In this document: piece by piece, positions 1 through 64,000 of the stretch
Layout: every line of letters begins with the position of its first letter
Position numbering within the stretch: the stretch's first letter is position 1
DNA from: Sphingobium sp. Z007
Lineage (GTDB): Bacteria; Pseudomonadota; Alphaproteobacteria; Sphingomonadales; Sphingomonadaceae
Assembly: GCF_900013425.1 (NCBI RefSeq)
Contig: NZ_FBXK01000005.1
Span: 310,001 to 374,000 of the forward strand
Length of the DNA: 64,000 bases
Direction: 5' to 3'
Position numbers and translations under genes: made by a program
Notes under the pieces: generated by a model
What the model saw: only the letters and a program-made list of their open reading frames with translations
What the model was told of the DNA's origin: nothing
Databases searched by the model: none

Positions 1-826
1 AGGACAGGCTGACCGCACGATAGAGGGCGGCGTGGCTGCGCGCTTCGCTGATGCGCACGCGCGCAGCGCCGTCGCGGGCGAGCGCCAGCCAGTCGGCCAG
101 CGGCGCGTCCTGCGTTGGGCATTCCATGCCGGCCAGGTCGAGTGTGTCGTCCTCATCCTCATCGATGTCGAACGCCAGGCTGTTGCTCTGCTGGTCCGCG
201 GCCGGGCCGTCGGCCCAGATCGGCGCGGCGTCGCGCGCGGCGGGCGCGCTGCGAATCGCTTCGTCGACTTCCAGTTCCAGCGCATCGGACAGGCTGCGGC
301 TGGCCAGTTCCTTCCAGTTGATGACGCCGAACACGAAGTCGATCGTCTCGTCATCGGAGGAGAAGGGCATCAATATGCCGCGATACATGATCTCTGCGCC
401 GCGCTGGTTGACGAATTCGGCTTCGAAGCCGATCGGCGCGGCATTAGCGATGATCTGCAGATAATGGTCGGTCAGGCGCGACAGCAGCGATCGGGCGGGG
501 ACGTCATCGATATAGTCAATCGTGCCCTCAATCTCGCACTCTTGGCGCAGCGCGGCACCCAGATAGACGATGGCGGGATTGTCCATGCCGACGCTGAAGT
601 CGAGCAGCACCGAATACGGGCCGAAATCCTCCAGCTGATCGGGGTTAAGATCCTCGATCGAGGGCAGGGCGCGATCGCCCAGCAGCGACGCCCAATAATT
701 ATAGGCGCGCACCTGCATGCGCCGTTCGTCGGAAATGACGGCGGGCGGTGTTTCGATCAGCGCGTCGCCGGCATAGTCGAAATCGTCCTCGTCATTGGCG
801 GCGTCATGCCCCCGCAGCCTGTCCAT
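1..826 (-). CDS. PAS-domain-like regulatory protein, C-terminus cut by window edge
   Basis: The reading frame stays open from an ATG at 826 to the first base of the window, giving at least 275 residues with the C-terminus missing. An AGGTAGGA ribosome site lies just upstream of the ATG. After an acidic N-terminus, residues about 35-170 read like an alphaproteobacterial PAS domain: a segment naming a short residue-rich helix (AYNYWASLLGDRALPSIEDL), strands around a conserved GPYSVLLDF, then FVFGVINWKEL. The rest is acidic (DIDEDEDDT) and low in complexity. Such proteins usually sense small ligands or act as soluble regulators, but no output domain is visible, so the role is unknown. A long plus-strand frame across the same DNA has poor composition and is a shadow of this gene. 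Confidence 0.75.
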   Translation of the reverse strand, partial: MDRLRGHDAANDEDDFDYAGDALIETPPAVISDERRMQVRAYNYWASLLGDRALPSIEDLNPDQLEDFGPYSVLLDFSVGMDNPAIVYLGAALRQECEIEGTIDYIDDVPARSLLSRLTDHYLQIIANAAPIGFEAEFVNQRGAEIMYRGILMPFSSDDETIDFVFGVINWKELASRSLSDALELEVDEAIRSAPAARDAAPIWADGPAADQQSNSLAFDIDEDEDDTLDLAGMECPTQDAPLADWLALARDGAARVRISEARSHAALYRAVSLS

Positions 827-1016
827 CCGATCGTCCTACCTCAAGTCAAAACACTATTCCGGGATTCGACTTTGGCACGGGATGGTAAATTTCGTGTAAA
901 CAGGGCGGCCGCGATCGGGCAGGACGTGGGGCCGCGGCGTGGGCTGCAAAAAAGGGGCGGGGTGAGCAATGTCCGCTTGTCCTTCGCTGCGTCCGCTGTT
1001 ATCTGCCCGCCCCAAC

Positions 1017-1092
1017 GCCGCTTTAGCTCAGTTGGTAGAGCATCGCATTCGTAATGCGGGGGTCACAGGTTCGAGTCCTGTAAGCGGCACCA
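1017..1092 (+). tRNA. tRNA-Thr (anticodon CGT)
   Basis: A complete cloverleaf can be drawn. The acceptor stem GCCGCTT (1017-1023) pairs with AAGCGGC (1082-1088). The D arm reads GCTCAGTTGGTAGAGC. The anticodon loop TTCGTAA puts CGT at 1050-1052. The T loop is GTTCGAGTC-like, and ACCA is encoded at 1089-1092. It decodes ACG (Thr). It stands alone between the PAS protein and the convergent LuxR-type gene. Confidence 0.96.
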
Positions 1093-1141
1093 TTTACTGT
1101 GACGCAATCTACCCAATAATGTGTGGCGATCAGCTTGCGGA

Positions 1142-2200
1142 TCAAGCGTTGCCGATAGGCCTTCCGACCTTGCCCAACATCGCGACCAAGTCGGCTTGGC
1201 GGTTGACGCCGGTCTTGCCGAAAATCGCCTTGAGATGTGTGCGCACTGTTTCGATCGAGGTGCCGGTTCCGTGCGCAATGTCGGCGATGGATTCGCCGAT
1301 GGCCATGGCGTCGGCGATACGAGCTTCGGTTGGCGTCAGGTCGAACAGAGCCTGTAGCAGGCCCGTGCCTGGCGCGTCGCGGCGCGTGGGGTCGACGGTA
1401 ATGAGGAAAGCGGCCACATCGGTGAATATGTCGCGTGCGTCGCCCCTGACGGGAATCATGTGCATTACCCGGAACCGATCGCCGCTCGACCGCAGGCCGA
1501 TCGATGCGCCTACAGCCGGAAGTTGCCCCAGGCCGCGATCGAATTGCGCCGTCGCCGCGGTCGGCAGCAATAGTCGTCCACGCGCGCCGATCAGCCCTGC
1601 CATATTTCTCTCAAAGTCGCTGTTGGCCGCCGTCAAGCGGCCCGACACGTCTATGATCGCCGCGGCGACGCCAGCAATACCCAGCGCGTCGATAGCGGAA
1701 CGCATGCGTTCGAAATGGAAGCGGGCGCTCAACATCGCCGATCGCGCCACATGTGGGCGCAACGCATCCAGCGCTGGGATCGATGCGCGTGCTTCGGCAT
1801 GGCCGGGTAGCCCCTCCAGCGACATCAGCAGCGAAGTCTGGGGCGCGTCATGGATCAACGTCGCCGCACCGACATGCGCGCCAAGCGGAATCAGCCAGTC
1901 GGTATAGATGGGCAGGGTGCGGCTTTCCTCCTCCGTCACCAGATCGAGATCGGTCAGGAATCCGGGATGAGGCGGGCGCGCGACCAGGCGCTCCACACGC
2001 ACATTCTGCGACACCAGGGGCGTGCGTTCAAATGCCGTCACTGTTTCCCGGATATTGGGAGAGCAGATGGATTTTTGCGCGGTCGCCGACGCGCGGATCA
2101 ACATGCCGCCCTTGGCATGGAACCGCGCGGCTAAAGCATCGAGAACATTTTCCCAGCGCTCCGGCATGACTGCCGCTTCGTAAATGGAATCAACCAGCAT
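1142..2200 (-). CDS. LuxR-family HTH transcriptional regulator
   Basis: A 352-residue protein. The C-terminal 60 residues form a GerE/LuxR helix-turn-helix (LTPTEARIADAMAIG, then TSIETVRTHLKAIF and VNRQADLVAML), the usual DNA-binding module of this family. The N-terminal 280 residues resemble the PAS-like input region of sphingomonad and rhizobial LuxR solo regulators, with IIDVSGRLTAANSDFE as a PAS core around residues 185-205. No receiver domain or acyl-homoserine-lactone-binding signature is evident, so the signal is unknown. The gene runs towards tRNA-Thr. The downstream gene, on the same strand, is an outer-membrane protein separated by 154 bp with no obvious operon link. The start at 2200 is the first ATG of a well-formed frame. 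Confidence 0.85.
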   Translation of the reverse strand: MLVDSIYEAAVMPERWENVLDALAARFHAKGGMLIRASATAQKSICSPNIRETVTAFERTPLVSQNVRVERLVARPPHPGFLTDLDLVTEEESRTLPIYTDWLIPLGAHVGAATLIHDAPQTSLLMSLEGLPGHAEARASIPALDALRPHVARSAMLSARFHFERMRSAIDALGIAGVAAAIIDVSGRLTAANSDFERNMAGLIGARGRLLLPTAATAQFDRGLGQLPAVGASIGLRSSGDRFRVMHMIPVRGDARDIFTDVAAFLITVDPTRRDAPGTGLLQALFDLTPTEARIADAMAIGESIADIAHGTGTSIETVRTHLKAIFGKTGVNRQADLVAMLGKVGRPIGNA

Positions 2201-2354
2201 TGTCGCACCCCCCGCACTCGCTTAACGAAGGCGTAGGGCGCTTGCCAGCGTAGGCGCGTATAATTGTCGTCCCATATCTTATGGTTGCCGGACCATGGTG
2301 GCCCGGCAGTTAAGGTGTCGATAGAGGCCGTCGCCCCACCGACACTCTGTCCAT

Positions 2355-3869
2355 TCAGAAGCGATAGCCGAAGAAGACGTGCCAGGACTTATAGTCCGAC
2401 CCGATCCTCCCCATCGCGCCGATGCGCAGCACCTCGAAGCTATTACGTACGCTGTCGCCGCGCGATCGGATGCCTAGGGATATCGACCCTTCATGCAGGT
2501 TCTTGGCATACAGCTTATCGCCCGTGAAGTAGCTGTGCATGTAACTGGCGCGAGCGGAGGATTGACGGCCTCCGATACGACCGGCCATCGGCAGATCATA
2601 GGCGATGCCGTTGCGGAACACGGCATTGCTCGTCTTCGCATCAATATGTGTGCCGTCGAACTTGATCTTGGTAACCTTTGTCCAGCCGATCATGTTGCCG
2701 ACGGTCAGCGCGCCACGCCCGATATTCTGGAAAGTCAGGCGGCTGGCGAGGGAGGTCGATAGTATCTGGCCGTCGATCCGGTTCTGCTTGGCGTCGACGA
2801 AGCCGTACGCAATCCGTGGTTCCAGCGACCAGATGCTGCTGATCGGATGATGCACGCCGACCGAAGCATAGCCGCGATAGCGCGTCGCCCCCCGGAAATC
2901 CTCAATCGTCAGTGGCACGTCCACAACAAGCCGCGTGCGGCTGCCTTCAAACAGGCGCCAGGATTTGGAGATGTTCACATCATATTGCATCCCGCGATTA
3001 CCGGATTCAGACACGCGACCGACCCGGAATCCCAAGCCCCAGTGATTGTCGTCCGGATCGATCGACGGACCGCGGGCGAGGTCGAGCCCGCTGGCGGCCA
3101 TATCAAACTGGAGCGACCGGCTGTTGCCCACCAACGGGTTCACCGCGGCCTGGCTGACGGAGCAGCCGTAGATGGATTCGCGCCATTGCTGGGCATTGAA
3201 CTGCTGGGAGCCATAATAAGCGGTGGCGCCGGCATCGACGCCGCCGCCAGACAGAAATTGCTGATAGGCATTATAGGCTTGGGTCGGCGAGGCGCCCGCG
3301 AACTGGATGCCGTAATAGTCGGTGGTTGCCGCGCCCAGGCCAAGCTCCACCGGCTCTCCGTCTTCACGCAGCGTAGGATCGGCCGCGCCCGTCGAAGCGC
3401 AGGGCAGCGCCACGCTGAACACATAGAAGTCGGCGCCGCTCTCATCCTGATAGGCCGAAAAAGGACCGCCGGATTCCTGATATTCCTCGCGATAGTCGCC
3501 ATGGATGACGGCGCCGTTGATGCTGCTGTCGCTGGCGAAATAGTCCAGGCCATAACGCGCTGTGCCGTCGGCCAAAGTCTGCGTGCTGTTGAGGTAAGTA
3601 CCGTACCGGCTGCGGATCACATCGTAGGAGATATGGTCCAGCGTAACGCTGGGCGTGACCAGCGTTTCGCGGAACAGGATGGGATCGGGATTTTCGATAT
3701 CCGCGCCGGTGACAGGGTCGGTATCCAGATTATCGAAGATGAAAATCGCGGTCAGGACTTTGCCGTAATCGGTTGCGCCATCCTTGATTTCGCCTTGCTG
3801 CGCCCCTGCGGCCGTGGCGGCACACAGCATCGCACCGCTTATGGCGGTTCGCCACATCGTCAATTTCAT
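2355..3869 (-). CDS. Outer-membrane beta-barrel protein
   Basis: I start it at the ATG at 3869, preceded by GGGGGGA, rather than further upstream. This gives 504 residues opening with a classic Sec signal peptide (MKLTMWRTAISGAML, cut after GAQ). The mature part has alternating hydrophobic/polar strands, many Gly, Tyr and Asn residues and no long hydrophobic helix. It ends in a strand finishing with aromatic F (WHVFFGYRF), the usual signal for the BAM complex. Two Cys residues around CASTG and YGCSV could form a disulfide in a loop. It is therefore likely to sit in the outer membrane as a porin or autotransporter-like barrel. I do not recognise the family and no substrate can be proposed. Confidence 0.75.
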   Translation of the reverse strand: MKLTMWRTAISGAMLCAATAAGAQQGEIKDGATDYGKVLTAIFIFDNLDTDPVTGADIENPDPILFRETLVTPSVTLDHISYDVIRSRYGTYLNSTQTLADGTARYGLDYFASDSSINGAVIHGDYREEYQESGGPFSAYQDESGADFYVFSVALPCASTGAADPTLREDGEPVELGLGAATTDYYGIQFAGASPTQAYNAYQQFLSGGGVDAGATAYYGSQQFNAQQWRESIYGCSVSQAAVNPLVGNSRSLQFDMAASGLDLARGPSIDPDDNHWGLGFRVGRVSESGNRGMQYDVNISKSWRLFEGSRTRLVVDVPLTIEDFRGATRYRGYASVGVHHPISSIWSLEPRIAYGFVDAKQNRIDGQILSTSLASRLTFQNIGRGALTVGNMIGWTKVTKIKFDGTHIDAKTSNAVFRNGIAYDLPMAGRIGGRQSSARASYMHSYFTGDKLYAKNLHEGSISLGIRSRGDSVRNSFEVLRIGAMGRIGSDYKSWHVFFGYRF

Positions 3870-4021
3870 AAGTCCCCCCGTTAGTTGCGCTTGTACCCTG
3901 GCAACGGACGGGGAAGATGTGGCGGCGGCACAGCGCTTGCGCATACCCTAACCGGGTGACCCCGCGAAAAATTACGCAGCGGGGCGCTGCTGTCGATCAC
4001 TCGGATGGCGGAAGGATGGGA

Positions 4022-5872
4022 TTAGCGCTCGATCTGGCTGACGTCGCGCACGGCACCCTTGGCCGCGTTGGTGGTCATCGCGGCATAGGCGCGCAGGGCG
4101 GGCGACACTTCGCGTTTGCGGCCGAAGGGCTTCCACGCCTTGGCCCCGCGCGCTTCCATTTCGGCGCGGCGTTCGGCCAGCAGGGCGTCGTCCAGGTCGA
4201 CCTTGATGACGCGGGCGGGGATATCGATGACGATCGGATCGCCGGTCTGGACGAGCGCGATCAGGCCGCCTTCGGCCGCTTCGGGCGACACATGGCCGAT
4301 CGACAGGCCCGACGTGCCGCCGGAAAAGCGCCCGTCGGTGATGAGCGCACAGGCCTTGCCCAGTCCCTTCGACTTCAGATAGCTGGTGGGATAGAGCATT
4401 TCCTGCATGCCGGGACCGCCCTTTGGACCTTCATAGCGGATGACGACGACGTCCTTTTCCTTGACTTCGTTGCCCAAAATCCCTGCGACGGCGGCGTCCT
4501 GGCTCTCATAGACGCGGGCCTGGCCGTGGAAGACGAGGATGCTTTCGTCCACGCCCGCGGTCTTCACGATACAGCCTTCGGGCGCGAGATTGCCGAACAG
4601 GACAGCCAGCCCGCCATCCTTGGAAAAGGCATGTTCGGCTGAACGGATCACGCCATTCTCACGATCGGTGTCCAGCTCTTCCCAGCGCTCCGACTGGCTG
4701 AACGCGGTCTGGGTCGGCACGCCGCCGGGGGCCGCGCGATAGAAGTTGCGCACTTCCTCGCTATTGGTGCGGCCGATGTCCCAGCGCGCGAGCGCGGCGG
4801 CCATGGTCGGCGCATGGACGGTCGGCAGGCTGGAATCGATCAGGCCCGCGCGTTCCAGTTCGCCCAATATAGCCATGATGCCACCGGCGCGGTGGACATC
4901 CTCCATATGGACGTCGCTCTTGGCGGGCGCGACCTTGCACAGGCATGGCACCCGGCGCGACAGGCGGTCGATGTCCGCCATGGTGAAGTCGATCCCGCCT
5001 TCATAGGCGGCGGCGAGCAGGTGCAGCACCGTGTTGGACGAACCGCCCATGGCGATGTCCAGGCTCATGGCGTTTTCGAACGCGGCGAAATTGGCGATGT
5101 TGCGCGGCAGGACGCTCTCGTCATCCTGCTCATAATAGCGCTTGGTGATGTCGACGATGACATGCCCCGCCTCGCGGAACAGGCGTTCGCGGTCGGCATG
5201 GGTGGCCAGCGTCGATCCATTGCCCGGCAGCGACAGGCCCAAAGCCTCGGTCAGGCAGTTCATCGAATTGGCGGTGAACATGCCCGAACACGACCCGCAA
5301 GTGGGGCAGGCGGAGCGCTCGATCGTCTGCACTTCCTCGTCGGTATAGCTGTCGTCGGCGGCGACCACCATGGCGTCGACCAGGTCGAGCGCGACCTTCT
5401 TACCGCGCACGGTCGCCTTGCCCGCTTCCATCGGCCCGCCCGACACGAAGACGACGGGGATGTTGAGGCGCATGGCGGCCATCAACATGCCCGGCGTGAT
5501 CTTGTCGCAATTGGAGATGCACACGATCGCATCAGCGCAATGGGCGTTGACCATATATTCGACGCTGTCGGCGATCAGATCGCGGCTGGGCAGCGAATAG
5601 AGCATCCCGCCATGGCCCATGGCGATGCCGTCATCGACCGCGATGGTGTTGAATTCCTTGGCGACGCCGCCCGCCGCCTCGATCTCCCGCGCCACGAGCT
5701 GGCCCAAGTCTTTCAGGTGGACATGGCCCGGCACGAACTGGGTGAAGCTGTTGGCGATCGCGATGATCGGCTTGCCGAAATCGGAGTCCGTCATGCCCGT
5801 CGCGCGCCACAGTCCGCGCGCACCCGCCATGTTGCGGCCGTGGGTGGTGGTGCGAGAGCGGTAGGCGGGCAT
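4022..5872 (-). CDS. ilvD: Dihydroxy-acid dehydratase
   Basis: 616 residues, the normal length for IlvD. It dehydrates 2,3-dihydroxy-3-methylbutanoate or -pentanoate to the 2-keto acids in valine and isoleucine synthesis. Seen in the sequence: the family N-terminus ([20 protein letters not shown]), [10 protein letters not shown], the cluster and metal ligands around C122-D123-K124 in [10 protein letters not shown], and [11 protein letters not shown] with C195. It is clearly closer to biosynthetic IlvD than the sugar-acid dehydratase at 23.3 kb, which has a different N-terminus and spacing. It stands alone, divergent from the L,D-transpeptidase gene, with 277 bp of intergenic DNA between the two starts. 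Confidence 0.96.
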
Positions 5873-6149
5873 TGCAACGGTCCTTCGACTAGGTTTGCCG
5901 CCGCTCTACAGCGATGGGACGATGGTGTGAAACATATTCTTCCGCTTTCGCAGGGGCCGCAGCGATGCATCGCGATGCGCGGTGTGAGACAGCGACTGCG
6001 ACAATTGCACGCGCTTTTCACATTGATGCCTGCACAGAACATATCGTCGCGATAAGTGCATCATAATCATCAATAGGCAGGTTCGATGCGTCCCGCGATG
6101 GGACCGGCGATGGTCCGCCTGCAACGTCGGGCTGGCATTGGCGGATATC

Positions 6150-6848
6150 ATGGTTAAGAAAGCCTTTATGTCCGTGTTTCGGCTCTCTTTTCCATTGCGC
6201 GCCTGCGCCCTGGCCGGGGTGCTGGCGTGCGCGCCAATCGCCGTGCCGATTGTTGCGCAGGTGCAGGACGGCCCGGAACGATTGGCGCCGGGCGGCTATC
6301 GCTGGCTGGGGCAGGGGCCATGGGATGGGCCCATCTATATGGTCATCAGCATCGAAAAGCAGATGATCCATGTCTATAGCGGCGACCAGCTGATCGGGCT
6401 GGCGAGCGTATCGACGGGCATGAAGGGGCATCGCACCCCGACCGGCGATTATCCGATCCTACAGAAGCGGCAATGGCACCGCTCCAACCTCTACAGCAAT
6501 GCGCCCATGCCCTATATGCAGCGGCTCACCTGGGACGGGATCGCGCTCCATGCCGGGCATAATCCGGGCTATCCCGCCAGCCATGGCTGTATCCGTCTGC
6601 CCTATGCCTTCGCCCGCGACCTGTTCGCGCTGACGAAGATGGGGACATTGGTGGAGGTAACGCAGGCGCGGCTGACTGCGGCGCTGCAATATGACGCACT
6701 GGTGCTGGGCGATCCGGGGAGCAAGGTGGTGATGTTCGGGGAGGCGCGGAGCGAGCGGATGGCGTTGCCGCCGGCGCGTGAAGGCGGGGATGGGGTGCCG
6801 AGGCTGGAAATCGACCCTGCGATTTTCGGGGGTTGGGATCGTCGGTAG
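6150..6848 (+). CDS. L,D-transpeptidase (YkuD-fold), secreted
   Basis: About 232 residues. The N-terminus is a basic-hydrophobic signal or anchor (residues 1-30, ending near VPIVAQ), so the enzyme acts in the periplasm on peptidoglycan. The YkuD domain follows: IYMVISIEKQMIHVYSGDQ, the T-P-T-G-D-Y strand, and the catalytic signature HAGHNPGYPASHGCIRLP, where Cys is the nucleophile and both His residues are in place. Such enzymes form 3-3 crosslinks or attach proteins to peptidoglycan. Start choice is uncertain: an in-frame TTG lies at 6138 and a second ATG at 6168. I use the ATG at 6150. Confidence 0.88.
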   Translation: MVKKAFMSVFRLSFPLRACALAGVLACAPIAVPIVAQVQDGPERLAPGGYRWLGQGPWDGPIYMVISIEKQMIHVYSGDQLIGLASVSTGMKGHRTPTGDYPILQKRQWHRSNLYSNAPMPYMQRLTWDGIALHAGHNPGYPASHGCIRLPYAFARDLFALTKMGTLVEVTQARLTAALQYDALVLGDPGSKVVMFGEARSERMALPPAREGGDGVPRLEIDPAIFGGWDRR

Positions 6849-6991
6849 CGCGCGCTCTTTCTCTTATCGATGATCCGACGAACGGGGTGCCGGCTTTTGG
6901 CGTGGTATAAATTGGCCGGAATGTCTTGGAGCGACCAGAAGCGGACGCTCAGCAGGCGGGTTGCATGATCGACAAGCGGATGCCCCGTTAC

Positions 6992-7171
6992 CGTCACCCC
7001 AGCGAAGGCTGGGGTCTCGTGCGGAGGTGCGGGGCGGTTCCTGAAATCGAAGGTCGCACCGGCGAAGTAACGCCGCTGGGGTCTCGTGCGGAGGTGCGGG
7101 GCGGTTCGGCTGGGCACTTACTCAACCGCATTGCATCGTCGCCTCAGACCCCAGCCTTCGCTGGGGTGACG
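6992..7171. repeat. Composite palindromic intergenic repeat in a gene-free gap
   Basis: The 429-bp gap 6849-7277 contains no credible gene. It holds a 26-bp sequence at 6992-7017 repeated perfectly in inverted orientation at 7146-7171. Each copy is itself a hairpin (ACCCCAGC, GAAG loop, GCTGGGGT). Between them a 32-bp sequence occurs twice in direct orientation at 7009-7040 and 7076-7107. This is the layout of a REP/BIME-like element. It lies between the 3' ends of two convergent genes. Confidence 0.85.
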
Positions 7172-7277
7172 GGATTTTTATGTCGCCTTTCACATGAAGT
7201 CTCGCGCAAAGCTGACCTTTGCCTAACCACCCATGTCGCCTCTCCCGCCAAGACAAGATAGGGGTGGCTCTTTCCAC

Positions 7278-7745
7278 CTATCGGCAATAGCCCTCCTGCC
7301 CGGCGATCACGATCAGGCAGTCCTGCTTGCCCGCCAGATATTTGAACCCCGTCTCGTCGCCATTGCCAGGCCGGATCGCCAGATCCTTGCCGTCGCGCAC
7401 GAAACGGATCGTTGTGCCCTCGGCGACGCCGCTATAATCGCCCTGCCGGTCGAGCGTATCCTTGTTGGTCAGCGCATAATGGCCGGGCTTCCCGTCCGGC
7501 GAAGGCTGGATTTCGAGGAACAGCCCCTCCGGCCCGGTCCAGCGCCCGACCCAATCATCGGTCGGCAACCGCGCATCGGCCGCCTGGGCGTTCGCCGGCA
7601 CCGCGTCCATGTCCTCGATCGTCTCGACCGCGGCGACGTTGGCGCCACTGGCCATATTGTTCGCGACCGCCACATTGTCGTCGCTCTTGGCGCAGCCCGC
7701 CAGCATCAGGGGCAGTAGCAGCAAGGGTGAAAGGGCGCGCATCAT
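7278..7745 (-). CDS. Small predicted lipoprotein of unknown function
   Basis: 155 residues. It has a short signal peptide with the lipobox LMLAGC at residues 13-18, so it is probably lipidated and held at a membrane. A low-complexity Ala/Asn/Asp linker follows (to about residue 60), then a compact domain beginning DDWVGRWTGPEG and ending CLIVIAGQEGYCR, with two Cys residues near the C-terminus that could pair. The strand-rich pattern resembles small lipocalin-like or META-type periplasmic domains, but I do not recognise the family. It is divergent from the TetR gene. Confidence 0.75.
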   Translation of the reverse strand: MMRALSPLLLLPLMLAGCAKSDDNVAVANNMASGANVAAVETIEDMDAVPANAQAADARLPTDDWVGRWTGPEGLFLEIQPSPDGKPGHYALTNKDTLDRQGDYSGVAEGTTIRFVRDGKDLAIRPGNGDETGFKYLAGKQDCLIVIAGQEGYCR

Positions 7746-7866
7746 TCGTCAGTCTCCTTCATGTCGCAACGAGAACCCACCGGCCCGCCGGTTCGATCCC
7801 TCGCTTGAGACGCCATCTTGCCAGCCGTACCGTCAGAGCGCAAAGGATGAAGCGGGGGGACTGGAC

Positions 7867-8508
7867 GTGAAAGACGAGCGGGACAAGACCATGGGCAAGG
7901 CGCAACCCAGGGCGCGATTTGTCCGGGAAACGGCGGATGTACGGCGTCAGGCTCTGATCGAAGCGACGGCCCGTTGCCTCGCCGGAAAGGGCGCAGGCGG
8001 CACGTCGGTCCGCGCGATCTGCGCCTATGCCGGCGTATCGTCGGGGCTGCTGACCCATTATTTCGACGGCGTCGACGCGTTGATTCTGGCCACCTATGCC
8101 GAAGTCGGCGGAAAAGTGTCCGCCGCGCTCGATGCCGCGGTGGAGGCCGCAGGCGACGATCCGCGCGACCGGCTGCGCGCCTGCCTCCAGGCCAATTTCC
8201 TGCCGCCGGTGCTCGATCCCGACCTGCTCGCCACCTGGATCGCTTTTTGGAGCCTGGTTAAATCCGACACCCAGATCGCCGCGGTCCACGCCGAAGTCTA
8301 TGGCGGCGCGCGGGCGCAACTGGAAACGCTGCTGCGCGCCGCCGCTCCTGCGATGAGCGACGCGCGCATACGCGTCGCCGCGATCAGCCTGACCGCTCTG
8401 GTCGATGGTCTCTGGCTCGAACTCTGCCTCGACCGATCGACCTTCTCGCCACAAGAGGCGCAGGCGATGGTGGAGGAAGCAATGATGCAGCTGTTGGCCG
8501 GCGCATGA
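7867..8508 (+). CDS. TetR-family transcriptional regulator (BetI-like)
   Basis: About 213 residues. The N-terminal TetR helix-turn-helix spans roughly residues 20-65 (RRQALIEATARCLAGKG, then TSVRAICAYAGVSSGLLTHYF). The C-terminal half resembles the BetI-type ligand domain (WIAFWSLVKSD, ALVDGLWLELCLD). BetI regulators sense choline or related compounds, but no bet genes are nearby and the ligand is unknown. Start choice: a GTG at 7867 has a GGGGGGA ribosome site 6 bases upstream. An ATG at 7891 is the alternative and would shorten the protein by 8 residues. The upstream sequence to 7745 is the shared divergent promoter with the lipoprotein gene. Confidence 0.85.
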   Translation: MKDERDKTMGKAQPRARFVRETADVRRQALIEATARCLAGKGAGGTSVRAICAYAGVSSGLLTHYFDGVDALILATYAEVGGKVSAALDAAVEAAGDDPRDRLRACLQANFLPPVLDPDLLATWIAFWSLVKSDTQIAAVHAEVYGGARAQLETLLRAAAPAMSDARIRVAAISLTALVDGLWLELCLDRSTFSPQEAQAMVEEAMMQLLAGA

Positions 8509-8655
8509 ATACGGACAAAGCGATCGATCAATCCGACGGGCTGTGATCGCTTTTCTCACTCACGTCATCTCAGAAAACCAATTTCCCTTGGCCATACCGC
8601 ATCCCTACATGGGTGTTCGCAACTGCAACAATCATTTTGAGGATTCGAACAGCTC

Positions 8656-9219
8656 ATGGCTCTCATCAACACCACCATCAAGCCGTTCTCCGCGACTGCC
8701 TATAAGGAAGGCAAGTTCGTCGACGTGACCGACGCTGACGTGAAGGGCAAGTGGGCGGTCTTCTTCTTCTATCCGGCCGACTTCACCTTCGTCTGCCCGA
8801 CCGAACTGGAAGACCTGGCGGACATCTATCCGACCCTGCAGACGATGGGCGTGGAAGTCTATTCGGTGTCCACCGATACGCATTTCAGCCACAAGGCCTG
8901 GCATGACACGTCGCCTGCGATCGGCAAGATCAACTATTATATGCTGGGTGACCAGTCGGGCACGATCACCAACAATTTCGACGTGATGCGTCCGGGCGTG
9001 GGCCTGGCCGACCGCGCGACCTTCCTTGTCGATCCCGAAGGCGTGATCCAGTTCATGGAAATCACCTCGGAAGGCGTCGGCCGCAATGCGACCGAACTGC
9101 TGCGCAAGGTCAAGGCCGCGCAATATGTCGCCGCGCATCCCGGTGAAGTCTGCCCCGCCAAGTGGGAAGAAGGCGAAGCCACGCTGGCCCCGTCGCTCGA
9201 CCTGGTCGGCAAGATCTAA
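8656..9219 (+). CDS. ahpC: Alkyl hydroperoxide reductase subunit C (2-Cys peroxiredoxin)
   Basis: 187 residues, exactly the AhpC size. It reduces hydrogen peroxide and organic hydroperoxides in the cytoplasm and is recycled by AhpF. The peroxidatic Cys is C47 in [12 protein letters not shown], and the resolving Cys is C166 in [10 protein letters not shown]. The conserved [19 protein letters not shown] segment is also present. The gene precedes ahpF by 131 bp, and that gap contains a strong hairpin (9249-9282) that may cut transcription between them. The 147 bp upstream (8509-8655) carries the promoter. No convincing OxyR site could be picked out by eye. Confidence 0.97.
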
Positions 9220-9248
9220 ATAACCGGTCCCCTAGCGGGTCGCACAGT

Positions 9249-9282
9249 GGCCCGGAGTGGAACCTCTCCTCCGCTCCGGGCC
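9249..9282 (+). terminator. Hairpin between ahpC and ahpF (terminator or attenuator)
   Basis: GGCCCGGAGTGG at 9249-9260 pairs with CCGCTCCGGGCC at 9271-9282 through 12 base pairs, one of them G-T. The loop is 10 nt, and a T-containing run (ATATTTGTAT) follows. The position directly after ahpC suggests partial termination, so that ahpC mRNA is in excess of ahpF. Confidence 0.7.
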
Positions 9283-9350
9283 ATATTTGTATCTACAGTT
9301 TTCGATTCAGTCGCGGTTTCCGCCGGAAACCGCTTTGAGGAGTTTTCCCC

Positions 9351-10931
9351 ATGCTCGACGCAACCCTGACGCAACAGCTCAAGGCCTATCTGGTCAACAT
9401 CCGCGAGCCGATCGAACTGGTCGCCTCGCTGGGCGACGACGCCAAATCGAAGGAACTGGGCGACCTGCTCAATGAAATCGCCGCCCTTTCGGACAAGGTG
9501 TCCGTGGTTGAGGGCGCAGACAAGCGCGTCCCCAGCTTCATGATCCGCCGCGTGGGCACCGACATCGGCGTGCGTTTCGCCGGCCTGCCCATGGGCCATG
9601 AATTCACCTCGCTGGTGCTCGCCTTGCTGCAAGTCGGCGGCCATCCGTCGAAGGCGGCGCAGGACCTGATCCAGCAGGTTAAGGATATCGACGGCGACTT
9701 CGCCTTCGAAACCTATTTCTCGCTCTCCTGCCAGAATTGCCCCGACGTGGTGCAGGCGCTCAACCTGATGAGCGTCCTCAACCCCCGGATCAGCCATGTC
9801 GCCATCGACGGCGCGCTGTTCAAGGAGGAGGTGGACAGCCGCAAGGTGATGGCCGTCCCCACCATCTTCCTGAACGGCGAACCCTTCGGTTCGGGCCGCA
9901 TGGAACTGGAGCAGATCGTCGCGAAGATTGACAGTGGCGCAGCCATCCGCGCGGCCGAGAAGATCAAAGCGCAAGACCCGTTCGAAGTGCTGATCGTCGG
10001 CGGCGGCCCCGCCGGCGCGGCGGCCGCCATCTATGCGGCGCGCAAGGGCATCCGCACTGGCGTCGCGGCCGAACGCTTCGGCGGCCAAGTGCTCGACACC
10101 ATGGATATCGAGAATTTCATCTCGGTATCGCGCACCGAAGGGCCAAAGCTCGCGTCGGCGCTGGAAGCCCATGTAAAGGATTATGATGTCGAGATCATGA
10201 ACCTGCAAAAGGCGGCGAAGCTGATCCCGGCCAAGACCGAGGGTGGCTATCATGAAGTCGTGCTGGAAAACGGCGCATCGCTCAAGGGGCGCACCGTCAT
10301 CCTCTCCACCGGCGCCCGCTGGCGGCAGATGGGCGTGCCCGGCGAGGACGAATATCGCAACAAGGGCGTGGCCTATTGCCCGCATTGCGATGGTCCGCTC
10401 TACAAGGGCAAGCGCGTGGCGGTGATCGGCGGCGGCAATAGCGGCGTTGAAGCGGCCATCGACCTGGCCGGCATCGTCGCCCATGTGACGCTGATCGAAT
10501 ATGACAGCCAGCTGCGCGCCGACGCGGTGTTGCAGCGCAAGCTTGCCAGCCTGCCCAACGTCAAGATCATCACCTCGGCGCTCACGACCAAGGTGAACGG
10601 CAATGGCGAACGGGTGACGGGCCTGTCCTACAAGGACCGCAATAGCGGTATCGAGCATGATGTCGAACTGGAGGGCATCTTCGTCCAGATCGGCCTGGTG
10701 CCCAACACCGAATGGTTGAAGGACGCGATCGCCCTGTCGCCGCGCGGCGAGATCGAGATCGACGCGCGCGGCGAAACCAGCCAACCGGGCATCTTCGCGG
10801 CGGGCGACTGCACCACGGTTCCCTACAAGCAGATCGTGATCGCGATGGGCGCGGGATCGACGGCGGGCTTGTCCGCCTTCGACTATCTCATTCGCCTGCC
10901 CGCGGCGGAGGAAGCGGCGCAGGCCGCATGA
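9351..10931 (+). CDS. ahpF: Alkyl hydroperoxide reductase subunit F
   Basis: 526 residues, typical AhpF. This flavoprotein passes electrons from NADH to AhpC. Domains in order: an N-terminal tandem thioredoxin-like domain with the redox pair C127/C130 ([10 protein letters not shown]), an FAD-binding thioredoxin-reductase fold starting at [16 protein letters not shown] (about residue 213), the second CxxC in YCPHCDGP (about residue 345), an NAD-binding [10 protein letters not shown], and the C-terminal FAD motif GIFAAGDCT. The gene is led by AGGAG (9338-9342). It forms the downstream half of the ahpCF pair and ends close to the convergent transporter gene, with a terminator between. Confidence 0.97.
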
Positions 10932-10953
10932 CCCGATAACCCTGAGCGGGGTT

Positions 10954-12276
10954 TTACGCCAAAGGCCGATCCGGCGACGGGTCGGCCTTTTTGTGTAACC
11001 GTGGCGCCGTCTCTGGCAACATCACCAACACCGGCAGCACGCACAGCGCCACCAGCGCGATCATCGCGCCCGGCGCAGGCGCCCAGCCGCTACGTTCGAT
11101 CAGCCAGTGCGCCAGCCACGGCGTCAATCCGCCGAACAGGGCCGTCGCGCTGGTCGCGCCGAAGGCGAGACCGCTCAAGCGCCCTTCGCCGGGAAACTGC
11201 TCGGCCGTGGCGACTGCGCCGACCGCGCTCACCGCCCCGCCCAGGCAAGCCAGCACCACCGCGCCCGCCAGCGCTACGCCAAACCCGCCCTGCATCAGCA
11301 GGAACATCGCCATTGGCAACACCATCCCCGCCAGCGCCAGCGCCACCAGCACCGGCCGCCGCCCGACCCGGTCGGTCAGCCCTCCCACCAGCGGCGTGAC
11401 CAATATCACCGCCAACGCGGCGAGCGTGGATAGCCACAGCGCGTCCGCCTCTCCCGTCGTCCCCATGGCCGACAGGAAACTGGGCACATAGGTAATGCCG
11501 ACATAATAGGTGATCGATCCCAGCGCCGAAATCGCAAAGCCCCGGCCGATCGCCGCCTTGTGATGGCGCAGGCTGTGGGCGAGCGGATTGCTCGGCGTGG
11601 TCGATTGCGCCTGCTGCCGCAGGAAATCGGGCGATTCCGCCATCGTGGACCGCGCCAGCAGGATCACGCCCGCCAGCGCCGCCCCCACCAGAAAAGGAAT
11701 GCGCCAGCCCCAGTCGGTCAGGCTCTGCGCATCCAGCGACGCGACCGTGATCGCAGACACCCCCGCCGCCAGCAGCGCGCCGACCTCGCTCGCCGCAGAC
11801 GCCAGCGACGTCACGAACCCGCGCCGCTCGGCCCGCGCCCCTTCAAGAAGATAGGCGACGACGCCGGTATATTCTCCGCCCACGGAGAAGGCCATGACGC
11901 AGCGCAACCCGATCATCAGCCACCCCGCCAGCGGTCCCACCTGCGCATGCGTCGGCAGCATCGCGGTCGCCAGCATCGCCGCGGTCATCATCCCCATCGA
12001 CAGCAGCATCGTTACTCGCCGCCCATAGCGATCCCCGATATGGCCGAAGACCACCGCGCCGACGGGCCGCATCAAATAGGCGAGCGCAAAGCCCGCCAAC
12101 GCATCCCCCAATCCCACCGCTCCCCCACCGAAAAAGGTCCGCGACAGTACCGTGGCGAAATAGAGATAGAGGGTGAAATCATACCATTCGACGATGGTGG
12201 ACAGCGCCGCGACCACCAACGATCGGGTCGGCAGCGGCCGGGTGGATATGGGATTGGCCAAAAGATCTGCCTGCAT
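10954..12276 (-). CDS. MFS transporter, metabolite:H+ symporter (ProP/ShiA-like) type
   Basis: 440 residues with about 12 hydrophobic segments. The family hallmarks of the MHS branch of the major facilitator superfamily are visible: IVEWYDFTLYLY near residue 30, RPVGAVVFGHIGDRYGRR between helices 2 and 3, the SVGGEYTG motif, GWRIPFLVG, and the mirrored DRVGRRP in the second half. Members carry small organic acids or osmolytes such as proline, betaine, shikimate or alpha-ketoglutarate with protons. The substrate cannot be read from sequence. It is convergent with ahpF and its stop codon lies beside a terminator serving both directions. No cluster partner hints at a substrate. Confidence 0.9.
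   Translation of the reverse strand: MQADLLANPISTRPLPTRSLVVAALSTIVEWYDFTLYLYFATVLSRTFFGGGAVGLGDALAGFALAYLMRPVGAVVFGHIGDRYGRRVTMLLSMGMMTAAMLATAMLPTHAQVGPLAGWLMIGLRCVMAFSVGGEYTGVVAYLLEGARAERRGFVTSLASAASEVGALLAAGVSAITVASLDAQSLTDWGWRIPFLVGAALAGVILLARSTMAESPDFLRQQAQSTTPSNPLAHSLRHHKAAIGRGFAISALGSITYYVGITYVPSFLSAMGTTGEADALWLSTLAALAVILVTPLVGGLTDRVGRRPVLVALALAGMVLPMAMFLLMQGGFGVALAGAVVLACLGGAVSAVGAVATAEQFPGEGRLSGLAFGATSATALFGGLTPWLAHWLIERSGWAPAPGAMIALVALCVLPVLVMLPETAPRLHKKADPSPDRPLA
10961..10994. terminator. Bidirectional terminator between ahpF and the MHS transporter
   Basis: AAAGGCCGA at 10961-10969 pairs with TCGGCCTTT at 10982-10990 around a 12-nt loop, followed by further T residues on the plus strand and preceded by a T-rich run on the minus strand. 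It overlaps the last codons of the minus-strand transporter gene. Confidence 0.75.
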
Positions 12277-12449
12277 CGATGCGCCTTCCCTGCTGCCGAG
12301 CGATTATAGCTGCCCCGATCCTTGACCCGTGAAAAGGGGGATGTGCGAATAGGGATTATGGGCGGTGAACGCATGGCGTGATAATCCGTCCCCTTGGCCA
12401 AGTCTGAAAAGGCAACGAAGGGTGGATTGCGGACCGTCTGCTTTCCCCA

Positions 12450-12538
12450 CCGTCATGCCAGCGGAGGCTGACATCCTTCTTTTCTGTCAAACGCTTCGTT
12501 CAAGAAGCGAGATCCCAGCCTTCTCTGGATGACAACGA
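12450..12538. repeat. Degenerate palindromic intergenic repeat
   Basis: In the 300-bp gene-free gap 12277-12576, CGTCATGCCAGCGGAGGCTG (from 12451) is matched in imperfect inverted form by a sequence ending GGATGACAACG near 12537. It resembles a decayed version of the element at 7.0 kb. Nothing else is seen in the gap. Confidence 0.55.
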
Positions 12539-12576
12539 TCGGTAGCGGCTTCTGCCCGTGGCGGCCATCCCACCCA

Positions 12577-12915
12577 TCACTCGCCCAACCCCTCCAGCGC
12601 CGAAAAACGCTGCGACCAGAGCGCGCCATGCACGGCCATCCACCCGATCACCGGCGCCAGTCCCTTCACCCGCGCGGCGTACCAGGTTTCGCGCCCTGTC
12701 CGGCGAGCGGTCACGAGGCCGGCCCGTTTGAGCTTGGCCATGTGGCGCGACACCATCGGTTGCGATACGCCCGATTGCTGGGTCAGCGCCTGCACATTCT
12801 GTTCACCATCGCGCACCAGCGCTTCGAGCAGGGCGCGGCGGGTGCCGTCGGACAGCGCCTTGAACAGGGCATCGGTGGCGGCGTTGCGCTCTGCGCTTCG
12901 TGAATCAATCGTCAT
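12577..12915 (-). CDS. ArsR-family winged-helix repressor
   Basis: 112 residues, the normal ArsR length. The winged helix covers about residues 15-90: LFKALSDGTRRALLEALVR, then the recognition helix VSQPMVSRHMAKLKRAGLV and the wing ARRTGRETWYAAR. No metal-binding Cys motif (CxCxxD) is present, so it is more like the SdpR/ActR-type members that often sit beside SRPBCC-domain genes. No such partner is adjacent here. A palindrome CATAA-N8-TTATG lies 9 bp upstream of its start codon and could be an autoregulatory operator. Confidence 0.88.
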   Translation of the reverse strand: MTIDSRSAERNAATDALFKALSDGTRRALLEALVRDGEQNVQALTQQSGVSQPMVSRHMAKLKRAGLVTARRTGRETWYAARVKGLAPVIGWMAVHGALWSQRFSALEGLGE

Positions 12916-12923
12916 GGGTAATC

Positions 12924-12941
12924 CATAATCATCAGGTTATG
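12924..12941. promoter_or_regulatory. Candidate operator of the ArsR-type repressor
   Basis: An 18-bp inverted repeat, CATAA-TCATCAGG-TTATG, lies in the leader of the ArsR gene, 9 bp from its ATG. ArsR-family proteins usually bind short AT-rich palindromes over their own promoter. The assignment rests on position and symmetry only. Confidence 0.45.
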
Positions 12942-13016
12942 AATGGGTCAAGTTTTTGAACGCATAACTACTCTGACCCGGCGTTAACCAAAAAAAGTTC
13001 GGCGGGGCGGGGTATA

Positions 13017-14349
<1,333 letters not shown>

Positions 14350-14365
14350 AACCCACCGCCCAATT

Positions 14366-14468
14366 CCGTTCGGGCTGAGCCTGTCGAAGCCCTTTTCTTT
14401 TCTGCAAGAAGGAACAGCCCCCGTCGGCGAAGCTCAGCATAGCCCTTCGACAGGCTCAGGGCGAACGG
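14366..14468. repeat. Inverted pair of a sphingomonad-type intergenic repeat
   Basis: CCGTTCGGGCTGAGCCTGTC at 14366-14385 is mirrored by a sequence containing CCTTCGACAGGCTCAGGGCG that ends in AACGG at 14468. The pair can form a long hairpin between ccrM and folP. The same motif appears in decayed form near 61.9 kb. Confidence 0.8.
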
Positions 14469-14475
14469 AGTTGAT

Positions 14476-15600
14476 ATGTCATTGCCCACCATCCCCCCCC
14501 ACGCCCGCCTCTACCTGAAACCCACCTGGTTCGTGCCGACGCCGATCGGCTTGCCGGACGGATCGGCGGCGCGGATGGGCAATGGGTTGATCTGGTTCCA
14601 AGGCTATGAATTGAGCGCCCTCGACGGCGCGCGGCGGATTGCGCGGGCCGTGGTGCCGGTGGCCGGGTTCGATGCTGCGATCGCCCGATTGCCTGATGCG
14701 CTGGCGGCGCGGGCGCAGCAGCTGGCGGCGCATATCTCGATCCAGCGCGCGCCGCTGGCACTGGGCGATCGCACCATCCGCTTCGACGCTCCGCAGGTGA
14801 TGGCGATATTGAATGTCACGCCCGACAGCTTCTCCGACGGCGGCAAGCATGTCGGCGATCCGCAGGCGGCGGCCGACGCGGGTTTCGCGATGGCGGCGGC
14901 GGGGGCTGCGCTGATCGACGTGGGCGGCGAATCGACCCGGCCGCGCGCTGCCAAAGTGTGGGAAGGCGACGAGATCGCCCGCATCGCTCCGGTGATCGAG
15001 CGGCTGGCGGCGGCAGGCGTGCCGGTATCGGTCGACACGCGCAAGGCGGCGGTGATGGAGGCGGCGCTGGCGGCGGGCGCCGCAATCGTCAACGATGTCA
15101 GCGCTCTGGCGCATGACCCGCGCAGCCTGGAGGTGGTGGCGCGCGCGGGTTGCCCGGTGATCCTGATGCACGCGCCATCGGCAGGCGATGACCCGCATGA
15201 CAATCCGGCGGGCTATGGCGATGTGGTCGCCGACGTGTTCGACCATCTGGAGGCGCGGATCGCGGCCTGCGAGGCCGCGGGGATCGCGCGCGACCGGATC
15301 ATGGTCGATCCGGGACTGGGCTTCGGCAAGAGCCTGGCCGACAATCTGGCGCTGGTGAATGGCCTGGCGACCTTCCAGGCGCTCGGCGTGCCGCTGCTGT
15401 TTGCGGGAAGCCGCAAGCGGCTGATCGGCGCACTGTCGAACGAAGCGCCCGCGGCCGATCGGCTGGGCGGATCGGTCGCGCTCGCCTTCCGCGCGGCGCA
15501 ACTGGGCGCGCAGATGGTGCGGGTGCATGATGTCCGCGAAAGCGTGCAGGCGCTGCACCTGTGGCGCGGGCTGGCGGATGCGGGGCTGAGCGCGGTTTAG
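14476..15600 (+). CDS. folP: Dihydropteroate synthase
   Basis: 374 residues. It joins para-aminobenzoate to dihydropterin pyrophosphate in folate synthesis, in the cytoplasm, and is the target of sulfonamides. Core motifs: VMAILNVTPDSFSDGG (about residues 110-125), DVGGESTRP, SVDTRKAAV, INDVSAL-like IVNDVSAL, and VDPGLGFGKS. About 105 residues precede the core (LYLKPTWFVPTPIGL and following), an extension absent from E. coli FolP that I believe is usual in sphingomonads. It follows ccrM in the same direction but after a repeat hairpin, so cotranscription is doubtful. Confidence 0.95.
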   Translation: MSLPTIPPHARLYLKPTWFVPTPIGLPDGSAARMGNGLIWFQGYELSALDGARRIARAVVPVAGFDAAIARLPDALAARAQQLAAHISIQRAPLALGDRTIRFDAPQVMAILNVTPDSFSDGGKHVGDPQAAADAGFAMAAAGAALIDVGGESTRPRAAKVWEGDEIARIAPVIERLAAAGVPVSVDTRKAAVMEAALAAGAAIVNDVSALAHDPRSLEVVARAGCPVILMHAPSAGDDPHDNPAGYGDVVADVFDHLEARIAACEAAGIARDRIMVDPGLGFGKSLADNLALVNGLATFQALGVPLLFAGSRKRLIGALSNEAPAADRLGGSVALAFRAAQLGAQMVRVHDVRESVQALHLWRGLADAGLSAV

Positions 15601-15632
15601 CTAGAGGCCCATGACTTCACGTTGACTTTGCT

Positions 15633-15662
15633 CGTCATTGCTTCGCTCCGCTCGCAATGACG
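15633..15662. repeat. Short hairpin between convergent genes
   Basis: CGTCATTGC at 15633-15641 pairs with GCAATGACG at 15654-15662 around a 12-nt loop. It lies between the convergent folP and lipoprotein genes and may act as a terminator in both directions or be a half REP element. Confidence 0.6.
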
Positions 15663-15684
15663 ATTGGACAGAAGCGGCGCAGAA

Positions 15685-16308
15685 TCAGTCCGCGTTAGCT
15701 GCCGGCGCGGGGACGGCCGCAGGCGCAGCCGTCGTCCCGCTCTTAGCCGCGAAGCTGCGCAGGCTGGCAAGGGTCTGTTCGGCGATACCCTGATATTGTT
15801 CGCTCAGCATTTCGGGATAGACGAAGGTTGCGGTCACGATCGCGCCGTCGGGCTGTTTGAGCAGCCGGATGGCGACATTATTGCCTTCGCCGTCATTGGC
15901 TGTGCCGCGATATTCATTCTCGCCGACGAAATCGCCGTCCACGCCTTCGGCGCTGTCGTTGACCGATTCCACGATTTGCTGGAGCGTCTGGTCATTGTCA
16001 TTCTTCTGCCAGAAGACGCGCACGTCCGCCCCCGCGCCAGGGTCCTGATAGACCGCGCCGTCGGCGGTGCTGGCCGCCTTGTCCATGGTCCAGCCTTCGG
16101 GGAAGGTGATGGAAAAGCCGCGCGCCTGGTTCACATAATTGCGGCTGTCCGTGTCCTCCGCCGCGGCATTGGCGAGCGCGGTGGCCGCCGCGGCGTTGGC
16201 GGCGGCGGCAAGCTCCTCCTGGGTCGGCATGTCGGCGACCGGTTCGGACCGGCCGCAGGCGGCGAGCAGGAGCAGGGGAAGGCAAGGAAGAAGAGCGGCA
16301 TGTTTCAT
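15685..16308 (-). CDS. Predicted lipoprotein of unknown function
   Basis: Starting at the ATG at 16308 gives 207 residues with a signal peptide and lipobox LLAAC (Cys near residue 18). An Ala-rich linker follows to about residue 55 (AAAANAAAATALANAAAE). The folded part, about residues 60-185, opens with ARGFSITFPEGWTMD, a pattern seen in PsbP/DcrB-like periplasmic domains, and continues YQDPGAGADVRVFWQ. It ends in an Ala/Pro tail. An earlier in-frame ATG at 16344 would put 12 residues before the signal peptide and is unlikely. The role is unknown, probably in the periplasm at the outer or inner membrane. Confidence 0.75.
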   Translation of the reverse strand: MKHAALLPCLPLLLLAACGRSEPVADMPTQEELAAAANAAAATALANAAAEDTDSRNYVNQARGFSITFPEGWTMDKAASTADGAVYQDPGAGADVRVFWQKNDNDQTLQQIVESVNDSAEGVDGDFVGENEYRGTANDGEGNNVAIRLLKQPDGAIVTATFVYPEMLSEQYQGIAEQTLASLRSFAAKSGTTAAPAAVPAPAANAD

Positions 16309-16387
16309 GGGACGACCCAAAGCATAGGCGCGCGGATAATTCAACGGCGCAGGCCCAGCATCTCGATCATCCGGTTATCGTGGCGGT

Positions 16388-17833
16388 TCAAGCCGCGCTG
16401 TCGATGCCCAGTTCGGCCAGCTTGCGGTAGAGGGTCGATCGACCGATGCCGAGCCGCCGGGCGACCTCCGTCATGCGCCCGCGATAATGGCCGATGGCGA
16501 GGCGGATGACGTCGGCCTCGATCTCCGCCAGTTGCCGCACATGGCCGTCGCCTTCGAACAGGGTGATGCCTGCGCCGTCCCGATGCGGCTGGCTGGCGGC
16601 GCGCGGGCGCAGCGACAATATGCTGGCCCCGGCCTGAATCTGCGACGCGATCTGCGGGAAGTCCTGTGGCGTCAGGGCGTCGCCCTCGCACAGCACGGCG
16701 GCGCGGAAGAGGGCATTTTGAAGCTGGCGGACATTGCCCGGCCAGCCATGTTGCATCAGCAGCGCCAGCGCATCGTCGGTGACGCCCAGGCCGCGCAAGC
16801 CCGGCTGGGTGGCGATGCGGGCGAGCAGGTGGCGGCAGAGCGCGGGAATATCACCCATGCGCTCGCGCAAGGGGGGGACGGTCAACTGGACGACGTTGAG
16901 GCGGTAATAGAGATCCTCGCGGAAATTACCGGCCTCCACCTCTTCGATCAGTCGCTTGTTGGTGGCGGCGATGACGCGGACATCGACATGGACCGGGCGG
17001 CGCGCGCCGATCGGCTGGACTTCGCCGTCCTGTAGCACGCGCAACAGTTTGACCTGCGCGTCGAGCGGCATTTCGCTGACTTCATCGAGGAAGAGCGTGC
17101 CCATGTCAGCGCTGGCGAATTTGCCGACATGACGGTCGAACGCGCCGGTGAAGGCGCCGCGTTCATGGCCGAACAGTTCGGATTCGACCAGATTGGTGGG
17201 AATGGCGCCGCAATTGACCGTGACCATCGCCTGTTTGTGCCGGGGGGAGGCGGCGTGGATGGCTCTTGCGATGACATCCTTGCCGACGCCGCTTTCGCCC
17301 TCGATCAGCACCGGCACGCGGGCGCGGGCCGCCTTGGCGGCGATGGCCAGCGCAGCGCGGAATTGCGGGGCGGAACCGACCACATCCTCGAAGGAGAGGG
17401 GCGCGGTAATCTTTTCGGTGAGGGGGCGGAGTTCACCCGCGGCCGCGCCTTCGGCCAGCGTGGCGTTCAACGCGGCCAGCAGCCGTTCTGGCGCGATCGG
17501 CTTGGACAGATAATCGGTGGCGCCCGCGCGCATCGCTTCAACCGCGATGGCGACATTGTTATGCGCGGTCAGGATCAGGATCGGCAAGGCCGGCCGGCGG
17601 CTGCGAATCTCGCGGATCAGGCCGGACGGTTCATAGTCCGGGCTCCATTGGTCGAGGATGATGGCGTCAAGCTGCATCCCGTCCTGCGTGCCCAGCGTCG
17701 CAATGGCGGTTTCGCCGTCGGCGGCGAAGATGGTGCGCCATCCCGCACGCGCCCCCAGCGCCGATACCAGACGTCGCTGCGCCGGTTCGTCGTCGATCAG
17801 CATCAGCATCGGTACGCCGTCGCGCGCCATCAA
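16388..17833 (-). CDS. Sigma-54-dependent response regulator (NtrC family)
   Basis: 481 residues in the standard three-part order. The receiver domain spans residues 8-120 ([13 protein letters not shown], phospho-acceptor Asp in AIILDQW, Lys in YLSKPIAP). The AAA+ domain spans about 150-380, with Walker A GESGVGKD, the sigma-54-contacting [15 protein letters not shown], Walker [13 protein letters not shown] and the arginine-bearing [11 protein letters not shown]. The Fis-type helix-turn-helix at the C-terminus reads [20 protein letters not shown]. It is therefore competent to activate sigma-54 promoters. The receiver has an unusual QWSPDYEP stretch after the Asp instead of the common MPGM-type loop. 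No histidine kinase is next to it, so the signal is unknown. Confidence 0.93.
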
Positions 17834-17984
17834 AACCCCTCATATGCAACCCGAAGGCCATGGTAAGCGCAGGGGGTAAAGGCGGGCTTAACCGCGACGA
17901 ATTTTCTTCAAGGCGGCGGGTTGAGGGCGGGCAGGCTTGACGATAAGAGGTGGGCGACAATCGCTTGAGACAAGGGGACAGGAT

Positions 17985-18107
17985 ATGGCGTCGGACAGCA
18001 ATATGAAGGCTGCTAACCAGACTTATGGAAGTTTCGTCGGCTTCGTCAAATGGGGCACGATCGTCAGCGTCGCGGTCGCCGCGCTGGTGGTGCTGCTGAT
18101 CGCCTGA
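17985..18107 (+). CDS. aa3-type cytochrome c oxidase subunit IV (40 residues)
   Basis: A 40-residue gene preceded by AGGGGACAGG. A short polar N-terminus (MASDSNMKAANQTYGSF) is followed by VGFVKWGTIVSVAVAALVV, one membrane span. This matches the small subunit IV of alphaproteobacterial aa3 oxidases (Pfam COX_aa3_su-IV family; Paracoccus CtaH). It would sit in the inner membrane next to the oxidase core. In many alphaproteobacteria, as I recall, this gene lies immediately upstream of the pnt transhydrogenase genes. That fits the two membrane genes that follow here, which resemble pnt membrane domains. Confidence 0.85.
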   Translation: MASDSNMKAANQTYGSFVGFVKWGTIVSVAVAALVVLLIA

Positions 18108-18144
18108 GCCGCTTGCCGCAGGACGTGACGCAAAGCGCGCGCGC

Positions 18145-18441
18145 ATGACGGGCGCGCTGGCGTTGTTGCCTCTGTTCCTGCTGGGCTGCGCTGGCGGCTA
18201 TGTGATCGCCCGGCCGCGGGCTGACTCCAAACGGTCGGCTTGGCAGTCCGGTGTTGGCGGCGCGGCCGCCATCCTGCTCGTCGGCGCGCTGATCGCCGCG
18301 GCCGAGGCGGGCAGCGCGACGGCGCGCTACATCGCCCTGATCGCTCTATTATGCGCCAGCGCCGCGAGCGTCCTGCTTTTGGGCGTGCCGGAACGCCACG
18401 TGTCGCCGGATGGTGACAGCGATGACGGGTTGGACGCATGA
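18145..18441 (+). CDS. Small membrane protein resembling the PntA membrane domain
   Basis: 98 residues with three hydrophobic spans (about 4-22, 34-55 and 62-80) and an acidic tail. The pattern FLLGCAGGYVIA, then GAAAILLVGALIAAA, then IALLCASAASVLLLGV lines up by eye with the C-terminal membrane part of E. coli PntA (FALACVVGYYVVW, ISGIIVVGALL, IAVLIASINIFGG). The catalytic NAD-binding domain that normally accompanies it is absent. It overlaps the next gene by 4 bp, so the two are translated together. Without a search the homology is a proposal, supported by the gene order after oxidase subunit IV. It may also be an unrelated membrane protein. Confidence 0.6.
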   Translation: MTGALALLPLFLLGCAGGYVIARPRADSKRSAWQSGVGGAAAILLVGALIAAAEAGSATARYIALIALLCASAASVLLLGVPERHVSPDGDSDDGLDA

Positions 18442-19091
18442 TCCCCCCTGTCGGCGCGGCTTGGCTGGGCGCGCAACTGGACGGCATCGATCCGTCACCG
18501 GTGGTGGCGGGTGCCTATCTCCTCTCCGCCCTATTGCTGTTCCTGGGATTGTGGCTGCGCAGCGGCCGCCACGGCAATCGCTGGGCGATGGCGGGCATCG
18601 CGACCGGGGCGGCGACGGCAGTCTATAGCCATGATGTCGTCAACCTGCCGGAAATGGTCAGCGCGGTCGTGATCGGCGGCAGCATCGGGCTTCTGCTGGC
18701 GCGGCGCAGCGCGGTGGCGGCCCTGCCCTGGCTGATGGTCGCGGGGCATGGCCTGCTGGGGGTGGCGGCGATGGCCATGGCGGCGACCTTGTGGCGCAAT
18801 CCTAGCGCCTTCGGCCTGACCGCCGATGATAGCGCGCTGCTGGCGGTCGGCTTTGGTTTGGGCGCGACGACGCTGGCGGGCGCGCTTGCCCTGGGGTTCG
18901 GGCGATGGCTCGGCGCGCTACCTTTACTAAGCAGCGGCGCGGGTTGGACGGCGGCGGCGCTGGGCTTTGCGATCGGGAACAGCGTGATGGTGATGGCGGG
19001 CGGCATGGCGGGCGTCGCGGGGCTACGCTTTGCCTGGCGCGCGAGCAGGATTGCATCAAGAGCCTTGCCCCCCGGGGCGGGCTTACCCTAA
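18438..19091 (+). CDS. Membrane protein resembling PntB without its NADP domain
   Basis: 217 residues, about seven hydrophobic spans, no soluble domain. By eye it follows E. coli PntB's membrane part: AGAYLLSALLLFLGL near residue 25, VVIGGSIGLLLARR (77-90), HGLLGVAAM (104-112) where H104 meets the proton-channel His91, and SGAGWTAAALGFAIGN (166-181) meeting SYSGWAAAAAGFMLSN. Some 50 residues, about two spans, are missing before the last block. The position of PntB Asn222 is Ser165, and Ser139 is Ala149. The NADP-binding domain that makes up the second half of PntB is entirely absent. With the preceding gene it would form a transhydrogenase-like membrane unit with no nucleotide sites. Function unknown. 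Confidence 0.6.
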   Translation: MIPPVGAAWLGAQLDGIDPSPVVAGAYLLSALLLFLGLWLRSGRHGNRWAMAGIATGAATAVYSHDVVNLPEMVSAVVIGGSIGLLLARRSAVAALPWLMVAGHGLLGVAAMAMAATLWRNPSAFGLTADDSALLAVGFGLGATTLAGALALGFGRWLGALPLLSSGAGWTAAALGFAIGNSVMVMAGGMAGVAGLRFAWRASRIASRALPPGAGLP

Positions 19092-19127
19092 CCCTAGGCA
19101 CAAATCATTCCCGCAGCGGAGACCTAT

Positions 19128-19817
19128 ATGCACAAACTCGGCCTGATCGGCGGTCTTAGCTGGACCTCCACCGCGCGCTATTATGCGATCATCAACCAGT
19201 CGGTCCACCGCGCGCTGGGCGGCCAGCATAGCGCGCCGCTGCTGATCGAAAGCCTCGATTTTGCAGAAGTCGCGCGGTGCGCCACGGAAAATGACTGGGA
19301 CTGCGCGTCGGCCCAGTTGATCGGCGCGGCGCAGCGGCTGGAGCAGGGCGGCGCGGGCGCGCTGCTGATCTGCGCCAATAGCATGCACCGCGTTTACGAC
19401 CGGGTGCAGGCCGCGGTCGGCATCCCCATCCTGCATATCGCCGACATTGTGGGCAAGACGATGAAGGCGGACGGCGTCGAAAGAGCCGCGCTGATCGGCA
19501 CGCGCAATGTGATGACAGAAAAATTCTATCGCCAGCGCCTGGTCGGCCACGGCATATCGCTGCTGCCGGCCGATATGGAACTGGCCGAGCGGATCGATCG
19601 CATCGTCTATGACGAGCTGACCGTGGGGAAGGTCAGCAAAGAGTCCGAACGCTATATGAAGTCGGAACTGACCGACATCGCGAAGGAGGATGTGCAAGCG
19701 GTGGTGCTGGCCTGCACCGAGCTGGAGCTGATCGTGGACGTGAAGGCCAATGTCCTGCCGATTTACGATTGTACCAGCATTCACGCTAAGGCGGGGGTGG
19801 AGTTTATCCTGGCGTGA
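19128..19817 (+). CDS. Aspartate/glutamate racemase family protein
   Basis: 229 residues, the length of YgeA-type amino-acid racemases. It should interconvert L- and D-forms of an amino acid (aspartate, glutamate or homoserine in known members) by a cofactor-free two-cysteine mechanism in the cytoplasm. The N-terminus KLGLIGGLSWTSTARYY is characteristic. The first catalytic Cys is in LLICANSMHRVYD (about residue 84), the second in VVLACTELELIV (about residue 198). Substrate cannot be set from sequence. It is 36 bp downstream of the transhydrogenase-like pair and has its own GCGGAG ribosome site. No shared function is evident. Confidence 0.88.
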   Translation: MHKLGLIGGLSWTSTARYYAIINQSVHRALGGQHSAPLLIESLDFAEVARCATENDWDCASAQLIGAAQRLEQGGAGALLICANSMHRVYDRVQAAVGIPILHIADIVGKTMKADGVERAALIGTRNVMTEKFYRQRLVGHGISLLPADMELAERIDRIVYDELTVGKVSKESERYMKSELTDIAKEDVQAVVLACTELELIVDVKANVLPIYDCTSIHAKAGVEFILA

Positions 19818-19837
19818 GTGTTTCCCATAACTGCCGT

Positions 19838-19920
19838 GCTCCCGCGGAGGCGGGAGTCCAGTCCTAAGCTAGCTGATGAACGCAAGCGCTGGACTGGGTT
19901 CCCGCCTGCGCGGGAACACC
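19838..19920. repeat. Palindromic intergenic repeat
   Basis: GTGCTCCCGCGGAGGCGGGA at 19838-19857 is mirrored imperfectly by TTCCCGCCTGCGCGGGAACA near 19900-19919. The gap lies between the convergent racemase and GntR genes and contains no coding sequence. Confidence 0.7.
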
Positions 19921-19929
19921 GTAATCTAT

Positions 19930-20664
19930 TTACCCACCCGGCTCCGCCAGCGCGATATCCATGTCGGCCAGCGCCAACCGCAGCAGCTCCGCCATCGTCG
20001 CGCGGGCGGCCGCCGTGTCGCGGGCGGCGATCGCCTGGAACACGGCGCGATGGTCGGGCAGGGGGTCGCGGGGCAGCAATTTCTTGCGATGTTTGAAGGT
20101 TGTGGTCCAGCTGACCGCCGCCCCAACCGAACTGGCCAGCGCCTCCAGCGCGTCATTATGCGTCGCGGCCAGAATGGCGTGGTGGAACCGCTGGTCCGCC
20201 GCGCGCCCGTCGGGCGTCGACAGGCCAAAGCGCCCCATCTCCGCCAGCGCCGTTTCCATCGTCGCCAGCTGATCGTCGGTCCGGCGGCGGGCGGCGAATT
20301 CGGCCGCCGCCGGTTCGATCACGCCGCGCAGTTCGAACAGGTCGCGGATGAAGCTGGCGTCCGGTTCGCCTGCAAACATCCAGGCGAGCATTTCGGGGTC
20401 CAGCACGTTCCAGCGGCTGCGCGGCAGGACGCGGGTGCCGGCCTTTGGGCGGCTTTCCAGCATGCCCTTGGCGATCAGGATGCGCACCGCCTCGCGATAG
20501 GCGGTGCGGGAAACGCCCAGGCGCTCGGACGCCTCGATCTCGCCCTCGAACAATTCGCCTGGGCGGTGCTTGCCCGTAAGGATGGCGGTGCCAAGGTCGC
20601 GGGCGATCGTCTGATGGATGCGCAGCACGCTCTCCTCCGATCCGATCTTGCGCCCGCTACCCAA
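19930..20664 (-). CDS. GntR/FadR-family regulator of the sugar-acid locus
   Basis: 244 residues. The GntR winged helix occupies about residues 12-80 (IARDLGTAILTGKHRPGELF, then RLGVSRTAYREAVRILIAKGML). The all-helical FadR C-terminal domain follows (FIRDLFELRGVIEPAAAEFAA, DQRFHHAILAATHN), with Asp and His residues of the kind that hold a metal and a sugar-acid effector. It is the last gene of the minus-strand run beginning at 25.08 kb, 17 bp after the dehydrogenase gene. It is therefore the likely local repressor, with a keto-deoxy sugar acid or aldonate as inducer. The operator may lie in the divergent 25084-25231 region. Confidence 0.88.
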   Translation of the reverse strand: MGSGRKIGSEESVLRIHQTIARDLGTAILTGKHRPGELFEGEIEASERLGVSRTAYREAVRILIAKGMLESRPKAGTRVLPRSRWNVLDPEMLAWMFAGEPDASFIRDLFELRGVIEPAAAEFAARRRTDDQLATMETALAEMGRFGLSTPDGRAADQRFHHAILAATHNDALEALASSVGAAVSWTTTFKHRKKLLPRDPLPDHRAVFQAIAARDTAAARATMAELLRLALADMDIALAEPGG

Positions 20665-20681
20665 ATCCCCGCTCCTATATG

Positions 20682-21605
20682 TCAGTCCTCAAATGCTGCC
20701 GTAGGGCAATGCCGTCCGCAAAGAAAGGCGTCCGCCACCAGGCGCAGCGGCGCGGTGTCGGCATCGATCACCTTGTCCGCCACCAGATCGACAAAGCGGC
20801 GATACATGGACGGATATTCCTCATCCAGGGCTTTCAGCTGCACTTCGCCGTCCAGGCGCAGCGTGTTGCCGCCTTCTGACAGCAGGAGGCTGCCGTTATT
20901 GGTCTCGACCGCAATGTCCCAGGTCTGCGGGCCGGTCTGGCGCCAGTCGAACACGGTGTCGATCGCCGCCCCCGACGCGGTCGCCATCTGAAGCGCCGCG
21001 CCGATCGGCGCCTGCTTGTTGGAGGGCACCTCCAGTTCGGCCGACAGGACGGTGATCGGTTCGGCGATGATCTCGGTGAGGATCGAGAGGGCATTGATGC
21101 CCGGATCGAACACGCCGAAGCCGCCCGCTTCCCAGATCCAGGGTTGGCCCGGATGCCAGTGACGCACATCCTCGCGCCACTGAATGTCGATCCGCTCCAC
21201 CTTGCGCTCTGCGATCCAGGCTTTGGCCTGCGCCACGGCGGCGGCGTAGCGGCTGTGCCAGCTGGCGTAGAGCGTTACACCCTGCGCCTTGGCCAGCGCC
21301 GTCAGCGCCTCCACTTCGGACACGGTCGCGCCGGGCGGTTTTTCCAGGAACACATGCTTGCCCGCCAGCAACGCCTGCCGGGCCGCATGATAGCGAACCT
21401 GCGGCGGCTGGCACAGGATGACGGCGTCGAGGTCGCTCTCGCCCGCCAGCATCGCGCCGAGGTCGGGGTAGTTGTCCACCCCTTCCCCCTGCGCGTTGCG
21501 GCTGGCGACGGCGACCAGGTCGATGCCGTCGATCTTTGCAATGGCGGGCAGGTGCTGATCGCGCGCGATCTTGCCGAGCCCTACCAGACCTGCCCGAATC
21601 GTCAT
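20682..21605 (-). CDS. Gfo/Idh/MocA-family sugar 1-dehydrogenase (D-galactose or L-arabinose type)
   Basis: 307 residues. The N-terminal dinucleotide fold begins RAGLVGLGKIARDQHLPAI, close to the N-terminus of Pseudomonas D-galactose 1-dehydrogenase and Azospirillum L-arabinose 1-dehydrogenase. Other motifs are EKPPGATVSE (about residues 90-99), the family's Lys-Pro element, and WEAGGFGVFDPGINAL, which carries the catalytic Asp/His region. The reaction would be oxidation of the sugar at C1 to the lactone, the first step of a non-phosphorylating pathway. The start codon overlaps the stop of the upstream semialdehyde dehydrogenase gene (ATGA). Enzymes of this type often accept both D-galactose and L-arabinose, which suits the mixed set of genes here. 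Confidence 0.85.
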   Translation of the reverse strand: MTIRAGLVGLGKIARDQHLPAIAKIDGIDLVAVASRNAQGEGVDNYPDLGAMLAGESDLDAVILCQPPQVRYHAARQALLAGKHVFLEKPPGATVSEVEALTALAKAQGVTLYASWHSRYAAAVAQAKAWIAERKVERIDIQWREDVRHWHPGQPWIWEAGGFGVFDPGINALSILTEIIAEPITVLSAELEVPSNKQAPIGAALQMATASGAAIDTVFDWRQTGPQTWDIAVETNNGSLLLSEGGNTLRLDGEVQLKALDEEYPSMYRRFVDLVADKVIDADTAPLRLVADAFLCGRHCPTAAFED

Positions 21606-23179
21606 GCGGCGATTTCCAGCTTGCCTTCGTTGCGGCGGATGAGGCCCCAGGGATTGGCGTCCTGCAACGCGGCAGGCAACAGCGCGTCAGGTACGTCCTG
21701 ATAGCAGACCGGGCGCAGGAAGCGCATCATCGCCAGTGTCCCGACCGAGGTCGAGCGGCCGTCCGAGGTGGACGGGAAGGGGCCGCCATGGACCATGGCA
21801 TGCGTCACTTCGACGCCGGTGGGCCAGCCATTGGCGAGAACGCGGCCGACCTTGCGGGACAGCGTGGGCAACAGCTTGGCGGCATGGTCCGCATCGCTGG
21901 CTTCCATTTGGAGCGTCGCGGTGAGCTGGCCTTCCAGATCGGCGATGGTGGCGACCATATCTTCGATCGTCGCGCACTTCACCAGGATCGAGGATGCGCC
22001 GAACACTTCATGCGCCAGCGCCGGGTTGGCGCGGAACTGGTCGGACGCGGTGGCGAAGAAGGCCGACTGGCCGCGGTTGGCGCCTTCCGCTTCGGTGCCG
22101 CGGGCGATGGTGGTGACGCCATCGGCGCTGGCCAGCGCTTCGACGCCCTTTTCATAGGCGGCGTGGATGCCCGGCGTCAGCATGACCTGCGCCGTATTGG
22201 CTGACAGGGCGTTGGCGGCCGACGCGATGAAGGTGTCGAGATCGGGGCCGTCAAGTGCGATCACCAGGCCGGGGTTGGTGCAGAACTGGCCGGCGAACAG
22301 CGACATGGAGCCGACAAACGCTGTGCCCAAGGCTTCTGCACGAGCCGCGAGCGCGCCGGGCAGCAGGACGACCGGGTTGATGCTCGACATTTCCGAATAG
22401 ACCGGGATCGGCTCGGCGCGCTTGGCCGCAATCTGCATCAGTGCAATGCCGCCGCCGCGCGATCCGGTGAAGCCTACCGCCTTGATGCGCGGATCGGCGA
22501 CCAGCGCGCCGCCCAGATCATTGGTGGTGCCGGGCAGGTAGGAGAAGACGCCTTCGGGCAGGCCGCACGCCGCGACCGCCGCGATGATCGCGCGGGCGAC
22601 CAGTTCGCCGGTGCCGGGATGGGCGGGATGGCCCTTCACCACGACCGGGCAACCGGCGGCGAAGGCCGACGCGGTGTCACCGCCCGCGACCGAGAAGGCG
22701 AGCGGGAAGTTGGACGCGCCGAACACGGCGACCGGGCCAATCGCCTGGTTGACGCGGCGCAGGTCGCTGCGGGGCAGGGGCGTCCGGTCGGGGAGCGCCT
22801 TGTCGATGGTGGCGTCGAGCCAGTCGCCCTGGCGGACATAGCTGGCGAACAGGCGCAACTGGCCGACGGTGCGGCCGCGTTCGCCCTCCAGACGACCACG
22901 GGGCAGGCCCGATTCGCTCATTGCGGTGGTGATGAGCAGATCGCCGATCGCCATGATCTGGTCGGCTGCGGTTTCCAGGAAGGTCGCGCGCGCGTCAGGG
23001 GTTAGGGTGGAGAAGGTTTCGAACGCGGCATCGGCCAGCGCAGTGGCGTCCGCGACGTCGGCGGTCGATGCGTTGGAAAAGGCCACGTCGCCCTTGGCGC
23101 CGGTGGTGGGATCGATGGCGTAGAAAGGCGCGCCGCCGGTGCGCTCGCTCGCGCCGATAAGGATGGATCCGTTGAACAT
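21602..23179 (-). CDS. 2-oxoglutarate semialdehyde dehydrogenase (aldehyde dehydrogenase family)
   Basis: I start at the ATG at 23179, which has AGGAGAA upstream, giving 525 residues. This is the length of the NADP-dependent semialdehyde dehydrogenases found in pentose and sugar-acid loci. The cofactor region (AVFGASNFPLAFSVAGGDTA), VGFTGSRGGGIAL, the catalytic Glu in PVYSEMSSINP and the catalytic Cys in LFAGQFCTNPGLV are all present. It would convert 2-oxoglutarate semialdehyde to 2-oxoglutarate, the last step of the oxidative pentose route (Weimberg pathway). The neighbours give the earlier steps except for a dedicated keto-deoxy-pentonate dehydratase. A role on another keto-acid semialdehyde cannot be ruled out. 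Confidence 0.82.
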   Translation of the reverse strand: MFNGSILIGASERTGGAPFYAIDPTTGAKGDVAFSNASTADVADATALADAAFETFSTLTPDARATFLETAADQIMAIGDLLITTAMSESGLPRGRLEGERGRTVGQLRLFASYVRQGDWLDATIDKALPDRTPLPRSDLRRVNQAIGPVAVFGASNFPLAFSVAGGDTASAFAAGCPVVVKGHPAHPGTGELVARAIIAAVAACGLPEGVFSYLPGTTNDLGGALVADPRIKAVGFTGSRGGGIALMQIAAKRAEPIPVYSEMSSINPVVLLPGALAARAEALGTAFVGSMSLFAGQFCTNPGLVIALDGPDLDTFIASAANALSANTAQVMLTPGIHAAYEKGVEALASADGVTTIARGTEAEGANRGQSAFFATASDQFRANPALAHEVFGASSILVKCATIEDMVATIADLEGQLTATLQMEASDADHAAKLLPTLSRKVGRVLANGWPTGVEVTHAMVHGGPFPSTSDGRSTSVGTLAMMRFLRPVCYQDVPDALLPAALQDANPWGLIRRNEGKLEIAA

Positions 23180-23280
23180 GCTCGTTCTCCTGAAATGCAA
23201 TAGGTTGGGCTGTTCCCCGGTACAGGCCGGGGTCCAGTTTTTACCGTGGGATCGGGCCGCAGCTTGTCGCTGCGGAACCG

Positions 23281-25083
23281 TCAGTGATTGTCGCGTGGCA
23301 GGCCCATGGTCTGGGCGATGCGCTGATATTTTTCCGCGCCTTCCAGGATCGCGCCGGTATTCAACTGGCCGACGACCGACCGCTGGATTTCCTGCCAGGG
23401 GGTCTGCGACGCGGGATATTGGAAGCCGCCCGCCGCCTCCAGCTTGGCCCGGCGTTCGGCCAGTTCCTCGTCGGAAATCAGGACGTTCACCGTGCCCGCT
23501 TTCAAATCCATGCGGACCCGGTCGCCGGTTTCCAGTAGCGCCAGGCCGCCCATTGCCGCCGCTTCGGGCGAGGCGTTGAGGATGGAAGGGCTTCCGCTCG
23601 TGCCGGACTGGCGACCATCGCCGATGCAGGGGAGGGCCGAAACGCCTTCGGTGATGAGATAGGAAGGCGGCCGCATGTTCACAACCTCGGCCGCGCCGGG
23701 ATAGCCGATCGGGCCAGCCCCACGCATGAACAACAGCGTGTTGGCGGTGATGCCGGTCGCCGGATCGTCGATGCGGTGATGATAATCCTCCGGTCCGTCG
23801 AACACGACGGCCGGGCCTTCAAAGGCGTCGGGATCGTCCGGGTTGGACAGATAACGATCGCGGAACTCGGCGCTGATGACGCTGGTTTTCATGACGGCGG
23901 CGTCGAACAGATTGCCCGTCAGGACGAGGAAGCCCGCGTCCGTGACCAGCGGCTGGTCGAACGGGCGGATGACCTTTTCATCCTCAATCTCCACGCCCTT
24001 GCAATTTTCGCCCATGGTCTTGCCATTGACGGTCATTGCGCCTTCGCGGATCAGGCCCTGGTCGATCAACTGGCTGACGACGGCGGGGACGCCGCCGGCG
24101 CGATAATAATCCTCGCCCAGATATTCGCCGGCGGGCTGGAGGTTCACCATCAGCGGCACCTTGTGACCGACCGTCTCCCAATCCTTGAGCGGCAGTTCGA
24201 CGCCCATATGGCGGGCGATGGCGGACAGATGGATCGGCGCATTGGTCGATCCGCCGATCGCCGAATTGACGACGATGGCGTTGTGGAAGGCGTCCAGCGT
24301 CAGAATGTCGGAGGGCTTGAGATCCTCGGCGACCATTTCGACGATGCGCTTGCCGGTCAGGTAAGCGACTTCCTGCCGATCGCGATAGGGGGCGGGAATC
24401 GCGGCGGAGCCGGGCAGCATCATGCCCAGCGCTTCGGCCAGCGAGTTCATGGTCGTCGCCGTGCCCATGGTGTTGCAATAGCCGGTCGAGGGCGCGGACG
24501 AGGCGACGAGCTTGATAAAGCCTTCGTCATCGATCTTGCCGGCGGCCAGCAACTGGCGGCCCTTCCACACGATCGTGCCCGACCCGGTACGCTCGCCCTT
24601 GAACCAGCCGTTCAGCATCGGGCCGACCGACAGGGCTATGGCGGGAATGTTGACGGTGGCGGCGGCCATCAGCAGCGCCGGCGTCGTCTTGTCGCAGCCA
24701 GTGGTCAGGATCACGCCGTCCAGCGGATAGCCATACATGGCCTCGACCAGGCCCAGATAGGCGAGGTTGCGGTCCAGGCCCGCAGTCGGCCGCTTGCCGG
24801 TTTCCTGAATCGGATGGACCGGAAATTCGAGCGCAATGCCGCCCATTTCGCGAATGCCTTCACGCATGCGTTCGGCCAGCACGATATGGTGGCGGTTGCA
24901 TGGGCTGAGGTCGCTGCCGGTCTGGGCGATGCCGATGATCGGCTTGCCGCTGCGCAGTTCGTCCAGGCTCAGGCCGAAGTTCAGATAGCGCTCCAGATAG
25001 AGCGACGTCATATCGATATTGTCCGGGTTGTCGAACCAGGCGCGGCTGCGCAGCTTCGGAAAGGTCTTGGGCGAATCGCTCAT
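23281..25083 (-). CDS. IlvD/Edd-family sugar-acid dehydratase (arabinonate/galactonate/xylonate type)
   Basis: Starting at the ATG at 25083 gives 600 residues. The N-terminus ([20 protein letters not shown]) marks the pentonate dehydratase branch, not IlvD. The Fe-S ligands are C62, C130 and C203 ([27 protein letters not shown]). From memory these align with C59, C127 and C200 of Rhizobium leguminosarum L-arabinonate dehydratase. It should dehydrate an aldonic acid to its 2-keto-3-deoxy form, needing a 2Fe-2S cluster and Mg. It heads the minus-strand operon and is divergent from dgoK. Substrate range (L-arabinonate, D-galactonate, D-xylonate, D-fuconate) cannot be settled from sequence; the adjoining dgoKA favours D-galactonate. 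Confidence 0.88.
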
Positions 25084-25134
25084 CGGGGCATCCTGATTCA
25101 AGAAATGACTGACGCAAAAATGGGGCATGGCGCG

Positions 25135-25161
25135 TTGACGCGCTCCGCCTCCTGATATACT
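25135..25161 (+). promoter_or_regulatory. Candidate promoter in the divergent sugar-acid intergenic region
   Basis: TTGACG at 25135-25140 and TATACT at 25156-25161 (15-bp spacer, slightly short) lie in the 148-bp region between the dehydratase and dgoK. The stretch 25151-25180 is markedly AT-richer than its surroundings and would be a natural place for the GntR operator. Support is positional only. Confidence 0.4.
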
Positions 25162-25231
25162 CAGACAAATAGAAATTCAAGCACCCGAAGCGGGATTATG
25201 TGAGCGCTACCATGAATGAAGGCGGCAAAGC

Positions 25232-26134
25232 GTGCCGATGAGCGGCTATGCCGTGATTGGCGACTGGGGGACGAGCCGGCTGCGGCTTTTCCGGGTTGAA
25301 CAGAGCGCCGTGGCGGCGCGGCGCGACGGGCCGGGGATCGGCGCGGTGGGCGGTGCGGCGGAGGCCGCATTCGCCGAAACGATCGCCCCCTGGCTGGCCG
25401 ATGGCACGCCCGAATCGATCACCCTGTGCGGCATGGCCGGCGCGCGCGATGGGTGGGTGGAGGCGCCCTATGCGGACTGTCCCGCCGACGCGGCGACCTG
25501 GCGGCAGGCGGCGAGGCGCTTCGACTGGCGCGGGATTCCGGTGGCCATCATGGCGGGTCTGGCCTGCGAAAGTGCGGACGGCATCCCCGATGTGATGCGC
25601 GGCGAGGAAACCCAGATCTTCGGGGCGATTGCCCGCGACCCGGCGCTGGGCACGGGTCGGCACATGATCGTCCTGCCTGGCACCCACAATAAATGGTCGC
25701 TGGTCGAGGATGGCCGCATCACCGCCTTCCGCACCATGCCCATCGGCGAATTGTTCGCGCTGCTGCGCGACCAGTCAACCCTGGGGCCGAAGGTTGAGGT
25801 AACCAATCCGGTCGAGGAAGCCACGGGCTTTGCCGAGGGGCTGGACCGCGCAGACGACGGGAAGCTGTTGCAGTCGTTGTTCGCAGCGCGCGCCATGCGC
25901 CTGCGCCAGGGGCGCTCGCCCGATTGGGCTTTGGGCTATCTGTCCGGCCTGCTGATCGGTTGCGAGGTTGCAGAGATGCGCGGCATGTTGGGCGCGACCG
26001 ACAGCGTCATCCTGATCGGCGACTCCCGGCTGTCCGCCCGCTATGCACAGGCGCTGGACAGACGGGGCGTGGCGACGCACATGCTGGATGGCGACGCCTG
26101 CGCGCTCGCCGGCCTTGGCCTGACGGAGATTTGA
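25232..26134 (+). CDS. dgoK: 2-dehydro-3-deoxygalactonokinase
   Basis: 300 residues, the DgoK length. It phosphorylates 2-keto-3-deoxy-galactonate at C6 using ATP, in the De Ley-Doudoroff route of galactose breakdown. The phosphate-binding N-terminus VIGDWGTSRLRLFRV, CGMAGARDGWVE, MRGEETQIFG, LPGTHNKWSLVEDG and the C-terminal IGDSRLSARYAQAL are all family features. The GTG at 25232 is favoured because GAAGGCGG lies 7 bases upstream; an ATG at 25238 is the alternative. The aldolase gene dgoA starts 5 bp after its stop codon, so the two form an operon. Confidence 0.93.
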   Translation: MPMSGYAVIGDWGTSRLRLFRVEQSAVAARRDGPGIGAVGGAAEAAFAETIAPWLADGTPESITLCGMAGARDGWVEAPYADCPADAATWRQAARRFDWRGIPVAIMAGLACESADGIPDVMRGEETQIFGAIARDPALGTGRHMIVLPGTHNKWSLVEDGRITAFRTMPIGELFALLRDQSTLGPKVEVTNPVEEATGFAEGLDRADDGKLLQSLFAARAMRLRQGRSPDWALGYLSGLLIGCEVAEMRGMLGATDSVILIGDSRLSARYAQALDRRGVATHMLDGDACALAGLGLTEI

Positions 26135-26139
26135 GTAAC

Positions 26140-26772
26140 ATGACCCTGGACGACCTGCTGGCCGATGGCGCGCCGCCCATCTGTGCGATCCTGCGCGGCA
26201 TCCGTCCCGATGAGGCGATCGCGGTCAGCGCCGCCTTGATCGACGCGGGCATCCGCATCCTGGAGGTGCCGTTCAATTCGCCCGACCCGCTGGCCAGCAT
26301 CGCGGCGATGCGGGCGGCGTTCGGCGACCGGGCACTGATCGGCGGCGGCACGGTGCTGAGCGTCGAAGCGGTGGAAGCGCTGCATGGCGCGGGCGGGCGC
26401 ATCATGGTCACGCCCAACACCAATCCGGCGGTAATCGCGCGCGGCGCGGAGCTGGGGCTGGATCTGCTGCCCGGCTTTATGACGCCCAGCGAAGCGTTCG
26501 CAGCGATCGCGGCGGGGGCGAAGCGGATCAAGCTGTTCCCGGCGGCCCGTCTGGGCGCGGCCTATGTGAAGGCGGTCAAGGACGTGCTGCCCAAGCATGT
26601 CGGCGTATGGGCCGTGGGCGGCACCGGCGCGGACACGATCGGCGAATGGCTGGCGGGCGGCTGCGAGGGCATTGGCGTGGGCGGCGCGCTCTACAAGCCG
26701 GGCGACGACGCGGCGACCGTGGGGCAGCGCGGGCGCGATCTGGTGGCGGCATGGCGGGCGACCCTGGGCTGA
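26140..26772 (+). CDS. dgoA: 2-dehydro-3-deoxy-6-phosphogalactonate aldolase
   Basis: 210 residues. It cleaves the DgoK product to pyruvate and glyceraldehyde 3-phosphate in the cytoplasm. It is a class I aldolase of the KDPG/KDPGal family: ILRGIRPDEA at the N-terminus, general base E42 in ILEVPFNSP, GGGTVLS, and Schiff-base Lys131 in AKRIKLFPAARLG (equivalent to Lys126 of E. coli DgoA by length offset). The ILRG-IRPDEA start and AARLG after the lysine favour the galactonate over the gluconate branch. The ATG at 26140 follows dgoK by 5 bp, with GACGGAG upstream. Confidence 0.93.
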   Translation: MTLDDLLADGAPPICAILRGIRPDEAIAVSAALIDAGIRILEVPFNSPDPLASIAAMRAAFGDRALIGGGTVLSVEAVEALHGAGGRIMVTPNTNPAVIARGAELGLDLLPGFMTPSEAFAAIAAGAKRIKLFPAARLGAAYVKAVKDVLPKHVGVWAVGGTGADTIGEWLAGGCEGIGVGGALYKPGDDAATVGQRGRDLVAAWRATLG

Positions 26773-26837
26773 TTTGTCCACCCTTGCTGCCCTTGCGACG
26801 GCTTGAAAAGGGGCGGGCATCGGCGCATGGACCGGGC

Positions 26838-27881
26838 ATGACCGTGCCCTCCCTCCACCGCGCCGCTTCCGCTGGTCCCCGTCCTGCCGCTATCGCCCGC
26901 TGGCTGCTGATCGTGGCTGTTCTGGTCTTTTGCATGGTCGTGGTGGGCGGCATCACCCGGCTGACCGAATCCGGCCTGTCGATCACCCAGTGGAAGCCGA
27001 TCACCGGCACCATTCCGCCGCTGACCCACGACCAGTGGATGGAGGCGTTCCGCCTCTATCAGCAGATCCCCGAATATCAGCAGATCAACCGGGGCATGAG
27101 CCTGTCCGAGTTCCAGTTCATCTTTTTCTGGGAATGGGCGCACCGGCTGCTCGGTCGCCTGATCGGCGTCGCCTTCGCTCTGCCACTGGTCTGGTTCGCT
27201 GTGCGACGGGCGATACCGGCGGGCTATGGCGGACGGCTGGTCGCCTTGCTGGCGCTGGGCGGGTTGCAGGGGGCGATCGGCTGGTGGATGGTGAAGTCGG
27301 GCCTGTCGGTGCGCACTGATGTCAGCCATTATCGGCTGGCGGTGCATCTGCTCACGGCCCTGTTCATCATGGGCGGCCTCATCTGGACGGCGCTTGACCT
27401 GCGCGCGCTGGCGCGGTCGCCACACGCCCGGCCTGCGCTGTTGCGGCCGTTCGCGTTGGTCGCGCTGCTGGTGTTGCTGGTGCAGTTGATGCTGGGCGCT
27501 TTTACCGCCGGGCTGGATGCGGGCTATGTGTCCAACACATGGCCGCTGATGAATGACCATATCGTGCCCGAAGGCATAGAGTGGCTGGGGTCGCTGTGGG
27601 GCACGGTGTCGAGCGATCCCTATCTCGTCCATTTCCTCCATCGCTGGTGGGCCTGGGTCGCTGCGGTGGCGCTGGTCCTGCTGGCGCGACGGGCGAAGCA
27701 GGCCGGGCAGCGGGGCGCGTCCATCGCGATCAATGCGACGGTCGGCACGCAAATCCTGCTCGGCATCGCCACCGTCGTCAGCGGTATCGCGCTGCCGATC
27801 GCCGTGCTGCACCAGGCGGTCGGCGCGCTGGTCGTGGCCGCCGCCGCCTGGGGTGCCCATGCCGTGGGCGCGCGCCGTTGA
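26838..27881 (+). CDS. ctaA: Heme A synthase (COX15/CtaA)
   Basis: 347 residues with eight hydrophobic spans, the alphaproteobacterial COX15-type length. It oxidises the C8 methyl group of heme O to make heme A for aa3 oxidases, in the inner membrane. The four heme-ligand His motifs are present: FFWEWAHRLLGRL, VSHYRLAVHLLTA, VHFLHRWWAWVAA and IAVLHQAVGALVV. Family hallmarks VVVGGITRLTESGLSI and NTWPLMNDHIVPEG are also seen. The ATG at 26838 is the first start that leaves a sensible short cytoplasmic tail. It stands apart from other oxidase genes except the subunit IV gene 9 kb away. The next gene overlaps its stop codon. Confidence 0.95.
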   Translation: MTVPSLHRAASAGPRPAAIARWLLIVAVLVFCMVVVGGITRLTESGLSITQWKPITGTIPPLTHDQWMEAFRLYQQIPEYQQINRGMSLSEFQFIFFWEWAHRLLGRLIGVAFALPLVWFAVRRAIPAGYGGRLVALLALGGLQGAIGWWMVKSGLSVRTDVSHYRLAVHLLTALFIMGGLIWTALDLRALARSPHARPALLRPFALVALLVLLVQLMLGAFTAGLDAGYVSNTWPLMNDHIVPEGIEWLGSLWGTVSSDPYLVHFLHRWWAWVAAVALVLLARRAKQAGQRGASIAINATVGTQILLGIATVVSGIALPIAVLHQAVGALVVAAAAWGAHAVGARR

Positions 27882-28666
27882 GGCGGCTGTTCGCCGTTAC
27901 GCTTATCGTCTTCAGCCAGCCGGCCGTAGCGCAGGGCATCGCCATCCCTTTCGCGCCTCCCACCGACCGGGCGCTGGTCTACCGGATCGAGCAGCACCGC
28001 CCTGTCGAGGGAACGACGCGCCAGTTCAGCGCGACCCGCGACCTGCGGTTCGAGCGGGCGGGCGATGGCTATATCTTGCAGGCGACGCTGCGCGATATCG
28101 ACAGCGATGCCCCGGCCGCCGGTGCCGAACCTTATCGCGCCGCCCTGACCCCGTTGGTTGGCGTGGTGCTGCGGTTCCAGCTGGACGGGCAGGGGCGGAT
28201 CGTCGGTCTCGACGATATCGACGCGGTCTGGGGCAAGGTTCAGGCCGGGATCGACGCGATGTTGGCCCAATTCGCGCCCGATACGCCGCGCCACAAGGCG
28301 GCGGCCAATGTGAAGGCGCTGTTCGCCAGCCTTTCGCCCGACGGCCGGCTTGCGCTGTTGGCGGGCGAAGTCCAGCCGCTGTTCCTGTTCGCCAGCAGCA
28401 GTGTGGAGGGCGGCGAGGGGCGCGGTCTGCGCACCGTGGCGGGATCGCCGCTGGGCCGGCCGGTGCCGGTCGAAGGCACGCTGCGCGTCGTCGGGCAGCC
28501 GGCCGATGCGCTGGACCTGGAGGAGAAACTGGCGGGCGAGGGGGTGCAGGTCGGCATTCAGTATCGCCTGTCGCGCACTAGCGGTCTGGTCGAAAAACAG
28601 GATCGCAGCCTGGCTGTGGGATCGCTAGCGCTGACCGAAAGCCGGACGCTGAAGCCCGTCGATTAG
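27878..28666 (+). CDS. Secreted protein of unknown function, coupled to ctaA
   Basis: About 262 residues. The start is a TTG at 27878 that overlaps the ctaA stop codon (TTGA), implying translational coupling. The N-terminus MRRLFAVTLIVFSQPAVAQG is a signal peptide, so the protein is periplasmic. The mature domain is strand-rich: ALVYRIEQHRPVEGTTRQF, a FERAGDGYILQATLRDI strand pair, and near the C-terminus VGIQYRLSRTSGLVEKQDRS. No catalytic motif or lipobox is evident and I do not recognise the family. Coupling to ctaA hints at a shared job in the cell envelope, but nothing more can be said. Confidence 0.7.
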   Translation: MRRLFAVTLIVFSQPAVAQGIAIPFAPPTDRALVYRIEQHRPVEGTTRQFSATRDLRFERAGDGYILQATLRDIDSDAPAAGAEPYRAALTPLVGVVLRFQLDGQGRIVGLDDIDAVWGKVQAGIDAMLAQFAPDTPRHKAAANVKALFASLSPDGRLALLAGEVQPLFLFASSSVEGGEGRGLRTVAGSPLGRPVPVEGTLRVVGQPADALDLEEKLAGEGVQVGIQYRLSRTSGLVEKQDRSLAVGSLALTESRTLKPVD

Positions 28667-28708
28667 CCGAAGGTATTATTTTACCCGTCAGCAAAGCGGC
28701 CGAATCTC

Positions 28709-28737
28709 TTGACTTGCTGGCCCTCACCCGTCATTAG
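28709..28737 (+). promoter_or_regulatory. Candidate promoter of the rplM-rpsI operon
   Basis: TTGACT at 28709-28714, a 17-bp spacer, and CATTAG at 28732-28737 lie 62 bp upstream of the rplM start. This is a good fit to a housekeeping sigma-70-type promoter in this group. Confidence 0.55.
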
Positions 28738-28799
28738 CGCCCCACTTCCGGGTGTCGGCGACGGCCCCCGGTTTCATTTTATTCTGGAGTATTGGCACC

Positions 28800-29279
28800 A
28801 TGAAGGCGCTGATGAAGACCACCAAGCCGGCGACCCCGGCAACGGTCGAAAAGAAGTGGATCCTGATCGACGCCGAAGGCGCCGTCGTGGGCCGTCTCGC
28901 ATCGACCGTCGCGAATATCCTGCGTGGCAAGCACAAGACCAGCTTCACGCCCCATGTCGATTGTGGTGACAATGTCATCATCATCAACGCGGGCAAGGTC
29001 AAGTTCACCGGCAAGAAGCTGACGGACAAGGTCTATTACAAGCACACCGGCTATGCCGGCGGCATCAAGGAAACCACGCCCGCCAAGATCCTGGAAGGCC
29101 GTTTCCCCGAGCGCGTGCTGGAAAAGGCGATCGAGCGCATGATCCCCCGTGGCCCGCTGGGTCGCCAGCAGATGCGCAACCTGCGCGTCTTCGCCGGTGC
29201 CGAGCATCCGCATGAAGCCCAGAACCCCGAAGTGCTCGATTTCGCGTCGCGCAACCGCAAGAACAAGGTGGGTGCATAA
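28800..29279 (+). CDS. rplM: Ribosomal protein L13 (uL13)
   Basis: 159 residues. An early 50S-assembly protein. The alphaproteobacterial form begins [20 protein letters not shown]; the core then reads [39 protein letters not shown] and [20 protein letters not shown], all diagnostic. It is the first gene of the usual two-gene operon with rpsI, whose start codon overlaps its stop by one base. The ATG at 28800 has a CTGGAG site (28782-28787) upstream. Confidence 0.98.
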
Positions 29280-29845
29280 TGTCCGATAACCGCCAGTCCC
29301 TGTCCGACCTCGCGCAGATCGCGGCCGACGCCGCCGCCGCGCCGGTTGCTCCTGCCGCCGCCGCTGCGCCTGCTGCCGCGGTTGAAGGTGAAGAAACCGC
29401 CGCGCCCGTCGCGCCGCCGGTTTCGACCATGCCACTGCGCGAACAGGAAATCGACGCCCAGGGCCGCGCCTATGCGACCGGTCGTCGTAAGGATGCCGTC
29501 GCCCGCGTGTGGGTGAAGCCCGGCTCCGGCAAGATCACGGTCAATGGCCGCGACCAGGAAGTCTATTTCGCGCGTCCGACCCTGCGTCTGGTCATCAACC
29601 AGCCGTTCGGCGTCACCGACCGCAACGGTCAGTATGACGTGATCGCCACCGTCAAGGGCGGCGGTCTGTCCGGTCAGGCCGGCGCGGTCAAGCATGGCAT
29701 CGCCCAGGCGCTGACCAAGTACGAACCGGCGCTGCGCAGTGCGGTCAAGGCCGAAGGCTTCCTGACCCGCGACAGCCGCGTCGTCGAGCGTAAGAAGTAC
29801 GGCAAGGCGAAGGCGCGCAAGAGCTTCCAGTTCTCGAAGCGCTAA
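29279..29845 (+). CDS. rpsI: Ribosomal protein S9 (uS9) with N-terminal extension
   Basis: 188 residues. The 130-residue S9 core starts at about residue 60 ([21 protein letters not shown]) and ends with the invariant tail [11 protein letters not shown], which reaches the ribosomal P site. The first 58 residues are Ala/Pro-rich and probably disordered ([20 protein letters not shown]). Such a tail is absent from E. coli S9, although N-terminal extensions occur in several alphaproteobacteria. It overlaps the rplM stop codon by one base and is followed by a strong terminator. Confidence 0.97.
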
Positions 29846-29869
29846 GTTTTCCGCATTGCAAACAGGAAA

Positions 29870-29895
29870 GGGGCCGGATTTCCGGTCCCTTTTTT
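29870..29895 (+). terminator. Rho-independent terminator after rpsI
   Basis: GGGGCCGG at 29870-29877, loop ATTT, CCGGTCCC at 29882-29889, then six T residues. An eight-pair stem with one G-T pair. Confidence 0.9.
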
Positions 29896-29936
29896 GTTGT
29901 CTGTGATGTTGGGAGGTTTGTTATCCGAACATCGCA

Positions 29937-30016
29937 AGTTCCCCGGCGCAGGCCGGGGTCTGGGGCTTCGGGCACAGCGTTTGCAACTCGTGGCCCCCGG
30001 CCTGCGCCGGGGAACT
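29937..30016. repeat. Perfect 22-bp inverted repeat, REP-like
   Basis: The 22 bases at 29937-29958 (core CCCCGGCGCAGGCCGGGG) recur as an exact reverse complement at 29995-30016. They sit between rpsI's terminator and the convergent lipid kinase gene. Confidence 0.85.
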
Positions 30017-30035
30017 ATGAAGGAATGCGTGGCCG

Positions 30036-30932
30036 TTAGCTGTCCCCTGGCACCGCTACCTCGACGGCGCCGGGCGCGACCTTCACCGTTACAGGGGTGC
30101 TGGCCAGCACTTCGCCGTCGATGGAAATCTTCTGGCGCGGCTTGGTTTCGATCCTGAACGACTTTCCATGAAATTCTTCGGTATGCGAATCGCGATCGCG
30201 CAGCTTGAAGAATTTGGCGTACCAGTCCCAGGCGAGCCGCGGCTTGCTGCGTCCGACCACCGCCTGGATCACGATTTCGCCGGTGTCGACATCGGCATGG
30301 TCCGACAGTTCCACCCCGCCATGATAGGGGCCGTTGAGGATGCGAACCTCGGTCGACCACATGCGGCGCTGATGTTCGCCATCGTCGATCGTCAGGCGGA
30401 AGGCGCGGAAACCGACGGAGCATTTGACCGCCCACATCAGATAACCGATCCGGCCGAGATAGCGTTTGAGTTTGTGCGGCACCGTCTGGCCGATCTGCGG
30501 AGACAGGCCGAGCGCGGCGGCGTTGACGAAATAATCGCGCTCAACCATGCCCAGATCGACGCGGCGGCGCTTGCCGGTGGCGATCGCCTGCACCGCACCG
30601 TCCAGGTCAAGCGGCAGGCCGAGCGTGCGCGCAAAGCTGTTGGCGGTGCCCAATGGCAGCACGCCGAACACGCAATCCTTGCCCACCAATTCGTCCACCG
30701 TGCCGGACATCGACCCGTCGCCGCCGCCCACGATCACCATCGGCGCGCCCCTTGCGATGGCGTCGGCAACAGTTGTCGCCATCTTTTCGGGGTCTTCGAC
30801 GGCATGGGCGGCGATCAGGTGTATGCCCGCCGCCTCCAGCTTTTCCTTTGCCTGCGCGAAATTATCCTGCCCGCGTCGGCTATGGGCGTTGACCACCAGG
30901 ACGGCGTCTTTGGGGAGGGGTTTCGTTTCCAT
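30036..30932 (-). CDS. Diacylglycerol-kinase-family lipid kinase
   Basis: 298 residues from the ATG at 30932 (GGAG upstream). Members such as YegS and BmrU phosphorylate lipids including diacylglycerol, phosphatidylglycerol or sphingoid bases. Visible are the N-terminal AVLVVNAHSRRGQD, the nucleotide motif VIVGGGDGSMSGTV (about residues 62-75), LGTANSFARTLGLP, and a C-terminal strand-rich domain with ISIDGEVLAS. Sphingomonads make sphingolipids, so a sphingoid-base kinase role is possible but unproven. It is divergent from the metallophosphoesterase gene, 82 bp apart. Confidence 0.85.
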   Translation of the reverse strand: METKPLPKDAVLVVNAHSRRGQDNFAQAKEKLEAAGIHLIAAHAVEDPEKMATTVADAIARGAPMVIVGGGDGSMSGTVDELVGKDCVFGVLPLGTANSFARTLGLPLDLDGAVQAIATGKRRRVDLGMVERDYFVNAAALGLSPQIGQTVPHKLKRYLGRIGYLMWAVKCSVGFRAFRLTIDDGEHQRRMWSTEVRILNGPYHGGVELSDHADVDTGEIVIQAVVGRSKPRLAWDWYAKFFKLRDRDSHTEEFHGKSFRIETKPRQKISIDGEVLASTPVTVKVAPGAVEVAVPGDS

Positions 30933-31014
30933 GCCGCAATAACTCCGCCAAATCGATTTCGGGTGCATCGGAAATCGCCAGGGAAACGATAGGCCATGGG
31001 TTCGTTACGATAAC

Positions 31015-31902
31015 ATGGCCCGCATCGCACATCTGTCCGACATTCATTTCGGCGCAAACGATCAGAAGATCGTTGACGCTGCCACCGCCTGGCTGGAGGA
31101 GCAGAGACCCGACCTGGTCGTCATCAGCGGCGACTTTACGCAAAGGGCGCGGGTGGAGCAGTTCAAGCAGGCAGCGGCCTGGCTGGGCCGCCTACAGGGC
31201 GCGGGGCTGAAGACCCTGGTTGTTCCCGGCAATCATGACGTCCCGCTTTATGACGTCGTGCGACGCTTCACCCGGCCGCTGGCGCGATACAAACGCTATA
31301 TCAGCCGCGATCTCTGTCCCTTTTTTGAGGATGACGAGGTTGCGATATTAGGCATCAACACCGCCCGATCACTGACGATCAAAGATGGGCGGATCAACCA
31401 TGACCAGATGGACATGTTACGCGAACGCTTCGCCGGGATCGCGCCGGACAAGACCCGCATCCTCGTCACCCATCATCCGCTCTTTTCCATGCCGATCGGT
31501 CGGGGTGGGGAATTGAGCGAGGCGGTGGGGCAGCATGACGACGCGATCAAGGCGGCGTGCGAGGCCGGCGTGCATCTGGCGCTGGCCGGCCATTTTCATC
31601 GCACCTATGCCGAGTCCGCGCGCAAGATGGTGGAGCATAGCGGCGGCGCGCTGGTGATCCAGGCCGGCACCGCGACCTCCACCCGGTTGCGCAACGCTGA
31701 ACCGCAGAGCTTCAACTGGCTGCATGTGCGGCGGAACAACGAGATGGAATTGCAGGTGATCGTCTGGGACGGTGCTGCCTTCCGGCGCGCAAGCCATGTC
31801 GAATATCGGCACGACGGCGACACATGGGCGTCGCGGGACATGGCGGACGCGCCGGTTGTGGGTGAGGTGGCTGTGCGACAGGGGTTGGGGTTAGAAAGTT
31901 GA
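31015..31902 (+). CDS. Calcineurin-like metallophosphoesterase
   Basis: 295 residues. All the metal-binding motifs are in place in order: RIAHLSDIHFG (residues 3-13), VVISGDFTQ, VVPGNHD, THHPLF and ALAGHFHRT. This is the CpdA-like branch with two catalytic metals, whose members hydrolyse cyclic nucleotides or other phosphodiesters in the cytoplasm. No signal peptide is present. The substrate cannot be set from sequence. It is divergent from the lipid kinase and tail-to-tail with the AT-rich gene that follows. Confidence 0.9.
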   Translation: MARIAHLSDIHFGANDQKIVDAATAWLEEQRPDLVVISGDFTQRARVEQFKQAAAWLGRLQGAGLKTLVVPGNHDVPLYDVVRRFTRPLARYKRYISRDLCPFFEDDEVAILGINTARSLTIKDGRINHDQMDMLRERFAGIAPDKTRILVTHHPLFSMPIGRGGELSEAVGQHDDAIKAACEAGVHLALAGHFHRTYAESARKMVEHSGGALVIQAGTATSTRLRNAEPQSFNWLHVRRNNEMELQVIVWDGAAFRRASHVEYRHDGDTWASRDMADAPVVGEVAVRQGLGLES

Positions 31903-31925
31903 TCAGGATTATTGTATAGATCTTT

Positions 31926-32531
31926 TTAGCGCTGCCTATCGATCCTTTGCACAGCTTGATCAGAGCAGTATCCTAAGGCTCCCACTTCGAAACTCAACTT
32001 TTCCTGCATGACGTTTAGAACTGCCTCGGTGAGATTATCGGTACTTAAAATCCTTTCTTCAGCCAATCTATCTTTCTCGGATAATTTAAGGTGTAGTTCT
32101 ACCCGCTGAAGATCACTGAATAGTTCTGGATTTTTCAGCGCAAAATTCAAACGCTCTTTGGCATAGATGATTATACCAAACCCTGAATGGATATTGCTTA
32201 GAGCGTCAAGATAATGCCCTCTCTTACCCTCGATGTTAAGCCCCTCAGGTAGCCCGTCTCCCACCAAGACATTCGCTCCCATCGTTATTCTCGAAAGGGC
32301 GCTTCGCAAAAGTCGCAACTCATCATTGCGCTCCATCTTGCGGCGATAATGTTCAACGAAAATGGCACCTCCAATCGCTAAAATGGTACCGAGCAACGCA
32401 CCGGCAAATCCGAGCCAATCTCCCGCGTTAGCTCCTGACGACCAAGCGTGCATCACAAGATATGCCGCTACGACCATCAAGCCAGATAACCCGCCGATGA
32501 GAAAAGATTCGATGCGTTCTTTGTGAGACAT
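31926..32531 (-). CDS. Hypothetical membrane-anchored protein, AT-rich
   Basis: 201 residues. Two membrane spans near the N-terminus (about 9-30, LIGGLSGLMVVAAYLVMHAW, and 38-58) are followed by a charged cytoplasmic domain of about 140 residues rich in helices (HYRRKMERNDELRLLRSALS, LQRVELHLKLSEKDRLAEE). No family is recognised. Its base composition is plainly poorer in GC than the surrounding genes, and AT-ending codons such as TTA, ATA and AAA are frequent, as expected for recently acquired DNA. No mobile-element remnant is seen beside it. It ends 6 bp from the methyltransferase gene's stop side. Confidence 0.7.
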   Translation of the reverse strand: MSHKERIESFLIGGLSGLMVVAAYLVMHAWSSGANAGDWLGFAGALLGTILAIGGAIFVEHYRRKMERNDELRLLRSALSRITMGANVLVGDGLPEGLNIEGKRGHYLDALSNIHSGFGIIIYAKERLNFALKNPELFSDLQRVELHLKLSEKDRLAEERILSTDNLTEAVLNVMQEKLSFEVGALGYCSDQAVQRIDRQR

Positions 32532-32537
32532 AGAACC

Positions 32538-33386
32538 TTACTTCCCCTTGAGTGCGGCGGCCAGCGATACGGTCGCGCTGCCGCGCCGGGCCGGTCCCGC
32601 CTGGCTGGGGTCGGGTTTCCAGCCGGACAGATAGACGAGCGCGATCTGTTCCGCGGTGCGCCCGTCCGGGTCCGCAGCATCGGCGAAGTGGCGCGCGGCG
32701 CGCATTAGCACGGCGCGCGTCAGGGCCGGTGCACGCATGTCCAATGCATTGCCTGCGCCCATAAAGCGCAGGTCGTGCATCAGGCGCACAATGTCGCCGT
32801 AGCGGATGGTCAGCGTCTCCCCGTCTGCGACCGGCATGGCGAATCCGGCGCGGCTGAGCAGATCACCGGCCGATCGCACATCGACCTGCGGATGGACATG
32901 CTGGCCGGGCCGGTCGCCCTCGGCGGCCAGCAGCGCGGATTTGAGGCGGGGCAGGCTGCCCGCGCCCGCAAAGGCCGCGAGCATCAATCCGTCGGGGCGC
33001 AGCACGCGCCGCATCAGGATCAGCGCGCCGGGCAGGTCGTTGACGCTATCGAGCGTGCCGCAGGCGACCACGAGGTCGAAACTGTCGTCGGCGAAGGGCA
33101 GGGCGTCCTCGTCCGCCTGCACGCCGCCCGCCGCTTTGGCCGCAAGGAAGCCGGGATCGGCGCAGGCGACACGCTTGCCCATCGCCTCCAGCGCCGCCTT
33201 CGCGCTGCCATCGGGGCAACCGATCACCAAGGCTTCGGGCAGGTCGCGCTGCACGTCTGTCAGCCGGTCGAGCAATTCGTCCAGCATCGCGCGATAAAGG
33301 AAATCATGATCGGCGAAAGCAGGCAGCATCCGGTCGCGCTGGCGCGCGCGGCGCGCGCGGTCGAAAATGTCGGGGCGGGATTCCAT
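32538..33386 (-). CDS. SAM-dependent methyltransferase-fold protein (NDUFAF5/BioC-like)
   Basis: 282 residues from the ATG at 33386. The N-terminus SRPDIFDRARRARQRDR is the signature of the NDUFAF5-like group; human NDUFAF5 hydroxylates an arginine of complex I subunit NDUFS7. The methyltransferase fold follows: DLPEALVIGCPDG as motif I, VACADPG, DALPFADDSFDLVVACGTLD and VLRPDGLMLAAFAG. Whether the bacterial protein works on complex I, on ComF neighbours or on a small molecule is unknown. It is divergent from comF (41 bp apart). Confidence 0.85.
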   Translation of the reverse strand: MESRPDIFDRARRARQRDRMLPAFADHDFLYRAMLDELLDRLTDVQRDLPEALVIGCPDGSAKAALEAMGKRVACADPGFLAAKAAGGVQADEDALPFADDSFDLVVACGTLDSVNDLPGALILMRRVLRPDGLMLAAFAGAGSLPRLKSALLAAEGDRPGQHVHPQVDVRSAGDLLSRAGFAMPVADGETLTIRYGDIVRLMHDLRFMGAGNALDMRAPALTRAVLMRAARHFADAADPDGRTAEQIALVYLSGWKPDPSQAGPARRGSATVSLAAALKGK

Positions 33387-33427
33387 GGCAGGCCTTGTGC
33401 ATCGGGCGCGAAGTGCGGACAAGGCAG

Positions 33428-34168
33428 ATGATGTCGCTCCTCCCGCTTCTCAAGGGCGTTTTGCAGCCTGCGATCGATTATGCGCTGCCGCCGCGATGCC
33501 CCGGTTGCGGCGCGATCGTGGGGGAGGATTTCGCCTTCTGCCTGTCCTGCTGGAGCGGGATGGAACTGCTGGGCGAACCTTGCTGCGCCCGATGCGGTGC
33601 GCCTTTCCCGCATGACATGGGCGCGGGCGCGCAATGCGGCGCGTGCATGGCCAACCCGCCGCCTTGGGACAGCGCACGCGCGGTGTTGGCCTATGGTGAT
33701 GTGGCTAAGACGGTGGCGCTGCGGCTCAAATATGGACGGCGCATCGGCCTCGCGCGCCTGATCGCGCGGCAGATGATGCGCCATGTGGGGAGCGTAGAGG
33801 CGCTGATCGTGCCGGTGCCGCTGCATCGCTGGCGGCTGTGGCATCGCGGGTTCAATCAGTCGGCGCTGATCGCGGATCATCTGGGGCGGCTGACCGGCTG
33901 GCCGGTGGATAAGATGGCGTTGCGCCGGATCAAGCGGACCGCGCCGCTACGGGGGATGAATCCGGCCCAGCGGGCTAAGGCGGTACGCGGGGCGTTTGCG
34001 CTGGCGGATGCGCCTGCGATCAGGGGGCGGCGCGTGCTGCTGATCGACGATGTCCATACCAGCGGGGCGACCGCCGCGGCCTGCGCGCGGGTGCTCAAAC
34101 GCGGCGGGGCGGGTGAGGTGCGGCTGCTCTGCTGGGCGCGGGTGTTGCCGGATGCCGATGTCGAATGA
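33428..34168 (+). CDS. comF: ComF-family phosphoribosyltransferase-like protein
   Basis: 246 residues. The N-terminal part holds four Cys pairs likely to bind zinc (PPRCPGCGAIV, CLSCW, CCARCGAPF and CGAC). The C-terminal half is a PRTase fold with the PRPP loop VLLIDDVHTSGATAAAC. ComF proteins support natural DNA uptake in transformable bacteria and occur widely elsewhere with uncertain roles. Two tandem ATG codons at 33428 and 33431 follow AAGG; I use the first. It heads a short plus-strand run with grxC, a nitrilase-family gene and a DUF1178 gene. Confidence 0.92.
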   Translation: MMSLLPLLKGVLQPAIDYALPPRCPGCGAIVGEDFAFCLSCWSGMELLGEPCCARCGAPFPHDMGAGAQCGACMANPPPWDSARAVLAYGDVAKTVALRLKYGRRIGLARLIARQMMRHVGSVEALIVPVPLHRWRLWHRGFNQSALIADHLGRLTGWPVDKMALRRIKRTAPLRGMNPAQRAKAVRGAFALADAPAIRGRRVLLIDDVHTSGATAAACARVLKRGGAGEVRLLCWARVLPDADVE

Positions 34169-34231
34169 GGCGCAGCGATTGACAAAGCGGCGCGTTCTCC
34201 CAATTTCATAGGAAAGGAGCTTCTCATCATC

Positions 34232-34489
34232 ATGGCGAAAGTCGAAATCTATACCAAGGCCTGGTGCGGCTATTGCGCCCGCGCAAAGGCGCTGCTGACC
34301 GACAAGGGCGTCGCGTTCGAGGAATATGACATTACGATGGGCGGCCCCAAGCGCGACGAGATGCTGGAGCGCGCGCCCGGCCGGTCCACCGTGCCGCAAA
34401 TCTTCATCGACGGGCAGCATGTCGGCGGTAGCGACGATCTTGGCGCGCTGAACCGCGACGGCAAGCTGGACGCATTGCTGGGCCTGTGA
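34232..34489 (+). CDS. grxC: Glutaredoxin 3
   Basis: 85 residues, normal GrxC size. It is a glutathione-dependent thiol-disulfide oxidoreductase of the cytoplasm. The dithiol active site is C12-G-Y-C15 (KAWCGYCARAK), with the cis-Pro element RSTVPQIFIDG and the glutathione-binding GGSDDL. It has AGGAG upstream. The next gene's GTG start overlaps its stop codon, so the two are translated together. Confidence 0.96.
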   Translation: MAKVEIYTKAWCGYCARAKALLTDKGVAFEEYDITMGGPKRDEMLERAPGRSTVPQIFIDGQHVGGSDDLGALNRDGKLDALLGL

Positions 34490-35328
34490 GCGACAATATG
34501 CGCGCCGCGCTGTTCCAGATGACCAGCGGGATCGATCCCGCCGCCAACGCCGCCGCCGTCGTGGACATGGTGAAGCGGGCCAAGGGTGAGGGTGCGGACA
34601 TGTTGTTCACGCCCGAAATGGCCGGATATCTGGACCGCGACCGCCAACGCGCCGCGGATACGCTGCGCAGCGAGGCGGAGGATGTCGTGCTGGCCGCCGT
34701 GCGCGAGGCCGCAGCGCGTGAGGGGTTATGGGTGCATATCGGGTCGCTGCCGCTCAAGGGCGAGCGGGCCGACGGGCGCTGGGCCAATCGCAGCTTCCTG
34801 ATCGACGACAGCGGCGATATCCGGGCGCGCTACGACAAGATCCATCTGTTCGACGTGGACCTCGCCACCGGCGAAAGCTGGCGGGAATCGTCTGTCTATG
34901 GGCCGGGCGAGCAGGTGGTGGCGGCCGATACGCCCTGGGGCCGGATGGGCTTCTCCATCTGCTACGACATGCGCTTTCCCGATCTCTATCGCGCGCTGAC
35001 CAATGCGGGGGCGACGATCCTGCTCGCGCCCGCCGCCTTCACCGTGCCGACGGGCCAAGCGCACTGGCATGTGCTGCTGCGCGCGCGGGCGATCGAGGCG
35101 GGCTGCTATGTCATCGCGACCGCGCAGGTGGGGACGCATGAAGACGGGCGAACCACCTATGGCCACAGCGTGGTGATCGATCCTTGGGGCGAGGTATTGC
35201 TCGACATGAGCGACACGGCCGGGCTGGGGCTTGCGAACCTTGACCTGACGCGCATAGGGGATGTGCGCGGCCGCGTGCCCGCGCTCGCCAACCGCCGTGC
35301 TATACCGAAGGATGTAACAATTTCGTGA
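34486..35328 (+). CDS. Carbon-nitrogen hydrolase (nitrilase superfamily, Nit2-like)
   Basis: 280 residues. The catalytic triad is seen: Glu in LFTPEMAGYL (about residue 43), Lys in RYDKIHLFD (about residue 117), and Cys in FSICYDMRFPDLY (about residue 158). DTPWGRMGFSICYD and the C-terminal VIDPWGEVL are typical. Close relatives are omega-amidases or deaminated-glutathione amidases; coupling to grxC (GTG start inside the grxC stop) makes the deaminated-glutathione role attractive. The downstream DUF1178 gene overlaps it by 4 bp. Confidence 0.9.
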   Translation: MSDNMRAALFQMTSGIDPAANAAAVVDMVKRAKGEGADMLFTPEMAGYLDRDRQRAADTLRSEAEDVVLAAVREAAAREGLWVHIGSLPLKGERADGRWANRSFLIDDSGDIRARYDKIHLFDVDLATGESWRESSVYGPGEQVVAADTPWGRMGFSICYDMRFPDLYRALTNAGATILLAPAAFTVPTGQAHWHVLLRARAIEAGCYVIATAQVGTHEDGRTTYGHSVVIDPWGEVLLDMSDTAGLGLANLDLTRIGDVRGRVPALANRRAIPKDVTIS

Positions 35329-35795
35329 TCGTGTTCGATCTCAAATGCGCTGGCCAGGGCCATGTGTTCGAAGCCTGGTTCGGGTCCAGCGCCGATTATG
35401 AGGATCAGAAGGCGCGGGGCCTGCTGGCCTGTCCGCTATGCGGCGATGGTGATGTGACCAAGGCGGTGATGGCGCCGGCCGTGGGCGCGAAGGGCAACAG
35501 CCGCGCGGTCGCAGTGCGGGAAGAGGCCACGGCGCCTGCGATGAGCGGCGCGGACCAGGCAAAGATGAAAGCGCTGGTTGAGGCGTTGGCTACAGCGCAG
35601 AGCAAGGCGCTGGAAGACAGTATCTGGGTCGGCCGCGGTTTCGCCGAGCAGGCGCGCGCCATGCACTATGGCGAAAAGGACCGCGCCAGCATCCATGGCG
35701 AGGTCGCTCCGGCGGAGGCCAAGGCGCTGATCGCCGAGGGCGTGGAGGTCGCGCCGCTGCCGTTCCCTGTGATCCCGCCACAGGCCAAGAATTAA
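35325..35795 (+). CDS. DUF1178 family protein
   Basis: 156 residues, starting with GTG inside the end of the nitrilase-family gene. The N-terminus MIVFDLKCAGQGHVFEAWFGSS and the CxxC pair in LLACPLCGDGDV (about residues 37-40) define DUF1178, which resembles zinc-ribbon regulatory-protein families. The C-terminus EDSIWVGRGFAEQARAMHYGE is also conserved. Function is unknown. It is the last gene of the grxC run and ends 50 bp before the disrupted tRNA-Arg. Confidence 0.88.
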   Translation: MIVFDLKCAGQGHVFEAWFGSSADYEDQKARGLLACPLCGDGDVTKAVMAPAVGAKGNSRAVAVREEATAPAMSGADQAKMKALVEALATAQSKALEDSIWVGRGFAEQARAMHYGEKDRASIHGEVAPAEAKALIAEGVEVAPLPFPVIPPQAKN

Positions 35796-35844
35796 ACGTC
35801 GAAGAATTGACCAGGCGCGCCGCGCGCAATAGAGCCGTCGCCGG

Positions 35845-35886
35845 GCACCCGTAGCTCAGCAGGATAGAGCATTAGATTCCTAATCT
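35845..35886 (+). pseudogene. 5' half of a disrupted tRNA-Arg (CCT) gene
   Basis: GCACCCG (35845-35851), a D arm with GGATA, and the anticodon arm TTAGA-TTCCTAA-TCT are present with anticodon CCT at 35879-35881, after which tRNA sequence stops. No T arm or matching acceptor 3' strand follows. The missing half, with the matching CGGGTGC acceptor strand, lies at 41063-41107 across the inserted element. Joining the two halves at TTCCTAATCT rebuilds a perfect tRNA-Arg. Confidence 0.88.
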
Positions 35887-35891
35887 GATGC

Positions 35892-36008
35892 GGTGCCAAA
35901 TTCGCTGATACCATCCGATACCAAATGTGACCAATAAAATGGCTGATTTCCGTCATTCTATAGAGGTTGTCCGGTCTGGCAATGGTATCAGCGAGTCTCC
36001 CCGGCACC
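35892..36008. repeat. Nested inverted repeat inside the left end of the element
   Basis: TCGCTGATACCA at 35902-35913 is the exact reverse complement of TGGTATCAGCGA at 35983-35994. Outside these, GGTGCC (35892-35897) mirrors GGCACC (36003-36008). The arrangement lies between the left crossover site and the integrase promoter, where core-flanking or regulatory protein sites would be expected. Confidence 0.65.
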
Positions 36009-36026
36009 CCCGCAGTATGGACCTCT

Positions 36027-36046
36027 GACTACTTGTGGACTACTTG
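36027..36046. repeat. Left pair of GACTACTTG repeats (candidate integrase arm sites)
   Basis: GACTACTTG at 36027-36035 and 36038-36046, in direct orientation. The same pair in the same orientation is found near the right end of the element at 40970-40990. Four copies of a 9-mer placed at the two ends suit arm-type integrase binding. Confidence 0.6.
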
Positions 36047-36066
36047 GCCTGCGAAGGGACACAGCT

Positions 36067-37464
36067 ATGGCTGCGAAGAATTTGACGGACACGGCTGTGA
36101 AGGCCGCCAAGCCCACGCCCGGTGCGAAGTCGGCGGATGCGATCAAGGATGGGATGACTCCCGGCCTGTATCTGATGGTGCAGCCAACGGGTTCGAAATC
36201 GTGGGTGTATCAGTATCGCCGCCCCAGCGATCAGAAGCAGGCGAAAATGTCGCTGGGGTCATACCCGGCATTTTCCTTGACCATGGCCCGGTCGTGGGCG
36301 GGCGAACAGGAGGCGCTGCGGGCACGCGGGATCGACCCGAAATTGGAAAAGGTCCGTCTGGAGGAAGAGGCGAAGGCCGTCGAGGACGCCAAGGCAGCGA
36401 ATGACACACAGACCCTTCAATGGTTCTGGGACACCTATTACCTGCCCGACCATGTGGAGACGTTGAAGCAGCCTCACGCTGAAAAGCTGTATTGGTCGCG
36501 ATACCTGTCCGAAATCGCTGCAATGCCGCTTACCGAAATCGACCATAGGGTGCTGGATCGCCTGTTGGATAAGGCAAAGGCGCGGTCACCGCATCAGGGT
36601 TACAAATTCTGTGGCTTCGTCAAAACGTTGTGGAAGCGGATGGTCAGCGAGTATCGATACAAGGTCGTCAATCAGGATGATGCCGCAAGATACCTTGGGG
36701 CCAAGAACACGATCGGCACGGTCGAACGCTACCTTGACGAACGCGAACTGGGCTATGTCATCGCGGTCATCGACCGTTATGCGACTGCCGAAAAGCCAAG
36801 CAACCATCGGTCCTTCGCACTGGGCTTGCGTCTCATCCTAGCGACAGGCTGTCGGCTTGAAGAAGCGATGACTGCGACGTGGGATCAGTTCGATCTTGAC
36901 GAAGGGAGTTGGACGCAACCGGGACCATCCACCAAGAATGGGCGGCCGAACTATCTGCTGCTTCAGCAGCCTATCGTGGACTGGCTGCGGGCGATGAGGG
37001 AGGCGAATCCAAAGGCGACCTTCGTGTTTCAGCAGGCGAAGGCAGATAAGGCGTTGAATGCCTTTTCCAAATCGACGCATCTGCTGTTTCGTGAAACCGA
37101 ACATCTGGCAAAGGCGGACGGCTTCGCCATGGAAGGTTGGTCAGCGCACGATTTTCGGCGCACAATCACCACGACGTTCCAGCGGCTGCATCACCCCGGC
37201 ACGATCAATCGGGTCGTGACCGATGAAGTGACCGAAGCCCTTCTGAACCATGTCGAACGAACCACCACGGTCGGCAGCAGGAAAAATTACAACAAGCACA
37301 ACTATATGCACGAAAAGGCCTACGCGCTGCGCGTGTGGCAAGAGGTGCTGGATAAAGCCAAGGCGGATGAAGATGTCCGCGCCGCAAAACGTGGGCAGCT
37401 TGACCCTATCAAGCGCACGTCCAAGGCGCGGAAGGCGGCTAAAATTTCGGTCAGCCACCTTTGA
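36067..37464 (+). CDS. int: Tyrosine-recombinase integrase (P4 type, DUF4102 N-terminus)
   Basis: 465 residues. The N-terminal DUF4102 arm-binding domain spans about residues 5-95 (LTDTAVKAAKPTPG, LMVQPTGSKSWVYQYR). The core-binding SAM-like domain is at about 115-200 and the catalytic domain follows. Catalytic residues seen: R263 (ATGCRLEEAM), H361 and R364 (SAHDFRRT), H395 (LLNHVE), and the nucleophile Tyr about 408 (SRKNYNKHNY). It should catalyse insertion and excision at the tRNA-Arg anticodon arm, being next to the left crossover site. AGGGA precedes the ATG at 36067. The set of catalytic residues looks complete, so the element may still be mobile. Confidence 0.94.
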   Translation: MAAKNLTDTAVKAAKPTPGAKSADAIKDGMTPGLYLMVQPTGSKSWVYQYRRPSDQKQAKMSLGSYPAFSLTMARSWAGEQEALRARGIDPKLEKVRLEEEAKAVEDAKAANDTQTLQWFWDTYYLPDHVETLKQPHAEKLYWSRYLSEIAAMPLTEIDHRVLDRLLDKAKARSPHQGYKFCGFVKTLWKRMVSEYRYKVVNQDDAARYLGAKNTIGTVERYLDERELGYVIAVIDRYATAEKPSNHRSFALGLRLILATGCRLEEAMTATWDQFDLDEGSWTQPGPSTKNGRPNYLLLQQPIVDWLRAMREANPKATFVFQQAKADKALNAFSKSTHLLFRETEHLAKADGFAMEGWSAHDFRRTITTTFQRLHHPGTINRVVTDEVTEALLNHVERTTTVGSRKNYNKHNYMHEKAYALRVWQEVLDKAKADEDVRAAKRGQLDPIKRTSKARKAAKISVSHL

Positions 37465-37473
37465 CCGGCATGG

Positions 37474-37665
37474 TCAGTGAGTGACTGAAAGCCGGGATTC
37501 CATCCATTGCCGCACCTCGCTTTCGCGCCATGCGACGCGGGTGCGGTTCTTGTTGAGATAAACAGGAGCGGGGAATTCTCCATCCTGACGCATCCGGTAG
37601 ATGGTCATGCGCGACAAGCTGGTCTGTGCCAGCACTTCCTTCTGAGAAATGAGACGGTCGGTCAT
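37474..37665 (-). CDS. AlpA-family excisionase/regulator
   Basis: 63 residues from the ATG at 37665; a TTG at 37677 is an alternative start. The MerR-like winged helix typical of AlpA is clear: MTDRLISQKEVLAQTSLSRM, TIYRMRQDGEFPAPVYL, then AWRESEVRQWMESR. In P4-type elements such proteins bind the element end, stimulate excision and regulate the integrase. It lies tail-to-tail with int, and the IS21-family element begins 35 bp upstream of its start, so its promoter has been displaced or changed by that insertion. Confidence 0.88.
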   Translation of the reverse strand: MTDRLISQKEVLAQTSLSRMTIYRMRQDGEFPAPVYLNKNRTRVAWRESEVRQWMESRLSVTH

Positions 37666-37787
37666 CGGTAGGGTCAATCTATTGGTTGAAGCCCAAAGCT
37701 GTCAATCGGCGTCCAAACGGGACCCCTTATCGGCGCGCAAAAGGGACCCCCTGTCAGGATTGCGCACGGTTGATGTGACGCGCTTCC

Positions 37788-37844
37788 TTGCGCTGCGCGC
37801 GGCGTAGGGAGGGCGTAGCCCGACCGGAGGCGCGCGCAGCGCAA
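37788..37844 (-). terminator. Long hairpin downstream of istB
   Basis: TTGCGCTGCGCGC at 37788-37800 and its exact reverse complement at 37832-37844 form a 13-bp stem around a 31-nt loop, placed just past the istB stop codon. It could end the istAB transcript or shield the IS from outside transcription. There is no clear T-run. Confidence 0.55.
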
Positions 37845-37876
37845 AACATCTTCTAATTGATCGCTGCTGGGGCGGA

Positions 37877-38605
37877 TCAGCTGCGGTTTTTGAAGCGCCA
37901 GCTGTCATTGCCGGTCTCGACAATGTCGCAATGATGGGTGACGCGATCGAGGAGCGCGGTTGTCATCTTGGGATCGCCGAACACGGTGGGCCACTCGCCA
38001 AAGGCGAGGTTGGTGGTGATGATGACACTGGTCTGCTCATAGAGTTTGCTGATCAGGTGGAACAGCAACTGGCCGCCCGATCGAGCGAACGGCAGATACC
38101 CCAGTTCATCGAGCACGATGAGATCGAGGCGGGATAGCTGGGCGGCGAGAGCGCCACTCTTGCCGATCCTGGCCTCCTCTTCGAGGCGGGTCACCAGATC
38201 GACCGTGTTGAAGTAGCGGCCTCGGGCGCCGGAGCGCACTACATTGGCGGTGATGGCGATGGCCAGATGGGTCTTTCCTGTGCCTGTGCCGCCGACCAGG
38301 ACGATATTGCGCCGTGCGGGCAGGAACGCGCCGCTGTGCAATGAACGCACAAGCCCCTCGTTGATCGGGGTACCCTCGAACCGGAAGGCATCGATGTCCT
38401 TCACGACTGGCAGCTTGGCAGCGGCCATCCGGTATCGGATCGACGCGGCATGACGATGCGTCGCCTCCGCTCGCAGGAGATCGGTCAGTATCTCCATGGT
38501 GGTGCGCTGGCGCTGAAGGCCGGTGGTGACGGCATCGTCGAACGCGCCCGCCATGCCCTTGAGTCCAAGCCCGCGCATGGCCTCGATCATATCATGCCGC
38601 TGCAT
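37877..38605 (-). CDS. istB: IS21-family helper ATPase
   Basis: 242 residues, normal IstB length. It is a DnaA-like AAA+ ATPase that helps the IstA transposase choose and hold target DNA. Walker A is [15 protein letters not shown] (about residues 103-117), Walker B is [13 protein letters not shown], and sensor 1 is [17 protein letters not shown]. The frame is intact to the end (FKNRS), so it should be functional. Its start overlaps istA by 14 bp. Confidence 0.96.
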
Positions 38606-40106
38606 CGAAGGTCCTCAGCTGGTCGTAACGGGCACAGTCGGCGATCGGGGGATGGCGCAAGGCGCTATCCTCGGAGGTGATGATCGTCAGCGGACGCGGA
38701 GGCTCCCGGCGTCGTGCCAGGATGTTGAGGATCAGGTCGTCGCTCGCCGTGCCCGTCGCCAGTGCCTCACGCACAGCGGTTTCGACAGGCTCCAGGCCAT
38801 CGGTCAGTACGGCCGACAGTACACGGACGAACCGGCGATCGGCATCGTCGCCATTACCCAGCTTGCGGCGCAGGCGGGCCAGCGCCGGTGGCAGATCCCA
38901 GTCCTGGAAGGGGGCACCGTTCCGCAACGCGCCAGGCTTGCGGGCCAGCACTGGCAGATAATGCCAGGGGTCATAGATCGTGCGGTTGCGCCCAAAGTAG
39001 CGAGGATGTTCAGCGACAACCTCTTCGCCGCAGCGAACGACGATGCGGTCGGCATAGGCGCGGACCTGCACGGTGCGTCGCGACACCGTCGAGAGGACTG
39101 AGTAGCGGTTGCGGTCGAAGCTGATCAGGCAGGTGCCGGTCACGGCATGCTCGCTCTCATTGAAGCCGTCGAACGGTCCCAGCATCGGCTGCAGCGCAGA
39201 TCGTTCGATCTCCAGCATCTGCGCCACGGTCAGATCTCCCTGTTCAGGATGGGGCTGCCGTTCCGCCCAGCGCCGACACTCTGCCTCCAGCCAGCCATTG
39301 AGCTCTTCGAGACTGGCGAACCGCAACCGGGGCTGGAAGAAGCGACCCCGGATCGTCTGCACCTGGTTCTCGACCTGACCCTTCTCCCATCCCGCCGCAG
39401 GCGAGCAGGCCGTGGGCTCGACCATATAATGGTCGGTCATGATCAGGAACCGCCGGTTGAAGACGCGTTCCTTGCCGGTGAACACGCTCGTCACAGCCGT
39501 CTTCATATTATCGTAGATGCCGCGCCCTGGCACGCCGCCGAAGAAGGCAAAGCCGCGCGCATGCGCGTCGAACAGCATCTCCTGGCTCTCGCGAGGATAG
39601 GCCCGGACATAGACCCCACGTGACGCGCACAGGCGCATATGCGCGACCTTCACCCGCATCGGCGCTCCTGCGATCTCGACATCCTCATGGCTCCAGTCGA
39701 ACTGGTAGGCCTCGCCTGGCCTGAACATCAGCGGGATGAAGGCGGTGACGCCATCGCCAGCATCCTTGCGCCGCTCGATCTTCCAGCGCGTCGCATAGCG
39801 CCGCACCGCATCGTAAGAACCCTCAAAGCCTTCTCGCACCAGCAGGTCATGGATCCGCGTCATCCGCAGCCGGTCACGCCTGCCGCGCAGCTCGTTCTCT
39901 TCCAGCAGCGTGTTCAGGCGCTCCTGGAACGGACCGATCCTGGGCAGCGGCTGAACCTTGCGCTGATAATCAAAGGCGCCCTCCGGCGCTCGGACCGCTT
40001 TGCGGATGACCTTCCGCGACACATGCAGATCCCGTGCGATCGCCTTGATCGCCTTGCCTCCGGCATACTCGCGCCGGATCCGTAAAACTGTCTCCAAAAC
40101 CAACAT
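38592..40106 (-). CDS. istA: IS21-family transposase
   Basis: 504 residues. It has an N-terminal helix-turn-helix ([19 protein letters not shown], about residues 19-37), then a DDE integrase core. The likely acidic triad is Asp in [12 protein letters not shown], Asp in [12 protein letters not shown], and Glu in [12 protein letters not shown]. The C-terminal beta-barrel region follows. The frame is uninterrupted. It is the upstream gene of the istAB pair and reads away from the right end of the IS. Confidence 0.96.
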
Positions 40107-40233
40107 CCCGATCTCGCCGCCTGAAAATCCAGCCGGCTGCTTAAACCATCGAAATGAGGGGTCCCTTTTAGACGCCGATCACCCCGCTAACGGGGTCCTT
40201 TTTGCACGCCGATCCACAATCTAAGCCAAAAAA

Positions 40234-40629
40234 TCAGCTTTTTTGGAGGGTGTCGATCAGAAGGTCGGCTTCCACCATCATATCCATCGCGCTCGCTTCC
40301 ATCCGCAGCCGTGAAGCTTCGCCACAATCACCATAGATTTCCGCAAGCTGGGCAGCCTGTCGGTAGGCCTGCGCGGCGAACCACCGCACGCGACTGAATG
40401 AGTCTTTGAAGTGAGGCTGGTCCAGATGCTCGGCTTCAGCGTCCGTGGTCTGCCATACTGGAGCGCGGCGTGGGACGTATCGGGGGAGGCGTGGGGACAG
40501 CCCTAGTTCGGCCCGCTCTTGGTCGGTGAGGCTGTCGAGATAGTCGGCTTGTTCATCGTCGGTCATGTCGACCGGGGACCAGTCAGCGCCTGTGCCGTGG
40601 AGCATAGGAATGGGATCATGGGTGTCCAT
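40234..40629 (-). CDS. Hypothetical acidic protein of the integrative element
   Basis: 131 residues, soluble, acidic. The N-terminal half is rich in Asp/Pro (VDMTDDEQADYLDSLTDQER, LSPRLPRYVPRR) and the C-terminal half is helical (FAAQAYRQAAQLAEIYGD, RMEASAMDMMVEADLLIDTL), resembling a short tetratricopeptide-like hairpin. No family is recognised. It is the only element gene besides int, the AlpA gene and the tRNA that does not belong to the IS, and the IS right end lies only 15 bp past its stop codon. A role in element maintenance or regulation is possible but unsupported. Confidence 0.6.
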   Translation of the reverse strand: MDTHDPIPMLHGTGADWSPVDMTDDEQADYLDSLTDQERAELGLSPRLPRYVPRRAPVWQTTDAEAEHLDQPHFKDSFSRVRWFAAQAYRQAAQLAEIYGDCGEASRLRMEASAMDMMVEADLLIDTLQKS

Positions 40630-40734
40630 GATCCTACTTAGTCTGGGGACGTGGAACCGGGGCGGGGGATGGTGGTTATCCAGCTATCGGACTTAGCTTC
40701 ATCGCCCCCCGCATGACAGTCCGATGATCCATTC

Positions 40735-40769
40735 GACCCCGTCAGCATCCCCCCGACGCTGGCGGGGTC
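40735..40769. terminator. Hairpin upstream of the element's tRNA-Arg
   Basis: GACCCCGTCAGC at 40735-40746 pairs with GCTGGCGGGGTC at 40758-40769 (12 pairs, one G-T) around an 11-nt loop. It separates the hypothetical gene from the tRNA. The remaining sequence between 40630 and 40831 shows no gene. Confidence 0.55.
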
Positions 40770-40831
40770 TCATGTCTTCATACAGAAAGGGTGGACGATC
40801 GGCAGGGCGGACGATATTGACCCAATCGAGT

Positions 40832-40908
40832 GGTCCCGTAACTCAGCCGGATAGAGTGCGAAATTCCTAATTTCGAAGCCGCGCGTTCGAATCGCGCCGG
40901 GACCACCA
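40832..40908 (+). tRNA. tRNA-Arg (anticodon CCT) carried by the integrative element
   Basis: Complete cloverleaf: acceptor GGTCCCG (40832-40838) with CGGGACC (40898-40904); D arm ACTC...GAGT with GGATA in the loop; anticodon stem CGAAA/TTTCG with loop TTCCTAA and CCT at 40866-40868; T stem GCGCG/CGCGC with loop TTCGAAT; ACCA encoded at 40905-40908. It decodes AGG. The sequence outside the anticodon loop differs widely from the split host tRNA-Arg, so it is a distinct gene brought by the element, not a copy restored by integration. Confidence 0.95.
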
Positions 40909-40969
40909 CCTTCCCCCGATTGCCCGTCTGACTGCCCGGTGGCTACCTAGCCCAGTGGGAAAAAGCTGT

Positions 40970-40990
40970 GACTACTTGGCTGACTACTTG
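40970..40990. repeat. Right pair of GACTACTTG repeats (candidate integrase arm sites)
   Basis: GACTACTTG at 40970-40978 and 40982-40990, same orientation as the left pair at 36027-36046, about 75 bp inside the right crossover site. Confidence 0.6.
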
Positions 40991-41062
40991 GTCGTTGACA
41001 ATCTGGCGATCGTCCCATAAAAGACACGGTATTCCGCCATTTTTGGTGGGGCAGTCGTAGGT

Positions 41063-41107
41063 TTCCTAATCTAAGGGCCATGGGTTCGAATCCCGTCGGG
41101 TGCACCA
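41063..41107 (+). pseudogene. 3' half of the disrupted tRNA-Arg (CCT) gene
   Basis: TTCCTAATCT (crossover core), AAGGGCC, T stem ATGGG/CCCGT with loop TTCGAAT, acceptor strand CGGGTGC (41097-41103) and encoded ACCA (41104-41107). The 5' half is at 35845-35886. Upstream sequence does not supply a D arm or a matching acceptor strand, so this half cannot fold as a tRNA. Confidence 0.88.
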
Positions 41108-41113
41108 TTTCCC

Positions 41114-42370
41114 TTATCGCGAACGCCGCACCGGGCAGATAGTGATTGCGCCCAGCAGCGCGAAGCCGCAGCCGACCACGTACAACACCGCATAATCATC
41201 GCCGCGCGCGCTGCCGATCGCCAGGATGATCGGGGCGATGGCGGGGGCGAGGGATTGGGGCAGGCTGTTGGCGATCTGGAACACGCCCATATCCTTGGCG
41301 CTGTCCTCGGGCCGGGGCAGTATGGCGGCGAGCAGGGCCAGATCGACGGCGAAATACAGGCCCTTGCCGATCCCCGCCATCGCCACGCCGACCAGGAATT
41401 GCGGCACCGACGGGGCAAAGGCGATCGTCAGGAAACCCGCCGCCTCCAGGGTCGCGGCCAGGAATACCAGTGGCTTGCGGCGGCCGGTCCAGTCGGTGAT
41501 GAAGCCGCCGACCAGCGAGATCGCAATGGTCGCGATCGCGATGATCGCCATCGACTTGACCATGACCTGCGTGGCTTCCCCGCGCGGCAGGGATAGCTGA
41601 TCGGTCAGGAAGAAAAGCTGATAGGTCAGCAGGAACGACCAGGCCATCATGATCAGGAAGCGGCTGGTAAAGGCCCAACTGAAGTCCCAGTCGCGAAACG
41701 GCGCGCCGACCGCGCGCAGCAGGGCGACGGGGCCAAGGCGGCGTTGATCGTCGCCTGTCGCTGGACGATCCGGCAGGATCAGGCACAGCGCGCCGATCGC
41801 GACCACGGTGATGGCGAAAGGGGCGAGGAACATCAGCAGCGAGGATCTCTGCGTATATTGGGTGATCCAGCTGCCCGCGAAGGTGCCCATAGTCGATGTC
41901 ATGCCCAGCATGCCCGCGACACGCCCCTGCCAGCGCACGGGGATGATGTCCGGCAGGATCGGCAGGCAACCCGCCTGCATCGCGTTGAACCCGGCCTGGC
42001 AGATGATCCAGCCCAGCCCAAGCAGCAGCAGATTGGGCGCTAGGCCCAGCAGCAGCAGGCCTGCGCCCGCGACCACCAGCCCGCCCAGCAGCCACGGCCG
42101 GCGACGGCCGAAGCGGCTGCGTGTCCGATCGGACAGCGCGCCGCAAACGGGCGTTGCCACCAGCGCGACGAAGCCGCCGATCGCCAGGATAATGCCCAGC
42201 CAGCGGCCCTTGTCCGCCTCGCTCGCAATGTCGCCGACGCGCAGCGCCAGCGTCATCACCACCGGCGTCAACAGCGCGACCCAGATGCCGAACTGCGCCA
42301 GCACATAGATGGCGATAAAGCCGATCGACACCGGCGGACGGGTGCCTTGCGGTGATGGCGAAGATGTCAT
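41114..42370 (-). CDS. MFS transporter of the glycan locus
   Basis: 418 residues, about 12 hydrophobic spans. The loop between helices 2 and 3, GALSDRTRSRFGRRRPWLLG, is the extended form seen in sugar-transporting MFS and GPH-type carriers, and a second copy occurs as ITDWTGRRKPLV. It is the last gene of the minus-strand run from the TonB receptor, 24 bp after the sulfatase gene. It probably carries the released mono- or disaccharide across the inner membrane. The window gives no substrate test. Its stop codon lies 6 bp from the end of the split tRNA-Arg. Confidence 0.88.
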   Translation of the reverse strand: MTSSPSPQGTRPPVSIGFIAIYVLAQFGIWVALLTPVVMTLALRVGDIASEADKGRWLGIILAIGGFVALVATPVCGALSDRTRSRFGRRRPWLLGGLVVAGAGLLLLGLAPNLLLLGLGWIICQAGFNAMQAGCLPILPDIIPVRWQGRVAGMLGMTSTMGTFAGSWITQYTQRSSLLMFLAPFAITVVAIGALCLILPDRPATGDDQRRLGPVALLRAVGAPFRDWDFSWAFTSRFLIMMAWSFLLTYQLFFLTDQLSLPRGEATQVMVKSMAIIAIATIAISLVGGFITDWTGRRKPLVFLAATLEAAGFLTIAFAPSVPQFLVGVAMAGIGKGLYFAVDLALLAAILPRPEDSAKDMGVFQIANSLPQSLAPAIAPIILAIGSARGDDYAVLYVVGCGFALLGAITICPVRRSR

Positions 42371-42394
42371 CGGTGCGACCTTTCAAACGGGCGG

Positions 42395-44035
42395 TCAGGG
42401 GTGGTAGGTCTTGCCTTCGGCCTCAGCCTTCGCCTTGGCGGGGCTGTCGGCGAACAGGTCGTTCATCTTGGTCGGCAAATTGGGCTGGACATACCAGTCG
42501 GCCGGGAAGTCGGCGGCGTGCGGCCCATTGATATTGCGGTTCACCAGGCCCGAACTGGTTTTGCGTGTATAGGGGACGACATGGGCGCCCTTGCTGTTGC
42601 CCAACTGGTCGAACAGCGCCTTGCGCAGGGTGATCTTCGTTTCCAGCCATTGGGGATTGTCGATCAGATTGTGCATCTCGTCGGGATCGCTCTTGAGGTC
42701 GTACAGTTCCTCCAGATCCCATACGCCGTGATATTGGATATATTTCACCCGGTCGCGCTCGATCGCGAAGGTGGTAGGGGTCTGCGGAAAGCTCCATTCC
42801 CAATAATATTCATAGACGAAATCGCCCGGATTCCAGGTCTTTTCATCGATCTTGCCCTCCGCGACGGGCAGGAAGCTCTTGCCCTCCATCTGGGCGGGCT
42901 TGGCGACATGGGCGATGTCGAGGAAGGTGGGCGCAAGGTCGAGATTGCGCACCACCGCCGGGTTGGTCACGCCCTTGGGCACTAAGCCCGGTGCCCACAC
43001 GATCATCGGCACCCGCACCGAGGGTTCGTAGGCGTTGCGTTTGTCGATCAGCCCATGTTCGCCGATCATGAAGCCATTGTCGGAATAGAAGACGACCATC
43101 GTATTCTTGTCGAGATGGTTCGTCTTCAGATAGGCCAGGATGCGACCCAGGCTCTCATCCACGGGGGACAGGGTGCGATAATAGTCGCGCACCTGCTCCG
43201 TCATGGGGTTGTTGGTGTGATAGGGGAAGTCCGCACCATGCCAGCTGTTGCGCTGGTTGCGCACCCATAAGGGCTTGCCGGCATTGTTTTCCGGCGTGTT
43301 CGCCATGCTGGCGGGCAGCTTGATGTGCAGATCGCTATATTGCGCCTTGTAGCGGTCCGGCGGCAGCGGGTCGCTATGGACCGCCTTGTGGCTGAGATAC
43401 AGGAAGAAGGGTTGGGATCGGTCGCGCCCTTTCTCCAGCCAGTTCATCGCATAATCGGTCAGTTCGTCGGTGATATAGCCGGTGCGTTTGACCGCGGCGC
43501 CATCGACGTTGAGCATCTGGCGATCGCCCGCCGCGACTTTGGCGGGCGCGATATTCTCCGTCGGGAAATAGGTACCCTGCCCCTTGAAACTGACCCATTT
43601 GTCGAAACCGGGGCGGGGGGCGTCGGTGTCGAAACCCATATGCCATTTGCCGAAGAAGCCGGTCTGATAGCCCGCCTGTTGCAGATATTGGGGGAAGAAG
43701 GTCAGCCCTTCCTCCGAACTGTTGTTATTGTCCACTACGCCATGGTTGCGCGCGGTCTGGCCGGTCAGGATGGTCGCGCGGCTGGGCGAGCAGAGCGAGG
43801 AGGTGACGACGGCGTTAGGAAAATAAACCCCGTTTTTGGCCAGCGTATCAATATTGGGGGTCTGGAGGCCCGGCGTCAGGAAACCCATCGCATCGTAGCG
43901 CAGATCGTCCACCAGCACGAAGATCATGTTCGTCGCCTTCTGCGGCGCGTTAACCGGTTTGGCCAGCGCGCCCGGACCCAACAGGGTGCAGGCGGCGATC
44001 ATGGCGGCGTTCAGCGCGCGACGGGCGTTCTTCAT
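42395..44035 (-). CDS. Secreted type I sulfatase (formylglycine-dependent)
   Basis: 546 residues from the ATG at 44035, which overlaps the stop of the upstream maturase gene (ATGA). A signal peptide (residues 1-25, cut near ALA) puts it in the periplasm. Metal ligands D43-D44 (FVLVDDLRYD), the modification motif C82-S-P-S-R followed by ATILTG, a Lys/His in FGKWHMGFD, and SDNGFMIGEHG are all present. The Cys must be converted to formylglycine for activity. The stretch around the active site, including RNHGVVDNN, reminds me of N-acetylglucosamine-6-sulfatases, but the exact sulfatase subfamily needs a search. Neighbouring GH3 enzymes suggest a sulfated glycan. Confidence 0.93.
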   Translation of the reverse strand: MKNARRALNAAMIAACTLLGPGALAKPVNAPQKATNMIFVLVDDLRYDAMGFLTPGLQTPNIDTLAKNGVYFPNAVVTSSLCSPSRATILTGQTARNHGVVDNNNSSEEGLTFFPQYLQQAGYQTGFFGKWHMGFDTDAPRPGFDKWVSFKGQGTYFPTENIAPAKVAAGDRQMLNVDGAAVKRTGYITDELTDYAMNWLEKGRDRSQPFFLYLSHKAVHSDPLPPDRYKAQYSDLHIKLPASMANTPENNAGKPLWVRNQRNSWHGADFPYHTNNPMTEQVRDYYRTLSPVDESLGRILAYLKTNHLDKNTMVVFYSDNGFMIGEHGLIDKRNAYEPSVRVPMIVWAPGLVPKGVTNPAVVRNLDLAPTFLDIAHVAKPAQMEGKSFLPVAEGKIDEKTWNPGDFVYEYYWEWSFPQTPTTFAIERDRVKYIQYHGVWDLEELYDLKSDPDEMHNLIDNPQWLETKITLRKALFDQLGNSKGAHVVPYTRKTSSGLVNRNINGPHAADFPADWYVQPNLPTKMNDLFADSPAKAKAEAEGKTYHP

Positions 44036-44976
44036 GGACGGCTTCCCTTCTTGTCCCGGATGATGCAGCGAAAGCCGATATGGCTGGTCGCACTCTCGAC
44101 TGCCTGCGGATGACGCGCGGCAGGGCGATAGCGCTGGCAATAATTGGCAGCACATAGATGCGACCCGCCCTTCAGCACCTTGCGCGGGATGGGAATGTCG
44201 GGCGTGGCCGGGTCCAGGCTCTCACGCTTGGTGCCGCCGCGCGGATTGGCGGGGACGCAGCAACTGCCTTTGGCCTTACGCTCGATTCGGGGCTGGGCGA
44301 ACCAGTCGGTCGTCCATTCCCAGACATTGCCGATCATGTCGAACAGGCCATGGCCGTTGGCGGCATAGGTGCGCACCGGCGAGGTGCGCTCATAACCGTC
44401 CGCCAGCGTGTTGCCATAGGGGAAGGCACCCTGCCAATAATTGGCCAACATCGCGCCGCCAGGGGCCAGTTCGTCGCCCCAGGCATAGTCTGCGTCGTCC
44501 AGGCCACCGCGCGCGGCATATTCCCACTCCGCCTCGGTCGGCAGCCCCTTGCCGGCCCATCGGGCATAGGCCTCCGCATCCTGATAGGCGACATGGACGA
44601 CCGGATGATCCTCCAGCCCCTCGATCCGACTGTCCAGGCCATGGGGATGACGCCAGTCGGTGCCGACGCTAAACTGCCACCACTGACTATAGTCATCCAG
44701 CGACACCGGGCCGCCGGTGCGCTGAAACAGCAGCGATCCCGCCTGCGCCATCGCCGGGTCCATGCCCGGATAGTCTTTGGGGTCGGGCGCGATCTCGGCC
44801 AGCGTGACATGGCCGGTGGCTTCCACGAAGCGGGCGAAGTCGCGGTTGGTGACCAGGGTTTCATCGATCCAGAAGCCGTCCACCTGCACGCGGCGCGCTG
44901 GCGCTTCTTCGGGATAGAATCGATCCGATCCCATCAGGAAGGCGCCGCCGGGCAAGTGGATCATGCCTTCAGTCAT
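44032..44976 (-). CDS. Formylglycine-generating enzyme (sulfatase maturase)
   Basis: 314 residues, FGE-sulfatase domain. It oxidises the active-site Cys of type I sulfatases to formylglycine using oxygen and copper. Fold motifs: MIHLPGGAFLMGSD at the N-terminus, FWIDETLVTNRDFARFV, LPTEAEWEYAARGG and NVWEWTTDWF. The two catalytic Cys residues are C275 and C280 in GGSHLCAANYCQRYRPAAR, matching the CxxxxC of human FGE, so this is a true maturase rather than one of the many FGE-fold relatives lacking them. It overlaps the GH3 gene upstream and the sulfatase downstream by 4 bp each. No signal peptide is visible, so it should act in the cytoplasm before export of the sulfatase. Confidence 0.93.
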   Translation of the reverse strand: MTEGMIHLPGGAFLMGSDRFYPEEAPARRVQVDGFWIDETLVTNRDFARFVEATGHVTLAEIAPDPKDYPGMDPAMAQAGSLLFQRTGGPVSLDDYSQWWQFSVGTDWRHPHGLDSRIEGLEDHPVVHVAYQDAEAYARWAGKGLPTEAEWEYAARGGLDDADYAWGDELAPGGAMLANYWQGAFPYGNTLADGYERTSPVRTYAANGHGLFDMIGNVWEWTTDWFAQPRIERKAKGSCCVPANPRGGTKRESLDPATPDIPIPRKVLKGGSHLCAANYCQRYRPAARHPQAVESATSHIGFRCIIRDKKGSRP

Positions 44977-46901
44977 GGCTGGGTGGTTTGGAGCAATATG
45001 CCGGCGCCGCGCGGATAAGCGGGCGGCGGGCCGTCATCGGGCAGGTCGGGGCTTTGCGCTTCGACATCGGCCATGGACTTGGGGAGGGAGAAGGGCAGTC
45101 GGCCCTTCGCCACGGCGCGGCCCGTGACCACGTCCAGCACCGCCGCGTCGCTGGCGCCGAAGGTGACGATCAGCGCGCGGACCATCGGCTCGATCGCGGT
45201 CAGGATCGCAGGCCGGTCTATTTCGATGGCGACGATTGTGGGGACATGGGCAGATGCGCGAGCAATCGCCTGCACATCCTTGTCGTCGGGACGGAAATCG
45301 AGGCGGCCTTCATGCTGGCGCGCGCCGAAAAAATGATGCGGGTGCAGCGTTTCGAACGGCGTGGCCGTGCGGACCAGCGCGATGTCGGCCTCTGAGGGGT
45401 CCTCGACCACGGTGAAACCCGCCAACCGCGCGGCGGCGGCATCGATATTGTGCAGCCAGAGGCGCTTGCCCGGTGCGACCGGCAGCGTGGCGCGGTCATT
45501 GCGCAACACAACCTGACTGGCGCGCTGAACGGCGTCGGCTTGCTGCTGCGCCTGCGGATTGCCGACGATCCGCGCGGCGGCGGCTTCATCGACATAGGGA
45601 TTGTCGAACAGGCCCTGTTCGAATTTCAGGCGCAGAACGCGGCGGACGGACTCGTTGATCCGCTTCTCGCTGACCAAGCCCTTGGCCACGGCATCCAGGA
45701 TCGGCGCAGGATCGTCCGCGCCGCCAAACTGGTCGATGCCAGCCTCGATACCCTTGGCAAAACGGGTCGCCTTGTCCGCCGTTTCCATGCCCCAGGGCGT
45801 TCCGATCGACGCGGGCGTCTGCGGATGGGCGGCGTCGGGAGCGATACAGGCCTGCGGGCAGTCGCGGGTGATTGACCAGTCGGACACGATCAGGCCGCTA
45901 AAGCCTTTTTCGCCGCGCAATAGTCCGGTCAGCATCTGCCTGTTGAAGCCGGCGGCGACCGGTTCGATCGCCTTGCCTGCGATCTTCGGGCCATGGACGA
46001 TGACGTAGGTCGGCATGATCCCGGCGCTGCGGACGGCCAAGCTGTCGTCGAAGGCGCGGACATGCTGGGCGAAGGCGACGTCGCTCAGCTTGGCATTGCG
46101 GCCGTAGTAATTATGGCCATCGAAGCCCTCCGGTTCCGCCCCATAGCCGACCCAATGTTTGACCACCGTGGCGACGCCATCCGGCTTCACGCCGGTGCGG
46201 CCATGCTGGAACCCCTCGACATAGGCGCCCGCCAGGCGCGACACTTCGGCCGGATCGGACCCGAAGGTGGCGGCGAAGCGCGGCCAGCGCGGTTCGGTGG
46301 CCAGGTCGGCTTGGGGCGAGAGCGCCATATGAATGCCGACCGCGCGATATTCCTGCCGTGCGATGTCGCCAAAGCGGCGGACTGTGTCGGCATCGCCCAA
46401 GGCGGCAAAGCCCAACGTATCGGGCCAGAGCGAGAAGCCGCCGCCGGTGGTGCTGGCACCCAAGGTCGCCTGAAAATGATGGCGCGGATCGGTGCTGATC
46501 GTGGCGGGGATGCCTAGGCGGCTGCCTTCCGCGAGTTTCTGTACGGCGTTATTCTGCGCGGCCAGTTCTGAAGGGGACACGACGAGGCGGGTGATGAAGC
46601 TGCTGATATGGCGATCGTTCAATAGCCTCGCCGTGGCGTCAGAATCATAGCTGTTGCCGACGAAACCGATCGAGGAGCCGGGCGTCGGCAAAGTGCCGTG
46701 CAGCAGCATCCCGGCCTTTTCCGCCAGTGTCATCTGCCCCAGCAAATCCTCGACCCGCGCATCGATCGGCGCGCGGCGGTCCTCATAAAGGTCGAGCCGG
46801 CCATTATGGTTAAGGTCACGCCAGCCCTTATCCGGCGCCGCCGCGCCCCCCAGCGTCAGCACGACAAGCGACGCCGCTGCGATCTTGCGGTGGCTTACCA
46901 T
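44973..46901 (-). CDS. Secreted glycoside hydrolase family 3 beta-glycosidase
   Basis: 642 residues from the ATG at 46901 (GGAAGGA upstream). It has a signal peptide (IAAASLVVLTLGGAAA), then RDLNHNGRLDLYEDRRAP and the two GH3 domains. Motifs: VEDLLGQMTLAEKAGML, HHFQATLGAS, KHWVGYGAEPEGFDGHNYYG, and the nucleophile Asp in GLIVSDWS. A long N-terminal (beta/alpha)8-like domain and an alpha/beta sandwich are both present. It should cut beta-linked sugars from oligosaccharides in the periplasm; the sugar is unknown. It overlaps the other GH3 gene by 7 bp and the maturase gene by 4 bp. Confidence 0.92.
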   Translation of the reverse strand: MVSHRKIAAASLVVLTLGGAAAPDKGWRDLNHNGRLDLYEDRRAPIDARVEDLLGQMTLAEKAGMLLHGTLPTPGSSIGFVGNSYDSDATARLLNDRHISSFITRLVVSPSELAAQNNAVQKLAEGSRLGIPATISTDPRHHFQATLGASTTGGGFSLWPDTLGFAALGDADTVRRFGDIARQEYRAVGIHMALSPQADLATEPRWPRFAATFGSDPAEVSRLAGAYVEGFQHGRTGVKPDGVATVVKHWVGYGAEPEGFDGHNYYGRNAKLSDVAFAQHVRAFDDSLAVRSAGIMPTYVIVHGPKIAGKAIEPVAAGFNRQMLTGLLRGEKGFSGLIVSDWSITRDCPQACIAPDAAHPQTPASIGTPWGMETADKATRFAKGIEAGIDQFGGADDPAPILDAVAKGLVSEKRINESVRRVLRLKFEQGLFDNPYVDEAAAARIVGNPQAQQQADAVQRASQVVLRNDRATLPVAPGKRLWLHNIDAAAARLAGFTVVEDPSEADIALVRTATPFETLHPHHFFGARQHEGRLDFRPDDKDVQAIARASAHVPTIVAIEIDRPAILTAIEPMVRALIVTFGASDAAVLDVVTGRAVAKGRLPFSLPKSMADVEAQSPDLPDDGPPPAYPRGAGILLQTTQP

Positions 46902-48604
46902 GTCAATTGTTCCTTCCCGCAAAAGGCGTCGACCGGGCTGACCCCGGTAAAGGGCGCATCGCCGACCAGCCGTTGCACCAGCGCAGCCTGCACATCCGGC
47001 AGGGACGCATAGGCGTTGATATAGGTCGCGAAATTCGGCGCGTCATACAGATAATAGGGCTGGCCGAAGGAGATGAGCAGGGTCGGGATTTCCCGGTTGA
47101 ACTGGATCATCGCGTTGCGCGGACCCGCGTGCAGCTTGGCGAAATCGAGGAAGATATGGCTGAGCGAGGGCGTCGCCTCCTGCCCGATCAGATAGAGGAT
47201 GAGGTCGGTATCGCCCGGGGTCGGCATCGCGTCGGCATCGAAGCTGCGAACGATAAAGCCCCGGCTTTCCAGACCGGCGATCAGCGGCGTGAAATCGCGT
47301 TCGGGCGCGCCGGAGAAGAAGCTGGACCCTTCGTCGGCGATGACGACGACGCGGCGATTTTGCTGCGGATCGATGGGCAGCAAGGCGGCGCGATCCTTGA
47401 CCAGCGTGATGCTCCCGGCGCAGGCGCGCGCGGCCTGGTCGAGATGCTGCGGCTGGCGCAGCCTGTCGCGCACCTGCTCGACCGGGGCGATCCGCTCGTC
47501 CAGCGTCATGCGGTGCAACCCCAGCTTCGCCTTCAGCGACAGGAAGCGGGTGACAGCCTCGTTCAGGCGGCGCTCGGACAGCCGGCCGTCGCGCAGGCCT
47601 TGCAGCATCAACGCCATATCTTCGGCCGGGTCGCGGCTGAACAGGAAGACGTCGCAGCCATTTTCGATCACGGCCGGCACAGCTTCCGCCCGGTCCATCC
47701 AACTGGTGAGGCCGCCCATGACGGTAGCGTCTGACACAATGAGGCCCTTGAAGCCCAACTCCCCGCGCAGCAATTCTTCGTTGAGCAGGCAGGAGACGGA
47801 CGCCGGCGCGAATGCCTGCGCGCCGGACTGCGCCAGTTTTTCGCGGATATAGGCGGGAAGCGCAATATGCGCCGACATGATCGTCATCACGCCATCATCG
47901 ACCAATGTGCCGAAGATGCGGCCAAAGGTCGCCCGCCATTCGTCCATGTCCATGTCATTAACGCTGGTGACGAGATGCTGGTCGCGATCGTCCAGCCCGT
48001 CGCCTGGCCAATGCTTGGCGCAGGCGGCCACGCCCTGCGCCTGTAGCGCGCGGACATAGGCGCGCGCCTGCGCCAGGATACGGTCTGGGTCGGAGCCATA
48101 GGAGCGGGTGCCGACCACCGCATTGCGGAAGGCGCGGTTGATGTCGACGACAGGGGTGAAGGACCAGTTATAGCCCAGCGCCCGGCTTTCGCGCCCGACG
48201 ATGGTGGCCAGGTCGGCGCTTAGGTCCAGGTCGTCGCACGCTGCGATGCCCATCTGGTTGGGAATGGCGGTGGTGAAGGGATAGCTGACGGTGCCGCCCT
48301 CGATATCGCCGGACAGGATCAGCGGAACGTCCGACCGTTCTATCGCGTGGCGGGTCGCGGCCCAGGCTGCGTCCAGATGATGGGTCGGGAAACGATGGAT
48401 GCCGCCGGGCGCATGGGCCAACAACTCTGCATTTTCCGCCATGCTGTCGTGCCGCGCCGACAGGACGAACAGTTGCGCGATCTGCGCCTCTACGCTCATC
48501 GCGTCGCGGGTGTTTTCCACCCAGGCTATGTCCTCGCGGGAGAGGGCGAGAGGACCGGCGCCGGGTGAAAGCGAAGAAGTCGGATTGGGAATGACGTTGC
48601 TCAT
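46895..48604 (-). CDS. GH3 family beta-N-acetylhexosaminidase-like enzyme
   Basis: 569 residues, no clear signal peptide. The loop KHWPGDGLDDRDQH (residues 197-210) follows the NagZ-type signature KHFPGHGxxxxDSH, which supplies the His-Asp catalytic pair of GH3 beta-N-acetylglucosaminidases; here GHG is GDG. The nucleophile Asp is in GLIVSDATVMGG. A C-terminal sandwich domain (from about residue 400) makes it longer than E. coli NagZ. It would release N-acetylhexosamine from glycan fragments, in the cytoplasm if the lack of a signal peptide is real. It is the first gene after the TonB receptor, with a hairpin between them. Confidence 0.88.
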   Translation of the reverse strand: MSNVIPNPTSSLSPGAGPLALSREDIAWVENTRDAMSVEAQIAQLFVLSARHDSMAENAELLAHAPGGIHRFPTHHLDAAWAATRHAIERSDVPLILSGDIEGGTVSYPFTTAIPNQMGIAACDDLDLSADLATIVGRESRALGYNWSFTPVVDINRAFRNAVVGTRSYGSDPDRILAQARAYVRALQAQGVAACAKHWPGDGLDDRDQHLVTSVNDMDMDEWRATFGRIFGTLVDDGVMTIMSAHIALPAYIREKLAQSGAQAFAPASVSCLLNEELLRGELGFKGLIVSDATVMGGLTSWMDRAEAVPAVIENGCDVFLFSRDPAEDMALMLQGLRDGRLSERRLNEAVTRFLSLKAKLGLHRMTLDERIAPVEQVRDRLRQPQHLDQAARACAGSITLVKDRAALLPIDPQQNRRVVVIADEGSSFFSGAPERDFTPLIAGLESRGFIVRSFDADAMPTPGDTDLILYLIGQEATPSLSHIFLDFAKLHAGPRNAMIQFNREIPTLLISFGQPYYLYDAPNFATYINAYASLPDVQAALVQRLVGDAPFTGVSPVDAFCGKEQLTW

Positions 48605-48633
48605 TTCGGATCGCTGAAGGCGTCGTCGTAGCA

Positions 48634-48659
48634 GGCGCGGCGACCGGAACCGCCGCGCC
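48634..48659 (-). other. Hairpin between the TonB receptor and the GH3 gene
   Basis: GGCGCGGCG at 48634-48642 pairs with CGCCGCGCC at 48651-48659 around an 8-nt loop. It lies in the 63-bp gap between the receptor gene and the rest of the run, where a stable stem could stop part of the transcripts or mark an RNA processing site. No T-run follows in either direction. Confidence 0.6.
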
Positions 48660-48667
48660 CGAAAGGA

Positions 48668-51046
48668 TCAGAACTTCACGCCGAGCGTCGCGCCGAAATA
48701 GCGATCCGCATCCTTGTTGAAAGTGCCGACCAGATCATAATTGCCGCCCAGGAAGGACGTGTGGCCGATGCTGGTCAGGTAATTTTCATCGAACAAATTC
48801 TTGACGAACAGGGTCAGGCTGTAACGGCCGTCAATCTGCTTCACGCCGATGCTGGCGTCGACCAGCGTGTAGGCGGGCTGTTCCAACAGCGGGTCCTGCT
48901 CGACCGAGAAGTTCATCGCGCTCTGGAAGTTGACGCCCACCTGCGCGAAGCCGGCATAGTCGGTGCCGGGGATCTGCGCCTCATAGCGGGGCGCGATGCT
49001 GATCTTCCATTTCGGGCTGACAGGCAGGGTGGCGCCGCGCAGATTCTGCGTGGGGGTGACGCCCGCCGCCGTGCGGTAGCAGACATTGATCGGCGTGCCT
49101 GACATGATTGGCGCGGTGGCAGCGATCTGCTGCGGGCAGTTCAGGCCGTCGATATCGATCTTGGCATCCGAATAGGTGACCGCACCGGTCAGGCTGAAAT
49201 GATCGTCGGGACGCACAGTCGCCTCGACTTCGAAGCCCTTGGTGCGCGATTTGCCCGCGTTGGTGGACACGAACTGGACCACGCCCGATGCGATGTCGGA
49301 ACGGTTCGCCTGCACCTGAAGGTTGGTATAGTCCGCCAGGAAGAGGGCGGTGGTGACGCTCAGCACGCCATCAGCGGTGCGCCCCTTGAAACCGATTTCA
49401 TAGGCGTTGACATGTTCCGGCTCCAGCACGGTCTGATTGGCCAGATCGGTGGAGATTTCCATGTCATAGCCCAGCCCCTTATAGCCGCGGGTATAGCTGC
49501 CATACAGTTGCGCATTACGGCTGAATTCATATTGCAGACCCGCCTTGCCGGTGACGGCAGTGTCGCTGGCGGTGATTGACCCGCTGGTCGATGCATTGCC
49601 GGGGAACACGACATCGCCCGCGACGATCGGCGCGGTGCGGGTGCCGCTGTTGGTGCCCTTTTCATGCTGGACGCGCAGGCCGCCGATCAGCTTCAGGCCG
49701 CCGGTGATGCGATAGTCGAACTGGCCGAACGCGGCGATGCTCTCCTGCTTCAGGCGGACGTCGCTGCTGGCCGACTGCCACACGATGTTGGCGGGCGCAC
49801 AGGCTTGCCCGAACGTGCCGGCGGTGCAGCGGGCGCGGCGGCGGTCGAACGGGCGCTCGATGTCCGAATGCATATAGAAGACGCCGGCGACATAGTTCAG
49901 GTCGCTATTGCCATTATTGGCGATGCGCAGTTCCTGGCTGAAGGCGGACAGGTCGACAATGCCATGGTTCTGGCTGAAATAGGCGTAAGTGGCGCCCGCG
50001 CCGACGAACAAAGGCACATCGCTGTTGATGCGCTCGATCGGCTGGTTCACGTCCAGATGATATTTCTGATAGGCGGAAATGGACGTGATGGTCGCTGCGC
50101 CCAGATCCCAGCCGGCCTGCAAGGAATAGGTTTGCTGATCGCTGTTGGACCGGGTGACCGTCTCGTCATTCAGCGTCCGGTTGTTCCGGGTGGCGTTGAT
50201 CGGGCCGACCAGCGTTTGCAGATTGGGGTTGGTGATCGCGATCCAGGTCGATGCGCAGCAATCCGCGTCGGTCTTGCGATATTCGGCCGCGAACAGCAGG
50301 TTCAGATTCTCGGTCGCATCCCATTCCAGCTTGCCGCGCACGCCCCAGCTCTTGGAGCCATTGTCCCAGCTGTCGGTCGCGATGTTGCGGGCGACGCCGC
50401 GCACGTCATTGTAAAAGCCGGTGACGCGGGCGCGTAGCGTGTCGCTGATCGGGCCGGACACGGTGCCGCGGGCACGATATTCGCCATGTTCGGCGATCGT
50501 AAATTCGCCGCGCCCCTCGAAATCGCGCGACGGCCGGGCGGTGGTGACGCTGATGACGCCGGCGGTCGCATTCTTGCCGAACAGCGTGCCCTGCGGGCCG
50601 CGCAGCACTTCGACGCGCTCGATGTCGGGCAGGTCGGTGAAGCCCTGGGTCTGGCGGACGGCGACGACGCCATCGACCACGGTCGAAACGGAGGATTCGA
50701 CGCCCTGTCCGAACAGGGCGGTGCCGATGCCGCGAATACGGAAGCTGCTGTTGGTGGGGGTCGCGCCCTGCTGGAAGGTCAGCGACGGGACGGCCTGAAC
50801 CAGCGAACTGCTGTCATTGATCTGGCGGTTGGTCAGCGTGTCGGCGCCCACCGCGGTCACGGCCAGCGGCACGTCCTGCAAACGCTCGGCGCGCTTTTGT
50901 GCGGTGACGACGATGTCGGTGCCGTCCATGACGGGCGTCTGCGGCGCGGCGTCCTGCGCCATCGCGGCGGCAGGGGCGATGGCGACGCCCAGGCTGAAAG
51001 CAGACACTGCAGCGCGGCGCATCATCATGGTCTTGGAAAAGCGCAT
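48668..51046 (-). CDS. TonB-dependent receptor of the glycan locus
   Basis: 792 residues. A signal peptide (to about residue 30, AMAQ) is followed by a plug domain (about 45-160: DIVVTAQKRAERLQDVPLAV, NRQINDSSSLVQAVPSL, FRIRGIGT, VEVLRGPQGTLFGKNATAGV) and a 22-strand barrel ending in aromatic F (ATLGVKF), the usual outer-membrane signature. It imports a large or scarce substrate with energy from TonB. With two GH3 enzymes, a sulfatase and an inner-membrane carrier downstream, the substrate is likely an oligosaccharide. Two TAGCGCTA palindromes upstream suggest control by the divergent LacI-type repressor. Confidence 0.95.
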   Translation of the reverse strand: MRFSKTMMMRRAAVSAFSLGVAIAPAAAMAQDAAPQTPVMDGTDIVVTAQKRAERLQDVPLAVTAVGADTLTNRQINDSSSLVQAVPSLTFQQGATPTNSSFRIRGIGTALFGQGVESSVSTVVDGVVAVRQTQGFTDLPDIERVEVLRGPQGTLFGKNATAGVISVTTARPSRDFEGRGEFTIAEHGEYRARGTVSGPISDTLRARVTGFYNDVRGVARNIATDSWDNGSKSWGVRGKLEWDATENLNLLFAAEYRKTDADCCASTWIAITNPNLQTLVGPINATRNNRTLNDETVTRSNSDQQTYSLQAGWDLGAATITSISAYQKYHLDVNQPIERINSDVPLFVGAGATYAYFSQNHGIVDLSAFSQELRIANNGNSDLNYVAGVFYMHSDIERPFDRRRARCTAGTFGQACAPANIVWQSASSDVRLKQESIAAFGQFDYRITGGLKLIGGLRVQHEKGTNSGTRTAPIVAGDVVFPGNASTSGSITASDTAVTGKAGLQYEFSRNAQLYGSYTRGYKGLGYDMEISTDLANQTVLEPEHVNAYEIGFKGRTADGVLSVTTALFLADYTNLQVQANRSDIASGVVQFVSTNAGKSRTKGFEVEATVRPDDHFSLTGAVTYSDAKIDIDGLNCPQQIAATAPIMSGTPINVCYRTAAGVTPTQNLRGATLPVSPKWKISIAPRYEAQIPGTDYAGFAQVGVNFQSAMNFSVEQDPLLEQPAYTLVDASIGVKQIDGRYSLTLFVKNLFDENYLTSIGHTSFLGGNYDLVGTFNKDADRYFGATLGVKF

Positions 51047-51122
51047 ATATCCTCCCCTGTCCGGCGCCTGTGTCGGCGCGCGGTCGTTGCAACATAATTC
51101 CCACCAGCGGTTATCCGCTCGT

Positions 51123-51180
51123 TGTAGCGCTAAATCTTCTCCAGCGCCGATGAAGTCAATATGGAAATTTTAGCGCTACA
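51123..51180. promoter_or_regulatory. Paired LacI-type operators between TonB receptor and LacI genes
   Basis: TGTAGCGCTAAA at 51123-51134 and its exact reverse complement TTTAGCGCTACA at 51169-51180 each contain the palindrome TAGCGCTA; the centres are 46 bp apart. A weaker copy, TAGCGTTA, lies at 51248-51255, nearer the regulator gene. LacI proteins recognise such CG-centred palindromes, so these are likely repressor sites for the divergent genes. Confidence 0.8.
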
Positions 51181-51306
51181 TTTTTTGGAGATGATGCGGA
51201 TTTTGTGTCACAGGGCATCGTCGGGGCATTTGCAACCTACCGGAATATAGCGTTAAACATGCGGCGGCGGCGCAGCCGCGTCCGTCCGTTCGCAAGGAGT
51301 TTTCGC

Positions 51307-52359
51307 ATGGCCCGTTCGGGTCGCCGCGCCAGCCAGGCCATCACCATCCAGACCGTGGCGGAGCGGGCCGGCGTATCGGCGATGACCGTGTCGAACGTCC
51401 TCAACAACAGCCCGCGAGTGCGCGACAGCACGCGCGAGGCGGTGATGACAGCGGTGCGCGACCTCAACTACATTCCCAATATGGCCGCGCGTTCGCTCGC
51501 CAGCGCCAGCGCGACGCGGATCGGGCTGCTCTATCGCAATATCGAAAACGCCTTTCTCAGTTCCATCCTGGTGGGGGCGCTGGACGCGACCAGCCGGCTC
51601 GGCGCGCAATTATTGTTGCGCCCGCTGGAAAGCGGCGACCCCAGGGAAATCGCGCAGCAGATGCAGGGGCTGGTGGAAAATGGCGCGCATGCGATCCTGA
51701 TCGTGCCGCCCTATTGCGAAGTGGCCAACCGCCATGGCCTGACCACCGATTTCCCGGTGCCGGTCGTGGCGATGTCGCCAGGCGACGACCTGCCGGGCGA
51801 TCATTGCGTGCGGATCGACGATTATGGCGCGGCGCGGGACATGACCGCCTATCTGATCGGCTTGGGGCATCGGAACATCGGCTTCATCCGCGGCGGCACC
51901 GGCCACCTGATCCACCGCACCCGGTGCGAGGGCTATCAGGCGGCGCTGCGCGACGCTGGACTGCCCATCCGCCCCGACCTGATCGTCAGCGGCGACATGA
52001 GTTTCGAATCGGGGCTGGCGGCTGGCGCGATGTTGCTGGACCTGCCCGACCGGCCGACCGCCATCTTCGCCAGCAATGACGACATGGCCGCCGCGATCGT
52101 CTCGCTGGCGCACCGCCGCGGGCTGGACGTGCCGCGCGACCTGTCGGTGGCGGGGTTCGACGACACGCCGATCGCGGTGAAGATCTGGCCGTCGCTCACC
52201 ACCGTCAAGCATCCCGGCAAGCAGATTTCAGCCCAGGCCGCCACCCTGGCCGTCGCCCTGGCGCGGGGCGGCGACGCCACCGCACGCGTGAACGACTATC
52301 TGGCGCATGAGTTGGTGGTGCGCGAATCCGTTGCTCCGCCTTCGGTTACAGCCATTTGA
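51307..52359 (+). CDS. LacI-family transcriptional regulator of the glycan locus
   Basis: 350 residues from the ATG at 51307, which has AAGGAG nine bases upstream; longer starts would add an implausible Arg-rich tail. The LacI helix-turn-helix covers about residues 12-36 (ITIQTVAERAGVSAMTVSNV), with the hinge helix (NYIPNMAARSLAS) after it. The sugar-binding domain resembles periplasmic-binding proteins (FASNDDMAAAIV, LSVAGFDDTPIAVKIWPSLT). It is divergent from the TonB receptor gene, and the region between holds the paired TAGCGCTA sites. It is probably a repressor relieved by a sugar released from the locus's substrate. Its 3' end overlaps the convergent corA gene. Confidence 0.94.
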   Translation: MARSGRRASQAITIQTVAERAGVSAMTVSNVLNNSPRVRDSTREAVMTAVRDLNYIPNMAARSLASASATRIGLLYRNIENAFLSSILVGALDATSRLGAQLLLRPLESGDPREIAQQMQGLVENGAHAILIVPPYCEVANRHGLTTDFPVPVVAMSPGDDLPGDHCVRIDDYGAARDMTAYLIGLGHRNIGFIRGGTGHLIHRTRCEGYQAALRDAGLPIRPDLIVSGDMSFESGLAAGAMLLDLPDRPTAIFASNDDMAAAIVSLAHRRGLDVPRDLSVAGFDDTPIAVKIWPSLTTVKHPGKQISAQAATLAVALARGGDATARVNDYLAHELVVRESVAPPSVTAI

Positions 52360-53314
52360 GCTTCTTGAACCGGCTGTAGAGCAGCGAGCACACGACCGCG
52401 ATCACACCCAGCACCACGAAATAGCCGTATCGCGTCCGTAGTTCAGGCATATGTTCGAAATTCATGCCGTATATGCCCGCGATCGCCGTCGGCACGGCCA
52501 GGATCGCGGCCCAGGCAGCCAATTGCCGCGTAATCTCGCCGGTGCGCTGTTGCTCCAGCAAATTGCTTGATTCGAACACGCTGTTCAGGATTTCGCGCAG
52601 GTCATCGACCATCGTCTGCACCCGGCGGACATGGTCGCGCACGTCGCTGAAATAGGGGCGCGCTTCGGGGTCGATGCTGGGCAGGTCCATCTTCACGAAT
52701 TTGGTCGCGACCTCCTGCATGGGCAGCAGGATGCGCTGGAATCGGATCAACTGGCGGCGCAGGCTGAAGATGCGGGTGATGTCTTCCCGGCGCAGGAAAT
52801 GGTCGATCATCTGCTGCTCCATTTCCAGCACTTCCTCCTCGATCCCCTCGATGATCGGCAGATAGCCATCGACGATGAAGTCGAGGATGGCGTGCAGCAC
52901 ATAGTCCACGCCCTGGGCCAGCCGGGACGGCACCGCCTCCAGCTCCTCGCGCAACGCAAGATGGGCGCGCGCCGACCCGTGCCGGACGCTGATGAGATGG
53001 CTGTGGCCGACGAACAGCGCGGTTTCACCATAGCAGATGGAGTCGCCCTCGACATGGGCGGTCCGCGCGACCACGAACAACTGGTCGCCATAGATGTCGA
53101 CCTTGGGCAGCTGGTTCGCCTTGAGCGCATCCTCGACAGCCAGCGGATGCAGGCCATGGGTGCGGGCCAACGTCCCCATCTCTTCCACGGTGGGATCCGA
53201 GACGCCGATCCAGATAAATTCCGACTTGTCGGGCGCGCAATCGACCCGCTCGTCGATCGACACCGGGCGAACCCGCTGGCCGTGGCGATAAAGATAGGCG
53301 GCGACGACGGTCAT
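52346..53314 (-). CDS. corA: CorA-family magnesium transporter
   Basis: 322 residues, the CorA length. An inner-membrane pentameric channel for Mg and related divalent ions. The large N-terminal cytoplasmic domain ends in a long helix (TMVDDLREILNSVFE). The first membrane span is followed by the selectivity loop YGMNFEHMP, the GMN motif in its usual context, and the second span by the basic tail SRFKKLKWL. It overlaps the 3' end of the LacI gene on the opposite strand by 14 bp, a tight convergent arrangement. Confidence 0.95.
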   Translation of the reverse strand: MTVVAAYLYRHGQRVRPVSIDERVDCAPDKSEFIWIGVSDPTVEEMGTLARTHGLHPLAVEDALKANQLPKVDIYGDQLFVVARTAHVEGDSICYGETALFVGHSHLISVRHGSARAHLALREELEAVPSRLAQGVDYVLHAILDFIVDGYLPIIEGIEEEVLEMEQQMIDHFLRREDITRIFSLRRQLIRFQRILLPMQEVATKFVKMDLPSIDPEARPYFSDVRDHVRRVQTMVDDLREILNSVFESSNLLEQQRTGEITRQLAAWAAILAVPTAIAGIYGMNFEHMPELRTRYGYFVVLGVIAVVCSLLYSRFKKLKWL

Positions 53315-53524
53315 GACACAATGTTTCCCTTTGGTTTCCGTCCGCTAGCAGAAAATGGATACGGCGTCGCGGCTTTCGCCGCGTCCCTGCAGCTCATATG
53401 ATTTTTGCTGATGGGGGTGGAGATTGACTTCGGCATGACATAGTTCGCGTCGAAAGGGGCGCATGAAAGAACGGGCGGCATAGGCTTGGAGGGGGCAGGC
53501 CGCACGACAATTTGGAGCTGTGCC

Positions 53525-54055
53525 TTGCACATCATGACTATCGATTTCGAGGCGTCCTGCCTGCCGCGCCACGGACGCTCCTTCCCGATCGAGGTCGGCA
53601 TAGCGGATGGCGACATGGCGCGCAGCTGGCTGATTCGCCCGCATGCCGATTGGGAAGGCTGGGACTGGACGGCGGAAGCCGAGGCATTGCATGGCCTGAG
53701 CCGGGAGCGGATCGCATGTGAAGGGCAGCCCGCCGACGTCGTGTTGGCGGAACTGGCGGCCGCGACGCGGGGGCGTCTGGTGGTCGCCGATAGCCTGCTC
53801 GATCAACATTGGCTTGATACGCTGGCTGCGGCGGCCGGCGCGCCGGCACCCTTCACGATCGCGCATGTCGCGACCCTGTTCGATGACGAAGGCGTGGACG
53901 AGGAACGGATCGCCGCGGCCATCGCCTTTGCGGACGCGCGGGCGGTGATACGGCATCACGCGGCCGGCGACGCGCTCTGGCTGTCCGCGTTGATCGCACA
54001 TGTGCGCGGGGCGACGATCGCTTCTTCCGCATCGGTGCTGCTGGCCGCCCAATAA
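53525..54055 (+). CDS. DEDD-type exonuclease-like protein
   Basis: About 176 residues. MTIDFEASCLP matches the ExoI motif (D-x-E) of RNase H-like 3'-5' exonucleases, and PFTIAHVATLF, then FADARAVIRHHAAGDALWLS, fall where ExoII and ExoIII (with a His and Asp) would be. Hydrolysis of RNA or DNA ends would be expected if the residues are functional, but the ExoII Asp is not convincing. I use the TTG at 53525 because GGAG lies 7 bases before it; the ATG at 53534 is the other option. It stands alone. Confidence in the exonuclease fold is moderate. Confidence 0.65.
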   Translation: MHIMTIDFEASCLPRHGRSFPIEVGIADGDMARSWLIRPHADWEGWDWTAEAEALHGLSRERIACEGQPADVVLAELAAATRGRLVVADSLLDQHWLDTLAAAAGAPAPFTIAHVATLFDDEGVDEERIAAAIAFADARAVIRHHAAGDALWLSALIAHVRGATIASSASVLLAAQ

Positions 54056-54192
54056 GCGGCGCATAATTGCACTGGCAATGATTTGTTACATCCGGCAAAC
54101 TACGGAGACATTCGCCAATCCTAATCTTTCCGCCATATGCGATCTTGCGGCTGAAAATGCCGCGGATTGCCGCTGCTGCGGAGGAGACGTCC

Positions 54193-54270
54193 ATGTCATT
54201 GAGGCCCATGATCGTGGCGGCCCTGTTCGCCATAGCCATTGACGCGCCGGGCGCCGTGCAGGGCGGATGA
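54193..54270 (+). CDS. 25-codon ORF coupled to the response regulator (leader peptide?)
   Basis: A short frame beginning with ATG at 54193 behind a strong GGAGGAG site. It encodes MSLRPMIVAALFAIAIDAPG and a few more residues, a small hydrophobic peptide. Its stop overlaps the start of the response-regulator gene as ATGA (54267-54270). The good ribosome site sits here and not in front of the regulator, so translation of the regulator likely depends on this ORF. Confidence 0.55.
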   Translation: MSLRPMIVAALFAIAIDAPGAVQGG

Positions 54271-54977
54271 GTCCACCGCTCATACTCATCGCCGAAACGC
54301 GCCAGGATTTGCGGCAGGAGGTCCGCGAATATCTGGAACAGAGCGGATTTCGCGCCCTGCCCGCAGCGTCGGGGTCGGATATTTTCAGCGCGCTGACCAG
54401 CACGCCGGTCGGTGCCGTCGTGCTTGACTCGGCATTGCGCGGGCCGGACGGGCTGGACCTGTGCCGCGATATCCGCGAACGCAGCGACGTGCCCATCATC
54501 CTGGTCGGATCGAACAGTTCGGAGGTCGATCGTGTGGTCGGGCTGGAGCTGGGCGCCGACGATTATATGGCCAAGCCTTATGCGATGCGCGAACTCGCCG
54601 CGCGTTTGCGCGCCGTGCTGCGGCGTGGCCGGGGCGAGCGCGCGCTGGGCCTGCGCCGCCAGACCGAGGCTATTTTCGACGGCTGGATCGTGGATTTCGC
54701 CCGGCGCGAAGTCACCGACCCGCAGAGCCGACTGGTCGAATTAACCGCCGCCGAATTTGCTTTGTTGTCGGTGTTTCTGGATCACGCGCAGACGGTGATC
54801 GCACGTGCGCGCCTGATGGAACTGGCGGGCGTGCGCGAAGCGCCCTCGTCGGATCGCAGCATCGACGTGCTGGTCAGCCGGTTGCGGCGCAAGCTGAGCG
54901 CAGGCGGGCAATCTGCGCCAATTGTTACCGTTCGCGGCGTCGGCTATATGTTCAGCGCCGTGGTGGATCGGCGCTGA
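54267..54977 (+). CDS. OmpR-family response regulator with an atypical receiver
   Basis: 236 residues. The receiver domain spans about 5-118 and the winged helix about 135-233 (VELTAAEFALLSVFL, SSDRSIDVLVSRLRRKL, VRGVGYMF). The phospho-acceptor D54 (VVLDSALRG) and Lys103 (YMAKPY) are kept, but the acidic pair that holds Mg is altered (A9-E10 in LILIAETRQ in place of the usual D-D), and the Thr/Ser switch is Gly81 (ILVGSNSS). Phosphorylation may be weak or absent. The paralogue at 58.66 kb is canonical and has a kinase next to it; this one has none. It lies 177 bp before the carbonic anhydrase gene. Confidence 0.88.
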   Translation: MSPPLILIAETRQDLRQEVREYLEQSGFRALPAASGSDIFSALTSTPVGAVVLDSALRGPDGLDLCRDIRERSDVPIILVGSNSSEVDRVVGLELGADDYMAKPYAMRELAARLRAVLRRGRGERALGLRRQTEAIFDGWIVDFARREVTDPQSRLVELTAAEFALLSVFLDHAQTVIARARLMELAGVREAPSSDRSIDVLVSRLRRKLSAGGQSAPIVTVRGVGYMFSAVVDRR

Positions 54978-55153
54978 ACGGCGGGTTCCTGCGCTCAAGC
55001 ACGGATTTATGCGGCTTGGCGCGGCAATCGCACAGGTCATTACGCAGACATAGTTTTTAACAAAGCCGCTGCGTTGCAGCAAAGTGGCATCCCTATCGTC
55101 TCTGTTAAGCCCGTCCGTCCCCTGACCGGCGTATATAGAAGAGGATAGACTCC

Positions 55154-55852
55154 ATGAACGAGCTACTCGGTCGCGTATTCAGCTTCGAAACCAAGGTTTT
55201 CCCGAACGAAAGCGCGCTTTACAACCAGTTGGCGAGCCATGGCCAAAGCCCCAAGGCGCTGATGATTTCCTGCGCCGATTCGCGCATCGTTCCCGAACAT
55301 ATCATGCAGGCCGCGCCCGGCGACCTGTTCGTCTGCCGTAACGCCGGCAACATCGTGCCGCCCCACGCAACCCAGAATGGCGGCGTCACATCCACCGTCG
55401 AATATGCGGTGATGGTGTTGGGCGTGCGCGATATCATCGTGTGCGGCCACAGCGATTGCGGCGCGATGAAGGCGCTATCGACGGAGGCTGACCTTACGAC
55501 GATGCCCAATGTCGCCGCCTGGTTACGTCACAGCCACGCCGCGCAGCAGGTTTGCCGCGAAAACTATTCGCAGGATCTGAGCGACGCGGAGAAGCTGCGC
55601 AACATGGCGCTGGAAAATGTTGTGGTGCAACTGGCGCATTTGCGCACGCATCCTTCCGTGGCATCCGGCATCGCGCGCGGTGAAATCGCGCTGCACGGCT
55701 GGTATGTCGATATCCATGCCGGCCAGGTGCTGGGCCTGGACGGCGAAACCGGCCGCTTCTCGCCATTGCGCGAAGGAGAGCCGATGCCGATCGCACTTCC
55801 CCATGGCCGTCGCCTCGCAGGCGAAACGGTCTTTGCCCAAGCTGCGGAGTAA
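55154..55852 (+). CDS. Beta-class carbonic anhydrase
   Basis: 232 residues. It interconverts CO2 and bicarbonate with a catalytic zinc in the cytoplasm. Zinc ligands C40 (MISCADSR, with the D42-R44 dyad), H99 and C102 (VCGHSDCGAMKAL) are all present. GDLFVCRNAGNIVPP and the C-terminal LHGWYVDIHAGQV complete the family pattern. It lies 3 bp before a SulP transporter gene; the pair is known in several bacteria as a bicarbonate uptake and hydration unit. Confidence 0.95.
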   Translation: MNELLGRVFSFETKVFPNESALYNQLASHGQSPKALMISCADSRIVPEHIMQAAPGDLFVCRNAGNIVPPHATQNGGVTSTVEYAVMVLGVRDIIVCGHSDCGAMKALSTEADLTTMPNVAAWLRHSHAAQQVCRENYSQDLSDAEKLRNMALENVVVQLAHLRTHPSVASGIARGEIALHGWYVDIHAGQVLGLDGETGRFSPLREGEPMPIALPHGRRLAGETVFAQAAE

Positions 55853-55855
55853 ATC

Positions 55856-57352
55856 ATGCTGAAGGCTCTTTCCGGCGGCACGCTCGGCCGCGACTTTACG
55901 GCGTCTATCGTCGTTTTCCTGGTGGCGATGCCGCTGTGCATGGGCATCGCCATTGCATCCGGCGTGCCGCCGGAAAAGGGTCTCATCACCGGCATCATCG
56001 GCGGTATCGTCGTTGGCATGCTGGCGGGTTCGCCGTTGCAGGTCAGCGGTCCTGCCGCCGGCCTTGCGGTCATCGTCTTTGAAATCGTGCGCGAACAGGG
56101 TCTGTCTGCGCTTGGCCCCATCCTCATCCTGGCGGGCGCGATCCAGGTCGTCGCCGGCCTGCTGCGGGTTGGCGGCTGGTTCCGCGCTATTTCGCCCGCC
56201 GTCGTGCATGGCATGCTCGCGGGGATCGGCGTATTGATCGTGGTCGGTCAGTTCCACGTGCTGTTCGACGACAAACCGCTGTCCAGCGGCCTGCATAACC
56301 TGATCGCCATGCCGGGCCAGATTCTGGGCCTGACGACCGGTGATACGGTCACGGCCTTCGCCGTCGGCCTCGTCACCATCTTCAGCATGCTGGGTTGGGA
56401 AAAATTCCGTCCTGCATCGTTGAAACTGGTGCCGGGCGCGTTGGTCGGCGTGGTTGCGGCAACGCTCGTCGCCTTCATTCTGGGTCTGCCGGTCGCGCGC
56501 GTCGTGGTGCCAGAATCGATCGTCGCGGCGGTCGCTCTGCCCGAAGCGGGCCTGCTGGCGCAGTTGATGAACCCGGCGATCTTCACCACCGCCATCGCCA
56601 TCGCCTTCATCGCCAGCGCCGAAACCCTGCTGTCGGCCGCCGCGGTCGATCGCATGCATGATGGCGTGCGCACCAATTACAACCGCGAACTCAGCGCGCA
56701 GGGCGTCGGCAATCTGCTGTGCGGCTTCGCCGGCGCGCTGCCGATGACCGGCGTTATCGTCCGCAGCTCTGCCAACGTGCAGGCTGGCGCCAAGACCCGC
56801 CTGTCGGCGATCCTGCACGGCATCTGGATTTTGGGCTTCGTCGCGCTGCTGCCCTGGCTGCTGCGCGAAATCCCGATGGCCGCGCTGGCCGGCATCCTCG
56901 TCATCACCGGCGTCCGTCTGGTGAGCGTCGCGCATGTGAAGCATCTTTTCCACCTCTACGGTCCGCTGCCCGCAATCGTCTGGGCCGCGACGTTGATCTG
57001 CGTCGTGGCGACCGACCTGCTGACCGGCGTGCTGGTGGGCATCGGCCTGTCGCTGATCGAACTGCTGCCACACGCCACAAAACTGCGGCTCAAGATGGAC
57101 GAGGAAAGCCGGGGCGAAGCGCATGAAGTGGCGCTGCGCGGCACCGCCACGTTCCTCAGCCTGCCCAAATTGTCCGCGAAGCTCGAATCGCTGCCGACCG
57201 CTGGACTGATTATCCTCAACGTCGAACGCCTTGGCCATATCGATCATACGTGCGCGGAAATGCTGCGCGAGTGGGTCGATCGCCGCCGGGGCGCTGGCGG
57301 CCCGGTCGAACTGTTCGGCGCCACAGGACGCATGCGTCAACTCGTCGCCTGA
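55856..57352 (+). CDS. SulP-family anion transporter (probable bicarbonate carrier)
   Basis: 498 residues. It has about 11-12 membrane spans with the SulP signature (VAMPLCMGIAIASGVPPEKG, LQVSGPAAGLAVIVF, SAETLLSAAAVDRMHDG) and then a C-terminal STAS domain (about 420-495: LIILNVERLGHIDHTCAEML). The very short gap to the carbonic anhydrase suggests bicarbonate as substrate, although sulfate or other anions are carried by related proteins. A strong terminator at 57382 ends the pair. Confidence 0.92.
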   Translation: MLKALSGGTLGRDFTASIVVFLVAMPLCMGIAIASGVPPEKGLITGIIGGIVVGMLAGSPLQVSGPAAGLAVIVFEIVREQGLSALGPILILAGAIQVVAGLLRVGGWFRAISPAVVHGMLAGIGVLIVVGQFHVLFDDKPLSSGLHNLIAMPGQILGLTTGDTVTAFAVGLVTIFSMLGWEKFRPASLKLVPGALVGVVAATLVAFILGLPVARVVVPESIVAAVALPEAGLLAQLMNPAIFTTAIAIAFIASAETLLSAAAVDRMHDGVRTNYNRELSAQGVGNLLCGFAGALPMTGVIVRSSANVQAGAKTRLSAILHGIWILGFVALLPWLLREIPMAALAGILVITGVRLVSVAHVKHLFHLYGPLPAIVWAATLICVVATDLLTGVLVGIGLSLIELLPHATKLRLKMDEESRGEAHEVALRGTATFLSLPKLSAKLESLPTAGLIILNVERLGHIDHTCAEMLREWVDRRRGAGGPVELFGATGRMRQLVA

Positions 57353-57381
57353 CCCCCCACAAAAATCGGGCGATGTTTGGA

Positions 57382-57418
57382 GCCGCCGCGCCTGCCCCCT
57401 CAGGCGCGGCGGCTTTTT
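57382..57418 (+). terminator. Rho-independent terminator after the SulP gene
   Basis: GCCGCCGCGCCTG at 57382-57394, loop CCCCCT, and the exact reverse complement at 57401-57413, followed by five T residues. A 13-bp perfect stem. Confidence 0.95.
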
Positions 57419-57453
57419 CCGTTACGGCAAGCTATTTAGAAACATAATGGCAA

Positions 57454-57471
57454 TATATTGTTACCAATATA
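57454..57471. promoter_or_regulatory. AT-rich palindrome upstream of the TorF porin gene
   Basis: TATATTG-TTAC-CAATATA, a 7-bp perfect inverted repeat in an AT-rich pocket (57424-57480) of otherwise GC-rich DNA, about 190 bp upstream of the porin. The rest of the 304-bp gap 57353-57656 contains the SulP terminator and no gene. A regulator site is likely; its protein is unknown. Confidence 0.5.
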
Positions 57472-57656
57472 GCAAAGAACCGTGCCCGGCATATCACAGC
57501 GCGCTCGATCCTTTCGCAGGTGCAGTAAAAGCGGTTTATGCCGTCGTCAGGACAGAATAGGGGAAGGGCATCCGCCGGTATCGAAGACGATCACCAACAG
57601 ATCTTCGGGCCAGAGCGGATGCAGGACGGAACATTCCAACGTAAAGGGGAATGTTC

Positions 57657-58496
57657 ATGAAGTATCAAATCGCCTGTGCCGCCCTCGCGCTTATGTCCAG
57701 CGTGCCGGCTTTCGCGCAGGAAGCACCCGCCAGCCCCGTCACCGTTACCGGCAGCGTTGCTCTGGTGTCGGACTATCGTTATCGCGGCGTTTCGCAGAGC
57801 GATCGCGGCATGGCTGTTCAAGGCGGCATTACCGCTACCCATGAAAGCGGCTTCTACGTCGGCGCCTGGGGTTCGAACCTGGGCGGCTGGGGCCGTTTCG
57901 GCGGCGCGAACATGGAATTGGACCTGATTGCCGGCTACTCCAAGTCGCTTGGCGAAGGCACTACCGTCGATGTCGGCCTGACCTGGTATATGTATCCGTC
58001 GGGCGCGGATGAAACCGATTTCGCCGAACCCTATATCAAGCTGTCGCATCAGATCGGCCCAGTGAAGGCCCTGGTCGGCGTCGCCTATGCGCCCAAGCAG
58101 GAAGCGCTGGGCAAATGGTGCAGCGACGCGGCGTGCACCGTCTTCGATCCGGGTGACAAGGAAGACAATCTCTACCTGTGGGGCGACATCAGCGGTGCGG
58201 TGCCCAACACCCCCGTCACGCTGAAGGCCCATCTTGGTTGGTCGAACGGCAATAGCGGCCTTGGCCCGAACGGCACGTCGATCGCGCCCACCGGCAAGTA
58301 TCTGGACTGGTTGGTCGGTGCCGATGCCGCCATTCCCGGCACGCCGCTGACCGTCGGCGTCGCCTATGTCGATACCGACATTGCGCGCGTTGAGGAAAAC
58401 TATCTGCGTCCCAACTTCATGGTCAATGATAGCAAGGACTTCGGCAAGTCGATCGCGCGCAGCCAGGTCGTCTTCTCGCTGACCGCGGCTTTCTGA
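57657..58496 (+). CDS. TorF-family putative porin
   Basis: 279 residues from the ATG at 57657, preceded by AAAGGGGA; an in-frame ATG at 57651 sits on top of the ribosome site and is less likely. A signal peptide (to about residue 21, AFAQ) is followed by TGSVALVSDYRYRGVSQSD, the standard opening of this family (Gcw_chp domain), with short beta strands and a C-terminal F (FSLTAAF). It should form an outer-membrane pore, sometimes linked to choline or small-molecule uptake. It follows the SulP operon but has its own promoter region and a hairpin terminator behind it. Confidence 0.9.
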   Translation: MKYQIACAALALMSSVPAFAQEAPASPVTVTGSVALVSDYRYRGVSQSDRGMAVQGGITATHESGFYVGAWGSNLGGWGRFGGANMELDLIAGYSKSLGEGTTVDVGLTWYMYPSGADETDFAEPYIKLSHQIGPVKALVGVAYAPKQEALGKWCSDAACTVFDPGDKEDNLYLWGDISGAVPNTPVTLKAHLGWSNGNSGLGPNGTSIAPTGKYLDWLVGADAAIPGTPLTVGVAYVDTDIARVEENYLRPNFMVNDSKDFGKSIARSQVVFSLTAAF

Positions 58497-58505
58497 TCTT
58501 CAATA

Positions 58506-58529
58506 CCGGGCCTGGTTCGCCAGGCCCGG
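58506..58529 (+). terminator. Hairpin after the TorF porin gene
   Basis: CCGGGCCTGG at 58506-58515, loop TTCG, CCAGGCCCGG at 58520-58529: a 10-bp perfect stem with an extra-stable tetraloop, 10 bp after the stop codon. No T-run follows, so it may act as an mRNA 3' stabiliser as well as a terminator. Confidence 0.75.
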
Positions 58530-58656
58530 ACATTCTCCCTGCCGTGACAAATTGTTGCTGCAGTCGCGTTTCGGGCCGTCCCGCCGACCGCGCGGTTGAC
58601 CCCCGATCCGCCTACCCCTATTTCCCGACCATGACATTTTGTGCGCTGACGCCTTC

Positions 58657-59367
58657 ATGACCGCCCCTTCGATCATCCTTGTCGAAGACGATCCGCCGCT
58701 CCGCACGCTGACTGCGCGCGCGCTCCAGGAACATGGCTATCAGGTGCGCCCGGCGTCTTCCGGTCCCGAAATGTGGGTGGCCTTCGACGCCGGCCCGGTC
58801 GACCTGGTCGTTCTCGACGTCATGCTGCCCGGCACCAACGGCATCGACCTGTGCCGCCAGATACGTCGCAAGAGCGACGTCCCCATCATCTTCATCAGCG
58901 CCAAGGGCAGCGAGACCGACCGTATCGTGGGCCTTGAACTGGGCGCGGACGATTACCTCCCCAAGCCCTTTGGCACGCGCGAACTGATCGCCCGTATCCG
59001 CGCCATCCTACGCCGCGTCGGCGTGGAACGCGGCCCGGACGAGCATCGGGAGAGCGAGGCCCATTTCGACGGCTGGAACGTCAACTTCCCCCGCCGCGAA
59101 CTGCGCTCCCCTACGGGCGCGATCGTCGAACTGACCGGAGCGGAATTCGATCTGCTCGGCTCCTTCCTCAGCCACCCCCAGCGGGTCATCGCGCGCGAAC
59201 GGCTGATCGAATTGTCGCGCACCCGCATGGGCGACAGCAGCGACCGCAGCATCGACGTGCTCGTCAGCCGCCTGCGCCGCAAGCTGTCCACCGCCGACAA
59301 GGGCGCGCCGATCACCACCGTCCGCGGCGTCGGCTATATGTTCAATGCAGAGGTCAGCCGCGCTTGA
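58657..59367 (+). CDS. OmpR-family response regulator
   Basis: 236 residues. The receiver is canonical: E10-D11-D12 (IILVEDDPP), phospho-acceptor D54 (VVLDVMLPG), Ser81 (IFISAKG) and Lys103 (YLPKPF). The C-terminal winged helix (IVELTGAEFDLLGSFL, SSDRSIDVLVSRLRRKL, VRGVGYMF) is very close to that of the regulator at 54.27 kb, so the two may bind similar DNA. It forms a two-component pair with the histidine kinase whose TTG start overlaps its stop codon. The ATG at 58657 is used; a TTG at 58639 is unlikely. Confidence 0.94.
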   Translation: MTAPSIILVEDDPPLRTLTARALQEHGYQVRPASSGPEMWVAFDAGPVDLVVLDVMLPGTNGIDLCRQIRRKSDVPIIFISAKGSETDRIVGLELGADDYLPKPFGTRELIARIRAILRRVGVERGPDEHRESEAHFDGWNVNFPRRELRSPTGAIVELTGAEFDLLGSFLSHPQRVIARERLIELSRTRMGDSSDRSIDVLVSRLRRKLSTADKGAPITTVRGVGYMFNAEVSRA

Positions 59368-60707
59368 AACGGCATGTCAGGGGATCGCTGGGGCTGCTGG
59401 GCCGCCTGTCCGTGATCCTGCTGCTGACGGTGATGCTGGAATTTGCGGTCGGCACGCTCATATATGAGCGCACCAGTCAGATATCGTTACAGGATGATGA
59501 GGCGCGGCGCCTGGCCGAACATCTCGTCATCGCCCGCAAGCTGCTGACCGAGCAGCCGCCCGCGGAACGACCCGCGCTCGGCCTGCAACTGACCACCGAT
59601 CGCTACGACGTCCATTGGTCCCCCGCCGCCCCGCCGCCGCCGCCATTGTCGCCTGAACTGGAGCGGATGCGCCAGCAGATCGTCGCCTGGGAGCCCAGCC
59701 TGGAACGGTCGCGCCTCTGGCTGCGGCTCGCTTCGCCCAGCCGCCATTCGGAAATCAACGGCGGCCTGCAACTGCCCGATCGCAGCTGGCTCTATTTCGG
59801 CATGCACCATAGCGGTGCCAAATGGCCCTTCACCCTGGGTCGACTAGGGCTGGCGCTTATCCCCGTCGTCGCCCTGCTGATCGCGGGCTGGTTGCTCATC
59901 CGCCGCACGCTCGCCCCCTTACGCGACCTGACCCATGCGACCCACCGGATCGGGCTGGGATCGGCGGTGATGGTGCCCGAAGCCGGCAGCAGCGATGTGC
60001 GCAACCTGATCGCCGCGTTCAACGCGATGCAATCGCGTCTGCACAGGCTCATCAACGAACGGACCGAAACGCTGGCGGCGGTCGGCCATGACCTGCGCAC
60101 GCCGCTGTCCCGTCTGCAATTGCGGCTGGAGGCGGTCAAGGATGACGATATCCAAAAGGCGATGGCCGGCGACCTGGAGGAGATGGAGGCGATGCTGGAA
60201 TCGCTGCTCGCTTTTCTGGGCGGCGAAAAAGACCCGGAGCCGCCGGTGCGCACCGATGTCGCCGTCACCATCGCCACCATCGTCGATGCGTTTCAGGACC
60301 ATGGCGACGATGTCGTCTATGACGGCCCGGATCATCTGGAGATGGCGGTGCGCGCCTTGTCGCTGCGCCGCGCGGTGCGCAACCTGATCGAAAATGCGCT
60401 GCACTATGGCGATCGCGCCCGCGTTTCGCTGGAGCGGGTCGGGACGGAGATATTGATCCGCGTCGATGATGACGGCCCCGGCATCCCGCGCGAACGGCTG
60501 GAGGAGGTATTGCGGCCCTTCGCCCGACTGGACGACGCGCGCCAGCGCAATACCCGCGGCCTGGGCCTGGGCTTGGCCATCGTCGAAAAGGCGGTGCGGG
60601 CCGAAGGCGGTCAGCTGACGCTCGCGAACCGCCCCGAAGGCGGCTTGCGCGCGGAAATCTGCCTGCATCTGCCCAGGTCGGCCGCCCGCAGCGAGCCGCG
60701 CAACTAA
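59364..60707 (+). CDS. Sensor histidine kinase partner of the adjacent regulator
   Basis: 447 residues. Membrane spans at about 12-34 and 158-179 bracket a periplasmic sensor region of about 120 residues with a proline run (AAPPPPPLSPELERM). A HAMP domain (about 180-235) follows, then the phospho-acceptor H242 in AVGHDLRTPLSRLQLR, N box NLIENALHYG, and G boxes DDDGPGIP and RGLGLGLAIV. It starts with a TTG that overlaps the response-regulator stop codon (TTGA), so the pair is translationally coupled. The signal is unknown; the porin and bicarbonate genes upstream are possible targets. Confidence 0.94.
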   Translation: MKRHVRGSLGLLGRLSVILLLTVMLEFAVGTLIYERTSQISLQDDEARRLAEHLVIARKLLTEQPPAERPALGLQLTTDRYDVHWSPAAPPPPPLSPELERMRQQIVAWEPSLERSRLWLRLASPSRHSEINGGLQLPDRSWLYFGMHHSGAKWPFTLGRLGLALIPVVALLIAGWLLIRRTLAPLRDLTHATHRIGLGSAVMVPEAGSSDVRNLIAAFNAMQSRLHRLINERTETLAAVGHDLRTPLSRLQLRLEAVKDDDIQKAMAGDLEEMEAMLESLLAFLGGEKDPEPPVRTDVAVTIATIVDAFQDHGDDVVYDGPDHLEMAVRALSLRRAVRNLIENALHYGDRARVSLERVGTEILIRVDDDGPGIPRERLEEVLRPFARLDDARQRNTRGLGLGLAIVEKAVRAEGGQLTLANRPEGGLRAEICLHLPRSAARSEPRN

Positions 60708-60796
60708 AAGAGAAACTGTCCGACCCCAAGCAAAACTCGTTTATCGCTGCGCCTGTTGCCACGCTATGTCCGCGGCAACAGGTGCATGAGGCGGAT

Positions 60797-61804
60797 ATGA
60801 TGGCACACGGACAGGACGATGACGGAATCGTCGAGGGCTATTGGGACATAGATGCGCTGACGGCGGCGCTGGGTGCGGCGCGCAGCCGCTGGCGACAGGC
60901 GCAGCAGCATCATGCCGAATATGGCGCGGAGGGTTTCCCGTCACGCGACAATCTGACCAAGATCATGCAGTCGCTCTGCGGCGCGCTGTTCCCCCTACGC
61001 CTTGGCCCCAGCTTCGTGCGCCTCCATAACGAGGATGCCTATGTCGCCGAAACGCTGCAAACGGTGCTCAGCCGCCTTTACGGCCAGATTCGCCTGGAAC
61101 TCATCTATGCGTTGAAAGGCGAGCCGGCGGACGCGGTGGATCGGGAGGCAGCGCGCATCATCGCCGCCTTCGCCCGGAGTCTTCCTGCCTTGCGCACACT
61201 GCTCGATACCGATGTGGAAGCTGCGTTCCTGGGCGATCCCGCCGCGCGCAGCGTGGACGAGGTGCTGATCTGCTACCCCTCCATGCTGGCGATCATTCAT
61301 CACCGGCTGGCGCATCGCCTGCATGAACTGGGCGCTCCGCTGGTCGCGCGGATCATGTCGGAAATCGCCCATGGCAAGACCGGGATCGACATCCATCCCG
61401 GCGCGACCATCGGCCAGTCCTTCTTCATCGACCATGGCACCGGCGTCGTCATCGGCGAAACCGCGATCGTGGGCGACCGGGTACGGCTGTATCAGGGCGT
61501 GACGCTGGGCGCGCGCAGCTTTCCGGCCGATGAGAAGGGCGCGCTGGAAAAGGCCCTCCCGCGTCATCCGATCATCGAGGATGACGTGGTCATCTATGCC
61601 GGGGCGACGATATTGGGCCGGATTATCGTCGGCAGCCGCTCGGTCATCGGCGGCAATGTCTGGCTGACTGACAGCGTGCCGGCCGACAGCAATGTGCGCC
61701 AGGCCAAGGCGCAATATGAGGTCACGAGCCGCGCCCATGTCTCCGCCCCGCACCGCGTGCATGCGATGCTGGAAAGCACGGATGGGGTGGGGGAGAATAT
61801 TTAG
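60797..61804 (+). CDS. Serine O-acetyltransferase (EpsC/CysE type)
   Basis: About 335 residues. It makes O-acetylserine, the precursor of cysteine. The helical N-terminal domain (about 1-180) is followed by a left-handed beta-helix of hexapeptide repeats with GIDIHPGATIGQSFFIDHG, then GVVIGETAIVGDRVRLYQGV and HPIIEDDVVIYAGATILG. The long N-terminus is the EpsC/SrpH-like form and not the short CysE. Start choice is open: GTG at 60782, ATG at 60797, or ATG at 60800 behind GAGGCGG. No other cysteine genes are nearby. Confidence 0.88.
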   Translation: MMAHGQDDDGIVEGYWDIDALTAALGAARSRWRQAQQHHAEYGAEGFPSRDNLTKIMQSLCGALFPLRLGPSFVRLHNEDAYVAETLQTVLSRLYGQIRLELIYALKGEPADAVDREAARIIAAFARSLPALRTLLDTDVEAAFLGDPAARSVDEVLICYPSMLAIIHHRLAHRLHELGAPLVARIMSEIAHGKTGIDIHPGATIGQSFFIDHGTGVVIGETAIVGDRVRLYQGVTLGARSFPADEKGALEKALPRHPIIEDDVVIYAGATILGRIIVGSRSVIGGNVWLTDSVPADSNVRQAKAQYEVTSRAHVSAPHRVHAMLESTDGVGENI

Positions 61805-61869
61805 CCAACATCCGTTCGTTTCGAGGGAACAAGATTGCTTACAGCATGATGACACTGATCTGACCCACC

Positions 61870-62040
61870 CCGTTCGTGCTGAGTAGGGGCTGAGCCCTTC
61901 GACTGCCTACTTGCAGCAGGCGCTCAGGATAAACTTCACCATAGGTGAAGTCGAAGACCCGTAGCGAAGCATCATGCGCCGCGCGCAATCCTTCGATACG
62001 CCATTTCGACTGCGCTCAATGGCTACTCAGGACGAACGGA
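61870..62040. repeat. Decayed intergenic repeat cluster
   Basis: The 253-bp gap 61805-62057 carries scattered pieces of the element seen at 14.37 kb (CGTTCGTGCTGAG, GGGCTGAGCCCTTCGA, then the mirrored GGCTACTCAGGACGAACGG at the end) with internal degeneration. It has no coding potential. Confidence 0.65.
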
Positions 62041-62057
62041 TTAAAGCAAGTTCATCC

Positions 62058-63719
62058 TTATCGTCCCGCGCAGCTATCCCCGTCGCCCGCCACCAGATCC
62101 AGGCAACGCCCGTCAATCTCGCTCTTCGCCACCGGTAGCCCGATCAGCGCCGCCAGCGACGGCATGATGTCCACCGTCTCCACGCCCAGCGGCTGCTCGA
62201 AATGCTGCATCCCCTTGCGCCAGAACAGGATCGGCACGCGGCGATCGGTATCCCAGGGCGACCCATGGGTGGCGACCGATCCCATCGTCGCCTGTTCCGG
62301 GATCGACATGACGCGCGGCTTCAACAACAGCAGCAGATCGCCCGACCGCTCCGCATAGAAGCTGGCGCGCGCCTCCTGGATCAGGCTCCAGCTTTCGGGC
62401 GGGCCGGAGGGGGAGGGGGTGGCGGCAATCTGCGCCTTGGTGAACACCGTCTCGACCTGCGGGTGCGCGCGCAGCAGCTTGAGCGCTTCGGCCTCGACGC
62501 GCGCGCGCTGAGGCGCAGTCAGCCCCTTGTCGAAATAGAGGTCGCCCGACGGCCCGTCGCCCCACAGCACTTTCTTGCCCGGCAACCCCGCCTTGTCGGC
62601 GATGGCGGCATTCAATGCCTTGGGCGTCAGCGCCATGTCGACGCGCTGCTCCATCGGCATGGCGTTCAGGCGATGACGTTCGGGCAGGTCATGGCCGCCA
62701 TGGTCCGCGGTCAGCACAACCACATAATCGATGCCGTCTTTGTCGAGCCGATCGAAGAAGGCACCCAGTTCCCGATCGAGCCGATCGACCTGGATACAGC
62801 TTTCCGTGCCTTCGGTGCCGTATGTGTGGCCGATATAGTCGGTCGCCGACAGGCCGATCGAGATGATATCGGTCTGCGCCTGCTTGCCCAGGTCCATAGT
62901 CTCGATCGCGGCGGCGGCAAAGGCCAGTGTCATCGCGTCCTGTTCGGGCGAGATGCGGAACGCCTTATAATCGCCCGCCGCACGCGCGAAACGGCCGGTG
63001 CCGACGGTCCTGTCGCCCGCCCGCACCGGGAAATCCTTCGACACGCACTGGGCGGGCAGTTCGAAGCCTGGATTGGCTTGCGCCAGACGCTGCGCCATGG
63101 CCGCGTTCACCTTGGCGACCAGCGGCGGGGTGGCGATCCCCTTATAGCTGACATAGCCCTGCGGCCCGCCCAGCCACCACACATGGTCGGCAGTCGGCCC
63201 GCCCATCATGATCGCGGCGCGATCCTTGCCCGCGACCGATACGACGCGGGTGGCGGGGTTGGCGATCTTCATCCGGCCGCCCAGCGTCGGCACCTTCAGG
63301 TGGATTGGGGACGCTTCATATTTGTCGCTGCTGCTGCCGGACACGCTCTCGTCCTCGGCGCAATAGATGGTCTTGTCTTCGCGCGCAGTGCCGAGGTCGA
63401 ACCAGTTGTTGGCGATGATGCCGGTGCGCGACGGGCGGCTGCCGGTCAGGATGGTCGAGTGGCCGGGGCAGGTTTCGGTCGCGGCATGGCTTTGATAGCC
63501 GCGAGGAAAGACGGCGCCATCGCTCGTCAGGCGCTTGAGGCCGCCGCTATAATATTGGCGATATTCGCTGAACAGATCGGCGGAAAACTGGTCGATGCTG
63601 ATCGCGACGATCAGCTTTGGCGGAGTAGCGGGCGCGGCGGCCGGAGTCGGAGTAGGCTGCTGAGCCGCCAGCGGCATGGCGGTGGCGATCAACAGGGCGG
63701 CGGCGACTGTCTTCAACAT
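62058..63719 (-). CDS. phoK: PhoK-like alkaline phosphatase (Thr nucleophile), secreted
   Basis: 553 residues with a signal peptide (MLKTVAAALLIATAMPLAAQ) and a Pro/Ala linker. Secreted alkaline phosphatase of the PafA/PhoK branch. The nucleophile is T83 in ATETCPGHSTILTG; N104, K165 and R167 complete the active site. These sit a constant 6 residues before T89, N110, K171 and R173 of the Sphingomonas PhoK enzyme, as I recall that numbering. Zinc ligands are provided by the Asp near the N-terminus (ISIDQFSAD), ADHGGHD and the late THGSPW. It should release phosphate from monoesters in the periplasm or outside the cell. A pho-box could not be picked out by eye. Confidence 0.93.
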   Translation of the reverse strand: MLKTVAAALLIATAMPLAAQQPTPTPAAAPATPPKLIVAISIDQFSADLFSEYRQYYSGGLKRLTSDGAVFPRGYQSHAATETCPGHSTILTGSRPSRTGIIANNWFDLGTAREDKTIYCAEDESVSGSSSDKYEASPIHLKVPTLGGRMKIANPATRVVSVAGKDRAAIMMGGPTADHVWWLGGPQGYVSYKGIATPPLVAKVNAAMAQRLAQANPGFELPAQCVSKDFPVRAGDRTVGTGRFARAAGDYKAFRISPEQDAMTLAFAAAAIETMDLGKQAQTDIISIGLSATDYIGHTYGTEGTESCIQVDRLDRELGAFFDRLDKDGIDYVVVLTADHGGHDLPERHRLNAMPMEQRVDMALTPKALNAAIADKAGLPGKKVLWGDGPSGDLYFDKGLTAPQRARVEAEALKLLRAHPQVETVFTKAQIAATPSPSGPPESWSLIQEARASFYAERSGDLLLLLKPRVMSIPEQATMGSVATHGSPWDTDRRVPILFWRKGMQHFEQPLGVETVDIMPSLAALIGLPVAKSEIDGRCLDLVAGDGDSCAGR

Positions 63720-63795
63720 CTACTGTACCTTCTCCAGCCTTGACGGCGAACGCCCCCGGACCTAGCCCGCTCACACTCACCAGACCAGAGGCCCG

Positions 63796-64000
63796 ATGCG
63801 GATTTTTCAAGTCATATTGATGACGCTGGCATGGCTGGCTGCTCTTTCCCCAGCGCATGGGCAGGGGGCGTTCGGCGGCGGCCCGGCACATATCGCCGCG
63901 CAACTGGTCGCCGAAAGCGCAGCGCCCCGGCCGGGCGAAGGCACGACCATCGCCTTCGCCATGATCCCGCAACCCGGCTGGCACGGCTATTGGGAAAATC
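63796..64000 (+). CDS. DsbD-like thiol:disulfide interchange protein, N-terminus only
   Basis: The first 68 residues are in the window and the frame runs off the end. A signal peptide (MRIFQVILMTLAWLAALSPA) is followed by GGGPAHIAAQLVAESAAPRP and IPQPGWHGYWEN, which open the N-terminal domain of sphingomonad DsbD/ScsB-type reductases. These carry electrons across the inner membrane to periplasmic thiol proteins. AGAGG precedes the ATG at 63796. It is divergent from phoK. Confidence 0.75.
   Translation, partial: MRIFQVILMTLAWLAALSPAHGQGAFGGGPAHIAAQLVAESAAPRPGEGTTIAFAMIPQPGWHGYWEN

Follow-up and report, generated by a model that had tools for sequence, protein, structure and literature searches.

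The window, i.e., the whole 64-kb stretch of Sphingobium sp. Z007 DNA analysed here, contains a 5.2-kb integrated element that is very probably left over from a temperate phage relying on tRNA-dependent lysogeny. On the evidence of the DNA, an element with a tyrosine integrase has inserted in the single-copy host gene for tRNA-Arg(CCT), within the anticodon arm, neither of its ends repairs that gene, and it carries a whole tRNA-Arg(CCT) with another body. The cell would probably need this second tRNA. The initial annotation had interpreted this locus as an element that breaks the host tRNA gene, brings a replacement and comes close to an addiction mechanism. The first two parts hold, and concern the only host CCT tRNA found; the last fits badly.

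The Interrupted Host Gene and the Integrated Element

The locus comprises the following features:

35845..35886, + strand: 5' part of the split host tRNA-Arg(CCT) gene at attL, ending in the 10-bp core TTCCTAATCT (35877-35886)
35902..35994, + strand: long hairpin just inside attL, with perfectly complementary arms (35902-35914 and 35982-35994)
36027..36046, + strand: left-end pair of GACTACTTG repeats that may serve as arm sites for the integrase
36067..37464, + strand: tyrosine integrase of 465 aa (PF13356, PF00589, phrog_1), frame open
37474..37677, - strand: AlpA-like small regulator (PF05930), possible excision factor
37700..40218, - strand: IS21-family copy, with IstB (37877-38605) and an IstA-like gene (38592-40106)
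40234..40629, - strand: gene of 131 aa, matched to no family
40832..40908, + strand: complete element-borne tRNA-Arg(CCT), the replacement (ARAGORN, Rfam RF00005, cloverleaf fold)
40970..40990, + strand: right-end pair of GACTACTTG repeats that may likewise serve as arm sites
41063..41107, + strand: 3' part of the split host tRNA-Arg(CCT) gene at attR, beginning with the 10-bp core TTCCTAATCT

The 5.2 kb, which include the IS21 copy, thus hold both ends, the integrase, the AlpA-like gene, one small gene and the tRNA; no phage structural gene remains in the window element. The genome has nine copies of this IS21-family element at ≥99% identity. The hairpin has a fold energy of -45.1 kcal/mol (z -4.68), and all four copies of GACTACTTG in the 64-kb window lie near the ends of the element.

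The initial annotation described a host gene split in its anticodon arm, and both halves were indeed located where it had placed them. The window contains two copies of TTCCTAATCT, at 35877 and 41063; as their neighbouring bases differ, the shared core is 10 bp, the only sequence joining the halves, as had been proposed. With a core of just 10 bp, the gene is restored at neither end of the element, again in line with the annotation: ARAGORN reported a tRNA at neither host half (attL or attR junction), and a search with Rfam at the gathering threshold over 35700-41300 returned a single tRNA, that of the element. The halves were also said to give a perfect tRNA once rejoined, and the rejoined sequence matches at 77/77 bases the uninterrupted gene that a relative, G034, has at this site (locus L096). 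Over 1.4 kb on each side, the flanks in G034 share 90.8% (left) and 90.1% (right) identity with those of the window. G034 is, therefore, also the relative lacking the element and possessing an intact tRNA that the annotation had called for. Chance was considered as an explanation and rejected.

The Replacement tRNA

The element tRNA, situated 154 bp from the right end (attR), adopts a cloverleaf on folding. ARAGORN agrees with the annotation that it is complete and has the same anticodon as the host tRNA, and Rfam also detects it. The two are equal at 56/77 positions, so that the description of a "different body" is apt. Rfam RF00005 has 52 matches in the genome, including the element tRNA, and when the anticodons of the 51 others were read with ARAGORN on extracted stretches none was CCT (0/51). 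The genome count suggested by the annotation thus yielded no second CCT tRNA-Arg, the element tRNA being the sole one among the 52 found; the other arginine tRNAs have the anticodons TCT, CCG and ACG (twice). A promoter scan for the element tRNA, using the sigma-70 consensus only, found none.

In the proposed mechanism the element tRNA would be transcribed, charged with arginine and take over the work of the host tRNA. It could, however, be a mere passenger, carried by the phage for, e.g., lytic translation or the evasion of tRNA-cutting defences, if tRNA-Arg(CCT) is dispensable and AGG is read through wobble by tRNA-Arg(TCT). The latter tRNA is present in the genome and might read AGG, a codon that is rare on both sides, with 2.27 per 1000 codons in the host and 2.50 in the prophage (36 of 15,894 codons in 41 ORFs of the window). 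The CCT tRNA pattern is furthermore absent from 2 of the 94 genomes of the genus, one of which (G050) is 97% complete. Nevertheless, the pattern occurs in the other 92 and in 349 of 397 genomes of the family, and nearly all members of the genus thus retain one complete CCT tRNA. Moreover, the tRNA carried is exactly of the kind that is broken, and it survived the loss of the phage body in the window. A passenger role is, therefore, unlikely. On the essentiality of tRNA-Arg(CCU), the titles and abstract openings covered in the literature contained nothing usable.

A 43-kb Prophage in Sphingobium sp. Leaf26

Only two genomes with the split-halves arrangement were found, that of the window and that of Sphingobium sp. 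Leaf26. The latter possesses the same split halves and an element tRNA identical to that of the window (77/77), and the refuting case envisaged by the annotation, i.e., a relative with split halves but no element tRNA, was not encountered. As Leaf26 is a separate assembly with identical halves and an identical element tRNA, an assembly artefact was rejected. The element of Leaf26 is a 43-kb tailed prophage, bounded by the ends, integrase and tRNA also seen in the window, which encodes terminase, portal, head morphogenesis, major head and tail families and is listed as a viral contig in IMG/VR; its gene content identifies it as a temperate phage. The IS21 copy in the window occupies the place of ~40 kb of phage DNA in Leaf26, and on one side the homology between the two ends exactly at this copy. 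That the window element is most likely a prophage remnant had not been visible to the initial annotation. The requirement for the tRNA would have preserved its stretch while phage genes were lost, most simply through an IS21-mediated deletion.

Conversely, the window form might be a small independent element from which the phage of Leaf26 acquired its ends and tRNA. Both forms have only their ends in common, and the 131-aa gene is merely 40% identical to its Leaf26 counterpart, making the right part mosaic. The position of the homology break, exactly at the IS21 copy, nevertheless fits an IS-linked deletion, and no copy of a short form without IS21 was obtained in the genome-contig and viral-contig searches made. 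We consider this scenario very improbable and retain that of a decayed prophage.

Both tRNA halves are unchanged in the two genomes, which would also be expected if they were transcribed and joined in trans, as happens with certain archaeal split tRNAs; in that case the host tRNA would not be lost. We know of no trans splicing of split tRNA halves in bacteria. Plain joining would duplicate the core, which is present in each half, a complete CCT tRNA is already present, and the halves are 5.2 kb apart in the window as against 43 kb in Leaf26; joining in trans was rejected on these grounds as hardly conceivable. The unchanged element tRNA in the two genomes is itself weak evidence of selection, because only about two changes are expected in a tRNA at the divergence of the neighbouring DNA.

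Comparison with Known Systems

The mechanism is not new: tRNA-dependent lysogeny has been described for the actinobacteriophages Fionnbharth, LeBron, Gaia, and others, and the same design has been demonstrated experimentally in mycobacteriophages (PMC10865867). Like these phages, the window element has a tyrosine integrase, an attB overlapping a single-copy host tRNA gene near the anticodon, a short core (~10 bp), no functional tRNA at attL or attR, and a tRNA of the same isotype with another body. It differs in its sphingomonad host, the tRNA targeted (tRNA-Arg(CCT)), its decay to 5.2 kb with an IS, and the position of its tRNA 154 bp from attR. As far as searched, the literature holds no earlier case of a sphingomonad host or of a decayed prophage that retained its tRNA. 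Closer in phylogeny, prophages of Sinorhizobium meliloti that resemble Mesorhizobium phage vB_MloP_Lo5R7ANS are reported to target tRNA-Leu(UAG) (PMC11476347). These likewise occur in Alphaproteobacteria, break the tRNA by a central insertion and carry a tRNA described as functionally similar, although both the tRNA and the host order are different.

Within the genus, other elements at tRNA-Arg(CCT) rebuild the gene, either on the 3' side (G091, G093, G007) or on the 5' side (G002, G007, G047, G051, G074). They use the same tRNA and crossover region and, where the neighbours could be checked, the same site. In contrast to these elements, which bring the missing part of the tRNA, the window element supplies it at neither junction and brings a whole tRNA, both host parts being dead. 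One tRNA site in one genus is thus subject to three strategies (3' rebuild, 5' rebuild and a whole new gene), which opens the origin of the replacement strategy to comparative study.

The comparison with addiction (toxin-antitoxin) modules, to which the initial annotation came close, is too strong. The host would grow dependent on an item supplied by the element, but there is no toxin, and excision should leave a healthy cell: the integrase, with its open frame, would by precise excision at the core re-form the host gene as it occurs in G034. A penalty, if any, would follow only from losing the tRNA while the element is integrated.

The replacement tRNA may act as a ratchet, a possibility we put forward tentatively and regard as somewhat doubtful: the sole working tRNA stays while the rest of the phage may go, and the host gene is swapped for a foreign one, making tRNA-dependent lysogeny a route of tRNA gene exchange. 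The window would then represent a middle stage and G005 and G052 possible end stages. In these two genomes the usual tRNA site is without the gene, and the single CCT tRNA found, located 1.4 kb (G005) and 6.2 kb (G052) away, has a different body and a leader similar to the one of the element tRNA.

Our results widen the range of tRNA-dependent lysogeny to sphingomonads and suggest a fate for such prophages, in which the phage decays and the tRNA remains. They also call for caution, as a prophage remnant may contain a gene required by the cell.

Relatives of the Element and Its tRNA

Matches of the integrase in plasmid and phage records (203 and 190 records, respectively) were all below 60% identity, and closer relatives (86, 76, 66 and 50%) were proteins on short contigs of 2.3 to 12.1 kb. 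Leaf26 was the single relative in the search of genome contigs, and its prophage in that of viral contigs, as also given by the integrase alignment; the attL junction sequence had no match in viral contigs. For the source of the element tRNA, 12 loci from the search of the 397 family genomes were compared, one being that of the window. The best of the other 11 share 64/77 positions and come from other genera, the best local blastn identity was 89%, and rhizobial plasmid records reached about 80-85% over the tRNA, so that no source was pinned among the loci and records compared.

A scan of viral contigs with the tRNA pattern gave at least 120 stretches, 80 of which were sorted by a rough script into 58 complete-looking tRNAs, 11 resembling 5' halves and 11 that are not tRNA. 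The 11 5' halves among the matches listed continue into other DNA and may be additional examples of replacement or of rebuilding from the 5' side. The most similar complete tRNA among the matches listed (L268) lies, judged by eye, beside an apparent host gene.

Split Host tRNA Gene and Its Replacement

The two halves of the host tRNA-Arg(CCT) reported in the initial annotation were indeed found by sequence search, and the complete replacement tRNA reported with them is called by ARAGORN, with which Rfam concurs.

Features of the element in the window and in Sphingobium sp. Leaf26
Window, 35845-35886: host tRNA-Arg(CCT), 5' half (sequence search)
Window, 37700-40218: IS21-family copy at the homology break with Leaf26; nine-copy IS in its own genome
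Window, 40832-40908: element tRNA-Arg(cct), complete (ARAGORN; Rfam)
Window, 41063-41107: host tRNA-Arg(CCT), 3' half (sequence search)
Leaf26, C1:692760-692801: 5' half
Leaf26, C1:649841-649917: element tRNA, identical to that of the window
Leaf26, C1:649642-649686: 3' half

The core common to both halves is exactly TTCCTAATCT, which is absent elsewhere in the 64-kb window, and ARAGORN calls a tRNA at neither half. Rejoining was predicted to give a perfect tRNA, and the rejoined halves equal, in 77/77 bases, the uninterrupted gene of a relative with an empty site (G034), where the neighbours are also the same by family, with glutaredoxin, carbon-nitrogen hydrolase and DUF1178 to the left and an MFS transporter to the right. 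A second intact tRNA-Arg(CCT) was not found in the strain's own genome: ARAGORN, run on fetched stretches, detected the anticodon CCT in none of the 51 tRNA matches (out of 52) other than the element tRNA, the remaining arginine tRNAs being TCT, CCG, and ACG (two).

The element tRNA matches the host tRNA at just 56/77 positions, confirming that its body is different; the best of 11 foreign loci, in other genera, reaches 64/77, and rhizobial records up to about 85%. Its cloverleaf folds at -28.6 kcal/mol (z -3.04), and its sequence contains A20, the anticodon CCT and A73, which count as identity features for arginine. In the window and Leaf26 alike, 154 bp separate the tRNA from attR, the 3'-half end. 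A simple scan for the sigma-70 consensus only revealed no promoter. A GC-rich inverted repeat noticed by eye about 60 bp upstream (40735-40769) is missing from the terminator scan output.

Probable tRNA-Dependent Lysogeny Rather Than Addiction

The gene content between the host halves comprises a tyrosine integrase (PF13356 and PF00589, frame open), an AlpA-like gene, the IS21 copy, a 131-aa gene that matched no family, and the tRNA. Four copies of GACTACTTG occur in the 64 kb, two near either element end, placed as candidate integrase arm sites would be. Just inside attL, the 5'-half end, a strong hairpin (35902-35994) precedes the integrase gene and follows the host half; Leaf26 has it too.

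The best reading of the element is tRNA-dependent lysogeny, in which integration would break the host tRNA-Arg(CCT) and the cell would be supplied by the element tRNA instead. We infer that the latter does the work of the broken gene, though the cell may not need it: AGG is rare, at 36/15,894 codons in 41 mechanically defined ORFs of ≥200 aa in the window outside the element, and tRNA-Arg(TCT) may also read it. The proposed addiction of the host to the element fits badly: judged by sequence, excision through the core would yield the gene seen in G034, an intact host tRNA, and the integrase frame is open, so that cells from which the element has excised should be healthy. The design should penalise loss of the element tRNA while the element is integrated, which would shield this stretch against decay without keeping the element itself from being lost.

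tRNA-dependent lysogeny has been demonstrated by experiment in mycobacteriophages, with tabulated cores of 8 to 17 bp; the same paper also lists further actinophages and names Lactobacillus prophage Lj965 as a possible case (PMC10865867). Two S. meliloti prophages are described elsewhere as breaking tRNA-Leu(UAG) and bringing a similar tRNA, and in 9/88 elements of that study attR matches the 5' end of a tRNA (PMC11476347). According to passages of a further study, no such case turned up in another prophage group (PMC12429752). Titles and abstract beginnings of literature using the phrase "tRNA-dependent lysogeny" revealed no sphingomonad case, nor did the titles among the matches listed for Sphingobium with prophage, tRNA and integrase, which include one on a Sphingobium phage, Lacusarx. 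As far as these titles and abstract beginnings go, a sphingomonad case and a tRNA kept by a decayed prophage are new.

The Prophage of Sphingobium sp. Leaf26

A close integrase (98%) occurs in only 1/93 other genomes of the genus, that of Leaf26 (G041, NZ_LMKV01000001), the next best being 32%. The positions of its halves give an element of about 43 kb, and IMG/VR includes this element as a 42,462-base viral contig. Of six structural candidates picked from its ORF list, comparison with PHROGs assigned five to named families (terminase, portal, head morphogenesis, major head, minor tail) and the sixth to a family of unknown function. By gene content the Leaf26 element is a tailed prophage.

Window and Leaf26 are homologous from the host DNA across attL and the integrase and AlpA-like genes up to 37700; homology breaks at the IS21 copy and restarts at 40241, so that in the window IS21 stands in place of about 40 kb of Leaf26. 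The simplest reading is an IS21-mediated deletion; the own genome holds nine copies at ≥99% over the whole length, and no target duplication was seen by eye around this one. Near its ends the element is 97-99% identical in both genomes, whereas the host flanks are only 87-88% identical; the element thus seems to have been acquired after the hosts diverged, through two insertions or transfer. That the host halves do not differ between the two genomes fits a recent breakage. The identity of the element tRNAs speaks only weakly for selection: the flanking sequence on both sides differs at 10/362 aligned positions, from which about two changes in the tRNA would be expected.

The tRNA-Arg(CCT) Site in Other Genomes

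Split halves together with an element tRNA were found only in the window strain and Leaf26. The 5'-part pattern of tRNA-Arg(CCT) is present in 92/94 genomes of the genus, the others being G050 and G064, with genome completeness of 97% and 60%, respectively. Two copies occur in seven of the 92: the window's own genome and Leaf26, through this element, and G002, G007, G047, G051, and G074. In these last five, a complete copy with a different leader accompanies a 5' half continuing into other DNA, so that the element there provides the 5' part. The usual 3' rebuilding is represented by 3' fragments separate from the intact gene, among the matches listed in at least G091, G093, and another place in G007. 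A single site in G007 (C1:26805-100258; L185, L186, L187) appears to hold two elements in series, one rebuilding the 5' part and the other the 3' part.

None of the five two-copy genomes noted outside the genus provided a further replacement case. The pattern in G110, G259, and G266 resembles 5' rebuilding; G184 (C1:1766926-1767102) and G263 (C1:425373-425552), from two genera, have close tandem copies about 155 bp apart, one of them broken, ending after GGTTCG and continuing into similar sequence.

G005 (L196, C1:4437279-4437355) and G052 (L197, C2:737854-737930) lack a tRNA at the usual site after DUF1178; the one CCT tRNA found lies 1.4 and 6.2 kb away, respectively, and has another body and a leader similar to the one before the element tRNA. 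These may be old replacements. The old site in G052 seems to retain a promoter-like leader.

Among the viral-contig loci listed, a rough script found at least 11 5' halves of tRNA-Arg(CCT) continuing into other DNA (L199, L207, L212, L217, L242, L245, L247, L249, L250, L259, L269), possibly marking further elements in this gene.
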